Source of the DNA: an uncultured Clostridia bacterium
GTDB lineage: Bacteria; Bacillota; Clostridia; Oscillospirales; Ruminococcaceae
Direction of reading: 5' to 3'
Assembly (NCBI GenBank): GCA_944382845.1
Contig: CALWNN010000038.1
Location: 1 to 64,000, forward strand
DNA length: 64,000 bases
The notes beneath the pieces were generated by a model. It was not told where the DNA came from, searched no databases, and saw only the letters and a list, made by a program, of their open reading frames with translations. This document shows, piece after piece, positions 1-64,000 of the stretch (the stretch's first letter is position 1; each line of letters begins with the position of its first letter). Made by a program: the position numbers and the translations under genes.

Positions 1-70
1 GATTTTTCATATCCGTCTCCTGAATACCAGATTTACTTTATACTATCAGATTATTCTGAAAAGAGCAAGA

Positions 71-117
71 AAAAGCACCGCAACCCTGATACACATTGTA
101 TCAAAATCGCAGTGCTT
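71..117 (-). terminator. Terminator downstream of tRNA-Ala
   Basis: On the minus strand, just past the CCA end of the tRNA, the arms AAGCACTGC and GCGGTGCTT pair, with an inner GATACA/TGTATC hairpin, and the stem is followed by a TTTTTC run. This fits an intrinsic terminator for the tRNA transcript. Confidence 0.75.
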
Positions 118-120
118 CTT

Positions 121-196
121 TGGTGGAGTATAGGGGACTTGAACCCCTGACCCCCACACTGCCAGTGTGGTGCGCTCCCAACTGCGCTAATACCCC
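121..196 (-). tRNA. tRNA-Ala (anticodon GGC)
   Basis: The minus strand folds as a complete cloverleaf. The acceptor arm GGGGTAT pairs with ATACTCC (one G-U), the D arm contains AGCGCAGTTGGGAGCGC, and the anticodon stem CCACA/TGTGG encloses loop CTGGCAG with anticodon GGC, which reads alanine GCC codons. The T arm carries GGTTCAAGTCC. The discriminator A and CCA are encoded in the DNA. A terminator follows directly. Confidence 0.95.
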
Positions 197-304
197 AAAA
201 TACTTACTTAGTATATCACATTTACAGTATTATGTCAATATAAACTTATGAAACCATGCAAGCCAAGCAAAACAAGCCTTAATATCTCATCTTAAAACTA
301 CTGC

Positions 305-607
305 TCAATCTTTCATTGTGAATAGCAGACCAACAAGTTCCTTTTTCCATGGGATAAATATTTCCTCATCAATCATTGAGAAAATCATTTCTTTTGAAGC
401 CCATTTTACATCCTTTACTTTCTCATACTGCAATGTCAGTTCGCTAAGCTCAACATCTTTTGTAACAACATAAATATCATCAAAACCAGCATCAAAGTTC
501 ACAGTAATAACCGGTCTTGAGTTCTCAATATCAAGGTCAAGTCCAAGTTCTTCACTCACCTCGCGCTTTGCGGCAATGCTGCTTTTCGTCGCAACGTGAT
601 TAAGCAC
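305..607 (-). pseudogene. 5'-truncated Nudix hydrolase remnant
   Basis: The 100-residue frame (GTG at 607) contains the second half of a Nudix box, AAKREVSEELGLD, which holds the REXXEE metal-binding residues, followed by a typical Nudix beta-strand region. The upstream half of the domain, including the first strands and the initial glycine and glutamate of the box, is missing. The apparent start lies in sequence (about 582-607) that matches a dispersed repeat copy at 39749-39774 over some 26 bases, so the gene seems to have lost its 5' end at a repeat junction. The remaining frame is open to its stop, so the loss may be recent. Nucleotide-diphosphate hydrolysis is the family activity, but this fragment is unlikely to fold as a full enzyme. 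Confidence 0.7.
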
Positions 608-672
608 AGCTCAGAAAGAGATGTTCAGCTCTGAAAGAGATGTAATTATCAATGCTTTGCTACGATTTAAAA
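578..672 (+). repeat. Dispersed repeat copy R1 (partial, right-hand part)
   Basis: The plus strand carries TGCTTTTCGTCGCAACGTGA, shared with the minus strand at 39749-39774, then a near-perfect 19-base tandem duplication (CAGCTCAGAAAGAGATGT then CAGCTCTGAAAGAGATGT), and ends in CTACGATTTAAAA, the same right end as copies R4 and R5. The right end touches the TGA stop of the FAD gene at 674; the left part is replaced by Nudix coding sequence. Confidence 0.6.
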
Positions 673-673
673 A

Positions 674-2263
674 TCAAGTATCAGATGAAAAAGCTTCAAT
701 GATTTTTATTGCCGTTTTAAGTCCGTCAACTGCAGAGGAGGTTATTCCTCCTGCGTAACCTGCACCCTCACCGCAGGGATAAAGGTTATCTAAAGAGAGT
801 GATGTTCCCTTTTCATTTCTTGTAATTCTCACCGGCGATGATGTTCTTGTTTCAGGAGCGGTCAGTACAGCGTCGGGATATTTAAAGCACTTCATTTTTC
901 TCCCGAAATCGTATAGCCCTGCCTGCATTGTGCTTATAACAAATTCAGGAAGAACGTCTTCAAAACCGCAGTACGATACTCCTAATGAATAGGTTGGACA
1001 AACAGAAATTTTACTTGAAGAAGCTGTTGAAATAAAATCGCCGCTTTTAATTGCAGGAGCAGCATAAGAGCCGGTTTTCTTAAATGCGTTCCGTTCTATA
1101 CGCCTTGCAAAATACATTCCGTCAAGTGGATTTTTCCCAAAATCGTCGGGTGTAACCGAAACCACAACAGCGGCGTTTGCATTTTCCTTATCTCTTGCAA
1201 ATTCACTCATACCATTTGTGACGATACCGCCCTTTTCACTTGACGACGGAACAACTACTCCTCCCGGACACATACAGAACGTATAGCATCCACGACCGGA
1301 CTTATCACGAAATGAAAGCTGATATTCTCCTTTCGGAAGCAACGGATTTCCTGCATTTTTCCCGTAAAGGCTTTCATCAACATCTGTCTGCCTATGTTCA
1401 ATTCTTGCACCAACCGCAAATGGTTTTGGTTCAAGAAAAACTCCTTTCTCAAAAAGAAGTTCAAAAGTATCTCTTGCGGAGTGTCCTACTGCAAGAACAA
1501 CTGCGGAAACTTCTATTTCCTCTCCCCCTGCAATAATAGATTTTATATTAGAATTTTCAATCTTGAAGTCCTCAAGCTTGGTTAAAAATCTGATTTCGCC
1601 TCCGAGAGAAATTATCCGTTCTCTTATATTTTTAACAATAGTCCTAAGCTTATCGGTACCCACATGGGGTTTTGCTTTAAATAGAATCTCTTCAGGTGCG
1701 CCAAATTCACAAAACCTTTCAAGAACATATCTGCAAAGGGGATCTTTAATTCTTGTTGTCAGCTTTCCGTCAGAGAAAGTACCTGCACCTCCCTCTCCGA
1801 ATTGAACGTTTGAATTATCGTCAAGGTTTCCCCCGTTCCAAAAGGAGTTTACAATTCTTTCTCTATTTTCGATTTTATCTCCCCGTTCAAGTATAACAGG
1901 CTTGTATCCGTACTCAGCAAGAAGAAGTCCGCAGAACATACCCGCAGGTCCAAAACCCGTGACTACCACTCTTCCTCTTTTTTTAACTTTTGAGATTTCC
2001 GGGGCAGGTTTTGAGTTATCTATATATTTCACAAATGAAAGCTTTTTTGAAATTTCCTTTTCATGCTCGATATTATCAAGTTCAGCATAAACCGTATGTA
2101 CAAAATGGATATCATTTTGTTTTCTTGCATCGAGAGATGTTTTATAAATCTCGTTTTTTACAATGCCGAATCTAAGCTTTCCAAGTTTTTTCAAAGCTTT
2201 TTCTACAGCTTCATCCGGCTTAGAGTTTATATCTGTTTTAACATCAGAAATAAGTATAGGCAT
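674..2263 (-). CDS. NAD(P)/FAD-dependent oxidoreductase (COG2509-type)
   Basis: This 529-residue protein has an N-terminal alpha/beta domain of about 90 residues, then a dinucleotide-binding motif TGFGPAGMFCG near residue 105 and ILERGD, the second FAD contact. Further flavoprotein motifs are GEGGAGTFSDGKL and AVGHSARDT, and the C-terminal YPCGEGAGYAGGI is typical of FAD-dependent dehydrogenases of unknown substrate (COG2509; relatives of the GidA/HI0933 flavoproteins). The length fits the family. ATG at 2263 is preceded by GGAG. The stop abuts the right end of repeat copy R1, and repeat copy R2 lies just upstream of the start, so the gene is flanked on both sides by the same element in the same orientation. 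The substrate cannot be deduced. Confidence 0.85.
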   Translation of the reverse strand: MPILISDVKTDINSKPDEAVEKALKKLGKLRFGIVKNEIYKTSLDARKQNDIHFVHTVYAELDNIEHEKEISKKLSFVKYIDNSKPAPEISKVKKRGRVVVTGFGPAGMFCGLLLAEYGYKPVILERGDKIENRERIVNSFWNGGNLDDNSNVQFGEGGAGTFSDGKLTTRIKDPLCRYVLERFCEFGAPEEILFKAKPHVGTDKLRTIVKNIRERIISLGGEIRFLTKLEDFKIENSNIKSIIAGGEEIEVSAVVLAVGHSARDTFELLFEKGVFLEPKPFAVGARIEHRQTDVDESLYGKNAGNPLLPKGEYQLSFRDKSGRGCYTFCMCPGGVVVPSSSEKGGIVTNGMSEFARDKENANAAVVVSVTPDDFGKNPLDGMYFARRIERNAFKKTGSYAAPAIKSGDFISTASSSKISVCPTYSLGVSYCGFEDVLPEFVISTMQAGLYDFGRKMKCFKYPDAVLTAPETRTSSPVRITRNEKGTSLSLDNLYPCGEGAGYAGGITSSAVDGLKTAIKIIEAFSSDT

Positions 2264-2293
2264 AAGCTTACTCCATTAAGAAACCGTTCCACT

Positions 2294-2445
2294 GCATAAC
2301 AATGTCGCAAATATGCCCTGCCGAATAAGTGGCAGATTCCATTCACAATTTCAGCGTTGAATTAACCTACACTGAAATTCTGAAGAGCAACGCTCTAAAC
2401 AAAGTCTTGTCATTATCAGTGACGAATTGCAATCGTCTAAGCTGA
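2294..2445 (+). repeat. Dispersed repeat copy R2 (diverged)
   Basis: Lies in the 251-base gap between cdaR and the FAD gene. In plus orientation it runs from CATAACAATGTCGCAAAT (left end), through ACTGAAATTCTGAAGAGCAA, CTCTAAACAAAG and CTTGTCATT, to GACGAATTGCAATCGTC. These blocks align in order with the minus strand of copy R6 (62694-62864). The rest of the gap (2446-2514) holds a small stem TAATCGG/CCGATTA but nothing else recognisable. Confidence 0.65.
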
Positions 2446-2514
2446 TTTTAAGCAAGCTTAATAATCGGCTTTTCTCCGATTAAAAATTCAGGAGCGGTTG
2501 ATTTTATTATTTTA

Positions 2515-3801
2515 TTATTCTGAATCTTCGTCTGAAATTGAAACTATTATCTCATAGCTTCCGTAGCACCATACTGTATCAACATTAGGAGCATAGATAC
2601 GAACATTCGCCTCATATGAGCCGTTATCGAGCTGGCTTCCTTCCATGTCGTATTCTGCCACGAGGTCGTCTGCGGTAAGTTTCTGGATAACGTCTGTAGG
2701 TCCATAAATTACAACATTGGATATCCTTTCGGTTTTAACCTCAACAGACTTTCCTGCAATTTTATTTATAACCTGAATATGCGAACTGTTAAGGTTGAAC
2801 ACTTTTGAGCTAAAGCCTGTGTCGTCAAACTTGACAGTAACCGTATCGATACCACTGTCGTTTATCTGACCGTTGTCCAGCTCGATATTAAATGTATATT
2901 CAGTTTCGAGATCTATCTGGTTTAGATATAGATATCCTGCATTTTTAGAGCTTATATTCGCAATATTTCCGCTTGAAAGTATTGTTATTGTTTCAGGGTC
3001 AAAGGAATATTTGAGAATACTCTGATCGAAATTTGAAGGGCACTGCTGAATGGTCAGAGTAAATGGAACGGTTACTGACATATAAACCGGGAATGTTACG
3101 CTGAATGTTTCCTTTGAGAAGGAAAGGTTAGTCTGGTCTATAACAGCCGCATCCTTTGTATACAGAACAAGCTCGGTATCGGAAGTCGTATAGGATTCCG
3201 TGAGTCTGTTTCCATCGCCGGTTACACTTACAACAGCACGGTCGATTTTTTCAATATCCTCCTCCGGTCCGCTGATTCTTACCGTTTCGGGATCTACTAC
3301 AGGAGTCTTAAGGGTATATCCGTCTTCTGCACTTATTCCTGTGTATTCAACCTCAATGGGAAGCTCTACCGACTGGATTGTATCAAAGGAAACCCTTACC
3401 TTTGACGGTGAAACATTGAGGATTTCGCAGTTGTCGTCGTTAGCTGATCTGACATTAACCGACAGATCATAAACTCCGGCCTTGGTCACATCATCAATAT
3501 TAAGTGTAGCGATAAGATCAGAGGAGCTATAGTTACCTATTTCATAACGCATACCGCTCAACCTTACATCTACAGTCGTATCCTCATCAAAATTAAGAGC
3601 GGAAAGTCCGTTTGATTCAACTTCTGTACCCTCAATCTCAAGTTTTACCGGAACATCATATACTGTTATATAGATTGTTGGGAACAAGGTAATTGAAAGA
3701 ATGATCCAAATCACAACAGCAAGAACAATTGAAAAAACACGAAGTACAAGATCATTGCGAAAGGAATCAAAAAGCTTTAATTTCTTTTTCCGTTTTTCCA
3801 T
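2515..3801 (-). CDS. cdaR: CdaR-like YbbR-domain regulator of the c-di-AMP synthase
   Basis: The 428-residue protein has a basic N-terminus, a single membrane segment at about residues 18-42 (VLRVFSIVLAVVIWIILSIT), then an extracellular stretch of several YbbR repeats. These are beta-rich, with recurring patterns such as VRLSGMRYEIGN, VRISGPEEDIEKID and VVIYGPTDVIQKL. In Firmicutes CdaR binds and modulates the membrane diadenylate cyclase CdaA. The gene overlaps the 3' end of cdaA by 25 bases, the usual arrangement, so the pair is translationally coupled. glmM, which often follows in this locus, is absent; repeat copy R2 follows instead. Confidence 0.88.
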   Translation of the reverse strand: MEKRKKKLKLFDSFRNDLVLRVFSIVLAVVIWIILSITLFPTIYITVYDVPVKLEIEGTEVESNGLSALNFDEDTTVDVRLSGMRYEIGNYSSSDLIATLNIDDVTKAGVYDLSVNVRSANDDNCEILNVSPSKVRVSFDTIQSVELPIEVEYTGISAEDGYTLKTPVVDPETVRISGPEEDIEKIDRAVVSVTGDGNRLTESYTTSDTELVLYTKDAAVIDQTNLSFSKETFSVTFPVYMSVTVPFTLTIQQCPSNFDQSILKYSFDPETITILSSGNIANISSKNAGYLYLNQIDLETEYTFNIELDNGQINDSGIDTVTVKFDDTGFSSKVFNLNSSHIQVINKIAGKSVEVKTERISNVVIYGPTDVIQKLTADDLVAEYDMEGSQLDNGSYEANVRIYAPNVDTVWCYGSYEIIVSISDEDSE

Positions 3802-4673
3802 TTTGTTCTCACCCTTTCGGTAAATTTCTTTTTGGTTGAAGCACTTGTTGTATCATTAGGCATAAGTCTTTGTCTTAAAAGCTTTCTTAAGCTGTCCTTG
3901 TTGAAGCCTCTGGTAAGCTCACCGTCCTCGGCAACAGAAATAGTTCCTGTTTCCTCCGAAACAACTACAACTATTGCGTCGGAGTTTTCACTCATTCCGA
4001 TGGCAGCACGGTGTCTTGACCCAAGCTGTTTATTAATTAGTTCTTCTTTCTGGGGCTTAGGAAGAAAGCAACCTGCAGCAAGAATACTTCCGTCACGGAT
4101 TATTACAGCTCCGTCATGAAGCGGAGTGTTGGGAAAGAAAATATTCCCGAATATAGCGGCGCTTGGAGTACAGTTAAGTATTGTTCCCGTGTCGATCTGC
4201 TCACCAAGTTTAGTTTGTCTTTCACAGACGATAAGCGCCCCTGTTGCTGTTGCGGAAAGGTCCCCCGCAGCGTCAACTATAGCTTCGATGGCCTTGCTCC
4301 ACTTACTTTCAAGATTTCCAGGATCACTGCTTGAAAAGACAGAGAGGTCAACCATCTTAGTTCTTCCCATTTTGTCAAGTACTCTTCTGAGTTCAGGCTG
4401 AAACAGTATTATGATAGCAAGAATTCCCCACTGAAAAACAGTCCTCAAAAGAAATGTCATTGTCTTTAGTTCGAGAAAATTAGAAATCATATATCCGACG
4501 CATATAATAACGATACCTTTTATAAGCTGCTGTGCCCTTGTTTCTCTTACAAGTCGTATACCATGGTAAATAAGGTATGAAAGAAGTGCCATATCGATAA
4601 TATCAGGAATAGAGATAGATTTGAAAACGCTGACAAGAGCGCTGAGCACTTCATGTATATAATTTAAGATCAA
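3777..4673 (-). CDS. cdaA: Diadenylate cyclase CdaA (DacA)
   Basis: This enzyme makes cyclic di-AMP from two ATP at the membrane. The first 90 or so residues form three hydrophobic helices (for example GIVIICVGYMISNFL and GILAIIILFQ). The DAC domain follows, with its diagnostic motifs LHDGAVI (DGA) and SRHRAA (RHR), and the downstream VVSEETGTISV block. At 298 residues it is slightly longer than usual through a basic tail. A TTG start at 4673 fits best: GGGGTGA lies seven bases upstream and no better in-frame start precedes the first helix. It is the first gene of the cdaA-cdaR pair, behind a well-formed promoter at 4727-4755. Confidence 0.93.
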   Translation of the reverse strand: MILNYIHEVLSALVSVFKSISIPDIIDMALLSYLIYHGIRLVRETRAQQLIKGIVIICVGYMISNFLELKTMTFLLRTVFQWGILAIIILFQPELRRVLDKMGRTKMVDLSVFSSSDPGNLESKWSKAIEAIVDAAGDLSATATGALIVCERQTKLGEQIDTGTILNCTPSAAIFGNIFFPNTPLHDGAVIIRDGSILAAGCFLPKPQKEELINKQLGSRHRAAIGMSENSDAIVVVVSEETGTISVAEDGELTRGFNKDSLRKLLRQRLMPNDTTSASTKKKFTERVRTKWKNGKRN

Positions 4674-4726
4674 ATTAATTCACCCCATAAACTGCAATAT
4701 TAATTACCGCATTTAAACCTAAATTA

Positions 4727-4755
4727 ATTTTATCATAATACAAGTTTTTTGACAA
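4727..4755 (-). promoter_or_regulatory. Promoter of cdaA-cdaR
   Basis: On the minus strand TTGTCA (4750-4755) and TAAAAT (4727-4732) are separated by 17 bases, about 55 bases before the cdaA start, in an AT-rich divergent gap. Confidence 0.6.
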
Positions 4756-4900
4756 GTATATTTTTGATAATTTTTATTAAACAATACGGTTTTTACACCT
4801 TTTTTTCAACAAAACATTAAAATATCAAAAGCAAGTTTAAATAGTTTCGCATAAAATATATAAGCAATAAAACAATCTGATTATGAAAGGCTGAGTATTT

Positions 4901-5116
4901 ATGGCAAAAGCAATTATTGCTCTTACTTCTATAACTTACGCTATGAAAGCAAAAAATATTTTATCTTCTATGAATATCAGAAGCGAGATAATAAGGACTC
5001 CAAAAAATTTAGGAAGCGGCTGCGGATATTCAATAAAAGCTGACGGAGAGCCGGAAAAAATCATTGAAATACTTGAAGGATACGGAATTAAGTGCAAGGC
5101 ATACAATGCATTGTGA
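4901..5116 (+). CDS. DUF3343 family small protein, putative Se/S carrier
   Basis: This 71-residue protein fits DUF3343: an N-terminal strand AIIALTSITYAMKAKNIL, a middle IIRTPKN, and the conserved cysteine in LGSGCGYSI followed by an alpha/beta tail. Pfam describes the family as a putative selenium/sulfur carrier, with the CGY cysteine as the proposed attachment point. AAAGG lies ten bases before ATG. The next gene is a cysteine desulfurase-like enzyme in the same direction, consistent with the desulfurase loading this carrier. The carrier role is family knowledge and inference, not shown by the sequence. Confidence 0.8.
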   Translation: MAKAIIALTSITYAMKAKNILSSMNIRSEIIRTPKNLGSGCGYSIKADGEPEKIIEILEGYGIKCKAYNAL

Positions 5117-5159
5117 CTATGAATTTAATGATATTATCATCACGGGCGCAAAATAAAAA

Positions 5160-5203
5160 GTCCCTCGCAATAAGGGACGAAACGGCTGCAGGAACTTTCC
5201 TGC
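5160..5203 (+). other. Two consecutive hairpins between DUF3343 and desulfurase genes
   Basis: GTCCCT/AGGGAC (5160-5178) and GCAGGAA/TTCCTGC (5188-5203) form two perfect short stems in the 115-base gap. No T-run follows, so they look like transcript structure or processing sites rather than a terminator. Confidence 0.5.
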
Positions 5204-5231
5204 TGACAGATAGCGAAAGGAATGATCCAAA

Positions 5232-6356
5232 TTGATAAATTTTGACAACGCCGCAACCACCTATCCAAAGCCTGCTTCGGTAGCTTTTGCGGTTTCTGAG
5301 GCTGTGAAAAAATATGGAGGAAATCCTGGAAGAAGCGGGCACAGAATATCTCTTGACGCGGCAAGGATAGTTTATAATGCAAGAACAAAAGCCGGGAAAT
5401 TTTTTTCCTCCCTTACTGAAAACACAGTTTTTACTTCAAATGCAACAACGGCTATAAACATGGCGATCAAAGGCATATTGAAAAAAGGAGATCATATTAT
5501 AATCTCCTCTCTTGAACACAATTCAGTTTCAAGACCTGTTCATGCTCTTTACGAAAAAGGAATAATAAAATATTCTGTTTTTAAAGTTTCTGATAAGGCT
5601 GATGAAACACTTGAAAATATAAATTCACTTATAAAGCCCAACACAAAATGCATATGCTGCACTGCTGCGTCAAACGTCACGGGACAGATACTTCCGGTCA
5701 GGGAAATAGGAACGCTTTGCACAGAAAGAGGCATATGTTTTATATGCGACTGCGCACAGGCTTCCGGGGTGATTCCGGTTTCTCTCAGCGACGGAATAAA
5801 CATTCTTTGCACATCCGGGCACAAGGGATTATACGGTCCTGCCGGAACGGGACTTCTTGTTACCGACGGGAAATTTTCTCTGGATACAATAATTGAAGGC
5901 GGCACAGGCGCTTCATCATGGGAACTCGAACAGACCGCATTGCTTCCCGAAAGGCTTGAAAGCGGAACTGTAAATGTTCCGGGAATTTACGGACTTTCAA
6001 AGGGAATTGATTTTGTAAACAGTACAGGCTCCGACAAAATTAAAGCAAAAGAGGACAGACTATGCGATCTGTTTTTGGAATGCTGCAAAGGAGTAAAGAA
6101 TATAAAATTCTACAGCAGCAGAAAAAATTCAGTTCCTATAGTTTCCTTCAATATCGGGGACATATCCTCGGAAATAGTTGCTTCTTATCTAAACGAAAAA
6201 GGATTTGCCCTGAGAGGCGGACTTCAATGCGCAGCCCTTGCACATGGAACTTTGGGAACGCTTTCTCAAGGAACAGTGCGTTTTTCGCCATCGTATTTCA
6301 ACAGCGAAAGCCAGGTATATTCACTTTGCAGGGCAATAAGGAATTATTCGGGATAA
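5232..6356 (+). CDS. Cysteine desulfurase family aminotransferase
   Basis: A PLP-dependent class V aminotransferase of 374 residues. The start INFDNAATTYPKP is typical of the desulfurase subgroup TIGR01977. The PLP lysine lies in TSGHKGLYGPAGTG near residue 197, the cofactor histidine region is SSLEHNSV, and the likely sulfur-accepting cysteine is in LRGGLQCAALAH near residue 337. TTG at 5232 is the start: AAAGGA lies nine bases upstream and the family N-terminus begins there. From family knowledge, relatives occur with DUF3343 in genomes with selenium-dependent molybdenum hydroxylases, so the enzyme may release S or Se from cysteine or selenocysteine for the upstream carrier. An ordinary sulfur-transfer role remains possible. 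Confidence 0.85.
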   Translation: MINFDNAATTYPKPASVAFAVSEAVKKYGGNPGRSGHRISLDAARIVYNARTKAGKFFSSLTENTVFTSNATTAINMAIKGILKKGDHIIISSLEHNSVSRPVHALYEKGIIKYSVFKVSDKADETLENINSLIKPNTKCICCTAASNVTGQILPVREIGTLCTERGICFICDCAQASGVIPVSLSDGINILCTSGHKGLYGPAGTGLLVTDGKFSLDTIIEGGTGASSWELEQTALLPERLESGTVNVPGIYGLSKGIDFVNSTGSDKIKAKEDRLCDLFLECCKGVKNIKFYSSRKNSVPIVSFNIGDISSEIVASYLNEKGFALRGGLQCAALAHGTLGTLSQGTVRFSPSYFNSESQVYSLCRAIRNYSG

Positions 6357-6362
6357 AAGTAA

Positions 6363-6384
6363 AAGGCGAACCGAAGTTCGCCTT
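6363..6384. terminator. Bidirectional hairpin between convergent genes
   Basis: AAGGCGAAC, loop CGAA, GTTCGCCTT gives a perfect nine-base stem between the plus-strand desulfurase and the minus-strand carboxypeptidase gene. T-runs are weak on both sides, but the position fits a shared terminator. Confidence 0.6.
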
Positions 6385-6401
6385 ACATAGCATGAACAAT
6401 A

Positions 6402-7805
6402 TTATCTGCGTGACTTTCTTTTCTTTTTATTTTTCATGGATTTATTTACGATCACAAAGAAAATTATAAAATAAATTATTACGACTGCTGCAACTACTGC
6501 AATAACTATTTTAAACTGAACGGAGCTTGTAAAGCTTTTTGCCACCTCAGTTTTTTCCTTTACTGTCGAACGCTCGACAGAAGATGTTGCAACAAGATCG
6601 ATAACGGCAAGAGTCTGACCTTCATATGTAAGCTCCACCTGGCCAAGAACATCTCCCTCTTTAACAGGGGCAACTACATTTTCATTAAGACTTATTTTCT
6701 TTCTGATATCAGTGATTTTTTCAATACTTTCCTTATAAGCCGCAATTTCTTCAGAATCGCTTTCACTTACCGTCTGGGCTTTGGGCCAAAGACATTCGTA
6801 TGTTTTTGCAGGTCTTAAATTAACGGTTGTCCTTCCGTCTCCAAGTCCAACGTCAATATCGGTTATTTCTGATTCAGAGGAAAGCACCTCTGTAAATTCA
6901 AGCTGAGAAAAAGCCCATTTATAAAGTGCGGCATGGTCTATGCAGTTATACATAACACTGTTGCCCTCGCTATCCTCGGAAGGAGCGCCCATTGTAACTA
7001 TAAGGTAAGTCATTCCGTCCATTTCAGCATAAGAAGCAAGGCATCTTCCGGCTTCGTCAAGAAAGCCGGTTTTAATTCCCTTAGCATAACTATAATAGTA
7101 TTCTGAACCAACCTGAAGCATTTTATTTGTATTTACAATAGTCGTTCCATCAGGATGATCGGATGTGGCAGCCATCTGGTAATTCGGCTTTGAAACAATT
7201 TCGCAGAAAAGAGGATAAGTTTCAATTGCATATTCGCAAAGTTTGGCAATATCCTCGCATGAGGTATAGTTATCTTCAGGGAACAGTCCGTGAGTGTTTG
7301 AAAAGTGAGTGTTAGTCATTCCAAGCTCAACAGCCTTTGCATTCATAAGCTTTACAAAGGCAGAAATGCTGCCTGCGGAATTTATTGCAAGAATATTTGC
7401 AGCCTCGCAGGCAGACGGTATCATGAGGGCATGAAGAAGATCTATATATGTTACTTCTTCATTCATCTGTATATCGGCAGTAGAGCAATTTGTTCCCCAA
7501 AGCTCTTCAAAAGCGTCGATCCCTCCCGATGCCTTAGTAGTTTCAAGAGCGTCAAGGTCGTCCTTGAACATATCAAGAATAACAACGCAGGTCATTATTT
7601 TTGTAAGCGACGCCGGCACTCTCTCTTCGGAAGCATTTATTGAAACCACTACTTCTCCCGTGTCAAGGTTTACCATATATGCAGCCTCTGAATAAAGATC
7701 AACGTTTGTATTGAAATTCATAGCCGATGCAAAGCCTGCAAAGGTAGTAAAAACAATTGTCATGGTAACAAGCAGAGCTGTAAAAGACATGATTTTCTTC
7801 TTCAT
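6402..7805 (-). CDS. D-alanyl-D-alanine carboxypeptidase (PBP5/DacF type)
   Basis: The 467-residue exported enzyme trims the terminal D-alanine of peptidoglycan peptides. It has a signal peptide (FTALLVTMTIVFTTFAGFASA), the active-site serine motif SLTK near residue 66, and the KTG triad in KGIKTGFLDEAGR near residue 245. A C-terminal transmembrane anchor (about residues 430-455) is followed by a very basic tail KNKKKRKSRR. The SXN motif, normally SAN or SGN, reads SAC in MIPSACEAAN, so the asparagine seems replaced by cysteine. AAAGGA precedes the ATG. The gene stands alone between a hairpin and its own promoter. Confidence 0.88.
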   Translation of the reverse strand: MKKKIMSFTALLVTMTIVFTTFAGFASAMNFNTNVDLYSEAAYMVNLDTGEVVVSINASEERVPASLTKIMTCVVILDMFKDDLDALETTKASGGIDAFEELWGTNCSTADIQMNEEVTYIDLLHALMIPSACEAANILAINSAGSISAFVKLMNAKAVELGMTNTHFSNTHGLFPEDNYTSCEDIAKLCEYAIETYPLFCEIVSKPNYQMAATSDHPDGTTIVNTNKMLQVGSEYYYSYAKGIKTGFLDEAGRCLASYAEMDGMTYLIVTMGAPSEDSEGNSVMYNCIDHAALYKWAFSQLEFTEVLSSESEITDIDVGLGDGRTTVNLRPAKTYECLWPKAQTVSESDSEEIAAYKESIEKITDIRKKISLNENVVAPVKEGDVLGQVELTYEGQTLAVIDLVATSSVERSTVKEKTEVAKSFTSSVQFKIVIAVVAAVVIIYFIIFFVIVNKSMKNKKKRKSRR

Positions 7806-7844
7806 TTGAGATTGTTCCTTTCTTTTATATATATAGATATTAAT

Positions 7845-7873
7845 ATTATATCACAGAAAATGATTTTTGAAAA
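7845..7873 (-). promoter_or_regulatory. Promoter of the D,D-carboxypeptidase gene
   Basis: On the minus strand TTTTCA (7868-7873), 17 bases, TATAAT (7845-7850); the -10 lies about 40 bases before the start codon. The -35 is weak. Confidence 0.5.
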
Positions 7874-7890
7874 GCAATTTTACAGTATTT

Positions 7891-8643
7891 TTACACTCGA
7901 CTGACAACTGAAAACAAAATATTATTTCCTGTTTTCCCTGTTCTCTTTACAAGACCAGTGCTTTCCAGAACGCCCAGAACGCTTCTTGCGATACTTCTCG
8001 AAATATTAAATTCTTTTGCATATTCAAGAGATGTAAAATCTTCAGTTTTTAATTTGGGAAGATATTTTTTATAGTCCTCAACAGAAAAAAGTGAAATTTC
8101 CTCTAAAATCGAAATCGGAATCCTGTCATAGCGGGAAGATCCTCTTTTTTTATTTTCAGACCAGCCGTTAAGACTTCTTATATCTTCAATTTCAAGCAAG
8201 CAGATAATAAGATGAAAATTCGGGTCAGTAATAAAATTTCTCAATGGGTAAATATCATAAAACACAGAAAATTGATCATATGAGGCAGGTGATTTTCTCC
8301 GATTTGATATTTCGCCCGTTTCCTCGTCAAGCCATCGCACATATTTTACCTTGGCAACAGGATATACCACAGTCGTATGGCAGACTTCAAGAAAGCATTT
8401 CAGCTTTGGTACAAGCTTAGAAAGCTGTCTTGTCTGAATTTCTATTATACCGTTTTCTCCCACAATATCTGCAAAATATCTTCCTATCTTTATTTCATGA
8501 GAGCTGTTATCCGGCTCGTAATATTCTTTTAAAACTGCGTGAAGAGTTCTCTCGCCTAAGGTTCCGATACCTTTTCTTTCACGCTCTTTTCCCATTATTT
8601 TATTGCAGGCTTCGTTAAATCTTAAAATATCCACTCGCCTCAC
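7891..8643 (-). CDS. Unknown protein with PD-(D/E)XK-like N-terminus and winged-helix-like C-terminus
   Basis: I do not recognise this 250-residue protein by name. Residues 26-75 look like a restriction-endonuclease fold: Glu31 in GTLGERTLHAVL, Asp59 in GRYFADIVG, and Glu68-x-Gln70 in GIIEIQTRQ, an E-x-Q variant of the D...E-x-K active site. Residues about 195-250 resemble a winged helix-turn-helix (FTSLEYAKEFNISRSIARSVLGVLESTGLVKRTG), as in DNA-binding regulators. The middle contains WLDEETGEI and a tyrosine-rich stretch. GTG at 8643 is chosen because AAGGG lies eight bases upstream and the promoter at 8659-8687 leaves no room for an earlier start. It is a single-gene unit downstream of the trp operon terminator. 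A nuclease or a nuclease-derived regulator are both possible. Confidence 0.6.
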   Translation of the reverse strand: MRRVDILRFNEACNKIMGKERERKGIGTLGERTLHAVLKEYYEPDNSSHEIKIGRYFADIVGENGIIEIQTRQLSKLVPKLKCFLEVCHTTVVYPVAKVKYVRWLDEETGEISNRRKSPASYDQFSVFYDIYPLRNFITDPNFHLIICLLEIEDIRSLNGWSENKKRGSSRYDRIPISILEEISLFSVEDYKKYLPKLKTEDFTSLEYAKEFNISRSIARSVLGVLESTGLVKRTGKTGNNILFSVVSRV

Positions 8644-8658
8644 CCCGTTCCCTTTAAA

Positions 8659-8687
8659 ATGATATCATTCTTTATTTTACTTGTCAA
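8659..8687 (-). promoter_or_regulatory. Promoter of the 7891-8643 gene
   Basis: On the minus strand TTGACA (8682-8687), 17 bases, TATCAT (8659-8664). It sits directly behind the trp operon terminator and gives a very short 5' leader. Confidence 0.7.
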
Positions 8688-8715
8688 TAAAAAAGGAGCG
8701 GAAATTTACCGCTCC
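8688..8715 (-). terminator. Terminator of the trp operon
   Basis: Right after the trpA stop, GGAGCGG and CCGCTCC pair around a seven-base loop and are followed on the minus strand by six T residues. Confidence 0.88.
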
Positions 8716-8722
8716 GAATTAT

Positions 8723-9514
8723 TTAACAGTCCATGGCGTCCCTTAGAGTTTTTACAAATTTTCCTGCCTTTAGCGGAGAATCTGCTCCATACTCCTCAAC
8801 AATACTTACAATTGCACTTCCTACTATTACTCCGCTGCAATAAGCTGACATTTTCTTAGCCTGCTCAGGACCGGATATTCCAAAACCAACACAATAAGGG
8901 CATACAGCATACTTTTTAATTGTTCCGAAAAATTCATCAAAATCAGTTTTGAATTCTTTTCTTGTTCCTGTAACTCCCGTTGAGGAAACGCAGTAGAGAA
9001 ATCCTTTGCTTTCCCTTGCAATCATTTTAATCCTGTCATGAGATGTAGGCGCAACAAGATTTATATTGAATATTCCGTTATTTTCAGCATATTCAAGTAT
9101 CTCGTCACGTTCCTCAAAAGGCATATCCGGGACAATAACTCCATCAATTCCCTTTTGTTTGCAAAGAGCAAAGAATTTTTCCGTACCGTATCTGAAAATT
9201 GTATTTAAGTACATCATAAGCACAAGAGGTTTGTCCGTTTTCATACGTATCTTTTCAACGCACTCAAAGATTTTATCGAGAGTAGTTCCGTTTTTAAGGG
9301 AGCGAAGCGAAGCTTTCTGAATTGTAGGTCCTTCAGCGATAGGATCTGAAAATGGCACTCCGATTTCAACGATATCTGCTCCGTTTTCAAGCATTTCAAT
9401 AACTACTTTTTCAGTTGTATCAAGGTCGGGATCGCCTGCCGTTACGAAGGTGATAAGCGCCTTTTTCCCTTGTTTTTCAAGATTTTCAAAGCAAAGTTCA
9501 ATCCTATTCTTCAT
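8723..9514 (-). CDS. trpA: Tryptophan synthase alpha subunit
   Basis: TrpA cleaves indole-3-glycerol phosphate to indole and glyceraldehyde 3-phosphate. The 263 residues show the TIM-barrel motifs [12 protein letters not shown], the catalytic Glu in [11 protein letters not shown], and the phosphate-binding [11 protein letters not shown] and VIVGSAIV. The second catalytic acid, usually Asp in ADGP, is Glu here (IAEGPTIQ), a variant that I recall from other Firmicutes. The gene is last in the operon, overlaps trpB by 11 bases, and is followed by a strong terminator. Confidence 0.95.
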
Positions 9515-10694
9515 TTATATCAACTCCTCTGTATTTTGCTATAGAATAAACGTCCTTATCTCCTCTGCCGGAAAGATTTATTACAACAATCTTGTCCTTA
9601 TCCATTTCAGGAATAATTTTCATTGCCGCAGCAACAGCATGAGATGATTCAATAGCCGGGATAATCCCCTCGGTCTTTGAAAGATATTCAAAAGCGCAGA
9701 CAGCTTCTTCGTCGGTGATGCTTACATATTCAGCCCTGCCTATAGAACGAAGATATGCGTGTTCAGGGCCCACTCCCGGATAGTCAAGCCCTGCGGAAAT
9801 TGAAAATACCTCGTCGATCTGACCGTAGTCGTTCTGCAAAAACAACGATTTCATTCCATGAAAAATACCGAGAGAACCTTTTGCCATAGTTGCCGCATGA
9901 AGAGTTGTATCTATTCCCTTTCCTGCGGCTTCCGCACCGATTAGTCTTACGTCTTTATCCTCAATGAAATTATAGAATGCCCCTATTGCGTTTGACCCTC
10001 CTCCGACGCAGGCTACAACCGCATCGGGGAGTCTGCCCTCCGTCTCAAGAATCTGTTTCTTTATTTCTTCACTTATGACCTTCTGAAAGTCTCTTACCAT
10101 TTCTGGATACGGATGTGGTCCCATTACCGAACCTATGCAGTAATAAGTCGTTTCGATATTTGAACACCAGTCTCTCATAGCCTCATTTATAGCGTCTTTT
10201 AAGGTGCTTGTACCGGATGAAACTCCCGTCACCTTTGCGCCCAGAAGATTCATACGGTAAACGTTCAGGGATTGTCTTTTCATATCCTCTGCACCCATGT
10301 AGACCTCGCATTCAAGTCCCATAAGTGCGCACACTGTAGCAGTTGCAACGCCGTGCTGTCCCGCTCCTGTTTCTGCAATGATCCTTTTCTTGCCCATTCT
10401 CTTTGCAAGCAAGAGCTGGCCCAGTACATTATTTATTTTGTGAGAACCAGTATGATTCAGATCCTCACGCTTTATATAGACCTTTGCTCCGTCCAAGTCC
10501 TTTGTCATCTTTTCAGCATAATAAAGAAGAGATGGTCTGCCTGCGTAATTAACATAAAGATCGGCAAGCTCAGCCTTGAACTCCGGATCGTTTTTATATT
10601 TGTTATAAGCGTCTTCCACTTCATGAACAGCGTTCATTACAGTTTCGGGAACATACTGTCCTCCGTATTCTCCGTATCGTCCAATTTTACCCAT
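9504..10694 (-). CDS. trpB: Tryptophan synthase beta subunit
   Basis: This PLP enzyme joins indole and serine to give tryptophan. The 396-residue sequence starts with [13 protein letters not shown], carries the PLP lysine in [13 protein letters not shown] near residue 84, the [14 protein letters not shown] active-site segment, and the phosphate cup GGGSNAIG. Length is standard for the TrpB1 family that pairs with TrpA. It overlaps trpF by eight bases and trpA by 11, indicating translational coupling. Confidence 0.97.
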
Positions 10695-11316
10695 TCTGAT
10701 CTATCCTCCTGATAATTGTGATTATTTCCTTTATTTTTTCCCTGTCCTTAGCGCCGTTTGTTTCAACTGAGCCTGAAAGATCCACTCCGTAAGGAGAAAG
10801 CTTTGCAATAATTTCAGTTGCATTTTGTGAATTGATGCCGCCTGCCGCAAAAAAAGGTTTTGAAATTGAAGCCTGCTTTACCAAACAAGCATCAAGGACT
10901 TTTCCCGTTCCTCCGGCCATGCCTTCAGCAAAGCTGTCTACTAATACTCTGTCAACATTCAAGTTATTTGCCGATTCTACGTCAGATACAGTTTTCGCCT
11001 TTACCGCTTTCCATATCTCTCCGCCAAAATTATTTCGTAACAGATCAACATATTCACCGTTTTCATTTCCATGGAGCTGAATAACGTCAAGGTATTTTCC
11101 AAACCAAAGAATATTTTGAATTTTTTCATCTACAAAGACCCCGACTTTTTTGATTTCAGGTGAAATCCTTTTTTGCAAAGACGGAAAGTCCTGTTTTGAA
11201 ACTGTTCTTTTATAACCTTCTGACAGAATAAATCCGCAGTAGTCCGGAATAAATTCGTTAATATACTCTGCGTCCTCACGACGTCTTGTTCCACAAATTT
11301 TGATTTTTACAGACAT
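10687..11316 (-). CDS. trpF: Phosphoribosylanthranilate isomerase
   Basis: TrpF performs the Amadori rearrangement of phosphoribosylanthranilate. Motifs are [11 protein letters not shown] (catalytic Cys) at the N-terminus, [16 protein letters not shown] with the catalytic Asp, and [12 protein letters not shown] for phosphate binding. ATG at 11316 is preferred to the in-frame TTG at 11322 because AGGAGG lies eight bases before it; this gives 209 residues. It follows trpC with a two-base gap and is a separate gene, not fused to trpC. Confidence 0.93.
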
Positions 11317-11318
11317 TT

Positions 11319-12095
11319 TCAAAACCTCCTGAGGGAATTTAACGTATCGTAGATATTTCCGCTTCGCATCATTGTTTCACCTATAAGAACAGCTCTCGCT
11401 CCGCAGTCGTATAGCTTTTTTACGTCTTCAGCTGTTTTTATTCCGCTTTCAGAAACAAGAATTTTTTCTCTCGGAACAAACTTTGCCAATCTTTCTGTCG
11501 TATCAAGTGAAACTTCAAAGGTCCTGAGATCACGGTTATTTATTCCGATGATTTCCGCATTCGTATTTAATACATTTTCAAGCTCTTCCTCGTTATGAAC
11601 TTCTACAAGGCAGTCAAGTCCGACGCATTTTGCAGTTTCGATAAACTTTTCAAGTTGTTCCGCATTTAAAATTGCAGCTATCAGCAAAACTGCACCCGCT
11701 CCTCTTGCAGCAGCTTCATATATCTGATAGACGTCAAAAATAAAGTCCTTTCTGAGAACGGGGATAGAAGTATTTTGCGCTATCTTTTCAAGATATTTTA
11801 TACTGCCCATGAAATAATGTTCTTCGGTAAGACAGCTTATTGCGGCAGCCCCTGCTTTTTCGTAGCTTATCGCATTTTCAAGGGGCTTAAAATTCCGTGA
11901 AATAACGCCCTTTGAAGGACTTGCCTTTTTAACTTCACAAATAAAGCTCATCTCATCTCCGGACAAAGCGTTAAAAAATCTTCCGGCTTCCCTTTTGTTA
12001 TTTTCAGCAAGTTCTTTCATCTGTTCAAGGGAAATTTTCGACTTTTCTCTTTCAAGCTGCAATTTTCGTTTATAAACTATATCGTCAAGTATCAT
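11319..12095 (-). CDS. trpC: Indole-3-glycerol phosphate synthase
   Basis: TrpC closes the indole ring from carboxyphenylaminodeoxyribulose phosphate. The 258 residues contain the start MILDDIVYKRKLQLEREK, the catalytic-lysine motif ICEVKKASPSKGVI, the second lysine in VLRKDFIFD, IIGINNRDLRTF, and ILVSESGIKTAEDV with the catalytic Glu and phosphate site. It lies eight bases after trpGD. Confidence 0.96.
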   Translation of the reverse strand: MILDDIVYKRKLQLEREKSKISLEQMKELAENNKREAGRFFNALSGDEMSFICEVKKASPSKGVISRNFKPLENAISYEKAGAAAISCLTEEHYFMGSIKYLEKIAQNTSIPVLRKDFIFDVYQIYEAAARGAGAVLLIAAILNAEQLEKFIETAKCVGLDCLVEVHNEEELENVLNTNAEIIGINNRDLRTFEVSLDTTERLAKFVPREKILVSESGIKTAEDVKKLYDCGARAVLIGETMMRSGNIYDTLNSLRRF

Positions 12096-12103
12096 TATGT
12101 TAC

Positions 12104-13738
12104 CTACCTGTTTGTAAATTCAATAAGTTCCAGAAGTTTTTCGTAAGCTTTTCCGTTGTCAATTGAATCCTTTGCCATTTCAATGCCCTCTTCAATTGAC
12201 TTTGCTTTGCCTGTTATATAAAGAGCACACCCTGAATTTAAAAGAACAATATCCCGTTTTGCTCCTGTTATTTCCCCCTTCAAGATACCAAGAGTGGTTT
12301 TTGCGTTTTCTTCAGGAGTCCCTCCGACTACATCAGACTTGCTATACAATCTCATTCCGTAATCTCTCGGGTCAATATCGTACTTGATTATCTTTCCGCC
12401 GTTTATTTCACAAACAGCAGTTTTATCTGAAATTGAGATTTCATCAAGTCTGTCTCGTCCCATAACAAGCATTGCGGCTTTTATCCCAAGGTTCATTAAG
12501 ACTCTTGCCATAAGTTCAAGAAGATTCTCATCACATACTCCGAGTATCATATATTCAGCCTTTGCAGGGTTTGCAAGAGGGCCCAAAACATTAAACACTG
12601 TTCTGATTCCAAGTTGTTTTCTTGCAGGTCCTACAAATCTCATCGCAGCATGATAATTCTGTGCGAAAAGAAAGGATATCCCAGTTTCACCTATACATTT
12701 GGCAGCCTCATCGGGAGTTGTGTTGATTTTTACTCCAAGAGATTCCAGAACGTCAGCCGCACCGCTCTTTGAAGAAACACTTCTGTTTCCGTGCTTTGCA
12801 ACAAGCTGTCCTGCACCTGCAATAACAAATGAGCTTGTAGTTGAAATGTTGAATGTAAATGCAAGATCACCACCTGTTCCTACTATATCAAGAGTATGCT
12901 CGCAATTTTTGAGGTCAGCCATTTTGGCTCTCATAACCTTAGCAAACCCTGTTATTTCGTCTATAGTTTCGCCTTTCATTCTGAGAGCGGTAAGAAGTCC
13001 TGCTATCTGGGCGTTTGTGGCTCTGTCGCTCATGATTATGTCCATTGCCTTATAGGCTTCCTCTTCTGTAAGGCTGATACCATCGCAGACTTTTGCAATG
13101 AAAGGTTTGAGTTCTACCCTTTCATTTTCCGGAACCGGAGGAATTTTAACTCTTGCGGCTTCTATCCCCACAACATCGTTTATAAAGTTTGAAATAATTC
13201 TCTTTCCGGAGTCGGTCAGAATTGATTCAGGGTGGAACTGAACGCCGTAGGTTGGGTATTCTTTATGCCGTATAGCCATTATCTGACCTGTTTCATCAAC
13301 GCCGATAACTCTGAGGCAAGGCGGAAGACTCACAGAGTCAACAATAAGCGAATGATATCTTGCAACGCTGATTTTTTCCGGAAGCCCGCTGAAAAGCGGA
13401 TTTGTAACGGTAATTATGATCTCTGAGGCTTTTCCGTGAAGCTTATTATGCGCCGGTACAACTTTTCCGCCGAAAGCCTCTGCAATAGCCTGATGCCCAA
13501 GGCAAATACCGAGTATAGGAGTTGTAGTGCAAAAGGTCTTTATTACTTCGATTGATATTCCTGCGTCCTTAGGGTAACCCGGTCCCGGTGAAATAACTAT
13601 TGCCTCCGGGTGAAGCTTTTCAATTTCCTCAATGGTAATTTCATCATTTCTTACAACTTCAATTTCCGGATAGAGAGTTCCCATGTACTGATAGAGATTA
13701 TAGGTAAACGAGTCGTAGTTGTCTATTATTAAGATCAT
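12104..13738 (-). CDS. trpGD: Fused anthranilate synthase glutaminase and anthranilate phosphoribosyltransferase (TrpGD)
   Basis: One 544-residue protein joins two enzymes. Residues 1-190 are the TrpG class I glutamine amidotransferase: MILIIDNYDSFTYNL, the nucleophile in GICLGHQAI, and the catalytic His/Glu in VQFHPES. After a short linker (KIPPVPENERVELKPF), residues about 205-544 are TrpD: VGTGGDLAFTFNIST, KHGNRSVSSKSGAADVLE, and FNVLGPLANPA, which bind phosphoribosyl pyrophosphate and anthranilate. ATG at 13738 is chosen over earlier in-frame codons because AAGGAGG lies nine bases upstream; the gene then begins 22 bases after trpE. The fusion couples glutaminase supply and the second pathway step, as in enterobacteria. 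Confidence 0.94.
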   Translation of the reverse strand: MILIIDNYDSFTYNLYQYMGTLYPEIEVVRNDEITIEEIEKLHPEAIVISPGPGYPKDAGISIEVIKTFCTTTPILGICLGHQAIAEAFGGKVVPAHNKLHGKASEIIITVTNPLFSGLPEKISVARYHSLIVDSVSLPPCLRVIGVDETGQIMAIRHKEYPTYGVQFHPESILTDSGKRIISNFINDVVGIEAARVKIPPVPENERVELKPFIAKVCDGISLTEEEAYKAMDIIMSDRATNAQIAGLLTALRMKGETIDEITGFAKVMRAKMADLKNCEHTLDIVGTGGDLAFTFNISTTSSFVIAGAGQLVAKHGNRSVSSKSGAADVLESLGVKINTTPDEAAKCIGETGISFLFAQNYHAAMRFVGPARKQLGIRTVFNVLGPLANPAKAEYMILGVCDENLLELMARVLMNLGIKAAMLVMGRDRLDEISISDKTAVCEINGGKIIKYDIDPRDYGMRLYSKSDVVGGTPEENAKTTLGILKGEITGAKRDIVLLNSGCALYITGKAKSIEEGIEMAKDSIDNGKAYEKLLELIEFTNR

Positions 13739-13760
13739 GTTAAATACCTCCTTAAACCAA

Positions 13761-15233
13761 TCAGATATCTCTTGCTTCCTTAATTGCATTTATAACTGCA
13801 AGAGCCTTGTTGCAAGACTCCTGGTATTCGTTTTCAGGAACGCTGTCAAGAACAACGCCACCGCCTGCCTGAACATAAGCTTTATTGTTTTTAAACAACA
13901 CAGTCCTTATTGCAATACATGTATCAAGATTTCCGTCAAAGCCAAGATATCCTACTGTGCCACCGTAAAGACCTCTTTTTGTAGTTTCAAGCTCGTCGAT
14001 GATCTCCATTGCCCTTACCTTTGGCGCACCGGAAAGAGTTCCGGCAGGCAGAACAGACATAAGCGCTTCTATAGGCTTTTTGTCCTCTCTCAGAATACCC
14101 TTTACATTTGAAACAAGATGCATTACCTTTGAATACCTTTCAACAAACATAAAGTCTGTAACTTCAACAGAGCCAAATTCGCAAACTCTTCCGATATCAT
14201 TTCGCCCCAGGTCGACAAGCATAGTATGCTCAGCCCTTTCCTTCGGATCGTTTACAAGCTTCTGCTCGTTTTGATAATCCTCGTCATCTGTAACTCCTCT
14301 TTTGATGGTTCCTGCTATAGGCTTTGTAACAATAGTTCGTCCGTTTACCGAAACAAGCATCTCCGGAGAAGCCCCTGCAACCGCATAATCCTTACCTGTA
14401 AAGTAGTAAAGATAAGGAGAAGGATTAGTTGAACGCAATGCTCTGTAAACATCAAAGCTATCGGGAGGATTTTCTATCTCAAAGCGTTGGGACGGAACAA
14501 CCTGGAATATGTCGCCGTTTCTGATATATTCCTTAGCCTTTTCAACATTTTCAAGGTATTTTTCCTTAGAAATATTTGATTTGACAATAATTTCGCCGCA
14601 TCTTTTTTCCGAAGTTCTGTGAGCAGGCGTATGATTCTTCAGAACTGAGATGATTTCGTCCTTTCTTTTCTCGCAGTCAGCATACTGCTTGTCGAGATCG
14701 TCTGTTCCGTGGATATTGAGGATAATTACCGCCTTATTGCTCAAATGATCATATGCAACGATCTCATCAAACAAGAAAAGGTCTGCATCCGGCATCTGAA
14801 GGTCGTCCTCAGGGGGATTTACAAGAGTTTTTTCAAAGTATCTTGCCATATCGTATGCAAAATACCCCATCAAGCCCCCTGTAAGCTTAGGCTTATCGTT
14901 GAATTTCGGTGAACGGTGGTCGTTGATGATCTTGGAAATAAGTTCGTTTGGATCCGAGGCGTCAACAGTTTTAACATTTCCGTTTTCAATTACTTCTGCA
15001 ACTTTATTTCTGATTATAATTTCTGATTTGGGATTAATTCCAACAAATGAATAGCGTCCCCATTGGTTCGAGTTATCAACCGATTCAAGAATGAAGCAGT
15101 TTTTATAGGCAGAATGAAGAGCGTTAAACATTTCGACAGGAGTATAAGAGTCTATCAGTATTTCATAAAATACAGGAACGGTTTTATATTCCTTCATAAG
15201 CTCCTTAACTGTACTGATTTCAGGATAAAGCAT
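13761..15233 (-). CDS. trpE: Anthranilate synthase component I
   Basis: TrpE converts chorismate and ammonia to anthranilate with TrpG. The 490-residue protein has the N-terminal regulatory ILESVDNSNQWGRYSF segment, the counterpart of the LLES tryptophan-feedback site, and the chorismate-binding core with GDIFQVVPSQRFE, STNPSPYLYYF, KPIAGTIKRG, HTMLVDLGRND and PAGTLSGAPKVRAMEII. AAGGAGG precedes ATG by seven bases. It is the first gene of the trp operon, immediately behind the T-box terminator, so control is by uncharged tRNA-Trp and probably feedback inhibition. Confidence 0.96.
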   Translation of the reverse strand: MLYPEISTVKELMKEYKTVPVFYEILIDSYTPVEMFNALHSAYKNCFILESVDNSNQWGRYSFVGINPKSEIIIRNKVAEVIENGNVKTVDASDPNELISKIINDHRSPKFNDKPKLTGGLMGYFAYDMARYFEKTLVNPPEDDLQMPDADLFLFDEIVAYDHLSNKAVIILNIHGTDDLDKQYADCEKRKDEIISVLKNHTPAHRTSEKRCGEIIVKSNISKEKYLENVEKAKEYIRNGDIFQVVPSQRFEIENPPDSFDVYRALRSTNPSPYLYYFTGKDYAVAGASPEMLVSVNGRTIVTKPIAGTIKRGVTDDEDYQNEQKLVNDPKERAEHTMLVDLGRNDIGRVCEFGSVEVTDFMFVERYSKVMHLVSNVKGILREDKKPIEALMSVLPAGTLSGAPKVRAMEIIDELETTKRGLYGGTVGYLGFDGNLDTCIAIRTVLFKNNKAYVQAGGGVVLDSVPENEYQESCNKALAVINAIKEARDI

Positions 15234-15240
15234 ATTTTTT

Positions 15241-15576
15241 CCTCCTTATAAAATTCAATAAAAAAAGCCCATTGTCAACATTGCATTAACGCAATGGGAC
15301 AATAGACTATTGTGGTGCCACCCAATTTTACATCTGTATTACTACAGCTGCCTCAGCAAGATACGCAAGCACAAGCTTTTAATATCTCTGTCCACTAACG
15401 CAGGATACTCGTTCAGTAATACTCAGTTATTATTAACCTTTCCGCTGACTCCTCACAAATCCATTCACTTATCTCGCCTGTATCTGCTTCACACCACCAC
15501 AGACTCTCTGAAACCCCGATTGATAAGCTACTTACTTTTGCTCAAAGGATTTAAACAATATTTAATTACTGTTTTT
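15241..15576 (-). promoter_or_regulatory. T-box leader of the trp operon (specifier TGG)
   Basis: The leader has T-box elements in order on the minus strand. Stem I contains AGAGAGTCTGTGGTGG and a specifier segment GTGAATGGATT, with TGG (Trp) at 15461-15463. The antiterminator T-box TGGGTGGCACCAC is at 15312-15324, and the terminator pairs CCCATTG with CAATGGG followed by seven T (about 15254-15300). Uncharged tRNA-Trp would bind the specifier and T-box and let transcription enter trpE. The T-box sequence has GGCACCAC where the usual form is GGNACCGC. This fills the gap between trpE and the divergent udp promoter. Confidence 0.93.
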
Positions 15577-15605
15577 ATTATATTCCGATTTTTTAATTTT
15601 GTCAA
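15577..15605 (-). promoter_or_regulatory. Promoter of the trp operon
   Basis: Consensus TTGACA (15600-15605), 17 bases, TATAAT (15577-15582) on the minus strand, at the upstream edge of the T-box leader. Confidence 0.88.
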
Positions 15606-15636
15606 GAACTTTTTCTTGCGTTTTTCCAAAAACCCC

Positions 15637-15665
15637 TTGCGAAAAGTTATTTTTGGTGTTATAAT
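15637..15665 (+). promoter_or_regulatory. Promoter of the uridine phosphorylase gene
   Basis: TTGCGA (15637-15642), 17 bases, TATAAT (15660-15665) on the plus strand, about 70 bases before the udp start. Confidence 0.72.
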
Positions 15666-15734
15666 AAATCAATAAGAACTATTGTTGAAAGTTTTTGTTT
15701 ATTTTGTACAATCAATTTTGAAAGGAGTATTGCT

Positions 15735-16538
15735 ATGGCATCTATAATTGACACTGCAAGACAATTCCACATAAAAACAATTCCCGATGAAGTCGGCAGA
15801 TATGTAATTTTGCCGGGAGATCCGGGAAGAGTTCCAAAGATCGCTGCGCTTCTTGACAATTCAAAGCAAGTCGCCTGTAACCGTGAATACAATGTTTACA
15901 CAGGTTATTTGCTCGGTGAGAAAGTAACGGTCTGCTCTACAGGTATCGGCGGACCTTCTGCGGCAATTGCAGTTGAGGAGCTTATAAAATGCGGAGCTGA
16001 TACCTTTATCCGTGTTGGCACAAGCGGCGGAATGGATCTGTCCGTGTCCGGAGGAGATCTTGTAATTGCGTCGGGAGCAGTACGTGGCGAAGGCACATCA
16101 AGAGAATACATTCCCATTGGCTACCCTGCCGTTGCCGATCACAAAGTCGTATGTGCCCTTGAAAAAGCTGCCAAAAAGCTTTGCACAGGTGAAACAGGAA
16201 ACAGCTATCACGTTGGAGTCGTTCATTCCAAGGACAGCTTTTACGGAGAGGTTGAGCCTGAAAACTCACCGGTTTATCGTGATATTAACGAAAGATGGGA
16301 AGCTTACCTGAAATGCGGCTGTCTTACATCTGAAATGGAGTGTGCGGCTATATTCTCCGTTGGAATCGCAAGAAAAGCAAGATGTTCCGGTGTTCTTACT
16401 GCTTTATGGAATGTTGAGCGATCCAAAGCCGGACTTCCGGACAAGATGACAGACGATTCCACCAAAGCCATAACCTGTGCTGTTGATGCAATAAAAATCC
16501 TCATCGATTCAGACAAAGATCAAATCAGACACAAATAA
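15735..16538 (+). CDS. udp: Uridine phosphorylase
   Basis: This 267-residue enzyme of the PNP/UDP family splits uridine to uracil and ribose 1-phosphate. The phosphate site is ILPGDPGRVPKIA, the ribose site includes TGIGGPSAAIAVEELI and GADTFIRVGTSGGM, and the base/ribose contact Met-Glu is in CLTSEMECAAIF. GAAAGGAG lies before ATG. Its last 14 bases overlap the 3' end of the opposite-strand peptidase gene, with no terminator between them. Pyrimidine salvage is the expected role; other nucleosides cannot be excluded. Confidence 0.93.
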   Translation: MASIIDTARQFHIKTIPDEVGRYVILPGDPGRVPKIAALLDNSKQVACNREYNVYTGYLLGEKVTVCSTGIGGPSAAIAVEELIKCGADTFIRVGTSGGMDLSVSGGDLVIASGAVRGEGTSREYIPIGYPAVADHKVVCALEKAAKKLCTGETGNSYHVGVVHSKDSFYGEVEPENSPVYRDINERWEAYLKCGCLTSEMECAAIFSVGIARKARCSGVLTALWNVERSKAGLPDKMTDDSTKAITCAVDAIKILIDSDKDQIRHK

Positions 16539-17595
16539 GATGTTTTGGAGCAGATGTAAGGTTTATACAGCCGTTATCTTTTACAACCACAAAATCTTCT
16601 ATTCTGACTCCGAATTTATCAGGGATATAAATACCCGGTTCAACTGTAATTACCATATTGGTTTCAAGAACATTATTACACGAGGGCGAAGCAGTAGGAG
16701 CTTCGTGTATCTCCATTCCCACGCCGTGACCTAAAGCATGACCGAAGTTATCCTTAAAGCCTGCGTTATTTATGACATCTCTTGCTGCCAAATCAAGTTC
16801 TGCACCTGTTATTCCGCTTTTGACTTTTTCAAGAGCGGATTTTTGTGCCTCCAAGACCGTATCATAAACATATTTCATTTCTTTGTCAGGAGTTCCAACG
16901 CAGAAAGTTCTTGTCATGTCGCTGTGCCAGCCGTCTACAACCGCACCATAGTCAAGAAGAACAAACTCTCCATTTTCTATCTTTTTATCCGACGGAGTTC
17001 CATGAGGAAGAGAAGTGTTTTTTCCTGATATTGCGATAGTGTCAAACGACAATGCTTCAGCGCCGTTTTTCAACATGAAATAGTCAAGCTCAAGCCGGAT
17101 ATCACGCTCAGATATTCCCGGCCTTGCAATTTCAAGAATATGCTCAAAGCCAAGTTCAGCAATTTTCTGTGCCTGAGAGATTTTTTCGATTTCCTCGTCA
17201 GATTTTATAACCCTGATTGATTTGATAATTTCGCTAAGATTATCCGAACTGTCAATTTGTGCATTGAGTTTGGCTTTGAATTTTGAAAGTTCCGAAACGG
17301 TCATGCTTTCTGATTCAATCAAAACAGTTTTTGCACCATGCTTTGAGACAAGGTGATTTATTTGTTCAAACAATTTTTCCTGCATGATAACATTACAGTT
17401 TTTAACGGTTTTCTGAGCTTTTTCAATATATCTGAAATCAATTATCAGATATGCTTCATCAGGAAAAACCACAACAGTTCCCGCACTGGACTTCATACCG
17501 GTGAAATATCTTCTGTTAATATCGTTTGTAATTATTGCACAGTCGCTTATCTTACTCAACTTCTCTTTCAGAATCTCTAAAGGATAACGGCTCAT
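16525..17595 (-). CDS. Xaa-Pro aminopeptidase-type M24 metallopeptidase
   Basis: A 356-residue protein of the creatinase/aminopeptidase P group. The first 130 residues form the creatinase-like N-terminal domain. The pita-bread catalytic domain shows the dinuclear metal ligands: Asp in LLDYGAVVDGWHSD, Asp in HSDMTRTFCVG, His in FGHALGHGVGMEIHE, Glu in ITVEPGIY, and Glu in VRIEDFVVV. It probably removes N-terminal residues before proline in peptides. aroQ lies directly upstream and overlaps its start by four bases. In many Firmicutes aroQ, pepP and efp form one unit; efp is not here. Confidence 0.92.
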   Translation of the reverse strand: MSRYPLEILKEKLSKISDCAIITNDINRRYFTGMKSSAGTVVVFPDEAYLIIDFRYIEKAQKTVKNCNVIMQEKLFEQINHLVSKHGAKTVLIESESMTVSELSKFKAKLNAQIDSSDNLSEIIKSIRVIKSDEEIEKISQAQKIAELGFEHILEIARPGISERDIRLELDYFMLKNGAEALSFDTIAISGKNTSLPHGTPSDKKIENGEFVLLDYGAVVDGWHSDMTRTFCVGTPDKEMKYVYDTVLEAQKSALEKVKSGITGAELDLAARDVINNAGFKDNFGHALGHGVGMEIHEAPTASPSCNNVLETNMVITVEPGIYIPDKFGVRIEDFVVVKDNGCINLTSAPKHLICV

Positions 17596-18035
17596 GATTG
17601 TTCCTCCAGAATGTATTTTACTGCTTCAAGGGCAACATAATAAGAATTTTTCCCAAATCCGGCAATCTGCCCTTTACAGACAGGAGCGATTACCGAAGTA
17701 TGCCTGAACTCGTCCCGTGCGTGAATATTGCTTAAATGAACTTCGATTACCGGAATTTTAATTGCGGAGATAGCATCGCGAATCGCATAGCTATAATGTG
17801 TATAAGCACCTGCGTTAAGTATAACAGCATCGGCTTCTTTTCTTGACTCATGGAGTTTATCGATAATTGCTCCCTCGTGGTTTGACTGAAATATTTCAGC
17901 TTCAAATCCCATCTGTGTTGCTTTTTCAACAAATTCTTTATTAATTGCCTCAAATGAATCATTTCCGTAAACACCTGGTTCACGCTCGCCAAGAAGGTTT
18001 AAATTAGGTCCGTGTATTACAAGGATTTTTTTCAT
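17592..18035 (-). CDS. aroQ: Type II 3-dehydroquinate dehydratase
   Basis: AroQ dehydrates 3-dehydroquinate in the shikimate pathway, which feeds the trp operon nearby. The 147 residues start KKILVIHGPNLNLLGEREP with the catalytic Tyr in GVYG, then FQSNHEGAIIDKLHE, ILNAGAYTHYSYAIRDA, and VEVHLSNIHARDEFRHTSV with catalytic His and Arg. ATG at 18035 is chosen because AAAGGATC precedes it and the family N-terminus starts there. It overlaps the peptidase start by four bases. Confidence 0.95.
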   Translation of the reverse strand: MKKILVIHGPNLNLLGEREPGVYGNDSFEAINKEFVEKATQMGFEAEIFQSNHEGAIIDKLHESRKEADAVILNAGAYTHYSYAIRDAISAIKIPVIEVHLSNIHARDEFRHTSVIAPVCKGQIAGFGKNSYYVALEAVKYILEEQS

Positions 18036-18068
18036 TGTTTTGATCCTTTCTTTGCAGGTCATTGCAAG

Positions 18069-18509
18069 TTAAAGTTTATCGATTTCAAGAAGAGCCTGAT
18101 TTCTGTACACAAGGTTGCTTCGCTTAGTAAAGCCGATACTTTCCCAGAAGTCGTTGCCTTTGTTATTTGCGTCAAACACAATAAGGGCTACCTTGGAAAT
18201 ACCTTCGCGTTTCAACCCGTAAAGAGCCTTTTCAACAAGATCTCTCCCGACCCCATGACCACGGTCGGCAACATCTACCGCAAGGTGATATATATAACCT
18301 CTGCGTCCGTCATGACCGCAGAGAATGGCTCCTTTTACAAGTCCGGTTTCTTCGCTTTCTGCAACATAGCAGGTCCTTGGATTTCTTTCAAGAAACCTGG
18401 CTATGCCCTCCTTTGTGTCATCGATATTGTTAAGACTCATTCCCTCGGCGGTACGCCACAGGGAATAAACACTTTCATAGTCTTCCAAAGACATTTTTCT
18501 GATAAACAA
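18069..18509 (-). CDS. GNAT family N-acetyltransferase
   Basis: The 146-residue protein has the GNAT fold. After an N-terminal FIRKMSLEDYESVYSLW helix, the acetyl-CoA pyrophosphate loop is VDVADRGHGVGRDLVEKAL (R-x-x-G-x-G/A), followed by IVFDANNKGNDFWESIGF, the usual beta6 and helix 4 block. The start is TTG at 18509, with GGAGG eight bases upstream. The acceptor substrate is not predictable. It lies within the endonuclease IV to aroQ directon, 33 bases before aroQ. Confidence 0.85.
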   Translation of the reverse strand: MFIRKMSLEDYESVYSLWRTAEGMSLNNIDDTKEGIARFLERNPRTCYVAESEETGLVKGAILCGHDGRRGYIYHLAVDVADRGHGVGRDLVEKALYGLKREGISKVALIVFDANNKGNDFWESIGFTKRSNLVYRNQALLEIDKL

Positions 18510-18527
18510 ATCTGTCGCCTCCGAAAA

Positions 18528-19385
18528 TCATCTTACAGACAAATAATATTTTTTCATTGTCAATGCGTCCTCAGCCTGAGTACCTGCACTTTCGCACACG
18601 AAAACAGGTGAAAGATCTTTTTTTGCAACAATTTCCATGAGTGGTTCATAATCGGGTCCGAAGCCCTGATTATCGTCAAATGTCAGATGCTTCTTTTCAC
18701 CGCCGGGTTCTGTAAACATAATTTTTGAAAAGTGGCTGTGAAAAATTTTAAGCCTATCTGCGCCAATAGCGTTTTCTATTTCCTCAAGTATTTTTTCGTA
18801 CTCTGCCTTTCCTTTTATATATCCGAATTCTCTTGCGTTCAAGTGCCCAAAGTCAATACAGGGAATAAAGGTTTCATCAAGCCGACAAAGCTCAAGAACT
18901 TCGTACAGATTTCCGAGTTGATTTACTTTTCCCATCGTTTCCGGGCAGAATATAACATTTTCAAACCCCTGTTCTACTGCGGCTTTTCTTGCTTTCATAA
19001 GAGTTTGCTTTGCAAGTTCAAGAGCGTCTGCACGAGAAATTTTCGAGCATGATCCGCTATGTATAACAATTCTGTTCCCTCCGAGGCGAGTAACTGCATC
19101 GCAACTCTGAAGAATATACTTTACGCTGTTGTCACGCTTTTCAGCTTCCAAGCTTGAAAGAGAAATAAAGTATGGGGCATGGAGAGAGATTGTGATTTCG
19201 TTTTCAATCGCCCTATCTCTTATAGCAAAGGCAGTTTTATCAGTGACCTTAACTCCTCTTCCGCACTGATACTCATAGTGATCAAGTCCCATGGTTTTAA
19301 GAAATTCCGGTGCGCTGACAGTTGATTTATACTTAACCGAAAAACTATCGGAATTACCCGCCGGACCAAATCTTGCGTTCACCAT
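18528..19385 (-). CDS. Apurinic/apyrimidinic endonuclease, endonuclease IV family
   Basis: A 285-residue TIM-barrel protein of the AP endonuclease 2 family, which incises DNA at abasic sites with three zinc ions. Likely zinc ligands occur in order: SLHAPYFISL, NRIVIHSGS, FCPETMGK (Glu), CIDFGHLNAREFG (Asp and His), KIFHSHFSK, LTFDDNQGFGPDY, and the final Glu in VFVCESAGTQ. Length matches Nfo. Its start overlaps the end of the preceding small gene by seven bases. A sugar-isomerase-like relative with the same fold is less likely given the ligand pattern. Confidence 0.85.
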   Translation of the reverse strand: MVNARFGPAGNSDSFSVKYKSTVSAPEFLKTMGLDHYEYQCGRGVKVTDKTAFAIRDRAIENEITISLHAPYFISLSSLEAEKRDNSVKYILQSCDAVTRLGGNRIVIHSGSCSKISRADALELAKQTLMKARKAAVEQGFENVIFCPETMGKVNQLGNLYEVLELCRLDETFIPCIDFGHLNAREFGYIKGKAEYEKILEEIENAIGADRLKIFHSHFSKIMFTEPGGEKKHLTFDDNQGFGPDYEPLMEIVAKKDLSPVFVCESAGTQAEDALTMKKYYLSVR

Positions 19386-19621
19386 AAATCCTCCTTATCC
19401 TTTTTCTTTTTGCCGAAAAGACTTTTTTCAGGGGTCTCCTTATCCGCAGAAACAGGAGTTACCGACTCAATCTGATATACATTTAAAAGCTTTTTTTCTC
19501 CGTCCTCGTCAATTTCAAGCCAGTCTCCGTCAAGCGAGAGAATGACTCCCTCGTACCAGTTATCGGTTGTATTTATTTCACACGCCTTTCCGGCAAGCGA
19601 CATTAAAGCATTATTTTCCAT
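19379..19621 (-). CDS. Small conserved-type protein, possible Sm/SH3-like barrel
   Basis: An 80-residue protein without a name I can give securely. It begins MENNALMSLAGKACEI, then has alternating strands NWYEGVILSLDGDWLEIDE and KLLNVYQIESVTPV, a pattern seen in small beta-barrel (Sm or SH3-like) proteins such as DUF6897-type proteins. The tail is lysine-rich (FGKKKKDKEDLW) and could bind nucleic acid. It overlaps the endonuclease IV gene and follows yqeG by ten bases, so all three are co-transcribed. Confidence 0.6.
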   Translation of the reverse strand: MENNALMSLAGKACEINTTDNWYEGVILSLDGDWLEIDEDGEKKLLNVYQIESVTPVSADKETPEKSLFGKKKKDKEDLW

Positions 19622-19631
19622 AAAAACTCCT

Positions 19632-20111
19632 TTATCTTTTTGGCAAAAAGGGTTTTTCGAGAACTCTTTTTACCTTAAACAAAAATCCGCTTTCAGGTTC
19701 AATAGGAAAGACGAAAATTGATCTTATTCCTTTAAGATTAGCACCGAGAATGTCTGTAAATATCTGATCCCCCACTGCGCAGACTTCGGATTTTTTTACT
19801 TCAAGTTTTTTAATTGCCTCTGAAAAACCTTTTGTCAAAGGCTTCATACCTCTTGAAACAAACGGAAGTCCAAGCTCCTTTGCAAAAGGCTCAACCCTCT
19901 TAGCGGAATTATTTGAAACAATCATCATTTTAATTCCTGCCGATTTCATTTTATCAAGCCATTCAAGAGTTGACTTTGGCGGCACGGGGTTATTATGAGT
20001 TGTAAGTGTATTATCAAGGTCAAGAAGAATAGCTTTGATCTTATGCTTATTTAAAAATTCTAATGAAATATCAGTTGCACAGTCAAAATAATAAGTTGGT
20101 TTTAAAAACAT
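19632..20111 (-). CDS. yqeG: YqeG family HAD-IIIA phosphatase
   Basis: A 159-residue HAD-superfamily protein with motif I LLDLDNTLT, motif II MIVSNNS, the lysine of motif III in GMKPLTKG, and motif IV VGDQIFTDILGAN. This is the YqeG arrangement; in plants and bacteria relatives act as phosphatidylglycerophosphate or small-phosphate phosphatases. GGAGAT precedes the ATG. It is first in the directon that runs to the M24 peptidase gene, just after the rpsU terminator. Confidence 0.9.
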   Translation of the reverse strand: MFLKPTYYFDCATDISLEFLNKHKIKAILLDLDNTLTTHNNPVPPKSTLEWLDKMKSAGIKMMIVSNNSAKRVEPFAKELGLPFVSRGMKPLTKGFSEAIKKLEVKKSEVCAVGDQIFTDILGANLKGIRSIFVFPIEPESGFLFKVKRVLEKPFLPKR

Positions 20112-20153
20112 AAAGGATCTCCTCCCTTGAGGCTAATCAAAATAGTAGTACAA

Positions 20154-20178
20154 AAGGCGGACAATATGCCCGCCTTTA
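20154..20178 (-). terminator. Terminator of rpsU
   Basis: AAAGGCGG and CCGCCTTT pair around a nine-base loop directly after the rpsU stop, followed by TTTTG on the minus strand. Confidence 0.78.
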
Positions 20179-20186
20179 TGGATAAA

Positions 20187-20360
20187 TCAATATTTACGCT
20201 TACGAGCAGCTTCGGATTTTTTCTTGCGCTTTACCGAAGGCTTTTCATAGTGTTCTCTTTTACGAACCTCAGCGATAACGCCGTCCTTAGCACAGCTTCT
20301 CTTAAATCTCTTAAGAGCAGTATCGAGAGTTTCGTTTTTTCCAACACGAATTTCTGCCAT
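20187..20360 (-). CDS. rpsU: Small ribosomal subunit protein S21
   Basis: The 57-residue protein [20 protein letters not shown] ending in a basic EAARKRKY tail is S21, which sits near the 3' end of 16S rRNA. The ATG at 20360 is chosen because GGGAGGG lies nine bases upstream; in-frame codons further upstream have no counterpart in the family. The gene has its own strong promoter, a 170-base structured leader, and its own terminator, so it is a monocistronic unit with likely leader-based control. Confidence 0.95.
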
Positions 20361-20531
20361 AATCAAATTCCCTCCCTTTGCCACCAATGACAGAGTGATC
20401 TGATGAAGATCCAATTATTATTTATGCGAAACGGTGAATAGTGAAGGCGTCTGGTTCCAGACTTCTCAACGAGGGTCCACCCTCTCTCTGTCTTCTTCGC
20501 ACGGATCTTTTACTCACCAAATAAAACCACA
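20361..20531 (-). ncRNA. Structured rpsU leader RNA, candidate cis-regulator
   Basis: The transcript between the rpsU promoter and its start folds into a nested design. AAGATCC pairs with GGATCTT (plus positions 20503-20509 and 20406-20412). Inside it TGCGAA pairs with TTCGCA (20496-20501 and 20425-20430). These enclose two perfect hairpins, GAGGG-TGGA-CCCTC (20471-20484) and GTCTG-GAAC-CAGAC (20449-20462). A GGTGA near the 5' end can also pair with an inner TCACC, which would cross the other stems as a pseudoknot or switch. The CCCTC arm is complementary to the GAGGG of the rpsU ribosome binding site (20370-20376), giving a possible on/off pairing. I know no named RNA family for this. Confidence 0.55.
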
Positions 20532-20537
20532 TTCATT

Positions 20538-20566
20538 ATTATACAGCATTTTTGCCTAATAGTCAA
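20538..20566 (-). promoter_or_regulatory. Promoter of rpsU
   Basis: TTGACT (20561-20566), 17 bases, TATAAT (20538-20543) on the minus strand, close to consensus. Confidence 0.88.
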
Positions 20567-20574
20567 GACCTTTT

Positions 20575-20600
20575 TTCTTGATTTTTGTAAAAATCAAAAA
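20575..20600 (-). terminator. Weak terminator after leuS
   Basis: Directly after the leuS stop, TTGATTTTT and AAAAATCAA pair around a small loop, followed by GAAAAAAGG rather than a T-run. The stem is AT-only, so the call is tentative. Confidence 0.4.
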
Positions 20601-23003
20601 TTATTTTGCAACGATATTTACAAGTCTGCCTTTAACATATATTTCCTTGACAATATTCTTGCCTTCGCATTCCTTTTTAACGTTTTCATCCTGTTTTGCC
20701 AGCGAAAGAACGTCCGCCTGTTCCATATCGGCAGGAATATTTATTTTAGCTCTCATTTTTCCGTTTACCTGAACTGCGATCTCAATTTCCTTGTCTACGC
20801 AAAGAGCTTCATCATATTCCACCCATTTCTGTTCGTGTATATACCCGCCGTATATACGCTCATACATTTCTGATGTTATGTGCGGAGCAAACGGATTAAG
20901 GATTATAAGAAGGCTTCTGAGTTCAGCTTTATTGATTGAGCCGAGAGCATAAACCTCGTTAAGCAGTGACATCATTGAAGCAATAGCGGTATTGAATTTC
21001 ATTGTTTCAATATCCTCTGAAACCTTCTTGACAGTCTTGTGCATACTGCTCATAAGTTCAGGACGGTACTCATCTCCATCAATAAGCATATCCTGAAGTC
21101 CCCATATTCTGTCAAGAAACCTGTTACAGCCTTTCATGCTGTTTTCGCTCCACGGAGCAGCCTGTTCATAGTCACCCATAAAGAGAACATAAACTCTGAG
21201 AACATCAGCGCCGTAATTATCCACAACATCGTTAGGGTCAACAACATTTCCCTTTGATTTACTCATTTTTTCTCCGTCAGGTCCGAGTATGAGTCCCTGA
21301 GCAGTACGTTTTGCATAAGGCTCACTGCATGGAACTTCGCCTATATCGTAAAGGAACTTATGCCAGAAGCGAGAGTAAATCATATGTCTTGTAACGTGTT
21401 CCATACCACCGTTATACCAGTCAACAGGCATCCAGTATTCAAGAGCTTCCTTTGAAGCAAAGTCTTCGCGGTTATCGGGGTCGCAGTAGCGGAGGAAGTA
21501 CCATGAGGATCCTGCCCATTGAGGCATGGTATCGGTCTCACGCTTTGCGTCGCCACCGCATTTAGGACACTTACAGTTGACAAATGAATCAATCTTAGCA
21601 AGAGGGCTTTCTCCGTCCTTTCCCGGTTCAAAGCTTTCTACCTTTGGAAGCTTCAGCGGAAGCTCGTCATAAGGAACTGCGACCATTCCGCACTTGGGAC
21701 AATGAACGATAGGAATCGGTTCGCCCCAGTATCTCTGTCTGTTGAAAGCCCAGTCTTTCATTTTGTACTGAACTCCCTTTTTTCCACAGCCTTTCTTTTC
21801 AAGGATCTCGAGCATCTTAGCGATTGCGTCTTTCTTGTTAGCAATACCGTTAAGTTCTCCGGAGTTTACCATTTCTCCGTCGCCTGTATACGCTTCTTTA
21901 GAAATATCTCCGCCCTTTATAACTTCAATTATATCTATACCGAATTTTTTTGCAAATTCATAGTCACGGGTATCATGTGCCGGAACAGCCATAATTGCCC
22001 CTGTTCCGTAGCCCATCATTACATAATCGGAAATATATATAGGTATCTCCTTTGATGTGATAGGATTGATCGCCGTAAGTCCTTCGATCTTAACGCCGGT
22101 TTTATCCTTAACAAGCTGAGTTCTTTCAAATTCGCTCTTTTTAGAACATTCAGCCTTATAAGCGTCGAGGTCATCGATATTTGAAATACTGTCCCTGTAT
22201 TTTTCGATTATAGGGTGTTCAGGAGCGATTACCATAAAGGTCACACCGTAAAGAGTATCCGGACGTGTTGTATAGATTTTCAATGTTTCGTCCTTTTCTT
22301 TTATTTTAAAATCAACAAATGCTCCTGTCGATTTTCCGATCCAGTTTTCCTGCTGAAGTCTTATATTAGGAAGATAATTTACCTCATCAAGTCCCTGAAG
22401 GAGTTTATCTGCATATTCAGTTATTCTTAAGTACCATACTTCCTTTGTTTTCTGAACTATCTCACTGTGGCAAACGTCGCAGTGACCGCCCTGAGAGTCC
22501 TCGTTTGAAAGAACAACCTTACAGCTCGGGCAGTAGTTTACAAGAGTTTTATCTCTGAAAACAAGTCCGTTTTCAAACATTTTAAGGAATATCCACTGAG
22601 TCCACTTATAGTAATTTTCGTCAGTTGTGTCAATTACTCTTGACCAGTCGAAGGAAAAACCCACTCTTTTAAGCTGGTTTGTGAATTTAACTATATTCCT
22701 ATCTGTAACTGTTCTCGGATGAACTCCTGTTTTGATAGCTGTATTTTCTGTAGGAAGTCCGTAAGCGTCAAATCCTATAGGAAAAAGAACGTTATACCCC
22801 TGGAGACGTCTTTTACGGCTTACAACCTCAAGTCCTGAATATGCCTTGATATGTCCTACATGCATACCCGAGCCGGAGGGGTACGGAAACTCAACGAGGG
22901 TATAGTATTTTGGCTTTTCACTTCCGGTAACAGCCTTGAAGGTTTCGTTTTTCTCCCAGAAATCCTGCCACTTCTTTTCTACTTCGGAAAAATTATACTT
23001 CAT
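20601..23003 (-). CDS. leuS: Leucyl-tRNA synthetase
   Basis: The 800-residue class I synthetase charges tRNA-Leu. The HIGH signature is SGMHVGHIKAY near residue 50, the zinc ribbon YCPSCKVVLSNEDSQGGHCDVC follows, the CP1 editing domain carries TTRPDTLYGVTFMV, and the KMSKS loop is GEKMSKSKGNV. The C-terminal anticodon-binding domain ends VKGRLVNIVAK. ATG at 23003 is chosen over the ATG nine bases earlier because AAGGA then sits nine bases upstream. It is the last gene of the long trmH-to-leuS directon and follows rsfS by 38 bases. Confidence 0.97.
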   Translation of the reverse strand: MKYNFSEVEKKWQDFWEKNETFKAVTGSEKPKYYTLVEFPYPSGSGMHVGHIKAYSGLEVVSRKRRLQGYNVLFPIGFDAYGLPTENTAIKTGVHPRTVTDRNIVKFTNQLKRVGFSFDWSRVIDTTDENYYKWTQWIFLKMFENGLVFRDKTLVNYCPSCKVVLSNEDSQGGHCDVCHSEIVQKTKEVWYLRITEYADKLLQGLDEVNYLPNIRLQQENWIGKSTGAFVDFKIKEKDETLKIYTTRPDTLYGVTFMVIAPEHPIIEKYRDSISNIDDLDAYKAECSKKSEFERTQLVKDKTGVKIEGLTAINPITSKEIPIYISDYVMMGYGTGAIMAVPAHDTRDYEFAKKFGIDIIEVIKGGDISKEAYTGDGEMVNSGELNGIANKKDAIAKMLEILEKKGCGKKGVQYKMKDWAFNRQRYWGEPIPIVHCPKCGMVAVPYDELPLKLPKVESFEPGKDGESPLAKIDSFVNCKCPKCGGDAKRETDTMPQWAGSSWYFLRYCDPDNREDFASKEALEYWMPVDWYNGGMEHVTRHMIYSRFWHKFLYDIGEVPCSEPYAKRTAQGLILGPDGEKMSKSKGNVVDPNDVVDNYGADVLRVYVLFMGDYEQAAPWSENSMKGCNRFLDRIWGLQDMLIDGDEYRPELMSSMHKTVKKVSEDIETMKFNTAIASMMSLLNEVYALGSINKAELRSLLIILNPFAPHITSEMYERIYGGYIHEQKWVEYDEALCVDKEIEIAVQVNGKMRAKINIPADMEQADVLSLAKQDENVKKECEGKNIVKEIYVKGRLVNIVAK

Positions 23004-23041
23004 CTTTATCATTCCTTTTACAAATTTATAGAATTTCAGTC

Positions 23042-23407
23042 TTAATCATCTTGTTTTCCGATATATTCGGAAACATCGTGAGAAACTGCGTCCTTCCACA
23101 GCCTTTCAAGGTTATAGAAGTTTCTTGTTTCCTTATAGAAAACATGAACAACGATATCCGCGTAATCGAGGATTATCCAGTTTGCGCCCTGATACCCTTC
23201 TGTTCTTTCGGGAACAATTCCCTGTTCTTTAAGTTTATACTCAACTTCATCGGCAAGGGATTTTGTCTGGGTTGAAGAAGTACCGTTTGCAATAATAAAA
23301 TAATCTGCAATAATAGTAAGGTCCTTTATTTCAAGCACCTGAATGTCCTCGGCACGCTTTGAGTCAAGGGCTCTAACGATGGCTGTTATAATTTCCTGCT
23401 GAGTCAT
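23042..23407 (-). CDS. rsfS: Ribosomal silencing factor RsfS
   Basis: A 121-residue RsfS/Iojap protein that binds uL14 and blocks subunit joining when nutrients are low. Diagnostic blocks are KRAEDIQVLEIKDLTIIADYFIIANGTS, EGYQGANWIILDYADIVVHVF and YNLERLWKDA. It follows yqeK by seven bases in the widely conserved nadD-yqeK-rsfS order. Confidence 0.95.
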   Translation of the reverse strand: MTQQEIITAIVRALDSKRAEDIQVLEIKDLTIIADYFIIANGTSSTQTKSLADEVEYKLKEQGIVPERTEGYQGANWIILDYADIVVHVFYKETRNFYNLERLWKDAVSHDVSEYIGKQDD

Positions 23408-23414
23408 TGTTTTA

Positions 23415-24008
23415 TCACTCCTTCCTTAAATCTTTTTCATACGAGCAAAATTCGTTATAAGCTTCTACAGTAGATACCGGAATAGTATTGCCCTTTTTTA
23501 CGCTGTCACCAACTGAAAATTTCAGCGCTTCATACATTGCTTTTTCAAGACTTTGGTATGCATATTTCCTCATTCTTTTTACGTCCTTATAGTCTCTGTC
23601 AACAGATATAAGGTCTGCAAGGTAGATTATCTGTTCTGTTTTTGACATTTGGGCTCTTGCAACTGTATGATATCTGATAGCTCTTATAATTTCATTATCT
23701 TTTATACCGAAAAGATCCTGAATCATTTCCGCTCCGGCAACAGCATGATAAAGAGGAGATGATTTTTTTTCGATCTCGCAAACATCAAGCTGAGAGTTGT
23801 TTACAAAGGAAAGCTGGCTCTGTGTATCAAGTTCTTTTGCTATATCATGAAGAAGCCCTGCAAGGTAGCATTTATCCCTGTCGGCGTCATACTTGTCTGC
23901 AAGCTTTACAGCCTCTGCCGCAACATTTATGGAATGATTATATCTTTTTTTTGATAGATTTTTTTTCAGATAATCCTTATATGAACCTACAAGTTTTTTA
24001 TCAAGCAA
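23415..24008 (-). CDS. yqeK: YqeK family HD-domain hydrolase
   Basis: A 197-residue HD-superfamily phosphohydrolase. Metal ligands are His in RYNHSINVAAEA, HD in LAGLLHDIAKEL, and further His residues in PLYHAVAGAEM and AIRYHTVARAQM. YqeK enzymes from Firmicutes hydrolyse diadenosine tetraphosphate symmetrically to ADP. The gene lies nine bases after nadD and seven before rsfS. Confidence 0.93.
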   Translation of the reverse strand: MLDKKLVGSYKDYLKKNLSKKRYNHSINVAAEAVKLADKYDADRDKCYLAGLLHDIAKELDTQSQLSFVNNSQLDVCEIEKKSSPLYHAVAGAEMIQDLFGIKDNEIIRAIRYHTVARAQMSKTEQIIYLADLISVDRDYKDVKRMRKYAYQSLEKAMYEALKFSVGDSVKKGNTIPVSTVEAYNEFCSYEKDLRKE

Positions 24009-24017
24009 CCGATCACC

Positions 24018-24614
24018 CTATTTATACAATTTATTATCAATAATATATTTTACTACATTTTCATCAAGATAGCAAGAGCAATCTTCATTATTTTTTATCA
24101 TCCTTCTTACAGCAGTTGACGACACCTCAAAAGGAGGTGCTGAAATAAGCTTAATCTCGCCAAAGTCCGAAAGCTCTTCCGCTTTTTTCTCAAGGTTTTC
24201 AAAGTCACCTTTTTCTCTCGAAATACAAACGAGACTGCACATTGACAGAAGTTCCCTATATTTAAACCACCGATCAAAGGTAAGGAGCATATCGCTTCCG
24301 ACTGCAAACCATATTTTATATTCCGGAAATTTTTCTTTAAGATATTTCAAAGTATAGTAGGAATAGCTTTTGCCTGAATTGTTAAGTTCAAAATCGGAAA
24401 ATTCAGCGTTTTCAAATTCTGAAAATGCAAGCCTGCACATATTGAGTCTGTCCTCACCGCTTGCAAGCTCCGGTGCGTTCTTATGAGGCGGTACATTTGA
24501 GGGCATGATTATTATTTTGTCAGGTCTGAGCCTTTCCGATATAGTTTTAAGAAGATTTTTGTGTCCCTTATGAACAGGGTTAAAAGTTCCGCCGAAAAGA
24601 AGTAGCGTCTTCAT
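24018..24614 (-). CDS. nadD: Nicotinate-nucleotide adenylyltransferase
   Basis: NadD adenylylates nicotinate mononucleotide in NAD synthesis. The 198-residue nucleotidyltransferase shows LLLFGGTFNPVHKGHKNLL (the HxGH site), PSNVPPHK, VGSDMLLTFDRW and the C-terminal SSTAVRRMI, which is the ISSTxIR site. ATG at 24614 is preferred to the in-frame TTG at 24626, though neither has a strong Shine-Dalgarno, so coupling to yhbY (stop at 24616) is likely. Confidence 0.94.
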   Translation of the reverse strand: MKTLLLFGGTFNPVHKGHKNLLKTISERLRPDKIIIMPSNVPPHKNAPELASGEDRLNMCRLAFSEFENAEFSDFELNNSGKSYSYYTLKYLKEKFPEYKIWFAVGSDMLLTFDRWFKYRELLSMCSLVCISREKGDFENLEKKAEELSDFGEIKLISAPPFEVSSTAVRRMIKNNEDCSCYLDENVVKYIIDNKLYK

Positions 24615-24615
24615 A

Positions 24616-24909
24616 TTACTTGACAAGTCTTATCACCGATTCTTTGGGATTAGGCTTATAAAGTACTGCCTTTGAACCGATAACCTGTACCACTTCAGCG
24701 TTAATTGCCGAGGCGATCTCTTCGGCTGCTTCTCTTGCAGTATAAAGGGAATTGTCAAGAACCTTTATCTTGATTATTTCGTGAACTCTGAGAAAGTCGT
24801 CTATCTGAGCTATCTGAGCGTCGTTAACCCCTCCCTTTCCTACCTGAAACGAAGGCTGAAGCTTTGAACCAAGGGCTTTAAGCTGCGCTCTCTGTTTAGT
24901 TGTGATCAT
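24616..24909 (-). CDS. yhbY: YhbY-type CRM-domain RNA-binding protein
   Basis: A 97-residue CRM-domain protein that associates with pre-50S particles. It starts MITTKQRAQLKALGSKLQP, and carries VGKGGVNDAQIAQIDDFL (the conserved GxxG loop region) and KIKVLDNS. The ATG at 24909 is chosen because GGGAGG lies eight bases upstream. It overlaps the end of rdgB by 14 bases and is followed at once by nadD. Confidence 0.93.
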   Translation of the reverse strand: MITTKQRAQLKALGSKLQPSFQVGKGGVNDAQIAQIDDFLRVHEIIKIKVLDNSLYTAREAAEEIASAINAEVVQVIGSKAVLYKPNPKESVIRLVK

Positions 24910-25522
24910 TTTTAAAACCTCCCTCTCCGTATGCGATCTCATTGTATTTTTTTATCTTTTCGAGAAGAATCTCCAGAGCCTTAGCCCTGTGAGAAACCTT
25001 ATTTTTAAATTCGGCAGTGTGTTCAGCAAAAGTTTTGCCCTCATAAAGGAATATAGGATCATATCCGAATCCGTTTACTCCTCTGGGTTCAAATGTGATT
25101 TCTCCTCTGCATACACCTTTTGCTTCAATGTCGTCTCCAAATTCTGAAATAAAGTGGAGAACGCACACAAATTCCGCTCCGCGTTCACCCTCCGGAATAT
25201 CTCTCATGTTTCTCAAAAGTATCTGATTTCTTCCGTTATCGTCAAGGAAAGGACCTCCGTATCTTGCCGAATATACTCCCGGATCTCCGTCAAGGCTGTC
25301 AACACAGATACCACTGTCGTCAGCAAGAACGCAGCAACCAAGTCTGTCAAAAATAGCCCTTGCTTTTAGTTCGGCGTTTTCTTCAAATGTAAAGGCTGTT
25401 TCATCAACAAAAAGTTCGATGCCGGCTTCACTCTGGGACATGACCTCATATCCGAGAGGAGAAAGAAGCCTTCTGAATTCTTCAATTTTTCCTTCATTAT
25501 TACTTGCAATCACCAGTTCCAT
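24896..25522 (-). CDS. rdgB: XTP/dITP diphosphatase, RdgB/HAM1 family
   Basis: This 208-residue house-cleaning enzyme removes non-canonical purine triphosphates such as dITP and XTP. Signature segments are VIASNNEGKIEEFRRLL, VLADDSGICVDSLDGDPGVYSARY, FGYDPIFLYEGKTFAE and KNKVSHRAKAL. It lies ten bases after ftsY and overlaps yhbY. Confidence 0.95.
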   Translation of the reverse strand: MELVIASNNEGKIEEFRRLLSPLGYEVMSQSEAGIELFVDETAFTFEENAELKARAIFDRLGCCVLADDSGICVDSLDGDPGVYSARYGGPFLDDNGRNQILLRNMRDIPEGERGAEFVCVLHFISEFGDDIEAKGVCRGEITFEPRGVNGFGYDPIFLYEGKTFAEHTAEFKNKVSHRAKALEILLEKIKKYNEIAYGEGGFKNDHN

Positions 25523-25532
25523 ACTCTACTCC

Positions 25533-26438
25533 TTATTCAAACAATGCATTTACAAAATCCTTTGCTACAAAAGGCTGAAGATCGTCTATTTGTTCACCTA
25601 CAGTAACAAGTTTAACCGGTATTTTAAGGTCGTCTGCAATTGAAATAATAATTCCTCCTTTTGCAGTACCGTCAAGCTTGGTCAGGATAATACCGGTAAT
25701 ATCCGCAGCGTCATTAAACTGTTTAGCCTGATTGACTGCGTTCTGACCGGTTGTTGCGTCAAGAGCAAGAAGAACTTCAATAGCACAGTTTTCAGCCTGC
25801 TGATGAACTATTCTGGATATCTTTTTAAGCTCGTCCATCAAATTTTTCTTATTATGGAGTCTGCCTGCGGTATCGCATATAACAACATCGATATTTCGTG
25901 ATTTTGCAGCCTGCAAAGCGTCGAACACCACTGCCGCAGGATCTGAGCCTTCCTTGTGTTTGATAATATCGACTCCTGCTCTGTTGCACCACACTTCAAG
26001 CTGATCGATAGCTGCTGCGCGGAATGTATCTGCCGCTGCAACAAGTACTTTTTTTCCATCGTTTTTCAGTTTGTTAGAAAGCTTTCCGATGGTAGTGGTC
26101 TTTCCTACTCCGTTTACTCCGATAACAAGTATAACGGAAGGAGTTGTAGAAATATCAAGAGGAGTATCCTCGCCAAGCATTTCGGAAATTATATCCTTCA
26201 AAAGCTTTTTGATTTCAGCAGGGTCTTTTATTCCGTTTTCCTTAACCTTTTCTCTGAGCTTATCGCAGATTCTTACAGATGTATTAACTCCTATATCAGA
26301 TGTTATAAGGGTATCTTCAAGCTCTTCAAAAAGCTCTTCATCAATTTTTGTAAATGAATTGAGAAGTCTTTCTATTTTTCCCATCATGGAGTCTTTGGTC
26401 TTTTTAAGACCGTTTTTTAGTTTTTCAAATAATCCCAT
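25533..26438 (-). CDS. ftsY: Signal recognition particle receptor FtsY
   Basis: FtsY docks SRP-ribosome complexes at the membrane. The 301-residue protein is the short NG form without an acidic A domain: an N-terminal helical bundle, then the GTPase with GVNGVGKTTTIGKL (G1), ADTFRAAAIDQLE, CDTAGRLHNK (G3), TKLDGTAKGG (G4) and VGEQIDDLQPF. It follows smc by 20 bases, the classic smc-ftsY linkage of Firmicutes. Confidence 0.97.
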   Translation of the reverse strand: MGLFEKLKNGLKKTKDSMMGKIERLLNSFTKIDEELFEELEDTLITSDIGVNTSVRICDKLREKVKENGIKDPAEIKKLLKDIISEMLGEDTPLDISTTPSVILVIGVNGVGKTTTIGKLSNKLKNDGKKVLVAAADTFRAAAIDQLEVWCNRAGVDIIKHKEGSDPAAVVFDALQAAKSRNIDVVICDTAGRLHNKKNLMDELKKISRIVHQQAENCAIEVLLALDATTGQNAVNQAKQFNDAADITGIILTKLDGTAKGGIIISIADDLKIPVKLVTVGEQIDDLQPFVAKDFVNALFE

Positions 26439-26458
26439 GGCTTGCTCCTTTCAGTAAA

Positions 26459-29400
26459 CTATGACTGTGTTTCGGGAACATCGGACGCATTCATTTTAAG
26501 AAGTCTTGAAACTCCTTTTTCCTGCATTGTAACGCCGTAAAGAACGTCTGCTTCTTCCATTGTTCCCCGTCTGTGAGTTATAAGAATAAACTGGGTAGTA
26601 TCCGTAAAGTTTCTTAAATACTGAGCATATCTTGTGACATTTACGTCGTCAAGAGCTGCTTCTATCTCATCAAGAAGGCAGAATGGAGACGGACGTATTT
26701 TTAATATTGCAAAATAGATACAAATTGCCACAAACGCCTGTTCTCCTCCGGAAAGAAGAGAAAGATTTTTTATTACCTTTCCAGGTGGGGCGACATTTAT
26801 GTCAATACCGCTTTCAAGTACGTTTTCGGGATCTGTAAGGACAAGCTCTCCCTTTCCTCCCCCGAAAAGCTCAGTAAATATGGATTTGAAATTTTCATTT
26901 ATCTTATTGAAGTTGTCTGTGAAAATAGAACGCATATTTTCCGTAAGGTCTGCAATTATTTCTTCAAGCTCAGCCTTTGATTTCAGAACATCCCTGAGCT
27001 GACCCGACATGAATCCGTATCTTTCGGATACCTCTTCATATTCTTCAATCGCCCCAAGGTTTACGTTTCCAAGATTTCTTATTTTTGACTTAATCTCGTT
27101 TAACCGCTTATTTGCGCCGGATACGTCTTCAATATTTTCAGCCAGAGATGAAGCATCCGATCTTGTAAGCTCGTACTGCTCCCAGAGCTGAGCAATTATC
27201 TTATCATAATCATTTTTAATATTGTTTGATTTTTCAGTAGCTCTTGTAATCTCTTTTGAAACGTTTTCCTTTCCCTCGGTCTTTACCTTTTGCTCATGGC
27301 GATAAGCAGCGGCTTTCATGTCCAGATCGTTATATTTAATCTGCTGGGATTTGATTTGTTTATCGTACTCTTCAAAAACGCTGTAAGATCCTTCAAGGCG
27401 TTTTTCGATTTCCGATATTTCCTTATTTTTTAAATCAATTTCCTCTCTTAATCCGCTTATTCTGATCTCAAGTTCATTTTTGCTTTTATCGGAATTTTCT
27501 ACATCCTTTTCTAGTTCATCAAGGCTTTCAGCAATCGCTTGTTTGTCTTTTAGCAGCTCTGCTTCCCTGATTTTAAGCTGAGAAAGTTTTTCCGAAAGCT
27601 GTTGTCTGTCAAGTTTGGTTGTTTCCATTTTGCTCTGAGAACTTTTAACGCTTTCTTCCTTTTCAGAAATTTCATGAGAGATTTCTGAAAGTGTGGAGTT
27701 TGAATTATCAATAATATTATTATTTTCAATTAGCTTCTGTTTAAATCCTTCAAGTCTTGCGTCAAACTCATCAAGGCTGGATTTATACTGCCCGGAAAGC
27801 TCGCAAACACGTTTATATTCAGCTTCAAAGCGTATTTTGTCACCTTTTATTAAGTTTATAAGTTCCTTTTCGCCCTCGATATCAAAGTAAAGCTTCTGGA
27901 CTTCCTGACTTGCACTTTCACATTTTTGCATAAGTTCTTTATTGTCAGCCTTCAGCTTTTTGATACTTGTGTTTATGTCCTCAATCTCATTTTTTCTTGT
28001 AAGAATTCCGGTTGATCTTGAAGAGCTTCCTCCTGTAAAGGAACCGCCTGCATTTATAACCTGACCGTCAAGAGTAACTATACGGAATTTATAACCGTAG
28101 CTTTTTGCAATTATCGTTGCGAAATCAATGTCCTCTGCAATAACGATCCTGCCAAGAAGCTGCTCAACAATATTTTTATATCTTTCATCGGCTCTGACGA
28201 GTCTGCTTGCAATATCAACGAAGCCTTCCTTTTCATCAAGCCCGATTTCACGGAGGGTTGAACCTTTTATTGAAGTGAGAGGCAGGAATGTCGCACGTCC
28301 TGCATTCTGATCTTTAAGGTATCTAATACATCTTTTGGCAACATCCTCATTTTCAACGACAACATTCTGCAAAGCTCCTCCAAGGGCTGTTTCTATTGCA
28401 AGTGAATATTTCGGCTCAACTGAAATTATCTGTGCAACAGAACCGTGAACGCCATTTATCTGTCCTGTCTTAGCTCCTCTAAGGACTTGTCTTACGCTTC
28501 GTGTAAAGCCTTCCATTGAATTTTCAAGGTCGTTCAATATCTGAAGCCTTTGAGAAAGCTCATGGATCTTCATTTCACCCAGGCTTGATGATCTTTTAAG
28601 CTCATCAAGATTTGCAGAGCGTTTTTTATATAAAAGATTAAATCCGGTAAGCTTATTGTTGTGTTCAGTGATTTCCTCTTCAGCCTTATCTATTGCCGCA
28701 GACAGTTCTTTTCTTTCGTTTTCAGCAGCTTCCAGAGATTGTTCGGTTTCTGATTTAAATTCAAAAGCAGATGAAATACTTTCCTCAAGGTCGCTTATAA
28801 CGTTTTTGGAGTTTTCGACCTTGTATAAAAGCTCCGACTTTTTGATGTAAAGCTCGTTAAGTTCGGAATTGATTTCAAAAACGTTTTTATCAAACTCATC
28901 TGACTTCTGGGATAGATTTTCAAGGCTTTCATGAGTCCGGATTATCTCCCGGGAAATGGCGTCTATTTCCTTCTGATTATTTTCTGAAAGCTCTGTTTTT
29001 TCCTCAATTTCTTTTCTTATTCGCTCCTTGGAATGTTCGTTCTGCGCAATTGAAAGCTCAATCGATTCAATTGAATTTTCAATATGCTTTATATCATTTT
29101 CAAGTACGGCAATCTGAGATGAAGCGGTAGTGTTGTCAAGCTCAAGCTGATGCACCTTGTCCTTTACAGCTTCAATATTCTCAGTGGTTTTCGCCCTGTC
29201 CGCATAGCACTGCTCAATAAGTTCTTCAATCTCATCAAGCTCCCTTGAAAGGTTTTCATACTCGCCGTTTAAGACCAAAAGCTTGTCATCAATTTCGGTT
29301 ACCATTGATGTAAGCTCGTCCAGCTTCCTCACCCAGAGAGAAATTTCAAGACCTCGTTTTTCATTGTCAAGCTCTCTGAATTTCTTTGCCTTTTCACTTT

Positions 29401-30022
29401 GAATCCTTAACGGTTCAACTCTTGATTCAAGCTCTGAAATTATATCGGTAAGTCGTAAAATATTTTCTTCGGCAGCGCCAAGACGTCTTTCGGCTTCAGC
29501 TTTTTTATATTTGAATTTTGAAATTCCTGCAGCCTCTTCAAATATTTCTCTTCTGTCGGAAGATTTTCCCGAAACGATTTCAGCGATTCTTCCCTGCCCG
29601 ATTATTGAATATCCGTCTTTTCCAAGACCTGTGTCCATCAATAGTTCGGAAATGTCTTTAAGTCTGACTCCCGCTCCGTTTATCATATACTCGCTGTCGC
29701 CGTTTCTGTAAAGCTTTCTCGAAACGGAAACAATATCGCTTTCAACGTCAAGAGCTCTGTCGGAGTTATCTATATTCAGTGTAACTTGTGCAAAGCCGAC
29801 TGCTTTTCTTTTTTCGGTGCCTGAAAAAATAACATCCTCCATTTTTGAGCCTCTGAGATTTTTGGTAGACTGTTCCCCCATTACCCACCTCATAGCGTCG
29901 CCGATGTTACTTTTTCCGGAGCCGTTGGGACCTACGACAGCCGTAAGTCCTTTATCAAATTCAAGCTTATATTTATCGGGAAAGGATTTGAATCCTTGTA
30001 ATTCAAGTGATTTTAAGTACAT
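26459..30022 (-). CDS. smc: Chromosome partition protein SMC
   Basis: A full-length 1187-residue SMC, the ATPase of the condensin-like complex with ScpA and ScpB (not in this window). The N-terminal head has Walker A GPNGSGKSNIGDAMRWV. Long coiled coils flank the hinge (about residues 515-650), which contains GVHGSVAQII and GRATFLPL. The C-terminal head has the ABC signature LSGGEQAFVAICI and Walker B FCLLDEIEAALDDVNV. It starts three bases after the radical SAM gene and is followed by ftsY. Confidence 0.97.
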   Translation of the reverse strand: MYLKSLELQGFKSFPDKYKLEFDKGLTAVVGPNGSGKSNIGDAMRWVMGEQSTKNLRGSKMEDVIFSGTEKRKAVGFAQVTLNIDNSDRALDVESDIVSVSRKLYRNGDSEYMINGAGVRLKDISELLMDTGLGKDGYSIIGQGRIAEIVSGKSSDRREIFEEAAGISKFKYKKAEAERRLGAAEENILRLTDIISELESRVEPLRIQSEKAKKFRELDNEKRGLEISLWVRKLDELTSMVTEIDDKLLVLNGEYENLSRELDEIEELIEQCYADRAKTTENIEAVKDKVHQLELDNTTASSQIAVLENDIKHIENSIESIELSIAQNEHSKERIRKEIEEKTELSENNQKEIDAISREIIRTHESLENLSQKSDEFDKNVFEINSELNELYIKKSELLYKVENSKNVISDLEESISSAFEFKSETEQSLEAAENERKELSAAIDKAEEEITEHNNKLTGFNLLYKKRSANLDELKRSSSLGEMKIHELSQRLQILNDLENSMEGFTRSVRQVLRGAKTGQINGVHGSVAQIISVEPKYSLAIETALGGALQNVVVENEDVAKRCIRYLKDQNAGRATFLPLTSIKGSTLREIGLDEKEGFVDIASRLVRADERYKNIVEQLLGRIVIAEDIDFATIIAKSYGYKFRIVTLDGQVINAGGSFTGGSSSRSTGILTRKNEIEDINTSIKKLKADNKELMQKCESASQEVQKLYFDIEGEKELINLIKGDKIRFEAEYKRVCELSGQYKSSLDEFDARLEGFKQKLIENNNIIDNSNSTLSEISHEISEKEESVKSSQSKMETTKLDRQQLSEKLSQLKIREAELLKDKQAIAESLDELEKDVENSDKSKNELEIRISGLREEIDLKNKEISEIEKRLEGSYSVFEEYDKQIKSQQIKYNDLDMKAAAYRHEQKVKTEGKENVSKEITRATEKSNNIKNDYDKIIAQLWEQYELTRSDASSLAENIEDVSGANKRLNEIKSKIRNLGNVNLGAIEEYEEVSERYGFMSGQLRDVLKSKAELEEIIADLTENMRSIFTDNFNKINENFKSIFTELFGGGKGELVLTDPENVLESGIDINVAPPGKVIKNLSLLSGGEQAFVAICIYFAILKIRPSPFCLLDEIEAALDDVNVTRYAQYLRNFTDTTQFILITHRRGTMEEADVLYGVTMQEKGVSRLLKMNASDVPETQS

Positions 30023-30025
30023 TTT

Positions 30026-31024
30026 CTACCCCTTTAGCATGATATCGTTTTTTCCGATTTCCTTATCGGGAATTATTTTCATTCTGATACCCTTTCTCAG
30101 AAGTTTATCATAATTTGACCTTTTATGTCCTATCGCAGCGCTTACGCTTGAAGGTGAAGTTACAAAAGTTACCTCTCCGCCGCGTATATCATTGTCCGAA
30201 AGTATCTGATTGATTTTTCTGAGGAATATCTCGCTCCGGCACAATTCTTTAAATGCAGGGTGATAAAAACCTCCGACGATATCCTTTTCAACAAGTTCGG
30301 AAGCATGAAGTCCGCATTTTATAACTCTTATACCTTGCTTTTCAAATTTTTCAAGAAACAATGAACACATTTCAACAACCCTATCAAAGTCGAATGTTTT
30401 ATATTCACCTGACTTATAAAGCTCAGCGAGTTTTGTTCCATTTAAAATAACAGTTGGATAAATTCTCACCGTGTCCGGAGCAATTGAAATTATCCTGTCT
30501 ACTGTTTCAAACTCGTCCTGCTCATCACTTTTATAAAGCCCAACCATCATTTGAAGTCCAAGTTCAAATCCGTATTCCTTAATAAGACAGGCTGCATTAA
30601 CTACGTCTGAAGCTGTATGACCTCTTTCATTTGCAGCAAGCACCTTATCGGACATTGACTGTGCTCCGAGTTCGATAGCGGTAACGTTATAGCTTTTTAA
30701 AAGGTCGAGTATTTCCGGGGAAATACAGTCGGGACGTGTAGAGCATCTAATACCTTTAAATCCTGTTTCTCCCACAAACTCCCTTGCAGCTTCCAGAAGA
30801 GATATCATATAGCTTTTTTCAATTGCGGTAAAACTACCCCCAAAAAAGGCAATCTCGCAGTTTTTTTTATCACTTACCTCATCAAGGGCTTTTTTACATA
30901 TCTCTCTGACATCATTGCCTGTAGGAATTTCACTTTTCCCGCTTATTGTGCGTTGATTACAGAAGGCGCACATATGAGGGCAGCCAACATGAGGAACAAA
31001 AATGGAAATATTAGAATGTTTCAT
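30026..31024 (-). CDS. Elp3-like radical SAM protein without acetyltransferase domain
   Basis: A 332-residue radical SAM protein. The N-terminal cysteines CPHMCAFC form a C-x3-C-x2-C [4Fe-4S] motif, followed by IAFFGGSFTAI (the GGE-like motif), IRCSTRPDCI, and VTAIELGAQSMSD, all as in the Elp3 group. The C-terminal part is short and lacks the GNAT domain of true Elp3. Homologues commonly sit between rnc and smc in Clostridia. The substrate is unknown; a tRNA modification is a reasonable guess from the family. The start overlaps rnc by 14 bases. Confidence 0.85.
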   Translation of the reverse strand: MKHSNISIFVPHVGCPHMCAFCNQRTISGKSEIPTGNDVREICKKALDEVSDKKNCEIAFFGGSFTAIEKSYMISLLEAAREFVGETGFKGIRCSTRPDCISPEILDLLKSYNVTAIELGAQSMSDKVLAANERGHTASDVVNAACLIKEYGFELGLQMMVGLYKSDEQDEFETVDRIISIAPDTVRIYPTVILNGTKLAELYKSGEYKTFDFDRVVEMCSLFLEKFEKQGIRVIKCGLHASELVEKDIVGGFYHPAFKELCRSEIFLRKINQILSDNDIRGGEVTFVTSPSSVSAAIGHKRSNYDKLLRKGIRMKIIPDKEIGKNDIMLKG

Positions 31025-31709
31025 AACCCATAAGCTCCAATGCCTCCTTTGCAGCCATTTGCTCAGCCTGCTTTTTGGAGTGTCCTTTTCCCTCTCCTAT
31101 GACATTTGAATTAAGTTTGACCTGAATGGTAAATTCCTTATTATGATCCGGGCCTGATTCTGATTTGAGAAAATACTCTATTTTTTCCTCAGGATTTCTC
31201 TGAATGATCTCCTGCAAAACCGTTTTATAGTCGCTTCTTGCAGATTTAAAAGCAGTAATATCATCCGGAATAAATCCAAGAACGAACTTTGTTGCGGCTT
31301 CTATTCCTCCGTCAAGGTAGACTGCAGCGATCACCGCTTCAAAAGCGTCTGCGAGTATAGATGGGCGGTTTCTTCCTCCGGTATTTTCCTCACCCTTTCC
31401 AAGCATTATATAGTCGCTCAGGTTTATTTTCTTTGAAAACTCATAAAGCGAGCTTTCACAGACAAGGCTTGCTCTGACCTTTGTAAGCTGACCCTCGGGA
31501 AGATTTGTATAATTTTCAAAGAGATAGTCTGAAACAACTATAGAAAGCACAGAATCCCCTAAAAACTCAAGTCTTTCATTTGATCTTCTGTGTTTTTTAT
31601 TTTCATTTGCAAATGAGGAATGAGACAAAGCCTCGTAAAGAAGCTTCTGATCCTTGAATTTATAACCAATTATCTCTTCAAAGCTGTTTAAATCTGAATT
31701 TATGCACAT
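31011..31709 (-). CDS. rnc: Ribonuclease III
   Basis: RNase III cleaves double-stranded RNA in rRNA and mRNA processing. In 232 residues the catalytic domain has the signature ERLEFLGDSVLSIVVSDYLF and the second metal site DAFEAVIAAVYLDGG. The C-terminal double-stranded RNA-binding domain (about 155-230) ends in GEGKGHSKKQAEQMAAKEAL. It follows plsX by 19 bases; acpP, often between them in Firmicutes, is missing here. Confidence 0.97.
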   Translation of the reverse strand: MCINSDLNSFEEIIGYKFKDQKLLYEALSHSSFANENKKHRRSNERLEFLGDSVLSIVVSDYLFENYTNLPEGQLTKVRASLVCESSLYEFSKKINLSDYIMLGKGEENTGGRNRPSILADAFEAVIAAVYLDGGIEAATKFVLGFIPDDITAFKSARSDYKTVLQEIIQRNPEEKIEYFLKSESGPDHNKEFTIQVKLNSNVIGEGKGHSKKQAEQMAAKEALELMGYETF

Positions 31710-31728
31710 TTTAATTACCTTTCACAAA

Positions 31729-32733
31729 TTACTGCTGTTTTGGTTTGACAGATGAAATTGCCTTTTCCATTTCTTCTATCGCACCTGAAGATGTAAATTT
31801 ATAAGCTTGTCTGATAGCATTATAGAATGCGTTTGCGTTTGAGCTTCCGTGAGCCTTTATCACAGGCTTTGCAGTTCCAAGAAGCGGCGATCCGCCGTAT
31901 TCCGAGTAGTCCATTCTCTTTCTGAACGCTTTGACTTTTTTTAGTATCAGCAAAGCTGCAAGTTTGGAAAGCGCTCCGTCAAGCAGGATTCCCTTTAGCT
32001 CTCTCGACATGAATTTTCCCATACCCTCGTAAAGCTTAAGAAGCATATTCCCCACATACCCGTCAGCTACAACAACGTCCGCTGCTCCTGTAGGAAGATC
32101 TCTTGCTTCAATATTTCCGCTAAAATTTACGGGAGTTTCTTTCAAGAGCCTATATGTTTCAAGCTCAAGCTCTCTTCCCTTTGATTCTTCAGCTCCTATA
32201 TTCGCAAGTGAAACAACAGGATTTTCAACCCCCATGATCTTATTCATGTATGCGCTTCCCATAATAGCCCACTGCTGGAGCATTTCAGGGCGGCAGTCTG
32301 TGTTTGCTCCTGCGTCAAGGAGCATGAACGGAGTAGTAGATGTTGGAAGAACAGGTGCAAGAGCCGCTCTTTTTACGCCCTTGATACGCTTAACGATAAA
32401 AGTTCCGCCTACAACAAGAGCCCCTGTTGAGCCTGCCGAAAGAAAAGCGTCGCCTTCTCCGTCTGCAAGCATTTTCATACCGACTGCCATTGAGCAGTCC
32501 TTTTTTGTTTTTATAATATCTGTAGGCGCTTCGCAAACATCGATAACTGTATCAGCTTGTCTGATATTAAGAGCTGAAATAATGATATTATTGTCCTCTG
32601 CGCATTTTTTTATTTTAGTTTCATCACCTACAAGAGTTATATCTACGTCAAAATCACTCTTTGCCCTTACTGCGCCCTTAATAACTTCAAGTGGAGCGTT
32701 ATCTCCTCCGAAAGCGTCAATTACTATGTTCAT
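31729..32733 (-). CDS. plsX: Phosphate acyltransferase PlsX
   Basis: PlsX turns acyl-ACP into acyl-phosphate at the membrane for phospholipid synthesis. The 334-residue protein begins MNIVIDAFGGDNAPLEVIKG, and carries DAFLSAGSTGALVVGG, LLDAGANTDCRPE, NIGAEESKG and SEYGGSPLLGTAKPVIKAHGSS, all diagnostic. It lies 41 bases after trmFO and 19 before rnc. Confidence 0.96.
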   Translation of the reverse strand: MNIVIDAFGGDNAPLEVIKGAVRAKSDFDVDITLVGDETKIKKCAEDNNIIISALNIRQADTVIDVCEAPTDIIKTKKDCSMAVGMKMLADGEGDAFLSAGSTGALVVGGTFIVKRIKGVKRAALAPVLPTSTTPFMLLDAGANTDCRPEMLQQWAIMGSAYMNKIMGVENPVVSLANIGAEESKGRELELETYRLLKETPVNFSGNIEARDLPTGAADVVVADGYVGNMLLKLYEGMGKFMSRELKGILLDGALSKLAALLILKKVKAFRKRMDYSEYGGSPLLGTAKPVIKAHGSSNANAFYNAIRQAYKFTSSGAIEEMEKAISSVKPKQQ

Positions 32734-32774
32734 AAAACCGCTCCTTTCACAGTTTACGGCTTATATCAAGTCGT

Positions 32775-34094
32775 TTAAAGATTTTTTATAAACTCATCAA
32801 GGTCACAAAGTCCTCTCTGAGCAATTTTTTCGTAACGCAATTTCTTATCTCTTATTTTTTCCTGAAGTTCAGGAAGAATTCCCATATTACAGCCCATTGG
32901 CTGAAAATTTGTTACAGTCTCATCGCTTATGTATTTTGACAAAGCCCCAAGCATGGTTGTCCCGGGAAGCTTAACAATATCCTCTCCACGAATTTTTCTT
33001 GCAAGTGAAAGACCTGCAAAGATTCCGCTGGCAGCAGATTCAATATAGCCCTCAACCCCGGTTATCTGGCCTGCAAAATAAATGCTTTCGGACTTTTTCA
33101 GCCTGAAATTTTCATCAAGAAGCTTTGGAGAGTCAATAAAAGTATTTCTGTGCATTACGCCGTACCTTACAAACTCAGCATTCTCAAGTCCTGTAATAAG
33201 AGAAAATACACGTTTTTGTTCCCCGAATTTAAGGTTTGTCTGAAAGCCAACAAGGTTATAAAGAGTGCCCTTTGAATTTTCTGCTCTAAGCTGAACCACT
33301 GCATAAGGACGTCTGCCTGTTCTCGGATCAATAAGTCCCACAGGCTTTAATGGACCAAATCTCATAGTGTCCTCGCCTCTTTTTGCAAGAACTTCAATCG
33401 GCATACAACCCTCATAGACCTTAAAGCCGTCCTTTGAGAAATGCTCTTTATCAAAATCGTGAAGAGGGGCAGACTCTGCATTTACAAGCGCATCATAAAA
33501 TCGGAGATATTCCTCCTTATTCATCGGACAGTTTATATAATCAGCCTCTCCTCTGTCGTACCTTGAAGCGAAGAAAACAAGCTCTTTATTTAAGCTTTCA
33601 AATGTAACGATAGGTGCGGCTGCATCATGAAAACTAAGGTAATCACCGCAAAGCTCTTTTATACTTTCAGCAAGCTTTCCTCTTGTGAGAGGTCCTGTTG
33701 CGACAACCACATTTTCATCTGTAGGTATGGTTGTTGCTTCCTCGGATATAAGAGTTATACGTGGATTGTTTTTGATTTCTTCCGTTACAAGGTCAGAAAA
33801 AAGCTCTCTGTCAACGGCAAGCGCACCGCCTGCGGATACCCTTGACTTTTCGGCACATTTCATTGTTAAAGAGCCAAGTCTTCTCATTTCCTCCTTTAAC
33901 ATTCCCGCAGCAGAGCCTATCCTTTCAGCCTTCAGGGAATTTGAACATACCAACTCAGCAAGACCTTTATATTTATGAGCAGGAGAAAATTTCAGGGGCT
34001 TCATCTCAACAAGCTCAGTATCGATCCCTGCATTGGCAAGCTGCCATGCTGCCTCACAGCCGGCAAGACCTCCGCCTATTACCTTAGCTCTCAT
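32775..34094 (-). CDS. trmFO: Methylenetetrahydrofolate-tRNA-(uracil-5-)-methyltransferase TrmFO
   Basis: TrmFO uses methylene-THF and FAD to methylate U54 of tRNA. The 439-residue protein starts with the FAD motif RAKVIGGGLAGCEAAWQLA, then SPAHKYKGLAELVCSNSLKA, CPMNKEEY, and the C-terminal FAGQITGVEGYIESAASG, all typical. ATG at 34094 is chosen since AGAGGA lies eight bases before it and the FAD motif begins there. It overlaps the end of topA by 11 bases, a linkage common in Firmicutes. Confidence 0.95.
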   Translation of the reverse strand: MRAKVIGGGLAGCEAAWQLANAGIDTELVEMKPLKFSPAHKYKGLAELVCSNSLKAERIGSAAGMLKEEMRRLGSLTMKCAEKSRVSAGGALAVDRELFSDLVTEEIKNNPRITLISEEATTIPTDENVVVATGPLTRGKLAESIKELCGDYLSFHDAAAPIVTFESLNKELVFFASRYDRGEADYINCPMNKEEYLRFYDALVNAESAPLHDFDKEHFSKDGFKVYEGCMPIEVLAKRGEDTMRFGPLKPVGLIDPRTGRRPYAVVQLRAENSKGTLYNLVGFQTNLKFGEQKRVFSLITGLENAEFVRYGVMHRNTFIDSPKLLDENFRLKKSESIYFAGQITGVEGYIESAASGIFAGLSLARKIRGEDIVKLPGTTMLGALSKYISDETVTNFQPMGCNMGILPELQEKIRDKKLRYEKIAQRGLCDLDEFIKNL

Positions 34095-36186
34095 TTTCTT
34101 TTTCCTCTGACAAATCTTTTTCATATCCGCAGTCCGGTTTATGGCAGATAAGTTTTCCGTTTTTGCCGCCCTTCTGGAATAATGTCGAGCCGCATCTTGG
34201 GCACTTTTCCTTTGTAGGAGTATCCCATGTCATAAACTGGCAGTTAGGGTTATCCTCGCAGCCAAAATATTTCTTACCCCTTTTGGACTTTTTCTGCAAA
34301 ACTTTCTTGCCGCAGAACGGGCAAAATCCACCGGTTTCAACAATGATCGGCTTTGTATTCTTACACTCCGGAAAACCGGAACAGGCGAGAAATTTTCCGA
34401 ATTTTCCAATTTTAATAACCATTGGCTTTCCACATACATCGCAGATTATATCTGTTTTTTCATCGGGTATTTTTACGCGTTTGCCCTCAAGCTTGGTTTC
34501 GGCATTTTTAAGGTCCTTATCAAACTCGGCATAAAATTTATCAAGAGTTTTTACCCAGTCTTTTTTTCCAAGCTCCACATTGTCAAGGTCGTTTTCCATT
34601 TTAGCTGTAAACTTAACGTCAACAATATCGGCAAAATATTCCTTCATAAGTTGTGTTGTCACTTCTCCCAATGGAGTGGGTTTTATTTGTTTTCCGTCCC
34701 GTTCAACGTAATTTCTGTTTAAAATAGTCGAAACGGTAGTGGCATAAGTAGAGGGTCTTGCTATACCGTTTTCTTCAAAAGCCTTTACAAGAGTAGCTTC
34801 GGTATATCTTGCAGGAGGCTGAGTAAAGTGCTGATTTCCGTCAAGGGATTTCACCTTTAGCATATCGTTTTTTGAAATAGGAGGAAGCTCGTTTTTCTTT
34901 TCTCCCTCTTCGTCCTTAGCTTCCTCGTACAGCACTGTAAACCCGTCAAATTTCACAGAATATCCTGACGCTTTAAAACCACAGCCGTTTGCAGTTATAT
35001 CAATTGAAACAGTATTCATAAGGCAGTTTGACATCTGGCTTGCTATAAATCTTTCCCAGATAAGCTTATAAAGTCTGTACTGGTCGCTTGTAACCCCGTT
35101 TGCCTTTACTATATCCGGAGTAAGCTCAGGGTGAGTTGGTCTTATAGCTTCGTGAGCGTCCTGAGCGGAGCCTTTTGTCTTATAGATCTTAGGCGTATCG
35201 GGAATATACTCATCGCCGTACTTTTCTTTAATAAATTTATATGCGGCTTGTCTTGCCTCATCAGAAATTCTCAGACTGTCGGTTCTCATGTATGTTATAA
35301 GACCGGTAGCGCCCATATCTTTGATCTCAATTCCCTCGTAAAGCTCCTGAGCGGCTCTCATTGTTCTTACAGCCTGAAAATTAAGTCTTCTTGAAGCTTC
35401 CTGCTGTAGAGTAGAAGTCGTAAATGGCGCGGCAGGAGATCTTCTGTGAACACTTTTTTTAACATTTGCAACTATATATTCTGCATTTTCAAGTCTTTTA
35501 AGGATACCGTCAACAGTTTCCTTGTCTTTCATTTCGGCCTTTGCGCCGTCGATAGTCGCAAGCTTTGCGGCAAATGCCTTTTTGCTTGAAGGAGCAAGCA
35601 GCATAGCGTCTATGGACCAGTATTCCTGAGGAATAAATTCTCGTATTTCCTGCTCTCTGTCAACCACCATTCTTACGGCAACCGATTGTACTCTTCCTGC
35701 GGAAAGACCCCTTCTCACCTTTTTCCAAAGAAGCGGAGATAGCTCATACCCAACGATACGGTCAAGAATTCTTCTTGTCTGCTGAGCGTTTACAAGATCG
35801 ATATTGATCGTTCTCGGGTGTTCAATTCCGTTTAACACAGCCGACTTTGTAATTTCATTAAAAGTCACCCTGTTATTTTCGTTAAGATCAAGATTTAAAA
35901 TATGAGCCAAGTGCCATGAGATAGCCTCTCCCTCACGGTCAGGGTCGGTAGCGATAAGTACTCTGTCTGCTTCTTTAGCGTTTTTCTTTATTTCCTTGAT
36001 AAGCGACTCCTTACCCTTGATATCAATATATTTTGGTTTAAAATCATTTTCTATATCAACCCCCAGCGTAGACTTAGGAAGATCCCTTAAATGTCCCATT
36101 GAGGCGATAACTTTATAATCCTTATTCAAAAAGCTTTTAATTGTATGCACCTTTGTAGGCGACTCAACAATAATCAAGTTTTTCAA
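34084..36186 (-). CDS. topA: DNA topoisomerase I
   Basis: TopA relaxes negative supercoils by a type IA mechanism. The 700-residue enzyme has the Toprim domain (LIIVESPTKVHTIKSFL and ATDPDREGEAISWHL), the active-site tyrosine in GLITYMRTDSLRIS near residue 295, and three C-terminal zinc ribbons: CDVCGKPM...CSGFPEC, CPFCGKKV...CEDNPNC and CPRCGSTL...CHKPDC. The gene lies 22 bases after dprA and overlaps trmFO. Confidence 0.97.
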   Translation of the reverse strand: MKNLIIVESPTKVHTIKSFLNKDYKVIASMGHLRDLPKSTLGVDIENDFKPKYIDIKGKESLIKEIKKNAKEADRVLIATDPDREGEAISWHLAHILNLDLNENNRVTFNEITKSAVLNGIEHPRTINIDLVNAQQTRRILDRIVGYELSPLLWKKVRRGLSAGRVQSVAVRMVVDREQEIREFIPQEYWSIDAMLLAPSSKKAFAAKLATIDGAKAEMKDKETVDGILKRLENAEYIVANVKKSVHRRSPAAPFTTSTLQQEASRRLNFQAVRTMRAAQELYEGIEIKDMGATGLITYMRTDSLRISDEARQAAYKFIKEKYGDEYIPDTPKIYKTKGSAQDAHEAIRPTHPELTPDIVKANGVTSDQYRLYKLIWERFIASQMSNCLMNTVSIDITANGCGFKASGYSVKFDGFTVLYEEAKDEEGEKKNELPPISKNDMLKVKSLDGNQHFTQPPARYTEATLVKAFEENGIARPSTYATTVSTILNRNYVERDGKQIKPTPLGEVTTQLMKEYFADIVDVKFTAKMENDLDNVELGKKDWVKTLDKFYAEFDKDLKNAETKLEGKRVKIPDEKTDIICDVCGKPMVIKIGKFGKFLACSGFPECKNTKPIIVETGGFCPFCGKKVLQKKSKRGKKYFGCEDNPNCQFMTWDTPTKEKCPRCGSTLFQKGGKNGKLICHKPDCGYEKDLSEEKENES

Positions 36187-36208
36187 TTTTCACAAGCTCC
36201 TATCTTAT

Positions 36209-37441
36209 TTAGTTGATGGAAAAACGGTTTCCCGGAAGTGCTTTTATAATTCCCATAATTTCAAGCTCGGTAAGTTCGCTGAATAAAACGTCTACCCCTA
36301 TCTGCGTCTTCCTTGAAATCTCATCTGTAAGAAGAGTGTTTTCACGAAGGAGCTTCACAATTCTCACCTGATTTTCCGAAAGTCCGCTGAGATCATGTTC
36401 AGCCGGTTTTTCCGTTATATTATTTAGATTATCATATTTATTTTTCTGTGTTTTTTTCGTTGGCTTTTTCGTTTCTTTTTGCGTTCCGGAGAACACAGAC
36501 GAGTCCTCCGATCTGAGAGAAAAATCCATGAGATTTCTTGCGTAGTCAAGTCTGTGAGAATAGTTCTCGCAGTATTCAAACAAAACATCCTTTGCACTGA
36601 AAACAGCAATTGCACCGTCACGCAACAGGTCGATCACACCGCTGTATTTATCATTGAAAATATCCGCAGGCGGAACGCAGAAAATATCTCTTCCCTGAGA
36701 AACTGCGTTTGAAACGGTATTAAGAGAACCGCTTCTTGAAGAAGCCTGAGTCACCAGAACACCCATGGATATTCCTGAAAGCAGTCTGTTTCTCGCCTTG
36801 AAATCTCCCGGCTTAGGAGGCTTAAGAGGAGGATATTCCGATATAACCGCGCCATTTGCGGCTATTTCGTCTTTAAATCCCATTGTTCCTCCGGGATAAT
36901 CGTAGTTTATTCCAGAACCCAGAACAGCCACTGTCTTTCCTCTTGCTGCAATCGCACCTCTGTGAGCGCAGGTATCAACTCCCACAGCAAAACCGCTTGC
37001 AACTATAACTCCGGAAGAAGCAAGTTCTTTTGAAATAACAGTTGTGACATTTGAGTAATAATCATCGATCTGTCGTGCGCCCACTATAGATACTACAACA
37101 TTATCGTCAAGAAAGTCAAGGCTTTTTGAAGAATGTTTTGCAAAAATCACGGCAGGAGGGTTATATATTTCCCGAAGCCGTGAAGGAAAGCCCTCACTTT
37201 CGCAGCAATATATTTTTATGTTGTTTTTATCACAATATTCAACGAGCCTTTCGCATGACGAAAGATCGAATCTTTTTACGTTTTCGATCTCTTTTTCAAC
37301 AAGTCCGTAATAATCTCCGTCCTTTAAAGTATAGTAGCATTCTTCGATAGTGTCAAATCTTGTGGTCGCATCCCATTTTCTTGGGTTAGCCTCTCCGAAA
37401 ACTTTGTTCAGCCATAGCCACATAAGAAGTTTTTCATTCAT
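36209..37441 (-). CDS. dprA: DNA-processing protein DprA
   Basis: DprA loads RecA on incoming single-stranded DNA. The 410-residue protein shows the Rossmann-type core VSIVGARQIDDYYS, GVIVASGFAVGVDTCAHRGAI, VAVLGSGINYDYP, SEYPPLKPPKPGDFKARNRL and LVTQASSRSGSLNT. The tail (about 350-410) is a winged-helix domain, LSENQVRIVKLLRE...LTELEIMGII. ATG at 37441 gives better spacing to AGGTG than the one six bases earlier. It overlaps the methylase gene by eight bases and precedes topA. Confidence 0.94.
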   Translation of the reverse strand: MNEKLLMWLWLNKVFGEANPRKWDATTRFDTIEECYYTLKDGDYYGLVEKEIENVKRFDLSSCERLVEYCDKNNIKIYCCESEGFPSRLREIYNPPAVIFAKHSSKSLDFLDDNVVVSIVGARQIDDYYSNVTTVISKELASSGVIVASGFAVGVDTCAHRGAIAARGKTVAVLGSGINYDYPGGTMGFKDEIAANGAVISEYPPLKPPKPGDFKARNRLLSGISMGVLVTQASSRSGSLNTVSNAVSQGRDIFCVPPADIFNDKYSGVIDLLRDGAIAVFSAKDVLFEYCENYSHRLDYARNLMDFSLRSEDSSVFSGTQKETKKPTKKTQKNKYDNLNNITEKPAEHDLSGLSENQVRIVKLLRENTLLTDEISRKTQIGVDVLFSELTELEIMGIIKALPGNRFSIN

Positions 37442-38264
37442 CTTCATTCACCTGTTTTCTGAACATCTCCCACATAATAATCGCTCCGGCAACAGCTGCG
37501 TTAAGGGATTCTATATTGCCTTTCATTGAGATTGTGACTTTTTTATCACAAAGTTCAATATGATTTTTTTCAAGTCCGTTACCCTCGTTTCCGAGAACAA
37601 CAGCGACTCCTCCCGAAAAGTCAAAGGCTCTTATTTCCTCTCCGTCACTAACAACAGCGGCAGCGGTTTTTATTCCGAGCTTTGAGAAGACGCCGCAAAC
37701 CTTTTGGAAGTCATTTTCTATGAAAATATTAATTCTCGCCATACTTCCCATTGTTGCTCTGACTACCTTCGGGTTGTAGATATCGCAGCAGTTGTTTGTA
37801 AGAACGACCCCTGAGGCTCCCACAGCATCAGCAGTCCTCAGAAGTGTTCCCACATTCCCGGGATCCTGCAGATGATCGAGAACAACGTATTTACCGTCCG
37901 TTTTCAGACAAGTATCATCAAGGTTTTTATGAAGTTTTTTAGCGACAGTGAAAATGCCCTGGCTATTTTCCTCATGTGAAATTCTATTGATGATATCTCT
38001 TGTTACAATAAAAATTTCCATGTTAAGCAAAGTTTCATTTTCCTCGCCGGAAAGGGCGTTTTTCAGATTATCAAAGGCTTTTTCCTCGCAAAACAGACTT
38101 TTTACGGAAATATTTCCTCTTACATCTTCCTTAACCGCATCAGCGCAGCCTCTTAATCCTTCTATAACAAAAAGACCATGTTCGTTTCTTGCTTTTTTAC
38201 TTGAAATAAGTTTAGAAAGAAGTTTTACATTTGGATTTTCACGGCTTTTTATATTAACCAACAC
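37434..38264 (-). CDS. TrmH/SpoU family RNA 2'-O-methyltransferase
   Basis: The 276-residue protein has an N-terminal substrate-binding domain (LLSKLISSKKARNEHGLFVIEG) and a C-terminal SPOUT knot domain with YVVLDHLQDPGNVGTLLRTADAVGA (motif 1), VVLGNEGNGLEK (motif 2) and VTISMKGNIESLNAAVAGA (motif 3). Relatives methylate ribose in 23S rRNA or tRNA. The start is taken as GTG at 38264, with AGGAGG nine bases upstream. It opens the long directon that ends with leuS. Confidence 0.88.
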   Translation of the reverse strand: MLVNIKSRENPNVKLLSKLISSKKARNEHGLFVIEGLRGCADAVKEDVRGNISVKSLFCEEKAFDNLKNALSGEENETLLNMEIFIVTRDIINRISHEENSQGIFTVAKKLHKNLDDTCLKTDGKYVVLDHLQDPGNVGTLLRTADAVGASGVVLTNNCCDIYNPKVVRATMGSMARINIFIENDFQKVCGVFSKLGIKTAAAVVSDGEEIRAFDFSGGVAVVLGNEGNGLEKNHIELCDKKVTISMKGNIESLNAAVAGAIIMWEMFRKQVNEDE

Positions 38265-38313
38265 GAAAACACGCCTCCTATTAAGGAAAATTTCCACTGC
38301 TTTTAAAACAACA

Positions 38314-38345
38314 AAACACGCACAACAATTTTACTGTGCGTGTTG
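38314..38345 (-). terminator. Terminator of infC-rpmI-rplT
   Basis: ACACGCACA and TGTGCGTGT pair around a loop just after the rplT stop; the minus strand continues TTTTGTTGTTTT. Confidence 0.85.
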
Positions 38346-38356
38346 TTATTCAATAA

Positions 38357-38710
38357 TTAAAGAGCCGCCTTAGCCTTTTCTGCAATAGCTGTAAAGCCGG
38401 CAGGGTCGTTAATAGCGATCTCTGAGAGCATCTTTCTGTTAAGTGTGATGCCAGCCTTCTTAACGCCGTTCATAAATGTGGAATAGTTCATTCCGTTCAT
38501 CTTTGCAGCAGCGGAGATTCTTGTAATCCAAAGGCTTCTGAAATCTCTCTTCTTCTGCTTTCTTCCGATATATGCATACTGTCCGGACTTCATAACAGCC
38601 TGTTTAGCCATCTTGAAGTGTTTGCTCTTTGCGCCAAAATATCCCTTAGCGAGCTTAAGAGTCTTATTTCTTCTCTTACGAGTCATCATTGCGCCCTTAA
38701 CACGAGCCAT
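38357..38710 (-). CDS. rplT: Large ribosomal subunit protein L20
   Basis: The 117-residue protein starts [20 protein letters not shown] and carries [18 protein letters not shown], diagnostic of bL20, an early 50S assembly protein that also represses its own operon in many bacteria. ATG at 38710 has AGGAGGT nine bases upstream. It is the last gene of infC-rpmI-rplT, before a strong terminator. Confidence 0.97.
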
Positions 38711-38752
38711 AGTCAATTACCTCCTGAATTTTTCTTCGAAATTTTCTGCCGA

Positions 38753-38950
38753 TTACTTATAAGGGATAAGCGCCTTAACATTTTTTACGTTTGTGCTGTC
38801 GGCATAAGCTGCTCCACGCAAAATTCTCTTTCTCTTATGAGCCTTTTGTGTGAGTCTATGTCTTTTGTTTGTGTGCTGGAATTTGATCTTTCCGGTGCCT
38901 GTTAATTTAAAACGCTTTTTTGCACCGGAATGTGTCTTTACCTTTGGCAT
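38753..38950 (-). CDS. rpmI: Large ribosomal subunit protein L35
   Basis: The 65-residue basic protein MPKVKTHSGAKKRFKLTGTG is bL35. It lies between infC and rplT in the usual order, with AAGGAGG before the ATG. Confidence 0.97.
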   Translation of the reverse strand: MPKVKTHSGAKKRFKLTGTGKIKFQHTNKRHRLTQKAHKRKRILRGAAYADSTNVKNVKALIPYK

Positions 38951-38973
38951 ATTATTTATCCTCCTTAAATAAT

Positions 38974-39492
38974 TTACTTTGTGCTTTTTGGAGCCACGAA
39001 CATAACAAGGCTTCTGCCTTCCATTTTAATTGGCTTGTCAACCGTTCCTGCATCAGAAAGTGCATCCTTGAATTTAACAAGAAGCTCTTCTCCGAGATGA
39101 GGATGTGCGCCGGCACGTTTTCTGAATCTTACAGAAACCTTTATCTTATCTCCTGAATTCAGAAACTTCACAGCCTGATTAACTTTGGTATTGAAGTCGT
39201 GAGTATCGATTGTAGACGACATTCTGATCTCTTTGACTTCCATGACTTTCTGGTTCTTTCTTGCTTCCTTTTCTCTTTTTGCCTGTTCAAAACAGTACTT
39301 TCCGTAATCCATGATCCTGCATACAGGCGGCGTAGCCTGAGGAGCGATCTTCACAAGATCCAGATCATTTTCCTCTGCGATTGCAAGAGCTTCTTTTGCA
39401 GACATGATCCCAAGCTGTGTTCCGTCAGATCCTATAACGCGAAGTTCCTTATCGCGGATCTCTTCATTGATCTGAATGTCTTTGTTGCTAAT
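38974..39492 (-). CDS. infC: Translation initiation factor IF-3, apparent ATT start
   Basis: IF3 checks start-codon pairing and keeps subunits apart. The 172-residue protein (SNKDIQINEEIRDKELRVIG at the N-terminus) contains VKIAPQATPPVCRIMDYGKY, KEIRMSSTIDTHDFNTKV, and VRFRKRAGAHPHLGEELL. No ATG, GTG or TTG sits at a proper distance from the perfect GGAGGT; the codon eight bases after GGAGG is ATT (39490-39492), which yields the family N-terminus. ATT initiation is established for infC in E. coli and Bacillus, where IF3 represses its own synthesis through that codon. It is first in infC-rpmI-rplT. Confidence 0.93.
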   Translation of the reverse strand: MSNKDIQINEEIRDKELRVIGSDGTQLGIMSAKEALAIAEENDLDLVKIAPQATPPVCRIMDYGKYCFEQAKREKEARKNQKVMEVKEIRMSSTIDTHDFNTKVNQAVKFLNSGDKIKVSVRFRKRAGAHPHLGEELLVKFKDALSDAGTVDKPIKMEGRSLVMFVAPKSTK

Positions 39493-39670
39493 GACAAGCA
39501 CCTCCAAAAATAAAATCAAATAAAATGAGCACAGAAAATCTTTCCATGCTCATACAATAACGCTTATGCGCTTTTTTCATTGTATATTGACCTTTTTGCT
39601 TTTATTGCTGAAGGTGAGAACGGAAAGTTCTGCTTTATTAATCACTTTGCCTTAATCATAAGACTTAACT
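39493..39670 (-). promoter_or_regulatory. infC-rpmI-rplT leader, L20-leader-like with attenuator
   Basis: The roughly 170-base leader holds AGCAGAACTTTCCGTTCTC near its 5' end, then stem ATACAAT/ATTGTAT (39552-39558 with 39579-39585), then ATGAGCA/TGCTCAT (39525-39531 with 39547-39553) followed by T-rich ATTTTATTTGATTTTA. The two stems share bases 39552-39553, so they compete. Position and layout fit the L20 autoregulatory leader known from Firmicutes; a covariance search would be needed to assign it. Confidence 0.6.
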
Positions 39671-39699
39671 ATTATAACACCGAAGTTTTTATTTGTCAA
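39671..39699 (-). promoter_or_regulatory. Promoter of infC-rpmI-rplT
   Basis: Consensus TTGACA (39694-39699), 17 bases, TATAAT (39671-39676) on the minus strand. Confidence 0.9.
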
Positions 39700-39724
39700 G
39701 CTTTTAAATGAACTTTTTGTAAAT

Positions 39725-39829
39725 TTTTAAATTAGTGAAAAGCTCGCTTAATCACGTTGCGACGAAAAGCAACTCGTCCTAAACAATGACAAGTCATTGT
39801 TTAGAGGAACATCGGCGACTTGGTTATAT
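39725..39829 (-). repeat. Dispersed repeat copy R3
   Basis: Minus orientation. It starts with TATAACCAAGTCGCCGATGT at the addA stop codon, passes through a 12-base inverted repeat CTAAACAATGAC/GTCATTGTTTAG (39780-39805), then GTTGC/GCAAC around TTTTCGTC, and GTGATTAAGC, shared with R1. The right end, in AT-rich DNA before the infC promoter, is not sharply defined. Confidence 0.7.
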
Positions 39830-42800
39830 TTCAACCTTTATCGGAATCATAAGTTTAAAAGAGTAAATATAGCACTCCTTGACTTTTTTCCCGAATATCA
39901 GTTCAAAAGCAGACTTATACAAAACAAGCTGTACCCGATGACGATCAATAAGCTCCTGTGGCTGTTTAACGTTATCTGTTTTATAGTCAACGATAACAAA
40001 TCCGTCATCTTCTTCAATAATCAGGTCGGCTATTCCCTGAACCATAACATCCTTATTATTATACTCTTTAAAAAGCGGATCGTCAATAGTCATATCAGAT
40101 AGTCTTACCATAAATTTCTGTTCTCTCATTACTCTGACAGCATTTTTGCAGCGTTTATACAGATCGCTTTCAAAGAACTTTTCAACAGTATTTATATTTA
40201 CGTTTTCGGCCTGAAATTCTGTCATTTTATTAAGACTTACGAGTCTGTCTATTTCATCAGCCGGATCATTTTCAGCCTTTTCAAAATCCGCAAGTTCCAT
40301 AAACAAGTGGGTATATGTTCCCTTGTCAGCGGCGGAAACGCTTTTCGTTTCTTTTGAAAAATCCGGAACAGGCGGAAAATAGGTTATTTCCTTTTCAGTT
40401 TCCCCCTCTGAGAGTTCCCTTACAAACTCGGTTACAGAAAGTTTTGATACCGTATCCGTATCTTCGCTGCTTTCTTTTAATGTCAGATTATCAACTATTC
40501 TCCCAAAAAGTGCGATTTCCACAGGCGCTTTAGGAAGTGAAATATCGATGTTTTCGATGTTATCCTCAGGTTTGCACAGCTCATATTCTATAACCGCTTC
40601 TGTGCTGAGATTCGGGAGACCGTTTGCCTCAATATCAAGAAAATCACAAAGCTCATTTCTGTTATGGCAGCAAAGAAGAGCATATGTCAATATTTCCGAA
40701 TAGCTTCGCATTGTTTCGATATCGATATATGAAGGCTTTCCCTGACCGGATAAATTCTCAGCAGCCTTTTTTATACGGTTTAAAGACCTGGATTTAAAAT
40801 ACAGAGGGATAATCAGTTTTTCTTTTGCTCTTGTAAGCGCAACATAAAGAATACGGAGTTCCTCGCTTAGCTGTTCGGTGATCCGTGCATTATTTATATA
40901 ATTGTAGAACACTGTCCTTCTGTTATATTTAGGCGATCTGTCCCTAATAGTAACGGCAGCGCCTATCCTCTCGTTGCAAATGATCTTTTCGGGGGAATTT
41001 GATATATTATATTCTTTTGCTATATCGCCGAGGACGACAATCGGATATTCAAGTCCTTTTGATTTATGGATAGTTTTAATAATTACTGTTTTATCCGAAG
41101 CTGAAACAGTAAGGGCCTCTTCAAAATCTTTTCCCGACTGAGAAACACTGTCAAGATATCTTATAAAATCGCTCAGACCTCCTCCTGTGGAGTTTTCATA
41201 ATCCGAGGCAAGCTTTATAAGAAGTCTCAGATTTGCTCTCTTTTGTTGGCTGTCCTCAAATGCGGCGGCCACGGACATAAAGTCGGTTGTATCATAAATT
41301 TTTCTTACGAGTTTTTCAAGAGGCATACCCGAAGCGAAAAATCTGAGTTTTGATATAATATTAACAGTGTCCCTGCATTTTTTTTGAAGCTTTTTATTAT
41401 TGATCTCAACTGCTTCGTAGCCGTATTCCCTTGCAGAATCGTCACGGGAAACCGCAAGGAAAAGCTGAAACAGTTTTTTCTGCTTGTCAACAAGCCGTAT
41501 CTCTGAGAGTTCATCGGCAGTAAATCCAAACACCTGAGAAAGGCACACTGCCGCAAATGGAATATCCTGCATCGGATTGTCGATAATTTTAAGCATACTT
41601 ACAGCCAGACTTACTTCTCTTGCGCCAAGGTACCCACTTACGGAGTCGGTAACTGCACTTAATCCCACAGCTTCCATCGCTTTTATGTACTGCTGTATCT
41701 TTTTTGAAGTTCTTAAAAGTATGCAGAAATCTCCTCCTCGACAGTTTCTGAGCACTCCATTATCGGAAACCTGAAATCTGCCGTCTATCATGCTTCTGAT
41801 TTTCCTGGCAACTGCCGCACTCTCAGGATCCGGTTTATCGGTATCCTCCTCGTTTTCGTCAGTCACTTCCGTATCTATAAGAAGGATATCGGTTTCGGGG
41901 TCATTTCCCGGATACACAGCGCCGCATACAAGAGCTTCGTCCTCATTATACACAACATCTCCGATCTGATCAGACATTACATTTTCAAATATAAAGTTTG
42001 TAAAGTCGATTATATTTTTTCTGCTCCTATAATTTTTCTTAAGAAGCACCGCTCTGAGCTTATCCTCATATCCGTGAGTTACCGCAAGCTTTCTTACTCT
42101 GTCAAAAATCATAGGATTTGACTGTCTGAAGCCATAAATAGACTGTTTGATATCTCCGACAATAAAAACGTTTTTCCCCATTATATTCACATCATCAGTA
42201 TCGGATATACATCTGAAAATTATGTCCTGAAGGTCGTTTACGTCCTGATATTCGTCAATAAGGATTATCTTATAACGTTTTTCATCAACAATCTTCTGTG
42301 AAAGTTCCGTTCTTTCAAAGCCGTTTTCCGTAGGACGGGACAAAAGTCTTATCACCATGTCTGTAACGTCTGAAAAGTAAACCTTGTTTTTTTCGGTTTT
42401 ATATCCCCAGAGTATTTCCTCAGCTTTTAAAACAAACTCCCACAACACATCAAAAACCTTTACTGTTTCTTTTTTGTCATGTTCAATTTCATCATCAGAG
42501 AGGATTACTGCATTGTCGATGGATTTAATGAAGTCTGATATTCCTTTTTTTATTTCTGCAATCTTATCATACATGATATTAATTTCAGGAGGAGTCTTTG
42601 ATTTATTGGGCCTTCTCGGGAATTTAATATCGGAAAACGACTGTCTTGCATTAATGACGCTTTCATCGCACTTATTTCCCTTTACGTTTAAAATCCGGCT
42701 TACATATTCATTACAGCATGAAACATAGCTTTCATAGCCGGAGTTTCCGATCTCATCAGCTATTTTTTTAAGTCTTTCGGCAGCTCTTTTCAACGCTTTT

Positions 42801-43453
42801 GCCTTTACAACTATTTTACTCATGACATCTGAGTTTTGCGCTTCTCCGATTTTTTCATAAACGTCAAAGCAATTCTTTCTCCACTGTTCCGGAAAAGGAA
42901 GCGAGCCTTTGAATTTATGTAGTTCCATACCAGCTCTGATGACTTCGCTATCATTTTCTTCCGCAAAGTTATCCATAAGTATCTTCATATTTTCCGGGCG
43001 GTTTATAAAATACCATTCCGAGGCCTCGTTAAAAGCTTTTTCGGTAAGTATCTGATTTTCCACTCCGTCTATAATGGAAAAGTCTGCGGAAAGTTCAAAC
43101 TCATTGATATTATTTTTAACAAGCTCCATGCAAAACGAATCTATAGTACATATGGAAGCAAGCGGGAGAAGCTCCTGCTGTTTTGCAATCCATTCGTTAG
43201 ACGGGTCTTGTTCAAGTTTTTCCTTCATGGCTTTTGAAAGCTTTTCCTTCATCTGGTTTGCGGCATCGTTTGTAAAGGTAACTGCAAGTATGGAATCAGC
43301 TTCTATTCCAAGTATAGGATCAAGCAGCATTCTTATTGTTCTCTCAATAAGAACGGCGGTTTTTCCGCTTCCTGCCGCAGCCGCAACAACAGTTCCCCTG
43401 TCTATGGAATTGATAGCTTGCTGCTGACCCTCGTTCCATTTGACTTCACCCAT
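39824..43453 (-). CDS. addA: AddA subunit of the helicase-nuclease AddAB
   Basis: AddAB processes double-strand breaks for RecA. The 1209-residue protein is a UvrD-type helicase with Walker A VVAAAAGSGKTAVLIERT near residue 30, AVTFTNDAANQMKEKL, the Walker B ILIDEYQDVNDLQ, VGDIKQSIYGFRQSNP, IIKTIHKSKGLEYPIV and LRILYVALTRAKEKL. The C-terminal RecB-type nuclease has DGFVIVDYKTDNV and QLVLYKSAFE. Start ATG overlaps the addB stop by one base. The stop codon TAA lies within the left end of repeat copy R3, so the last residues border the repeat. Confidence 0.96.
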   Translation of the reverse strand: MGEVKWNEGQQQAINSIDRGTVVAAAAGSGKTAVLIERTIRMLLDPILGIEADSILAVTFTNDAANQMKEKLSKAMKEKLEQDPSNEWIAKQQELLPLASICTIDSFCMELVKNNINEFELSADFSIIDGVENQILTEKAFNEASEWYFINRPENMKILMDNFAEENDSEVIRAGMELHKFKGSLPFPEQWRKNCFDVYEKIGEAQNSDVMSKIVVKAKALKRAAERLKKIADEIGNSGYESYVSCCNEYVSRILNVKGNKCDESVINARQSFSDIKFPRRPNKSKTPPEINIMYDKIAEIKKGISDFIKSIDNAVILSDDEIEHDKKETVKVFDVLWEFVLKAEEILWGYKTEKNKVYFSDVTDMVIRLLSRPTENGFERTELSQKIVDEKRYKIILIDEYQDVNDLQDIIFRCISDTDDVNIMGKNVFIVGDIKQSIYGFRQSNPMIFDRVRKLAVTHGYEDKLRAVLLKKNYRSRKNIIDFTNFIFENVMSDQIGDVVYNEDEALVCGAVYPGNDPETDILLIDTEVTDENEEDTDKPDPESAAVARKIRSMIDGRFQVSDNGVLRNCRGGDFCILLRTSKKIQQYIKAMEAVGLSAVTDSVSGYLGAREVSLAVSMLKIIDNPMQDIPFAAVCLSQVFGFTADELSEIRLVDKQKKLFQLFLAVSRDDSAREYGYEAVEINNKKLQKKCRDTVNIISKLRFFASGMPLEKLVRKIYDTTDFMSVAAAFEDSQQKRANLRLLIKLASDYENSTGGGLSDFIRYLDSVSQSGKDFEEALTVSASDKTVIIKTIHKSKGLEYPIVVLGDIAKEYNISNSPEKIICNERIGAAVTIRDRSPKYNRRTVFYNYINNARITEQLSEELRILYVALTRAKEKLIIPLYFKSRSLNRIKKAAENLSGQGKPSYIDIETMRSYSEILTYALLCCHNRNELCDFLDIEANGLPNLSTEAVIEYELCKPEDNIENIDISLPKAPVEIALFGRIVDNLTLKESSEDTDTVSKLSVTEFVRELSEGETEKEITYFPPVPDFSKETKSVSAADKGTYTHLFMELADFEKAENDPADEIDRLVSLNKMTEFQAENVNINTVEKFFESDLYKRCKNAVRVMREQKFMVRLSDMTIDDPLFKEYNNKDVMVQGIADLIIEEDDGFVIVDYKTDNVKQPQELIDRHRVQLVLYKSAFELIFGKKVKECYIYSFKLMIPIKVEI

Positions 43454-46400
43454 TATTTATCACCGTCTTTCAACTCATTTTTCATAGCGTTTATTTTGGT
43501 TTCCAGAATACTGTCAAATCTTTCAGCGTCTGAGTTTAATATAAGACGCTTAGGTTTTTTGTTTTTTACTCCGCAGACAGAACTGTAATCGCAATAAGCG
43601 CAGGTTTTTTTGATAACAGTTTCGGTAGCGTCACAAAGAGGTTCGGCTGAAATTTTTCCACGAGCAAGATCTGTTGCCGTTTTAAGTATCATTCCTTTGG
43701 TATGCTCCATAATCGCTTTGAATTTTTCGTCTGAAATAACACTCGACTTTGATGACGGATAAAAGTTTTTATTTTCGTCGCTGTTCATTGCGTCTATAAT
43801 TTCCTTACTGTCAACAACAAATCCAAACCTTTTAAGCTTATCGACAATATAGCTGTGGCTGATTCCGGCAGTCACCTGAATATCTCCTGTTTCCAAAGCC
43901 TTATCCGCAGTCGCAGTAGATGAAAGATACACAGCAGGAGTATATACTATTCCGCCGGTGCATACATATTTTCCGGCAATTTGGGAGTTACCCCTTAAAA
44001 TTGCCATAAGATAAATTATCAGCTGTAAGTTAATGCCATGAAAAATACTTTTATAAAGATTTTTGACCTTTCCTGTTTTATAATCGACTATTTTAACATA
44101 TGACTTTCCGCTATCATCCTTATAAATATCGAGCCTGTCGATAGTTCCGCGGATATCAACTGAAATTTCACCGTTTTCAAGTCTGAGCATTGATTTCCCG
44201 TCATTATTTATAACAGAATATTCAAATGCCTCCGGCTTGAACGACGAGAGAGAAAGCTCTTCTTTTATATTTTCAACAACATAGACTGCATTTTCAATAA
44301 TTCTTTCATAAGAAGAGTAAAAGCGTTTTGTTTTACCAAAATCTCCTCCAAGCTCAGTTTCAAGGTAAATATCCGCAAGCTTGCGGACTTTGGCGCAGAT
44401 CTCATCATGAGTTAACGATTCAAAATCCGGATCATAGATTTTTTCTCCGTCTTTTTCGGTTGAAAGAATATTTTCAAGTACAAAATGCAGGAGATTTCCT
44501 CTGTTTATTCCGTTCATTTCATTTTTAATAGGAGCTTTTAAATTAAGTCCGTAATTGCAGAAATATCCGAATGGACATTGGTTATATTTCTGGATCGAGG
44601 ACGGAGAAAGCAATATTGAAAGCTTATCATCTGTTTTTCTGAAAAAGAGCTTTTCAGAGACGCTTTTTGATATTTCAAAAGGATTTTCAACAGATCTTTC
44701 AATGATATTTTTTGTTCTGTCATGTAAATCATCAACTGAAAGAAGAGCCTTCTTAAGAGTTTCCGACTGTGTCGTGTTGTCGTTGAGACATTCGGAAAGC
44801 TTTGAATACGCCGATCTTGGAGTCTGACAGAAAAAATCGTTTCCAAGTTCAGATGCATTTACAATAACTTCTTTGCCAAACATTTTTATAAGTTCAATCA
44901 CAACCGAGGACGGCAAAAGGCTTTTCCCTTTTATATCGGATATCGGATATGTAACATATAGTTTGTCAGATCCCTGGGTCAAAGCAAGATATGTAACAAG
45001 TCTTTCGTTTTGAACGCTTTTCAGGGCTGTGTCTGACATAGGTATTCCGTTGCTCTGAAGCTCACGCTTTTCCTTTTCGGAAAACAATCCGTTTTTTGAA
45101 GCCGCAGCAGGCATTTTGTCTGCGTTTACCCCTATTACAAACACAGCCTTTACAGCAGAAAGCCGTGAATGTTCAGCGCTTGCAACGGTCACGGTATTTA
45201 TTCTCTGAGGCGGATTTGAAACCTCCATCCCGGACATTATGAGTTCAAAAAGATCAGTGAATTCCTTTAGGGATAGGCGTTGTCCTTCAAGATTCTCTCT
45301 CATGGCTTTGAGTCCGTTAATAAACATCTGCCACACCTGTTTGAATTCCCTTACAAGTTCGATAGAAGCTGATTTTTCTGTAACATAGCTTTTTTCCTGC
45401 TCCATTGAAAGAGCCTTCTGAGCAATTGCGTTTGCACAGCTTGTTATATCAAATGAATTGAGAAGCCCAATAAAGTTGTCGATGATAACTTCAGCAGGCT
45501 GATCCTTTGACTGCTGTCGGAATCGCTTTATCGGTTCAACAATCTTTTCTCTCACACGATCAACGGTTGAAATATTAAGAAATTTTTTATCATGCGTCAT
45601 AAACGGACTTTCCCACATTTCTCCCTCAACGCCCCATGTATAGCAGTATTCCTCAACAGCGGCGATTTCAAAATCCTTAAAAGGAGAAAGAGGCGATTTT
45701 ATCATTCTTAATATCTTTTCAGTGTTAAATGTTCTTCCCTTTGCACAGTCGGCAACAGCCCTGATATAAATTGAAAGAACAGAACGTGAAGCAGGCTCTT
45801 TTGAATCTATAAACGTAGGTATTTCGTATCTTTCAAACGCCCCCTCTATAATCGGGATATAGTCGGAAAGCTGTCTTGAAATAACTGCGATATCACGGTA
45901 TTTGTACCCCTCTTTACGAACGAGTCTCTTTATCTCGGCAGCACAATATTCTATCTCGTCATACATATCCTGAGCCTTTACCACCACAACCCCCTCAGAA
46001 TTTGAAGCCGGATGATTTTCAATACAGAAAATATTTGCGTTTATATGTTCGAGGGCTTGTTTATTATAGTAATATTGTCTTGATTTTTTCCTTTCCCATT
46101 TTTTTGATAGAGTATTTGCAATATCTGTAAGTTCTGAAAAGGTTTTGACAGTTGCGTTGAACGGTGAGGAATAGGAGTGGGAATTATTTTCATCTGAAAG
46201 AGTAAGCGTTACAAACATATTGCCGCATTTCGCCATAAGAGCGGAAACAAGTTCGTACTCGTCAGCAGAGAAAGTATCGCATCTGTCAATAAAAATATCA
46301 TAGTTTACAAAAACGTTATTTCCCCTGATTATTGAAGCGGCTTCCCTTGTCAGGGAAAGTCCGTCGCACAGTCCTCTCGCGGCAAGAATTCTATCAAATC

Positions 46401-46884
46401 TGCCATAAATCTCGCCGATATCGTGTATTTTCCCCGACAGCACCCCATCAGATTCAAAAGATATCTTTTCGAGGGACTCGGGAGAAATGCCGTTTTTTCT
46501 CAACTCAGATACAACATTTATCATTTCCTTAGAAAAATACGGCTTTTCGATATTTTTTGTAAAATAAGATATACCTCCCTCGTGTTTTGCTCTTTTAAGA
46601 GCGTTATACATAGCTATCATCTTTGTATTTTCATCTGCCGACTCGCCGTTTTTCAGACCGAAATTCTTTATGATTTCCTTACACAATCTGTTTATTCCGA
46701 AAACGGTAATCGAGTTAAAAAGTTTCGCACCGAAAATACTGTAAAGAAGTTTATCATACTCGTACGAAAACTGGTCGGGAACTATTACAAGTATCTCTTT
46801 TCCGTTGTTTTTGGATTTTATCATTTCATCTCGGAGAATCCTGTCTTTTCTTGACATTGCTCCTCCCGTTATGATTGTAAGCAT
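43453..46884 (-). CDS. addB: AddB subunit of the helicase-nuclease AddAB
   Basis: The 1143-residue partner of AddA. It has an inactive-helicase-like N-terminal part (ILVIVPDQFSYEYDKLLYSIF), a C-terminal nuclease VKIVDYKTGKVKNL, and the iron-sulfur cysteines CPFGYFC (upstream) and CAYCDYSSVC (C-terminal). The Walker A site, GRSGSGKT in B. subtilis AddB, reads GGAMSRKD, so the final Gly and Ser/Thr are lost. The ATG at 46884 keeps the family N-terminus and has AAGGGTG before it. A second ATG, nine codons in, has its own GGGAGG and could give a shorter form lacking the site. It precedes addA in an operon with its own promoter. Confidence 0.93.
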   Translation of the reverse strand: MLTIITGGAMSRKDRILRDEMIKSKNNGKEILVIVPDQFSYEYDKLLYSIFGAKLFNSITVFGINRLCKEIIKNFGLKNGESADENTKMIAMYNALKRAKHEGGISYFTKNIEKPYFSKEMINVVSELRKNGISPESLEKISFESDGVLSGKIHDIGEIYGRFDRILAARGLCDGLSLTREAASIIRGNNVFVNYDIFIDRCDTFSADEYELVSALMAKCGNMFVTLTLSDENNSHSYSSPFNATVKTFSELTDIANTLSKKWERKKSRQYYYNKQALEHINANIFCIENHPASNSEGVVVVKAQDMYDEIEYCAAEIKRLVRKEGYKYRDIAVISRQLSDYIPIIEGAFERYEIPTFIDSKEPASRSVLSIYIRAVADCAKGRTFNTEKILRMIKSPLSPFKDFEIAAVEEYCYTWGVEGEMWESPFMTHDKKFLNISTVDRVREKIVEPIKRFRQQSKDQPAEVIIDNFIGLLNSFDITSCANAIAQKALSMEQEKSYVTEKSASIELVREFKQVWQMFINGLKAMRENLEGQRLSLKEFTDLFELIMSGMEVSNPPQRINTVTVASAEHSRLSAVKAVFVIGVNADKMPAAASKNGLFSEKEKRELQSNGIPMSDTALKSVQNERLVTYLALTQGSDKLYVTYPISDIKGKSLLPSSVVIELIKMFGKEVIVNASELGNDFFCQTPRSAYSKLSECLNDNTTQSETLKKALLSVDDLHDRTKNIIERSVENPFEISKSVSEKLFFRKTDDKLSILLSPSSIQKYNQCPFGYFCNYGLNLKAPIKNEMNGINRGNLLHFVLENILSTEKDGEKIYDPDFESLTHDEICAKVRKLADIYLETELGGDFGKTKRFYSSYERIIENAVYVVENIKEELSLSSFKPEAFEYSVINNDGKSMLRLENGEISVDIRGTIDRLDIYKDDSGKSYVKIVDYKTGKVKNLYKSIFHGINLQLIIYLMAILRGNSQIAGKYVCTGGIVYTPAVYLSSTATADKALETGDIQVTAGISHSYIVDKLKRFGFVVDSKEIIDAMNSDENKNFYPSSKSSVISDEKFKAIMEHTKGMILKTATDLARGKISAEPLCDATETVIKKTCAYCDYSSVCGVKNKKPKRLILNSDAERFDSILETKINAMKNELKDGDK

Positions 46885-46922
46885 TATTTCACCCTTTTCA
46901 CCGTAAATTCATCAGTAAAAAT

Positions 46923-46951
46923 ATTATAGCATATTATCTTTATTTTTGCAA
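46923..46951 (-). promoter_or_regulatory. Promoter of addBA
   Basis: TTGCAA (46946-46951), 17 bases, TATAAT (46923-46928) on the minus strand, about 40 bases before addB. Confidence 0.75.
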
Positions 46952-46964
46952 CACACCAAATTTT

Positions 46965-47210
46965 TTAATTGTCCTGAAAAATGGACAGTATAAAATCAAC
47001 GAACTTCAATCTGATTTTTACTTCATCCTTGTTTTCAACCACCCTTACTCTTCCCTCTTCTTCATCTTCCTCATTAAATTCAATTGCGGGAGTTGCCGTA
47101 AAGGAAGGAAAAAAAGTAAACTCCTCAAAAAGCCTGCTTTTTTCAGTCAGTGATGTGAAAATCACAAGCGTCATAAGTGCGGCCGTCAGTGAAGCGATAA
47201 GTTTTGTCAT
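46965..47210 (-). CDS. Small protein with N-terminal membrane or signal segment, unknown
   Basis: I do not recognise this 81-residue protein. It begins TKLIASLTAALMTLVIFTSL, a membrane or signal segment, followed by a phenylalanine-rich stretch, an acidic patch EEDEEEGRVRV, and a C-terminus VDFILSIFQDN. The strand assignment is supported by a perfect ribosome binding site GGAGGT ten bases before the ATG. That site is the 3' arm of a strong hairpin after metH, so its translation may be controlled. It could be exported or anchored. No family is offered. Confidence 0.6.
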   Translation of the reverse strand: MTKLIASLTAALMTLVIFTSLTEKSRLFEEFTFFPSFTATPAIEFNEEDEEEGRVRVVENKDEVKIRLKFVDFILSIFQDN

Positions 47211-47212
47211 AA

Positions 47213-47258
47213 AAAATACCTCCGTTTTCCATTATGTATGGATTATTGGAGGTATTTT
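47213..47258 (-). terminator. Terminator-like hairpin after metH that covers a ribosome binding site
   Basis: On the minus strand AAAATACCTCC pairs perfectly with GGAGGTATTTT across a 24-base loop, followed by TTT and the ATG of the small gene at 47210. The 3' arm contains the complete Shine-Dalgarno. The structure could end metH transcripts and also block translation of the next gene. Confidence 0.6.
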
Positions 47259-47275
47259 AAAATCTTATTCACTTT

Positions 47276-49642
47276 TTATCCCAGAACTTTTTTTGCGATG
47301 TCAACCGATTCCTTTGCGTCTTTTGCATAGAAGTCAGCGCCTATTTTCATTGCGTATTCAGGAGTAAGCACTGCTCCGCCAACCATTATCTTGCAGTCAA
47401 CATTGTTTTTTCTCAGAAGCTCTATAGTCTTTTCCATGCTATCAAGGGTAGTTGTCATAAGCGCTGAAAGTCCCACAAGATGAACATCGTTTTCGATTGC
47501 AGCGTCAACGACTTTCTGGTAGTCAACGTCACGTCCCAGATCTATTACCTGATATCCGTAGTTTTCAAGAAGCACCTTGACAATATTCTTTCCTATGTCG
47601 TGAATATCTCCTTTTACAGTTGCAAGGATTATCTTTCCCTTTGAAACCCGATTATCTCCGCTTTTTGCAAGTTTCTGCTTAATTACTTCAAAACAAGCCT
47701 GAGCCGCGCCTGCAGTTTGAATAAGCTGAGGAAGAAAAATCTCTCCTTTTTCAAATCTTGTACCGGCTATATCAAGGGCAGGAATTATCTCGTTATTGAC
47801 GACATCCATTGAATCCATGTTTTCAAGAAGAGCTTCAGTTATCCTTGTACATTCGGCTCTGAGACCTTTTTCTATAGCATGATCCAATGTCATATTTTCG
47901 TCTTTTACAATCTTTTTTGGCTGAGGAGCATTTGGTTCTCCGCCGTAAATTGAGATATATTCCTCTGAATTTTTATCTGCATTTGAAAGAAGTCTGAAAG
48001 CCCTTACCGCTCCTGACATAGCAGGTATATTAGGGTTTATAATAGGAAGGTCAAGTCCGTTTGCCAATGCAACAGAAAGGAAAGTACTGTTGATAAGTTC
48101 ACGGTTGGGAAGTCCGAAGCTTATATTTGAAACGCCCAATACGGTTTTAAGTCCAAGCTCATGTTTAACTCTGTAAAGTGCCTTTACTGTCTCCATAACG
48201 CCTTCCTGTTCTGCTGAAGCAGTAAGCGTTAAGCAGTCGATATACACATCCTCTTTTCTTATCCCTATTTTTAAAGCTGCGTCAAGGATACGTTTTGCTA
48301 TTTCAACTCTGTCCTCAGCCTTTTTAGGTATTCCATTTTCATCAAGTGTAAGTCCGACAACTGCCGCACCGTACTTTTTGACAAGGGGAAGAACAGCTTC
48401 AATTGATTTTTTCTCCCCGTTTACCGAATTTACAATAGGCTTTCCGTTATATATCCTCAGTGCGTTTTCAAGTACCTCCGGAACAGTTGAATCTATCTGC
48501 AAAGGAACATCGGTAACTCCCTGAATTGCCTTTATGGCAGTTATCATCATTTCCTTTTCATTGATATCGGGAAGTCCTACGTTTACGTCAAGAATCTCAG
48601 CCCCTGCCTCCGTCTGCTCGATAGCCTGTGACAAAATATAATCTATATCGTGATTTATAAGTGCGGCCTTGAAAACCTTTTTGCCTGTAGGATTAATTCT
48701 CTCGCCTATTATCCTCGGACTGTCGATAACTACGGTTGTGCTTGGAGTGCAGACGGCCGATGGAATCTCCGGACAGTTCTTTACATAACGTTCACTCTTG
48801 AGAATATTTACTGTTTCACGGATAAAGTCGGGAGTTGTTCCGCAGCAGCCTCCGAATATCTTAACGCCATACTTTACAAGATTTTTCATTTGTTCAGCAA
48901 ACTGTACGGGAGTTACGTTATAAAGATTTGTTTCCGGGTCTGGAAGTCCTGCGTTTGGTTTAACAACTATAGGAAGGGTCGTCCACTTTGAAAGTTCCTT
49001 CACAACAGGTTCAAGTTCCGCAGGTCCCAATGAGCAGTTAATTCCGATAGCATCAGCTCCAAGTCCCTCAAGAGTAAGCGCCATTGAAGAAACCTCACAG
49101 CCAATAAATGTACGCATATTCTGTTCAAAGGTCATTGTACATATAACAGGCTTATTGGAATTTTCCTTTGCGGCAAGAAGTCCCGCTTTAAGCTCGTAAA
49201 GGTCGGTCATAGTTTCAAAAACTATGACATCAGCGTCCTTGCCTGCTTTGACAGTTCTTGAAAAAATCTCATAAGCTTCTTCAAAGGAAAGGGATCCTGT
49301 AGGCTCAAGAAGCTGTCCGATAGGACCTATATCCAGCGCCACCAGGGTATCTGTTCCCCTTGCGGCTTCCTTAGCAACCTTTATTGCTTCCGAAACTATT
49401 TCTTCAACAGAATATTTTGATTCTTCAAGCTTATAGCTGTTTGCACCAAAAGTGTTTGCGTAAATCAGATCCGAGCCCGCTTCGATATACGACCTGTGTA
49501 TTTTCTTAAGAAGTTCGGGTCTTGTTATACTAAGTTCTTCGGGGATACCTCCAGCTTCAAGTCCGTTTGCCTGAAGCATTGTTCCCATTGCGCCGTCAAG
49601 TATTATAAATTCCTTATTTTCAAGCAGATTTTTAAGAACCAC
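47276..49642 (-). CDS. metH: Cobalamin-dependent methionine synthase, without reactivation domain
   Basis: MetH methylates homocysteine using methyltetrahydrofolate. The 788-residue protein has the homocysteine domain (ILDGAMGTMLQANGLE, GINCSLGP, and zinc cysteines in FGGCCGTTPDFI), the pterin domain (IIGERINPTGKK, EILDVNVGLPD), then the B12 cap and Rossmann domain with the cobalt-binding DIHDIGKNIVKVL. It ends after the B12 domain, so the SAM-dependent reactivation domain is missing; that domain is the separate gene just upstream. GTG at 49642 is chosen because GGGGAG lies six bases before it; it overlaps the reactivation gene by 11 bases. Confidence 0.94.
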   Translation of the reverse strand: MVLKNLLENKEFIILDGAMGTMLQANGLEAGGIPEELSITRPELLKKIHRSYIEAGSDLIYANTFGANSYKLEESKYSVEEIVSEAIKVAKEAARGTDTLVALDIGPIGQLLEPTGSLSFEEAYEIFSRTVKAGKDADVIVFETMTDLYELKAGLLAAKENSNKPVICTMTFEQNMRTFIGCEVSSMALTLEGLGADAIGINCSLGPAELEPVVKELSKWTTLPIVVKPNAGLPDPETNLYNVTPVQFAEQMKNLVKYGVKIFGGCCGTTPDFIRETVNILKSERYVKNCPEIPSAVCTPSTTVVIDSPRIIGERINPTGKKVFKAALINHDIDYILSQAIEQTEAGAEILDVNVGLPDINEKEMMITAIKAIQGVTDVPLQIDSTVPEVLENALRIYNGKPIVNSVNGEKKSIEAVLPLVKKYGAAVVGLTLDENGIPKKAEDRVEIAKRILDAALKIGIRKEDVYIDCLTLTASAEQEGVMETVKALYRVKHELGLKTVLGVSNISFGLPNRELINSTFLSVALANGLDLPIINPNIPAMSGAVRAFRLLSNADKNSEEYISIYGGEPNAPQPKKIVKDENMTLDHAIEKGLRAECTRITEALLENMDSMDVVNNEIIPALDIAGTRFEKGEIFLPQLIQTAGAAQACFEVIKQKLAKSGDNRVSKGKIILATVKGDIHDIGKNIVKVLLENYGYQVIDLGRDVDYQKVVDAAIENDVHLVGLSALMTTTLDSMEKTIELLRKNNVDCKIMVGGAVLTPEYAMKIGADFYAKDAKESVDIAKKVLG

Positions 49643-50309
49643 ATCTTTCTCCCCTTTTTCTGAATTCACATTTATCTTTCATATTACAGCTTTCACAGCC
49701 GAGTCTTTTCTTTTCAATTTTTTCCTTTGACAAACCAAAAACCGCAGTTACGGATTTTGTAGGAGTAAGCAGATAAGATTCGGTAACGTTAAGACCGATT
49801 CTCTTCTGAGCGTCAAGAACAGTTACAAACAGCTTCTGGCACTCTATTGGAAGATCACCGTATCCACAGGAAAATCTCCACGTTCCATATCCTTTTGTAT
49901 TTTTCATTATCTCTTCCTGAGCCATGTCGCAAACCTGTTCAATGGCGGCAGAAGCAAGGCTGTCCATAACAAAGGCCTTAGTCATATCTTTAAGCTGGGT
50001 TATTCTCAATAGCTTATCAACTCCGGCCGAGACCGTACAAGCCATAAAAACAGCTCTTTCACAGCCTTTGAGATGAGCCGTTATATCTTTTCCGGTCAAT
50101 TCAAGCGCACAGTCTTTGAAGGTTACTTTTTCTTTTTCCCGGTCAATTTTTTCTATATCAAAAATTTTATAGATATATTCAGGTACTATGACCTGCAAGA
50201 GTTCCCTTTCGCAAGCGTCAAGAAGGTTCAGTATATTGTCATCAGGCTTATTTTCACCGTAGCCGAGATATCTGATTGCTTCATCTTTTCGCAAATGTTC
50301 AAGCTTCAT
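49632..50309 (-). CDS. Stand-alone methionine synthase reactivation-domain protein
   Basis: The 225-residue protein matches the MetH activation domain: CERAVFMACTVSAGVDKLLR, then YGTWRFSCGYGDLPIECQ with the SAM-binding R-x4-GYGD, and SYLLTPTKSVTAVFGLS. It would reductively remethylate oxidised cobalamin on the neighbouring MetH. The tail adds a cysteine cluster, CESCNMKDKCEFRKRGERC, which looks like a metal or Fe-S site and may serve electron transfer. ATG at 50309 is chosen since AGGGGG lies seven bases upstream. It is first in the metH operon and overlaps metH. Confidence 0.88.
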   Translation of the reverse strand: MKLEHLRKDEAIRYLGYGENKPDDNILNLLDACERELLQVIVPEYIYKIFDIEKIDREKEKVTFKDCALELTGKDITAHLKGCERAVFMACTVSAGVDKLLRITQLKDMTKAFVMDSLASAAIEQVCDMAQEEIMKNTKGYGTWRFSCGYGDLPIECQKLFVTVLDAQKRIGLNVTESYLLTPTKSVTAVFGLSKEKIEKKRLGCESCNMKDKCEFRKRGERCGS

Positions 50310-50332
50310 TATATTCCCCCTGTCAGGATTTA

Positions 50333-50361
50333 ATATTATCATATTTTTTATTATTTTGCAA
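50333..50361 (-). promoter_or_regulatory. Promoter of the metH unit
   Basis: TTGCAA (50356-50361), 17 bases, TAATAT (50333-50338) on the minus strand, about 25 bases before the reactivation gene. No riboswitch fits between this promoter and the start. Confidence 0.6.
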
Positions 50362-50419
50362 TAACAAAAACAACCCCGTGACATCTTTTTTCAGTTGAAA
50401 CAGAAATTAAGGATTATTT

Positions 50420-50615
50420 CACAATTTTAAATCGTTGCAGATTTCTCTTCAGAGAGCAATAGTCGTTTTTATCAAAGAAAAAACAACTTGGGATTTCTAC
50501 CTGCCTACCCTCCAACGAAAGACTGTATGAACCTGCCTCCTATAAAAGACAGTCCCGACCACAGAGGCAGTCCTTGCCGAATATTCTGCAAGGGAACATC
50601 TGCTACTTGGTTATA
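50420..50615 (-). repeat. Dispersed repeat copy R4 (long form)
   Basis: Minus orientation, about 195 bases, filling most of the 301-base gap after the LysR gene. Left end TATAACCAAGTAGCAGATGT at the LysR stop; a middle module with TATAGGAGGCAGGTTCATAC, TCGTTGGAGGGTAGG and GTAGAAATCCCA, shared with R6; right end CAACGATTTAAAATTGTG, shared with R1 and R5. It lacks the CAATGAC palindrome of R3 and R6. Confidence 0.65.
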
Positions 50616-51549
50616 TAGACATCTCAACCTTTAATTCTTCAATTTGTTCTCTGAGTTTTTTTATAAACAGATTCTCATGCGAGTGAAAAGTTTTTCCATG
50701 CTTATATACAACAACGTCCTTAGTGATTTCATTTGCAATCGAACAAGGTCTCACAACCAGTCCATGACGCTGTAAAAATTCCCCCGGCACGGGAGATACC
50801 CACATATATGAGTTTTCAACGTTCTGCAAAATATCAAGCTGGCTTCCTCTGTCGTAGATATAAATTGTTTTAGCAGGAGGATCTATTTCTGTATCACGCC
50901 TTATATTTGAAACAGTCACGCCGTGCATATTGTAATCGCCGTGAATAATTTCAATATGATCTCTTAAAAACGGATAAGGAACATCTTCATACCGAGCAAG
51001 AGGATTTTTCTCTGACATCATTATCAGCATTTTAAATTCAAAAATAGTGTCGTAGTCAAGCTCCTTATCATTCATAAGAGATCTGAAATAATCTTCATAC
51101 ATCGCCTGGTATCTTATGACCGAAAAATCAGAGTCCCCCGAAGCTGTATCCGCAATAGCGGAATGAGCGTCAGCTTCACGGAAATATACCTTTATCCTTT
51201 CGCTTTCGGAAAGCTCGTTCATGTACTCTGTAAATGCAACTGAACAATATGTTGCCCGTGGAATTGTGACTTTAAACTGAATATGCTTATTGTCCGTAGC
51301 TTTGAATATAGTTTCAAACTCATCCATCTGTGAAAGCAGCTTCCTTGCATAAGTAATAAATTCCATGCCAATCCTTGTTGCTTTAACTCCCTTTGCTGTT
51401 CGGTTGAAAATAGTTATTCCCATTTCATTTTCTATTTCTTTTATCGCCTTACTTAAGTTAGGCTGACCCATAAAGAGATTTTGTGCGGCTTTTGTTATTG
51501 AGCCGGTATTATCTACCTCAACAATATACTTCAGATGTTGAAAATTCAT
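50611..51549 (-). CDS. LysR family transcriptional regulator
   Basis: A 312-residue regulator with the LysR winged helix at the N-terminus (MNFQHLKYIVEVDNTGSITKAAQNLFMGQPNLSKA in order; the helix-turn-helix is at about 17-38) and the EIENEMGITIFNRTAKG wing. The rest is an effector-binding domain of the periplasmic-binding type. It is transcribed away from the iron alcohol dehydrogenase gene, and LysR proteins often control their divergent neighbour, so that gene is the likely target. The TAA stop lies inside the left end of repeat copy R4. The effector is unknown. Confidence 0.92.
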   Translation of the reverse strand: MNFQHLKYIVEVDNTGSITKAAQNLFMGQPNLSKAIKEIENEMGITIFNRTAKGVKATRIGMEFITYARKLLSQMDEFETIFKATDNKHIQFKVTIPRATYCSVAFTEYMNELSESERIKVYFREADAHSAIADTASGDSDFSVIRYQAMYEDYFRSLMNDKELDYDTIFEFKMLIMMSEKNPLARYEDVPYPFLRDHIEIIHGDYNMHGVTVSNIRRDTEIDPPAKTIYIYDRGSQLDILQNVENSYMWVSPVPGEFLQRHGLVVRPCSIANEITKDVVVYKHGKTFHSHENLFIKKLREQIEELKVEMSI

Positions 51550-51669
51550 AAAAATCTCTCCTGTTTATAATTATTTTTGTACATATTATTTCGTATATAC
51601 CTTACATATATATTATACATTACCCAAAGACAAAATTCAATGATATAATTATAACTGTGATAAAAAATT

Positions 51670-51714
51670 AACAATTATCAGCAAGCTTTATACTAAAATT
51701 TTGTGATAATTGTT
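51670..51714. promoter_or_regulatory. Inverted repeat in the LysR/alcohol dehydrogenase intergenic region
   Basis: AACAATTATCA (51670-51680) and TGATAATTGTT (51704-51714) form a perfect 11-base inverted repeat separated by 23 bases. TATACT/TAAAAT -10-like sequence lies between the arms. It may be an operator for the LysR protein or another regulator of the dehydrogenase gene; the promoter itself cannot be fixed by eye. Confidence 0.45.
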
Positions 51715-51769
51715 GATTTAAGTTATAACAAACAACAAATAAATATTAAAATCATAGGAGGATGACATT

Positions 51770-52984
51770 ATGAGATTTACATTACCAAGAGACCTTTATC
51801 ATGGAAAAGGATCACTTGAGACTCTTAAAACTCTCAAGGGCAAAAAAGCTATTGTTTGCGTAGGCGGCGGCTCAATGAAGCGTTTCGGTTTTCTTGACAA
51901 AGTTGTAGAATACCTTAACGAAGCAGGAATGGAAGTCAAGATTTTTGACGGAATTGAACCGGACCCATCAGTTGAAACTGTCATGAGAGGCGCACAGGCA
52001 ATGATGGAATTCGAGCCTGACTGGATTGTTGCAATGGGCGGAGGTTCTCCTATCGATGCTGCCAAGGCTATGTGGATTAAGTATGAGCATCCGGATTGCA
52101 CATTTGAGGATATGTGCAAGGTATTCGGAATCCCCGAACTCAGAAAGAAGGCTCATTTCTGCGCTATTCCTTCAACATCCGGAACAGCTACCGAGGTTAC
52201 AGCATTTGCGGTAATCACAGACTACGAAAAGGGAATCAAATATCCTCTTGCCGACTTTGAAATCACACCTGATATTGCTATAGTTGATCCTGATCTTGCT
52301 GAAACAATGCCTAAAAAGCTTGTTGCTCACACAGGTATGGACGCTATGACACACGCAATTGAAGCATATGTTTCAACTGCTAACTGCGATTACACTGATC
52401 CTCTTGCTATTCATGCAATTGAAATGATTCAGGCAGATTTAATTGATTCATACAACGGAGATATGGCCAAGAGAGATTCCATGCACAATGCTCAGTGCCT
52501 TGCAGGTATGGCATTTTCAAACGCTCTCCTTGGTATAGTTCACTCTATGGCTCATAAGACAGGCGCTGCATTTGCAGATTTAGGTGCTCACATTATTCAT
52601 GGAGCTGCAAACGCTATGTACCTCCCAAAGGTTATCAAGTTCAACTCCAAGGATGAAACAGCCAAGAAACGTTACGGTGTAATTGCAGACTATATGCACC
52701 TTGGCGGATCAAGCGACGATGAAAAGGTAGATCTTCTTATCAAATACCTCCGCGGAATGAACGAAAAGCTTAACATTCCACAGTGCATAAAGAATTACGG
52801 TGCAGACAGCTACCCAACAGAACAGGGCTTTGTTCCTGAGAATGTATTCCTTGAAAGACTTCCTGAAATTGCAAAGAACGCAATTGCTGATGCTTGCACA
52901 GGTTCTAATCCAAGACAGCCTTCACAGGAGGAAATGGAGAAGCTTCTTAAGTGCTGCTACTACGATACTGAAGTAGATTTCTAA
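51770..52984 (+). CDS. Iron-containing alcohol dehydrogenase
   Basis: A 404-residue group III alcohol dehydrogenase, probably NAD(P)-linked. The nucleotide site is AMGGGSPIDAAKAMW, the family signature and metal ligands are in HTGMDAMTHAIEAYVS and GIVHSMAHKTGAAFADLGAHIIHGAAN, with the Asp ligand further upstream in the same domain. It resembles butanol/lactaldehyde dehydrogenase types; the substrate cannot be told. GGAGGATG lies before the ATG. Codons look strongly biased (many GCT, CTT, AAG), suggesting high expression. It is divergent from a LysR gene and followed by a strong terminator. Confidence 0.93.
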   Translation: MRFTLPRDLYHGKGSLETLKTLKGKKAIVCVGGGSMKRFGFLDKVVEYLNEAGMEVKIFDGIEPDPSVETVMRGAQAMMEFEPDWIVAMGGGSPIDAAKAMWIKYEHPDCTFEDMCKVFGIPELRKKAHFCAIPSTSGTATEVTAFAVITDYEKGIKYPLADFEITPDIAIVDPDLAETMPKKLVAHTGMDAMTHAIEAYVSTANCDYTDPLAIHAIEMIQADLIDSYNGDMAKRDSMHNAQCLAGMAFSNALLGIVHSMAHKTGAAFADLGAHIIHGAANAMYLPKVIKFNSKDETAKKRYGVIADYMHLGGSSDDEKVDLLIKYLRGMNEKLNIPQCIKNYGADSYPTEQGFVPENVFLERLPEIAKNAIADACTGSNPRQPSQEEMEKLLKCCYYDTEVDF

Positions 52985-53010
52985 TCAAACCTTCATATAC
53001 ATAAACCTTA

Positions 53011-53052
53011 AGCCGACTGAGTATAATCAATCAGTCGGCTTGTGGTTTTTTT
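53011..53052 (+). terminator. Terminator of the alcohol dehydrogenase gene
   Basis: AGCCGACTGA pairs with TCAGTCGGCT (ten bases) and is followed by TGTGG and seven T. Confidence 0.88.
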
Positions 53053-53064
53053 ATTTTTTATGTT

Positions 53065-53105
53065 AAAAAGCTTCCTACCTGATAAATCGGATAGGAAGCT
53101 TTTTT
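53065..53105. terminator. Bidirectional terminator between dehydrogenase and GH5 genes
   Basis: AAAAAGCTTCCTA and TAGGAAGCTTTTT pair perfectly, with A/T runs on both sides, so it can stop transcription from either strand. On the minus strand it ends the glycoside hydrolase operon, just after repeat copy R5. Confidence 0.88.
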
Positions 53106-53195
53106 CATAATTTAAATCGTCATTAACAATGACAAGCATTGTTCAGCGTCTGCTCCCCATGGGTTTCAGAGGGAACATCGGCGACTTGGTATTAT
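53106..53195 (-). repeat. Dispersed repeat copy R5 (short form)
   Basis: Minus orientation. Left end TAATACCAAGTCGCCGATGT covers the GH5 stop codon; then a CCCATGGGG stem, GAACAATGCTTGTCATTGTT, and right end GACGATTTAAATTATG that abuts the terminator. Confidence 0.7.
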
Positions 53196-54430
53196 TCGTC
53201 CAATACGCTCATCATTTCGTCTATAAGCTCTCTGTCTATAAACTCACAGTTTGTACGATCGTAAAAAGCGCCGGTAACGTCCCAAAGAACAGGACACATA
53301 TCCCTTTCATAAACCTCTCTGCATACAGTTGAGATAAAAAGCCGAACCATTTCAGGAGTTTTGTTTTTCTGCTCAACCCCATATTCACCGATAATTACAG
53401 GAATACCGTTATCAACAAACTTTTCCTTCATCATATCCATATTCTTGTCAAGCTCAGCAAGATCCTGTTCGTCACCCCATTCGGTCTTTGCCTTGCCCCA
53501 TTCGGCGTCCTCTGAAAGAATACAGAATGTCGCAGGAGTATAGTAGTGTACCGAAACTGCACATCTGTTTTCCGAGTCATTTGGCATTTTAAAGGCATCA
53601 TCGCAGGTAAGCTCAATATCAGTGGCATATCCTGCAATAAGAAGGTGACGCTTTGCATTGTTTCCTCCCGAATTTCTTACCGTATCAACAAATGTCTGAT
53701 TTATCTCATTAAGGAGTCCGAAAGCGGCTTGCTTATCGCCGGCATTTGGGTTGTACCTGTTCCATAAAGATTCCCAGTTTCCCTCTTCATTAAGAGATTC
53801 AAACATGAGGTAATCATTATAATCCTTGAAATTCTCGCATATTTGTTCCCATATGCGAATGTACTTTTTCATGCAGTTTTCCTTGTCTGTAGGGAAATTT
53901 GTCCACCAGCCGCCGTCCCAATGAATATTGACAATTGCGTACATTCCGTTGTCAATAGTCCAGTCAACTATCTGAGTGACCCTTTCCATATAGCTCGAAT
54001 CAATGGTATAATTATTTTCCACATCCATTAGATTTGACCACGCAACAGGTATTCTGAGAACTCCGAAGCCTTCATCGGCATAGCCTTTGATGATATCCTC
54101 TGTAATTTCAGGGCTTCCCCAAGCAGTTTCATAATCTGCAGCAGTTATACCGTTTATCCAGTCGCCACAAGACTCCATTGTATTTCCAAGGTTTATGCCA
54201 ATGCCCATATCGTCAACAAGTTCCATTGTTGTTATGTCACGCATACCGGGATACTTATCTTCTCCGTTATCCTTGCCCTCGTTGCTTTTTTCTGTAGAAA
54301 TATCAGAAGGCGAATTTACAGAGGAGGATTTATCATTGGAAGAATTTTTTTGATTCTTGTCGGCGCAACCTGCTGCTATTGAAAGAGTCATAACAAAGCA
54401 AACAACAGTGCAAAATAATTTTTTCAGCAT
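53192..54430 (-). CDS. GH5 family glycoside hydrolase, lipoprotein
   Basis: This 412-residue enzyme probably cleaves a beta-glucan or related polysaccharide at the cell surface. A signal peptide ends in the lipobox SIAAGC with Cys22 as the lipidated residue, followed by a Ser/Asn/Lys-rich linker to about residue 60. The GH5 barrel shows GIGINLGNTMES, VLRIPVAW, VNIHWDGGWW, the acid/base Glu215 in SLNEEG, VHYYTP, and the nucleophile Glu349 in IIGEYG. No dockerin or carbohydrate-binding module is visible. It is last in the GH51-DUF6171-GH43-GH5 operon, and its TAA stop is inside repeat copy R5. Confidence 0.92.
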   Translation of the reverse strand: MLKKLFCTVVCFVMTLSIAAGCADKNQKNSSNDKSSSVNSPSDISTEKSNEGKDNGEDKYPGMRDITTMELVDDMGIGINLGNTMESCGDWINGITAADYETAWGSPEITEDIIKGYADEGFGVLRIPVAWSNLMDVENNYTIDSSYMERVTQIVDWTIDNGMYAIVNIHWDGGWWTNFPTDKENCMKKYIRIWEQICENFKDYNDYLMFESLNEEGNWESLWNRYNPNAGDKQAAFGLLNEINQTFVDTVRNSGGNNAKRHLLIAGYATDIELTCDDAFKMPNDSENRCAVSVHYYTPATFCILSEDAEWGKAKTEWGDEQDLAELDKNMDMMKEKFVDNGIPVIIGEYGVEQKNKTPEMVRLFISTVCREVYERDMCPVLWDVTGAFYDRTNCEFIDRELIDEMMSVLDE

Positions 54431-54441
54431 ATTATACCCTC

Positions 54442-55761
54442 TTACTTTATAAAAACAAAACTATTAAGCTCAAAAAGTTCCCTGTTTGAAAAATATTCTG
54501 AGAAATATCCATTGTAGCAGTGTTTTACTTTAAAGAATATACTATGTCTTCCGCAGATATTTTTAATTCTTGCTTTGTAAACTCCGTCGCTTATATCAAT
54601 GTTACAACTTCCGAGGTATTCCCCGTCTTCCCCGTCTGCGAAAACCTCAATCTCAGCCTTACAGCCTCTTCCCTTTACATCAAATGCAATCTCCATGGTT
54701 TTGCTTGAATAGTCCTCGCCGAAATCAAAATATTTATAACCCATTACAGAGCCTGTAACAATATTTGTAATCACTCTTTCAAAAACTGATTTCTCAGTTA
54801 TAAAACAGCCACCCTTTAAAACGCAGGCAATCTCAGCCGGCGTTATTTTAAATGGGTTAAGGGAATCCTCAAAGCCAAGGGAAGTCATTTCAACTGCGGG
54901 GATAGTTCCGTCGGGAAGTATTTCGATCTTTTCAACACAAGCACGTCTTGACATGATAGTCCCGTTTGTCATTCGGTGATAGAATACATACCATTGACCG
55001 TTTATGCAACAGACTGAGCCGTGATTGTTTCCACCGGGATAATCCACGCCGTTGTCGATTATATAATTTTTTCTTACAAAGGGTCCTGTAGGACTATCGG
55101 AAACAGCGTAAAACAAGCGGCTTCCCTTTCTCGGCGAATAAATGAGATAATACTTTCCGTTTATTTTCCTTGGAGAGCTTGCTTCAAAAAAGTCGTCGTC
55201 GCCCATTCCGCAGGGTATGACATCTTCTTTATAGCTTCCGGGAATTATTTCATACATATTTTCGCCGTTTATCATATTCATATGAGACTTTTCAAAGCCG
55301 TAATAAATATACACCTTTCCGTCATCGTCAACAAGAACTCCCGAATCGTTATATATTCCCTCGTCCCCTGCGTCCTTAGGATCGTACTTATATTTTGAAA
55401 GGAGTTTAAAAGGTCCTTCCGGTCTATCACTGACTCCAACGCAGCCCTTTGAACCGACAATATAAGCATAAAGATAAAACTTTCCGTCCTTTCCCTGTAC
55501 AACGTCAGGAGCATAAAGCTCTCTGTCCGTCCAGTCGCAATCTGACTCATGGTCGAAGTCCGCTCTTGTATGAAAGCTGTCCCCATGACAGATCCAGTTA
55601 TTAAGGTCATTTACAGAAGCAGACCACACCTTTAATTTAAAATCGCAAAAGTCCTCGGAAGCTACTCTGTCATGAGAGCCGTATATATAGACCCTATCAT
55701 TGAAAACTCTCGGCTCACCATCCGGAATATATTCGCAAAGCGGCAAAAACGGATTTGCCAT
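54442..55761 (-). CDS. GH43 family glycoside hydrolase
   Basis: A 439-residue protein without signal peptide, so intracellular. The five-bladed propeller has the base Asp in YIPDGEPRVFNDRVYIYGSHD, the pKa-modulating Asp in ELYAPDVV, and the acid Glu in FFEASSPRKINGKYYL. The C-terminal 130 residues (after about 310) are a beta-sandwich with AEIEVFADG and IFFKVKH. It probably removes arabinose or xylose from short arabinoxylan pieces, in line with its GH51 partner. ATG at 55761 is used because AGGTG lies six bases upstream. It lies 11 bases before the GH5 gene. Confidence 0.9.
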   Translation of the reverse strand: MANPFLPLCEYIPDGEPRVFNDRVYIYGSHDRVASEDFCDFKLKVWSASVNDLNNWICHGDSFHTRADFDHESDCDWTDRELYAPDVVQGKDGKFYLYAYIVGSKGCVGVSDRPEGPFKLLSKYKYDPKDAGDEGIYNDSGVLVDDDGKVYIYYGFEKSHMNMINGENMYEIIPGSYKEDVIPCGMGDDDFFEASSPRKINGKYYLIYSPRKGSRLFYAVSDSPTGPFVRKNYIIDNGVDYPGGNNHGSVCCINGQWYVFYHRMTNGTIMSRRACVEKIEILPDGTIPAVEMTSLGFEDSLNPFKITPAEIACVLKGGCFITEKSVFERVITNIVTGSVMGYKYFDFGEDYSSKTMEIAFDVKGRGCKAEIEVFADGEDGEYLGSCNIDISDGVYKARIKNICGRHSIFFKVKHCYNGYFSEYFSNRELFELNSFVFIK

Positions 55762-55782
55762 ATAAATCACCTCGTATTTTTA

Positions 55783-56043
55783 TTACCATTTTTGAGGAAC
55801 ATGAGGGCAGTACATATTTTTCTTCAGCGCCCTCAGTTCAACGTAGCATCCGCATTTTTCACACATTCCGTTTATGAGATATCTACAGCTTTTACAAATA
55901 TCAAGCCGGTTTTTATATGTGACTTCGTCCGCACGTTTTTCCTCAGGATAGTTTTTAATATAGTCATTAAGACGGTTAAAAAACTCGTCCGTATCCATAT
56001 CCTCAATAAGGCATTTTCTGCAAACCTTTTGAGAAGATATCAT
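55783..56043 (-). CDS. Small cysteine-rich protein (DUF6171-like)
   Basis: An 86-residue protein with eight cysteines in a spaced pattern: CRKC near the start, then CKSC, CEKCGC and a final C in [10 protein letters not shown]. This suggests one or two zinc ribbons, and the arrangement resembles DUF6171. Its middle, [25 protein letters not shown], is a charged helix. It overlaps the GH51 stop by four bases and lies 21 before GH43, so it belongs to the sugar operon although its role there is unknown. Confidence 0.7.
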
Positions 56044-57515
56044 CTGAATTTTACCGAAACTACTGAGCAGGCAGGAATTTCAACATATGTTTTCCCGTTT
56101 TCTTCTCTGTAGCCCTTATATTCTTTGAGAGTTACCTTTTCCTCGCAGTTAAAATCGTTATAGTCATGAACATCATCGGCACTAATAATTTCTGCAGAAA
56201 TTACTCCCTCTGCGTTTATTTCAAGTGTGAATCCCTCTTCAAGAGAGCAGTTTGCTATTGTTGCAAAAAGTTCTCCCGATTCATTGGTTGTTACAGAACT
56301 TGAAAGGGCTGAAACCATGCTTTCGCCGACGCCTACTTTAATATCGGAAATTTCAGATTTTACAAGCGTTGCGTCATGGTGAGGAACAAACATTTTGAAA
56401 ACGTAGAAGGTTGGGGTTTTGACCATATACGCCCCGTCTGTAAGAACAACAGACTGCAAAACGTTTACCACCTGAGCGATATTCGCCATAATAACAACAT
56501 CAGAATGGTTGTTGAAGATATTAAGATTAAGCGCTGCGGTTATTGCATCTCTCATGGTGTTCTGCTGATAAAGGAATGCAGGGTTTGTTCCCTCTTCAAC
56601 TTCTAACCAGTTGCCCCACTCGTCAATGATAAGCTTTATTTTTTCTTCCGGATCGTATTTCTTTATAAGCTCCTTATTCTTTTCAATTATTTTCTCAATG
56701 TATACAGCATTTGATATTGTACTGTAATATTCGTCCTCTGAAAATTCAAGAGCTTTTCCCTTATAAGACCAGTCGGAAGTAGGTATAGTATAGTAGTGGA
56801 GAGAGTAAGCGCTCATCTGCCTGTTATTAACAGTCTCAAGAAGCTTTTCGCTCCAGTTATAATCATCGCCAGACGGTCCGCAGGCAATTTTGAAAAGTTC
56901 GTTCCCGCTATAGCTTTTACAAAATGTCTGATAGCGTTTATATTCGTCGGAATAGTATTCCGGTCTCATATTTCCGCCGCAGCCCCAGTTTTCGTTGCCG
57001 ATACCGAAATATTTTACTTTCCACGGCTTTTCCCTGCCGTTTTTTCTTCTGAGTTCTGCCATTGGAGAAACCCCGTCAAAGGTCATATATTCTATCCATT
57101 CTGACATTTCCTGAATTGTTCCGCTTCCAAGGTTTCCTGCTATGTAAGGTTCGCAGCCAAGCATTTCGCAAAGGTCCATAAACTCATGAGTTCCGAAGCT
57201 GTTATCCTCAACAACTCCTCCCCAGCTTGTATTTACCATTTTCTTTCTTGTTGACTTTTCCCCGATGCCGTCTTTCCAATGATATTCGTCAGCAAAACAT
57301 CCTCCCGGCCAGCGAAGAACCGGAATTTTTATTTCCTTCAGCGCTTCAACAACATCTTTTCTCATTCCATGTATATTAGAGATTTCAGAATTTTCGCCCA
57401 CATATATCCCATCGTATATACATCTTCCAAGATGTTCTGAAAAGTGACCATAAATGTTTTTGTTCACATTACTGAGTTTTACATCTCTGTCAATATTCAA
57501 AACCGCATTTTTCAT
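56040..57515 (-). CDS. GH51 alpha-L-arabinofuranosidase
   Basis: The 491-residue intracellular enzyme releases L-arabinose from arabinoxylan or arabinan pieces. It starts [23 protein letters not shown], and has [20 protein letters not shown], the acid/base Glu in [11 protein letters not shown] near residue 173, and the nucleophile Glu in [15 protein letters not shown] near residue 295. The C-terminal beta-sandwich follows. GGAGGG precedes ATG. It is the first gene of the operon, with a promoter at 57547-57575. Confidence 0.95.
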
Positions 57516-57546
57516 AAAAATCCCTCCGAAACAAAAGATTTAGTTA

Positions 57547-57575
57547 ATTATAACATTGTTTTTTCAGCAAATCAA
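57547..57575 (-). promoter_or_regulatory. Promoter of the glycoside hydrolase operon
   Basis: TTGATT (57570-57575), 17 bases, TATAAT (57547-57552) on the minus strand, about 30 bases before the GH51 start. Confidence 0.75.
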
Positions 57576-57609
57576 ACGAATTTTATATTAACAATTGATT
57601 ACTATTTGT

Positions 57610-58932
57610 TTATTCTTCCGTAATCTCCTGAACAGGGTTTTTTATTGAAAGTCTGCACCTTATGATCCTGTGGTTCTTCACTTCCGTAAGCTCAGCTCTT
57701 AAAATATCGGTATTAATAATAGTTATCTCATTATCCTTTGGAAATTCGTCTGCAAATGAAAGAAGATAGCCGCTCAATGTATCATATTTATCCGTGGGAA
57801 GATGAATATTCAATTCTTCTGCGGCCTCCGTAAGGGAGACCATGCCTCCTGCCGTCCACAAATTTTCGCCGGTTTTTTCAATTCTCTCTGACATATCATC
57901 GAAGCTTTCCTCTGAAAAATCTCCGACAAGCTGTTCAACAAGGTCGGTTACGGTGACTATTCCGCACACTCCTCCGTACTCGTCAATAACAACAGCAAAA
58001 TGCTCTGCATTCTGCATTTTCATAGCGTCAAACAAAATATCCGCTTTCATATTCTCGTGAACAAAATAAGGCTCTCTCACAGCATATTTCATAACATTTT
58101 CTCTTGAGCGGTCTGTAAGACGGTAATATCTTCTTGCGTCAAGAATACCTGTTATCTTATCTATTCCGTCTTTGTAAATAGGAAATTTGCTGTGGAAACT
58201 GTTATGGATCGTTTCAGCCCATTTTTCATCGCTGTCCTGTTCCGACAGAAAAACAACGTCAGTCCTGTGGGTACAAAGGTGTTCAACAGAAATATCGTCA
58301 AAAGCAAAAATGTTTTTAATTATCCTGTTGTCGTCCTCATCAATAGTTCCCTTCTCAGCTCCCGCATCTGACATCATAAGAATCTCTTCTTCGGTAACGG
58401 TTTCCTCCTCGCCCTCCGGACTTATTCCCATTATCTTTAAAATGCAGTTAGTTGAAACATTGAGCAGCCATACGATCGGCGCAAAAAGCTTTGAAATAAA
58501 GGTTATCATTCCCGACATGGAAAGAGCCATTGGTTCAGCTTTTTTCATTGCAACTCTCTTGGGAACAAGTTCTCCGAAAACAAGTGTAAAGTATGAAAGA
58601 ATAAGGGTAATTATAATTACCGAAACGCTTCTTAAGACGCTTGGGGAAACTGCTATACCCGCATTCCGGGCAAGTTTTACGAGTCTGTCAGCAAAGTTGT
58701 CAGCCGCAAACGCTGAGCCGATAAATCCCGAAAGTGTAATTGCTACCTGAATGGTCGCAAGAAACTTTGAAGGTTCGCTTGTAAGTCTTTTCAGACGCTT
58801 TGCCTTTTTGTTTCCGCTTGCAGCCATTTTGTCAAGCTTAGCGTCGTTTACCGAAATAACCGCAATTTCTGCACAAGCAAAAACCGCGTTGCAAAAAATA
58901 AGTAATACCTGTAATAATAATTGCCAGACCAT
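57610..58932 (-). CDS. CNNM/CBS-domain membrane protein (CorC/HlyC family)
   Basis: The 440-residue protein has an N-terminal CNNM (DUF21) domain with about four membrane segments (LLLQVLLIFCNAVFACAEIAVI, VAITLSGFIGSAFA, IIITLILSYFTLVFGELVPKR, LFAPIVWLLNV), then two CBS domains (HLCTHRTDVVFL, HFAVVIDEYGGVCGIVTVTDLVEQLVG) and a C-terminal CorC_HlyC domain. Relatives export or sense magnesium or cobalt; it is often labelled hemolysin without evidence of toxicity. A 33-residue ORF precedes it on the same transcript. Confidence 0.9.
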   Translation of the reverse strand: MVWQLLLQVLLIFCNAVFACAEIAVISVNDAKLDKMAASGNKKAKRLKRLTSEPSKFLATIQVAITLSGFIGSAFAADNFADRLVKLARNAGIAVSPSVLRSVSVIIITLILSYFTLVFGELVPKRVAMKKAEPMALSMSGMITFISKLFAPIVWLLNVSTNCILKIMGISPEGEEETVTEEEILMMSDAGAEKGTIDEDDNRIIKNIFAFDDISVEHLCTHRTDVVFLSEQDSDEKWAETIHNSFHSKFPIYKDGIDKITGILDARRYYRLTDRSRENVMKYAVREPYFVHENMKADILFDAMKMQNAEHFAVVIDEYGGVCGIVTVTDLVEQLVGDFSEESFDDMSERIEKTGENLWTAGGMVSLTEAAEELNIHLPTDKYDTLSGYLLSFADEFPKDNEITIINTDILRAELTEVKNHRIIRCRLSIKNPVQEITEE

Positions 58933-58990
58933 ATTGTCCTCCGTAAAAAATCAAATTAGAAACAAACGAATACACACAAAAAGGCATAGC

Positions 58991-59092
58991 CTAACATTTT
59001 AAATAATGCAGACCATACCTGAAAAATCTGAAGTATATAATCGAACTTATAATAGTCATAGCAGTGTTATTAGTCCCGTCACTGTCGTCCAT
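58991..59092 (-). CDS. 33-residue ORF upstream of the CNNM gene
   Basis: The ORF reads MDDSDGTNNTAMTIISSIIY followed by FRFFRYGLHYLKC. An excellent GGAGGTG lies nine bases upstream of ATG, and a near-perfect promoter begins just before that, so the ORF is the first reading frame on the transcript. The N-terminus is acidic, the middle hydrophobic (TIISSIIYF), and the end basic, as in small membrane peptides. It ends about 58 bases before the CNNM start. It could be a leader peptide sensing ions or amino acids, or a small membrane protein. No family is known to me. Confidence 0.55.
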   Translation of the reverse strand: MDDSDGTNNTAMTIISSIIYFRFFRYGLHYLKC

Positions 59093-59127
59093 GTAAAATT
59101 TTTCACCTCCAAAAAATGATTTTTTTT

Positions 59128-59156
59128 ATTATAGCATTTATTTTTTTGTTTGTCAA
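59128..59156 (-). promoter_or_regulatory. Promoter of the 33-residue ORF and CNNM gene
   Basis: TTGACA (59151-59156), 17 bases, TATAAT (59128-59133) on the minus strand. Confidence 0.88.
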
Positions 59157-59173
59157 TAACAATTTGAAACGCA

Positions 59174-59200
59174 AAAACGTTCCGATTTTAAGCCGGAACG
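59174..59200 (-). terminator. Terminator of the feo operon
   Basis: CGTTCCG and CGGAACG pair around a nine-base loop; the minus strand continues TTTTTGC. It lies after the small Cys-rich Feo gene. Confidence 0.85.
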
Positions 59201-59230
59201 CTCATGCATTATACATTGAAATAATATGTA

Positions 59231-59407
59231 TTATTTCTTTTCAGGATGACAAAACGAAGACCCGGGACATCCTGAGCACCCACAGCCACAGGATTTTTTC
59301 CCCTGCTTTTTGTCTTTTCTCATTGAATATATAACAAGTGCAACAATACATACTACTGAAATGAAAACAATAATTGTTCCAAGATTTGAAATCAAAAGTT
59401 TTAGCAA
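59231..59407 (-). CDS. FeoB-associated Cys-rich membrane protein
   Basis: A 58-residue protein that starts at TTG (59407), with AAGGAGG about nine bases upstream. Residues 9-28 are one membrane helix (LGTIIVFISVVCIVALVIYS), followed by a basic stretch RKDKKQGKK and a cysteine cluster CGCGCSGCPGSSFCH. This is the layout of the FeoB-associated Cys-rich family that follows feoB in many Firmicutes and may bind iron at the inner membrane face. It begins 33 bases after feoB and precedes the operon terminator. Confidence 0.85.
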   Translation of the reverse strand: MLKLLISNLGTIIVFISVVCIVALVIYSMRKDKKQGKKSCGCGCSGCPGSSFCHPEKK

Positions 59408-59440
59408 TTTCCTTTACCTCCTTGTTTAAATTTGATGATA

Positions 59441-61576
59441 TTATGCGTATCTTAGTCTGTCTTCTCTTTTTGCAGGTCTTACAAGCATATAGATCATGAA
59501 CACAAGTATTGCTACAGCAACAACGACACCTACATAATTAACATTTCCTGTAAACAAGCATCCGAACTGGTAAACCATAAAAGAGATGCAGTAAGCAAAC
59601 ACACACTGATATGTAATAGCGAAAGCAGTCCATTTCCCGCTATTCATTTCACGCTTGATAGCTCCCATTGCTGCAAAGCAGGGTGCGCAGAGAAGATTGA
59701 AGATAAGAAATGAGTACGCAGATAGAGGTCCGATCAGTGAAGAAAGACTTGCATGAAGCGTAGGGTTGTCTTCCGCCGCTTCTTCTATTCCGCTTATAAG
59801 AACGCCGAAAGTCGCAACAACGTTTTCTTTTGCAATAAGTCCTGTGATAGTACCCACTGCAAACTTCCAGTCGCCCCAGCCAAGAGGCGAGAATATCCAT
59901 GCAATGCCATGGCCGATAGAAGCAAGAATGGAATCTTCGAGGTCAACAGCCCCAAACCTTCCGTTTGTAAATCCATATCCCTGCAAGAACCAAAGAAGAA
60001 TAGACGATAGAAGGATTATCGTTCCCGCCTTTTTGATAAACGACCATCCGCGCTCCCACATTGAACGAAGAACGCTTCCGAATGTGGGCAGGTGATATGC
60101 CGGAAGCTCCATAACGAATGGAGCCGGGTCTCCTGCAAATAATTTAGTTTTCTTTAAAATTACTCCCGAAACAACAATTGCTGCGATTCCAATAAAATAT
60201 GCGCTGGGCGCTACCCACCATGCATCAGAGAAGAATGCTCCGGCTATCATTGCAATTATTGGCAGTTTGGCTCCACAGGGAATAAATGTTGTCGTCATAA
60301 TAGTCAAACGGCGGTCTCGTTCGTTTTCAATTGTTCTTGAAGCCATTACTCCGGGTATTCCGCAACCTGTTCCTATAAGTATTGGGATGAAGGATTTTCC
60401 CGAAAGACCAAATTTCCTAAAAATTCTGTCCATAATGAAGGCAACTCTTGCCATATATCCACAGCCCTCAAGGAACGCAAGGAAAACAAACAAAACAAAA
60501 ATCTGAGGAACAAATCCGAGAACAGCTCCTACTCCTCCGATAATACCGTCAACGATAAGTCCTTCAAGCCATGCTGCACAGCCTATCTTCTCAAGAAAGC
60601 TTGCCGCTCCGCCCTGAAGCCATTCAGCTGCAAATACATCATTTGTCCAATCTGTAACCCATGTTCCTACAGTTGTTACAGAAACATAGTAAACGATAAA
60701 CATTACCGCCGCAAAAACGGGAAGAGCAAGAATACGGTTTGTAACGACCTTGTCTATTTTATCGGAAAGGGTAAGTCCGCCTTTATTCTTCTTTTTAAGG
60801 CATCTCTTTATTATCGAGCCTATGTAAACATATCTTTCATTTGCGATAATGCTTTCCGCGTCGTCGTCAAGCTCTTTTTCAACAGTAGTAATTTCTTTTT
60901 CGATATGCTCTCTTAAATTTTCGGCAATTTTAAGCTTTGAAAAAATTTTTTCATCACGCTCAAAAATCTTGATTGCATACCATCTTCTCTGCTCTTCCGG
61001 TATATCGAGCAGAACGGCTTCCTCGATATGAGTAATAGCTTGCTCCGCAGCATCGCTGAAAGAATGTTGAAGGATAGTAATATTCTTATCTTTGGCCACC
61101 TTGACTGCAAGGTCTGCGGCTTCTCTGACGCCTGTTCCCTTGAGAGCGGATATTTCAACAACACGACAACCAAGCTCCTTTGCAAGTTGAGAAATATCTA
61201 TCTTATCGCCATTTTTCTTTACAATATCCATCATGTTTACAGCTATTATAACAGGTATTCCAAGCTCCGCAAGCTGAGTGGTGAGATATAGGTTTCTTTC
61301 GAGATTCGTTCCGTCGATGATATTGAGAATAACATCGGGTCTTTCTGAAAGAAGATAGTTTCTTGCAACGACTTCTTCAAGAGTATACGGCGAAAGCGAA
61401 TAAATTCCCGGAAGGTCGGTAATTATTACGTCCTTATAGCCTTTTAGCTTTCCTTCCTTCTTTTCCACCGTAACGCCAGGCCAGTTTCCCACAAACTGAT
61501 TTGAGCCGGTAAGAGCGTTAAAAAGCGTTGTCTTACCTGCATTCGGATTTCCCGCAAGGGCAATTTTTATCTCCAT
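59441..61576 (-). CDS. feoB: Ferrous iron transport protein FeoB
   Basis: The 711-residue ferrous-iron transporter has an N-terminal GTPase with G1 GNPNAGKTTLFNAL, G2 GVTVEKKEG, G3 DLPGIYSL and G4 NMMD, and a helical domain to about residue 265. A membrane core follows, with GCGYMARVAFIMDR, GTGCGIPGVMASR and TFIPCGAKLPIIAMIAG, the Gate motifs with their cysteines. Two feoA genes lie upstream and a Cys-rich gene downstream. A palindrome TTAGC-N4-GCTAA sits just before it (61597-61612), so it may be iron-regulated also from there. Confidence 0.97.
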   Translation of the reverse strand: MEIKIALAGNPNAGKTTLFNALTGSNQFVGNWPGVTVEKKEGKLKGYKDVIITDLPGIYSLSPYTLEEVVARNYLLSERPDVILNIIDGTNLERNLYLTTQLAELGIPVIIAVNMMDIVKKNGDKIDISQLAKELGCRVVEISALKGTGVREAADLAVKVAKDKNITILQHSFSDAAEQAITHIEEAVLLDIPEEQRRWYAIKIFERDEKIFSKLKIAENLREHIEKEITTVEKELDDDAESIIANERYVYIGSIIKRCLKKKNKGGLTLSDKIDKVVTNRILALPVFAAVMFIVYYVSVTTVGTWVTDWTNDVFAAEWLQGGAASFLEKIGCAAWLEGLIVDGIIGGVGAVLGFVPQIFVLFVFLAFLEGCGYMARVAFIMDRIFRKFGLSGKSFIPILIGTGCGIPGVMASRTIENERDRRLTIMTTTFIPCGAKLPIIAMIAGAFFSDAWWVAPSAYFIGIAAIVVSGVILKKTKLFAGDPAPFVMELPAYHLPTFGSVLRSMWERGWSFIKKAGTIILLSSILLWFLQGYGFTNGRFGAVDLEDSILASIGHGIAWIFSPLGWGDWKFAVGTITGLIAKENVVATFGVLISGIEEAAEDNPTLHASLSSLIGPLSAYSFLIFNLLCAPCFAAMGAIKREMNSGKWTAFAITYQCVFAYCISFMVYQFGCLFTGNVNYVGVVVAVAILVFMIYMLVRPAKREDRLRYA

Positions 61577-61596
61577 AATATCTAATCCTTTCTGAT

Positions 61597-61612
61597 ATTA
61601 GCCTAAGCTAAC
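61597..61612. promoter_or_regulatory. Candidate iron-regulator box before feoB
   Basis: ATTAGCCTAAGCTAAC carries the palindrome TTAGC-N4-GCTAA, the same as at 62146-62161 before the first feoA. It lies 20 bases upstream of the feoB start. DtxR/IdeR-type boxes contain TTAGGTTAGGCTAACCTAA, which is similar, so a DtxR-family repressor is inferred. Confidence 0.55.
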
Positions 61613-61648
61613 CTCGATGTATTTTAAAAGCGGAAAATTCCGCTTAAA

Positions 61649-61870
61649 TTACACGATTTCAATTTGTTCTGCGTCCTCTTTTCTAAGTGAAAGCTCATAT
61701 CCGCGAACAGTTATTTCTATGGGATCTCCAAGTGGAGCTACCTTTCTGATAAAAACATCAACGCCTTTTGTGATTCCCATGTCCATGATCCGTCTTTTTA
61801 CCGCCCCCTGACCGCTGATTTTTGAAACCTTGATGGTCTGACCGATCTTAGCGTCTTTAAGTGTTGCCAT
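61649..61870 (-). CDS. feoA: FeoA domain protein (second copy)
   Basis: A 73-residue SH3-like FeoA protein: TLKDAKIGQTIKVSKISGQG, KRRIMDMGITKGVDVFIRKVAPLGDPIEI, and VRGYELSLRKEDAEQIEI match FeoA. It would bind FeoB and help ferrous uptake. It lies between the first feoA and feoB; an AAGCGG/CCGCTT hairpin follows it in the gap to feoB. Confidence 0.92.
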   Translation of the reverse strand: MATLKDAKIGQTIKVSKISGQGAVKRRIMDMGITKGVDVFIRKVAPLGDPIEITVRGYELSLRKEDAEQIEIV

Positions 61871-61907
61871 ATAACTACCTCCGTTGTATATTTGCGGAAA
61901 ATCCGCT

Positions 61908-62120
61908 TCAGATCATTATTTTGCACGCCATTTCCTTTGAAACGGCTACTCTTGAATCTTTTACATTTACAATAATGTTACCACCGTTTTCACTGATAAC
62001 TGTTACCATGCCTCCCGGAACAAAGCCAAGATTACTTAGAAACTTTCTTACCTCGGGATTTCCGCCGACCCTTTTTATCATATTTTCTTCGCCTATATTT
62101 GCAAAATTCAATGGCATCAT
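61908..62120 (-). CDS. feoA: FeoA domain protein (first copy)
   Basis: A 70-residue FeoA protein. It has PLNFANIGEENMIKRVGGNP, RKFLSNLGFVPGGMVTVISENGGNII and VKDSRVAVSKEMACKIMI, the usual FeoA fold. Start at ATG 62120 or the ATG directly after it (62117); AAAGGG fits either. It is first in the feo operon, directly behind a promoter and palindrome. Two FeoA copies before FeoB are common in Clostridia. Confidence 0.9.
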   Translation of the reverse strand: MMPLNFANIGEENMIKRVGGNPEVRKFLSNLGFVPGGMVTVISENGGNIIVNVKDSRVAVSKEMACKIMI

Positions 62121-62145
62121 TTTTACCCTTTCTTTATGAATTATC

Positions 62146-62161
62146 GTTAGCAATAGCTAAC
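62146..62161. promoter_or_regulatory. Candidate iron-regulator box at the feo promoter
   Basis: GTTAGCAATAGCTAAC is a perfect palindrome TTAGC-N4-GCTAA placed about at the expected transcription start, where a bound repressor would block initiation. A half-site TTAGCAAAGGGTAA overlaps the spacer of the promoter. Confidence 0.65.
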
Positions 62162-62169
62162 TATATATT

Positions 62170-62198
62170 ATATTACCCTTTGCTAACTCATTTGTCAA
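62170..62198 (-). promoter_or_regulatory. Promoter of the feo operon
   Basis: TTGACA (62193-62198), 17 bases, TAATAT (62170-62175) on the minus strand; the palindrome lies just downstream. Confidence 0.8.
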
Positions 62199-62289
62199 GT
62201 AAATTACCGTAGTTTTTTTTGAAAGTTAAAAATTTTGTATGTTTTCACAATCAAATCAGTTACCATTGATTAATTATATGTGCAAATCA

Positions 62290-62323
62290 GCAAAAAAGAC
62301 CCGTCACTATTGCGACGGATCTT
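62290..62323 (-). terminator. Terminator of the spore protein gene
   Basis: AAGATCCGTC and GACGGGTCTT pair with one mismatch; the minus strand then reads TTTTTTGC. Confidence 0.82.
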
Positions 62324-62341
62324 TTGTGATTGAGAAATATA

Positions 62342-62530
62342 TTACTTATTTGAACCGGTCTTATAAGCGTCGATCATTTTCTTAACCATCTGACCGCCTA
62401 CAGAACCTGCCTCACGTGAAGTAAGGTCTCCGTTGTAGCCCTGCTTAAGGTTAACTCCTACTTCGTTTGCAGCTTCCATCTTAAATCTTTCAAGGGTCTG
62501 TCTGCCCTGTTCTGTTGTAATACCTTTCAT
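62342..62530 (-). CDS. Alpha/beta-type small acid-soluble spore protein
   Basis: The 62-residue protein coats DNA in dormant spores. It carries MEAANEVGVNL, where the germination protease GPR normally cuts after the glutamate, and the DNA-binding signature GYNGDLTSREAGSVGGQMVKKMI. AGGAG lies before the ATG. It is a single gene with a terminator. It is good evidence that the organism makes endospores; a forespore sigma factor promoter is expected, but I could not place one with confidence. Confidence 0.95.
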   Translation of the reverse strand: MKGITTEQGRQTLERFKMEAANEVGVNLKQGYNGDLTSREAGSVGGQMVKKMIDAYKTGSNK

Positions 62531-62693
62531 TTTTAAAACTCCTTTTTATTTTTTTCGGGTTTGCTTTATTATTATTGCTTCGAGTTTCATTTTTTATTAG
62601 AGGAAATTCCTTGTTTTGCGTCAAAAAATTTCTTTTGAAATTTCAAAAAACAATTTCCGAAAAATAATCGAAGTTTATTTAAATCAGAACAAA

Positions 62694-62864
62694 GCTAAGA
62701 CCATTGCAACTCGTCATTAACAATGACAAGTCATTGTTTAGAGTTTGCTTCTCAGGATTTCAGTATGGGATTCTCATCTAACCTACCACCGATAGATTGC
62801 ATAGACCTTGCCTATAGAAGCATATCTGCCTGAATGGTGGGTGACATTGGCGACTTGGTTATAA
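62694..62864 (-). repeat. Dispersed repeat copy R6 (long form)
   Basis: Minus orientation, in the 281-base gap before the spore gene and reaching into the nitrilase gene. Left end ATAACCAAGTCGCCAATGTC; a middle with CTATAGGCAAGGTC, CTATCGGTGGTAGG and GAGAATCCCATACTG, shared with R4 and R2; TCTAAACAATGACTTGTCAT; and right GACGAGTTGCAATGGTCTTA. The remaining 62531-62690 is AT-rich upstream DNA of the spore gene with nothing else visible. Confidence 0.72.
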
Positions 62865-63687
62865 GTTCACCATACTTTTCAGGGTGACGACAGACATTTC
62901 CCATAACTTCATTTTGACGATATTCACGAAGAAGATCCAAATCAAGGCTTACAATATAGATACCTTCTTCTTCAGGCGCTTCAAATATACACATATCTCT
63001 CGAACCCGGTTCATCACTAAGCCATGCAACGCCGTCAAACACGGTAGAGTGACCGTTACAGTCGGGATGACCTTTGGGATAGTTGCATGTGGCTATCGCA
63101 AGCATATTTTCATAAGCACGTGTACGCAGTGTACTCAGCCTGTTTATTTCCATAGGACAAGCATTTGGAGCAAGTATCAGTTCTGCTCCCTTACACATTA
63201 ATATCCTTGCACTTTCAGGGAACTCTCTGTCAAAGCAAATCATACATCCGACAGTGACTGTTCCTTTATCGGTTTCAAGTACTGTTGTATAAAATTCATC
63301 TCCGGGAGAGAGCATTTTTTCAGCGTCAAAATCGCATATATGGACTTTTGAGTAATGAATCGCCTCATTACCGTTTTTATCAAAAACAACTATCGAATTC
63401 AACGGCTTTGGATAATGCTTTTCTAGAAAAGTTATGCCGATAGCCATTTTAAGTTTTTTTGCAAGGTCTTTAAATGCTGTCACAAAACGGTTTGTAAGAC
63501 TCAGAGCCAGACTTTCTAAAAGTTCTGTATTCTGAGGGATATTATAACCGTTGCTCCACATTTCCGGAAACAGGGCGATATCCGCTCCCATTTCCTTAGC
63601 TTTTTTACAAGCATTGATTCCTTTTTCAAGCTGCTTGTTCCTGTCATTTTCTCCATAAAGCTGAAGCAAAGCGATTTTAAGTTTCAT
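62812..63687 (-). CDS. Carbon-nitrogen hydrolase (nitrilase family)
   Basis: A 291-residue amidase/nitrilase-superfamily enzyme with the Glu-Lys-Cys triad: Glu in ALFPEMWSNGY (near 42), Lys in HYSKVHICDFD (near 114) and Cys in VGCMICFDREFPESAR (near 150). The last 16 residues, ITKSPMSPTIQADMLL, are encoded by repeat copy R6, so the natural C-terminus has been replaced or extended by the insertion. AAAGGAGAG lies about ten bases before ATG. The substrate, an amide or carbamoyl compound, is not predictable. An aldo/keto reductase lies upstream on the same strand. Confidence 0.88.
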   Translation of the reverse strand: MKLKIALLQLYGENDRNKQLEKGINACKKAKEMGADIALFPEMWSNGYNIPQNTELLESLALSLTNRFVTAFKDLAKKLKMAIGITFLEKHYPKPLNSIVVFDKNGNEAIHYSKVHICDFDAEKMLSPGDEFYTTVLETDKGTVTVGCMICFDREFPESARILMCKGAELILAPNACPMEINRLSTLRTRAYENMLAIATCNYPKGHPDCNGHSTVFDGVAWLSDEPGSRDMCIFEAPEEEGIYIVSLDLDLLREYRQNEVMGNVCRHPEKYGELITKSPMSPTIQADMLL

Positions 63688-63729
63688 CTAAAATAAACTC
63701 TCCTTTGATTTACCAAAACAAAATCTCTT

Positions 63730-64000
63730 TTACGCTTTCTCATACTCCGGCTGCCATGCCGCAAATCCGGCAAGCGCCTCGTCGGTACGAATGTAATAAC
63801 GGACTCCCTTATTCAGCTTTGCAATCTCCGCCATCTCGTCATCTGTCAGCTTGAAGTTGAGGATATCAAGATTATCTCTGATATGATCAAGATTTTTGCT
63901 GCCCGGAATCACAACAAAGCCCATCTGGGTGTGCCAGCGAAGGATTACCTGCGCCGGAGTCTTTCCGTACTTCTCGCCAAGCTTAACAAAGATCGCTTCC
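63730..64000 (-). CDS. Aldo/keto reductase, C-terminal part (runs off window)
   Basis: The frame is open from 64000 down to the stop at 63730 and reads EAIFVKLGEKYGKTPAQVIL, RWHTQMGFVVIPGSKNLDHI and DNLDILNFKLTDDEMAEIAKLNKG. This is the end of an AKR barrel: the KTPAQVILRW and IPGS(K)N...NLD motifs bind the NADPH 2'-phosphate. The N-terminal catalytic half (Asp, Tyr, Lys, His) is outside the window. The sequence is richer in G+C than its neighbours, with more C- and G-ending codons, which suggests a different origin. Confidence 0.88.
   Translation of the reverse strand, partial: EAIFVKLGEKYGKTPAQVILRWHTQMGFVVIPGSKNLDHIRDNLDILNFKLTDDEMAEIAKLNKGVRYYIRTDEALAGFAAWQPEYEKA

Follow-up and report, generated by a model that had tools for sequence, protein, structure and literature searches.

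A dispersed family of short, folded and almost certainly mobile repeats bordered by TATAA in Ruminococcaceae genomes

In the window, that is, the whole 64,000-nucleotide stretch of DNA analysed here, copies of a short repeat lie at six places, among them the stop codons of a UvrD-helicase/PD-(D/E)XK gene, a LysR-type gene and a GH5 cellulase-type gene. The first-pass annotation had described these as a modular, dispersed family. Indeed, when 50 copies from the genome were compared with the window by BLAST, exactly these six sites were returned, and chance is excluded, since the left-end 19-mer (up to three mismatches) matches the window 4 times versus 0.02 expected. All six sites kept their places, but BLAST redrew their ends, the right end of R2 moving about 40 bases outward:

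R1, 565..671, plus strand: truncated on the left, retaining just the right end and the inner modules; 19 BLAST hits (best E 3e-28)
R1 right end ACGATTTAAA, starting at 662, plus strand
R2, 2286..2485 (approximate), plus strand: old, decayed, full copy (19 BLAST hits, best E 2e-12)
R2 ends, plus strand: left ATAACAATGTCGC (decayed), right GATTAAAA
R3, 39726..39828, minus strand: copy with the exact left end AACCAAGTCGCCGATGTTC
R3 inner domain, minus strand: CTAAACAATGAC/GTCATTGTTTAG palindrome in its place
R3 left border TATAA, 39824..39828, minus strand: the TAA at 39824-39826 serves as stop of gene 39824-43453
Gene 39824-43453: UvrD-helicase/PD-(D/E)XK, its stop supplied within the R3 border
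R3 inner module TGCTTTTCGTCGCAACGTGATTAAGC, 39746..39771, minus strand: 33 exact copies genome-wide
R3 right border CTAATTTAAA, 39726..39735, minus strand
R4, 50426..50615, minus strand: long, diverged copy; its border TAA is the stop of the LysR-type gene 50611-51549
R5, 53111..53193, minus strand: short copy located where the GH5 cellulase-type gene 53192-54430 stops
R5 border, minus strand: AATAATACC where TATAACC is expected
R6, 62678..62863, minus strand: decayed, full-length copy, entered for about 50 bases by the CN_hydrolase ORF 62812-63687

The shared left end first proposed holds for R3 to R6 (up to three mismatches), but R1 has none and that of R2 is decayed. Similarly, the proposed right end ACGATTTAAA is exact in R1, R4 and R5 only, with CTAATTTAAA in R3 and CTGATTTAAA in R6, and the CAATGAC/GTCATTG palindrome, at first taken for a constant part, is an optional module. 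No long open reading frame lies inside the copies (the list used has a minimum of 120 aa), in keeping with their description as non-coding, but the gene next to R6 runs into it.

The expected genome-wide abundance was borne out. The host (G000; 2.14 Mb, 93 contigs) has 136 left ends at up to three mismatches, 66 on one strand and 70 on the other, versus 0 for the reversed control, and the inner 26-mer occurs 48 times within three mismatches, 33 of them exact. Ten host contigs (C2, C26, C36, C48, C50, C63, C72, C74, C80 and C84) have an exact inner 26-mer no more than about 130 bases from their start, so the repeat family seems to fragment the draft assembly. The copies fetched for comparison were the best-matching ones, a non-random sample.

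Among other genomes the spread is patchy. An exact 21-base scan of genome contigs, from which records very close to the host were possibly left out, returned 27 stretches, all of them in two further assemblies, CAMMVF (G299, an uncultured Clostridia bacterium) and CALXIQ (uncultured Ruminococcus sp.), where the left-end pattern occurs 96 and 6 times, respectively, with controls at 0. Absence from orthologous sites in relatives had been put forward as a sign of mobility. Bar one weak match, the left-end pattern is missing from the congeners altogether, with 0, 1 (two mismatches), 0 and 0 left ends in four host congeners (80, 99, 90 and 81% complete) and none in any of five CAMMVF congeners. Across 298 family genomes it matched in 19, of which 17 have a single two-mismatch hit each (control hits occur in 13 genomes); the other two are the host and G166 (6 hits), whose copy positions agree with those of CALXIQ. 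A search for phage or plasmid carriage gave 0 exact matches in viral contigs and none in plasmids.

When a CALXIQ copy served as query in a more sensitive DNA search, 17 of 397 family genomes, from 9 of 126 genera, proved to hold relatives. This count takes in the host and G166, rests on two scored candidates per genome and includes one or more weak matches that resemble coding DNA, such as L220 of G375. Diverged relatives are present in congener G003 too. Full-length relatives outside the host and G166 are 70-76% identical and share one order of parts: TATAA, the left strand of a closing stem (P1), an ATGTCCCCCGCC..GGCGG hairpin, a CAGT..GGGG..CCCC..ACTG hairpin, a small third hairpin and the partner strand P1'. 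After P1', many have a long hairpin ending near CGATTTAAA, and G364, G398, G361 and G128 have another last hairpin (GGGGC..GCCCC) ahead of TTATTTAAA or TTATTGAAA. L196, L202 and L214 are copies cut down to the outer parts, and the first copy of L025 (~1000-1210) carries six units of the inner palindrome CTGCCG(C)AGTATTCGGC in tandem. This same L025 copy breaks off within the second hairpin, at a TATAA, after GGAGGTATAA. Two host copies, L038 at 1000 and L111 at 2838, have the same inner end point CATTCAGTTTTTTATT and no usual right end; these are possibly a subfamily with another end.

The borders of the family are sharp: TATAA|CCAAG on the left and GATTTAAA on the right. In the two high-copy genomes, the left border reads T in 86%, A in 90-96% and T in 94-97%, followed by AAC (TATAACC), and the right border reads GATT followed by A in 73-89%, A in 95-98% and A in 93-96%; the first of these is lowered by an inner site to which the anchors match as well. 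Beyond both borders the composition is near background with a mild A/T preference, and no position right of GATTTAAA is strongly conserved. From one set of these border statistics, 30 of 137 copies without a recognised right end were dropped. Among the relatives, TATAA stands at the left end in 15 of the 21 rows of the structural alignment described below (A2), and TAA at the same place in 20 of 21. A short fixed target on the left side only is a feature of the palindrome-associated PATEs of Haloquadratum and of IS200/IS605-type transposons. No clear correlation between left and right flanks was seen over 104 copies (best diagonal z 2.8, many tested). The TATAAC was also considered as a promoter and rejected, with a TTGACA-like box (one mismatch, spacer 15-19) in 3 of 105 TAT-ending left flanks, where three control spacings gave 6, 8 and 2.

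That the repeat family as such is mobile is nearly certain, and copies inserted into copies record how insertion proceeds. Three distinct junctions of this kind occur in the host, GATTTAAA|TCAAG, |CCAAG and |CCATG. At L099 and L157, a consensus-like copy stands in front of a decayed older one, so the site before insertion was TATAA|YCAAG; at the third junction, L171, both copies are reduced. Target duplication is absent at all three. A duplication of TA or TAA is rejected by them, since they leave no room for it, and the junction that it would leave, GATTTAA|YCAAG, was found 0 times in a scan of 223 records. A one-base (A) duplication may occur at insertion. A comparison of the cellulase gene for empty sites was of no use owing to paralogues.

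These junctions bear directly on the first alternative, that the repeats are miniature inverted-repeat elements (MITEs) of a DDE transposase, either IS630-like with a TA target or IS5/Harbinger-like with TNA, which would read P1 and P1' as terminal inverted repeats. Short copies do have P1' at the right end and so present an imperfect inverted repeat (AACC..GTCGCC / GGCGAC.GATT), the outline TATAA...TTTAAA formally permits a TA or TAA duplication, and RUP and BOX are reported with inverted repeats and duplications (PMC3049150). However, all three copy-copy junctions have one A too many for such a duplication, the expected junction form is missing from the 223 records, and the right end is variable on its inner side (GGCGAAGATT, GCTCCGATT and GGCGACGATT), leaving about 8 conserved bases. 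We consider a DDE origin unlikely, and prefer to read the repeats as elements that would move as single-stranded DNA with the help of an HUH/Y1-type enzyme.

The folded shape is retained in related bacteria despite sequence change. The left strand of P1 varies by genome (GTCGCCG, AAGTGCA, TCACCG, GCGCC, ACGACTG and GGCAAG), and its partner changes alongside. The native pairings of P1 sum to -168.3 kcal/mol over 14 genomes, whereas 20,000 random pairings have a mean of -87.3 (sd 11.8) and a best of -133.1, so that 0 were as good as the native set (the left strand of L198 entered this test in shortened form). Ranked against the partners of the other genomes, a strand's own partner came first in 13 of 21 rows, and in the remaining 8 it ranked 2, 11, 2, 6, 10, 3, 3 and 5; two rows lose first rank because the P1 strands of the host, G299 and G166 are nearly identical. 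Alignment A2 comprises 21 of the 22 located domains of relatives (L174, with an extra hairpin, was omitted; L192, cut by BLAST, and L196/L222, L202/L221, L204, L209-L211, L214, L216 and L217 are fragments lacking the first domain and stand outside it, as does the coding-like L220). In A2, 82.6% of cells are paired, both sides changed in 25 of 37 pairs, and the covariation score is 0.320 versus 0.148 (sd 0.012) for shuffled and at most 0.141 for slid alignments. The small third hairpin aligns poorly, with 60% paired. A separate RNAalifold run, of which no use is made here, gave a poor consensus (-18). As for single copies, one from CALXIQ folds at -80 kcal/mol, with z -8.1 as RNA and z -7.6 as DNA, and R3, which is without P1', reaches only z -2.7 as DNA. 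Palindromes near the termini are again a PATE feature.

The first-pass annotation had left it to covariation to show whether the hairpins are conserved as RNA. Across genera they are conserved, but within one genome no preference for the RNA strand is clear: in 29 CAMMVF copies, one-sided changes at pairs with a Watson-Crick majority comprise 49 G.U and 40 A.C oppositions. Rfam, applied to the window and 14 loci with hits counted from the gathering score or at E of 0.1 or less, has no match at the copies; away from them, it matches T-box, tRNA, TPP and Gut-1 only. Among these, a T-box leader lies in the window at 15292-15554 on the minus strand (RF00230, 99.6 bits).

Among 74 co-directional genes lying upstream of a copy, 15 (11 of 42 in the host and 4 of 32 in G299) have the border TAA as their stop codon, and every other offset is used at most 3 times. 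This enrichment is a peak in offsets only, not relative to target supply: compared with background TATAA sites, stop-codon insertions are not significantly enriched (p=0.37), both background stop sites in that comparison being R3 and R4 themselves. In the one gene checked, rplA, the stop region reads GGC GTA TAA CC in the host, GGT GTA TAA AC in congener G002 and GTG TAA TT in G001; the host protein is not shortened, and G002 has TATAA natively at the same codon. In G002, the stretch from the rplA stop at ~320 to ~730 of L150 seems to hold a different short repeat, ACGGTT..ACCGACCT..CCTCGC..GTGCTCGGG, twice over with the start of a third; its first copy starts shortly after a TATAA stop codon. 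Between co-directional genes, sense copies outnumber antisense copies 45 to 15 (p=1.3e-4), and with all 15 stop insertions removed from the sense side the ratio is 30 to 15 (p=0.036); because the TATAA target is asymmetric at stop codons, it explains part of this bias. Several relatives' copies lie in sense orientation a short distance upstream of a start codon. One of them, in L210 (G323), by our reading separates a groES-like start codon from a CIRCE-like inverted repeat (TTAGCACTC..GAGTGCTAA).

The second alternative, a structured RNA with a function in mRNA (3' stabiliser, processing site or 5' leader) that was spread by duplication and kept by selection, draws on these same results, namely the covarying pairs over 14 genomes, the 45 to 15 sense bias and the sense copies just before start codons. 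We consider it improbable to a greater degree than the DDE reading: the 49 G.U versus 40 A.C changes in G299 mean that pairing in one RNA strand is not clearly kept, congeners lack copies by pattern, neighbouring genes are unrelated, and the asymmetric target accounts for part of the bias. Passive amplification by hairpin-mediated template switching and homologous recombination, with no dedicated enzyme, would suit the swapped and tandemly repeated inner hairpins (six units in L025) but is very improbable, since sharp borders on both sides and a fixed left pentamer suggest a specific cut.

Our preferred reading, to which we give somewhat less than even confidence, is that the repeats are non-autonomous mobile elements, targeted to TATAA and moved in trans as single-stranded DNA by an HUH/Y1-type enzyme. 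The elements are about 65-295 bp long, and one strand folds into P1 enclosing two or three hairpins; in long copies a second long hairpin comes after the P1 domain, and then the tail GATTTAAA. Excision and insertion would most likely proceed as structured single-stranded DNA, with a transposase of the HUH/Y1 type (IS200/IS605 or RAYT-like) supplied in trans; the element enters directly after TATAA without duplicating it. The enzyme would read P1 and the terminal hairpin, in which case the element of each lineage would co-evolve with the enzyme of that lineage. Where the target is a TATAA stop codon, insertion would re-create the stop, so that such copies could be tolerated, and would give the transcript a strong 3' hairpin. 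The analysis shows the family itself, its copy number and patchy spread, its borders, the lack of target duplication at three junctions and the covarying structure. The single-stranded intermediate, the enzyme class, the co-evolution and the effect on mRNA are what we infer, and the enzyme class has less than an even chance of being right.

The repeats had been described as lacking a transposase. Among Y1 transposases, the only enzyme class sought, 3 matches were found in seven genomes, all draft assemblies, and none is enclosed by family ends; an autonomous Y1 element as the source is rejected on this ground. The host's sole match, close to the end of a contig, is interrupted by two in-frame stops, two matches in G299 are open, and G300 and four congeners have none. 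One of the G299 genes (L118) adjoins a copy but lies outside family ends (about 1.5 kb viewed on each side), and by reading it belongs to an IS605-type gene pair. With the host assembly a draft in 93 contigs, some multicopy genes may have dropped out of it. Inspection of the hairpin surroundings by eye brought up no guide sequence that could pair with TATAA. Two further candidates, integron attC sites and group II introns, were rejected on borders that do not fit.

No family with these ends was found in the literature searched, mostly papers outside subscription, or in Rfam, in agreement with the first-pass annotation. The closest known kind, on our best reading by comparison, is probably the PATEs, palindrome-associated elements related to IS605-type transposons (PMC3119063). 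PATEs share with the repeats described here a small size, the lack of a transposase gene and of target duplication, palindromes close to the termini, a short targeting sequence on the 5' side, a heterogeneous interior and nested insertions (PMC3119063). In contrast, PATE palindromes resemble those of IS605-type transposons, a partner for which no counterpart was found here, and a covarying closing stem over most of the element is undescribed for PATEs in the parts of that source consulted (PMC3119063). IS200/IS605-type transposition and its PATE derivatives are marked by a fixed target, by insertion free of duplication, and by asymmetric ends with hairpins at the termini (PMC3119063, PMC2817692).

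The first-pass annotation had been reminded of BOX, and the likeness stands in habit: two end modules with variable, repeated middle modules, inner hairpins with stable predicted folds, and supplied stop codons (PMC3049150). One pneumococcal genome has 125 BOX elements of 67-637 bp, which supply the stop in 36 of 58 overlapping CDSs with no strong sign of truncation (PMC3049150). Membership, judged by description, does not follow, as BOX is reported to have inverted repeats and target duplications (PMC3049150), whereas the three junctions here lack a duplication. REP/BIME sequences with RAYT share high copy number, mosaics of palindromes and genome-specific sequence, but a REP consists of one short palindrome with a GTAG-type foot, and two REPs flank the associated rayt gene (PMC2817692); no rayt-type gene flanked by repeats in inverted orientation was found here (Y1 family, seven genomes, about 1.5 kb around the matches). 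Correia and RUP MITEs are likewise non-coding, mobile, mostly intergenic and foldable, but they have terminal inverted repeats and target duplication (PMC10969869, PMC3049150).

A bolder proposal, which we hold to be rather doubtful, is that a mobile superfamily defined by shape may exist within one bacterial family, each lineage having its own P1 sequence, held complementary through covariation, and moving its own set of elements with a partner enzyme of an undescribed kind; it would resemble REP/RAYT systems but with whole multi-hairpin elements, for which TATAA stops would be safe havens. The movers of short bacterial repeats are often unknown, and such repeats are often described one genome at a time. 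Here, one architecture recurs in nine genera with different end sequences, so the recognition rule may be read from covariation, and insertion at a fixed target without duplication becomes testable in this family. The repeats would also offer, beside BOX, another case of elements that occupy stop codons without shortening the gene, as seen in one gene here.
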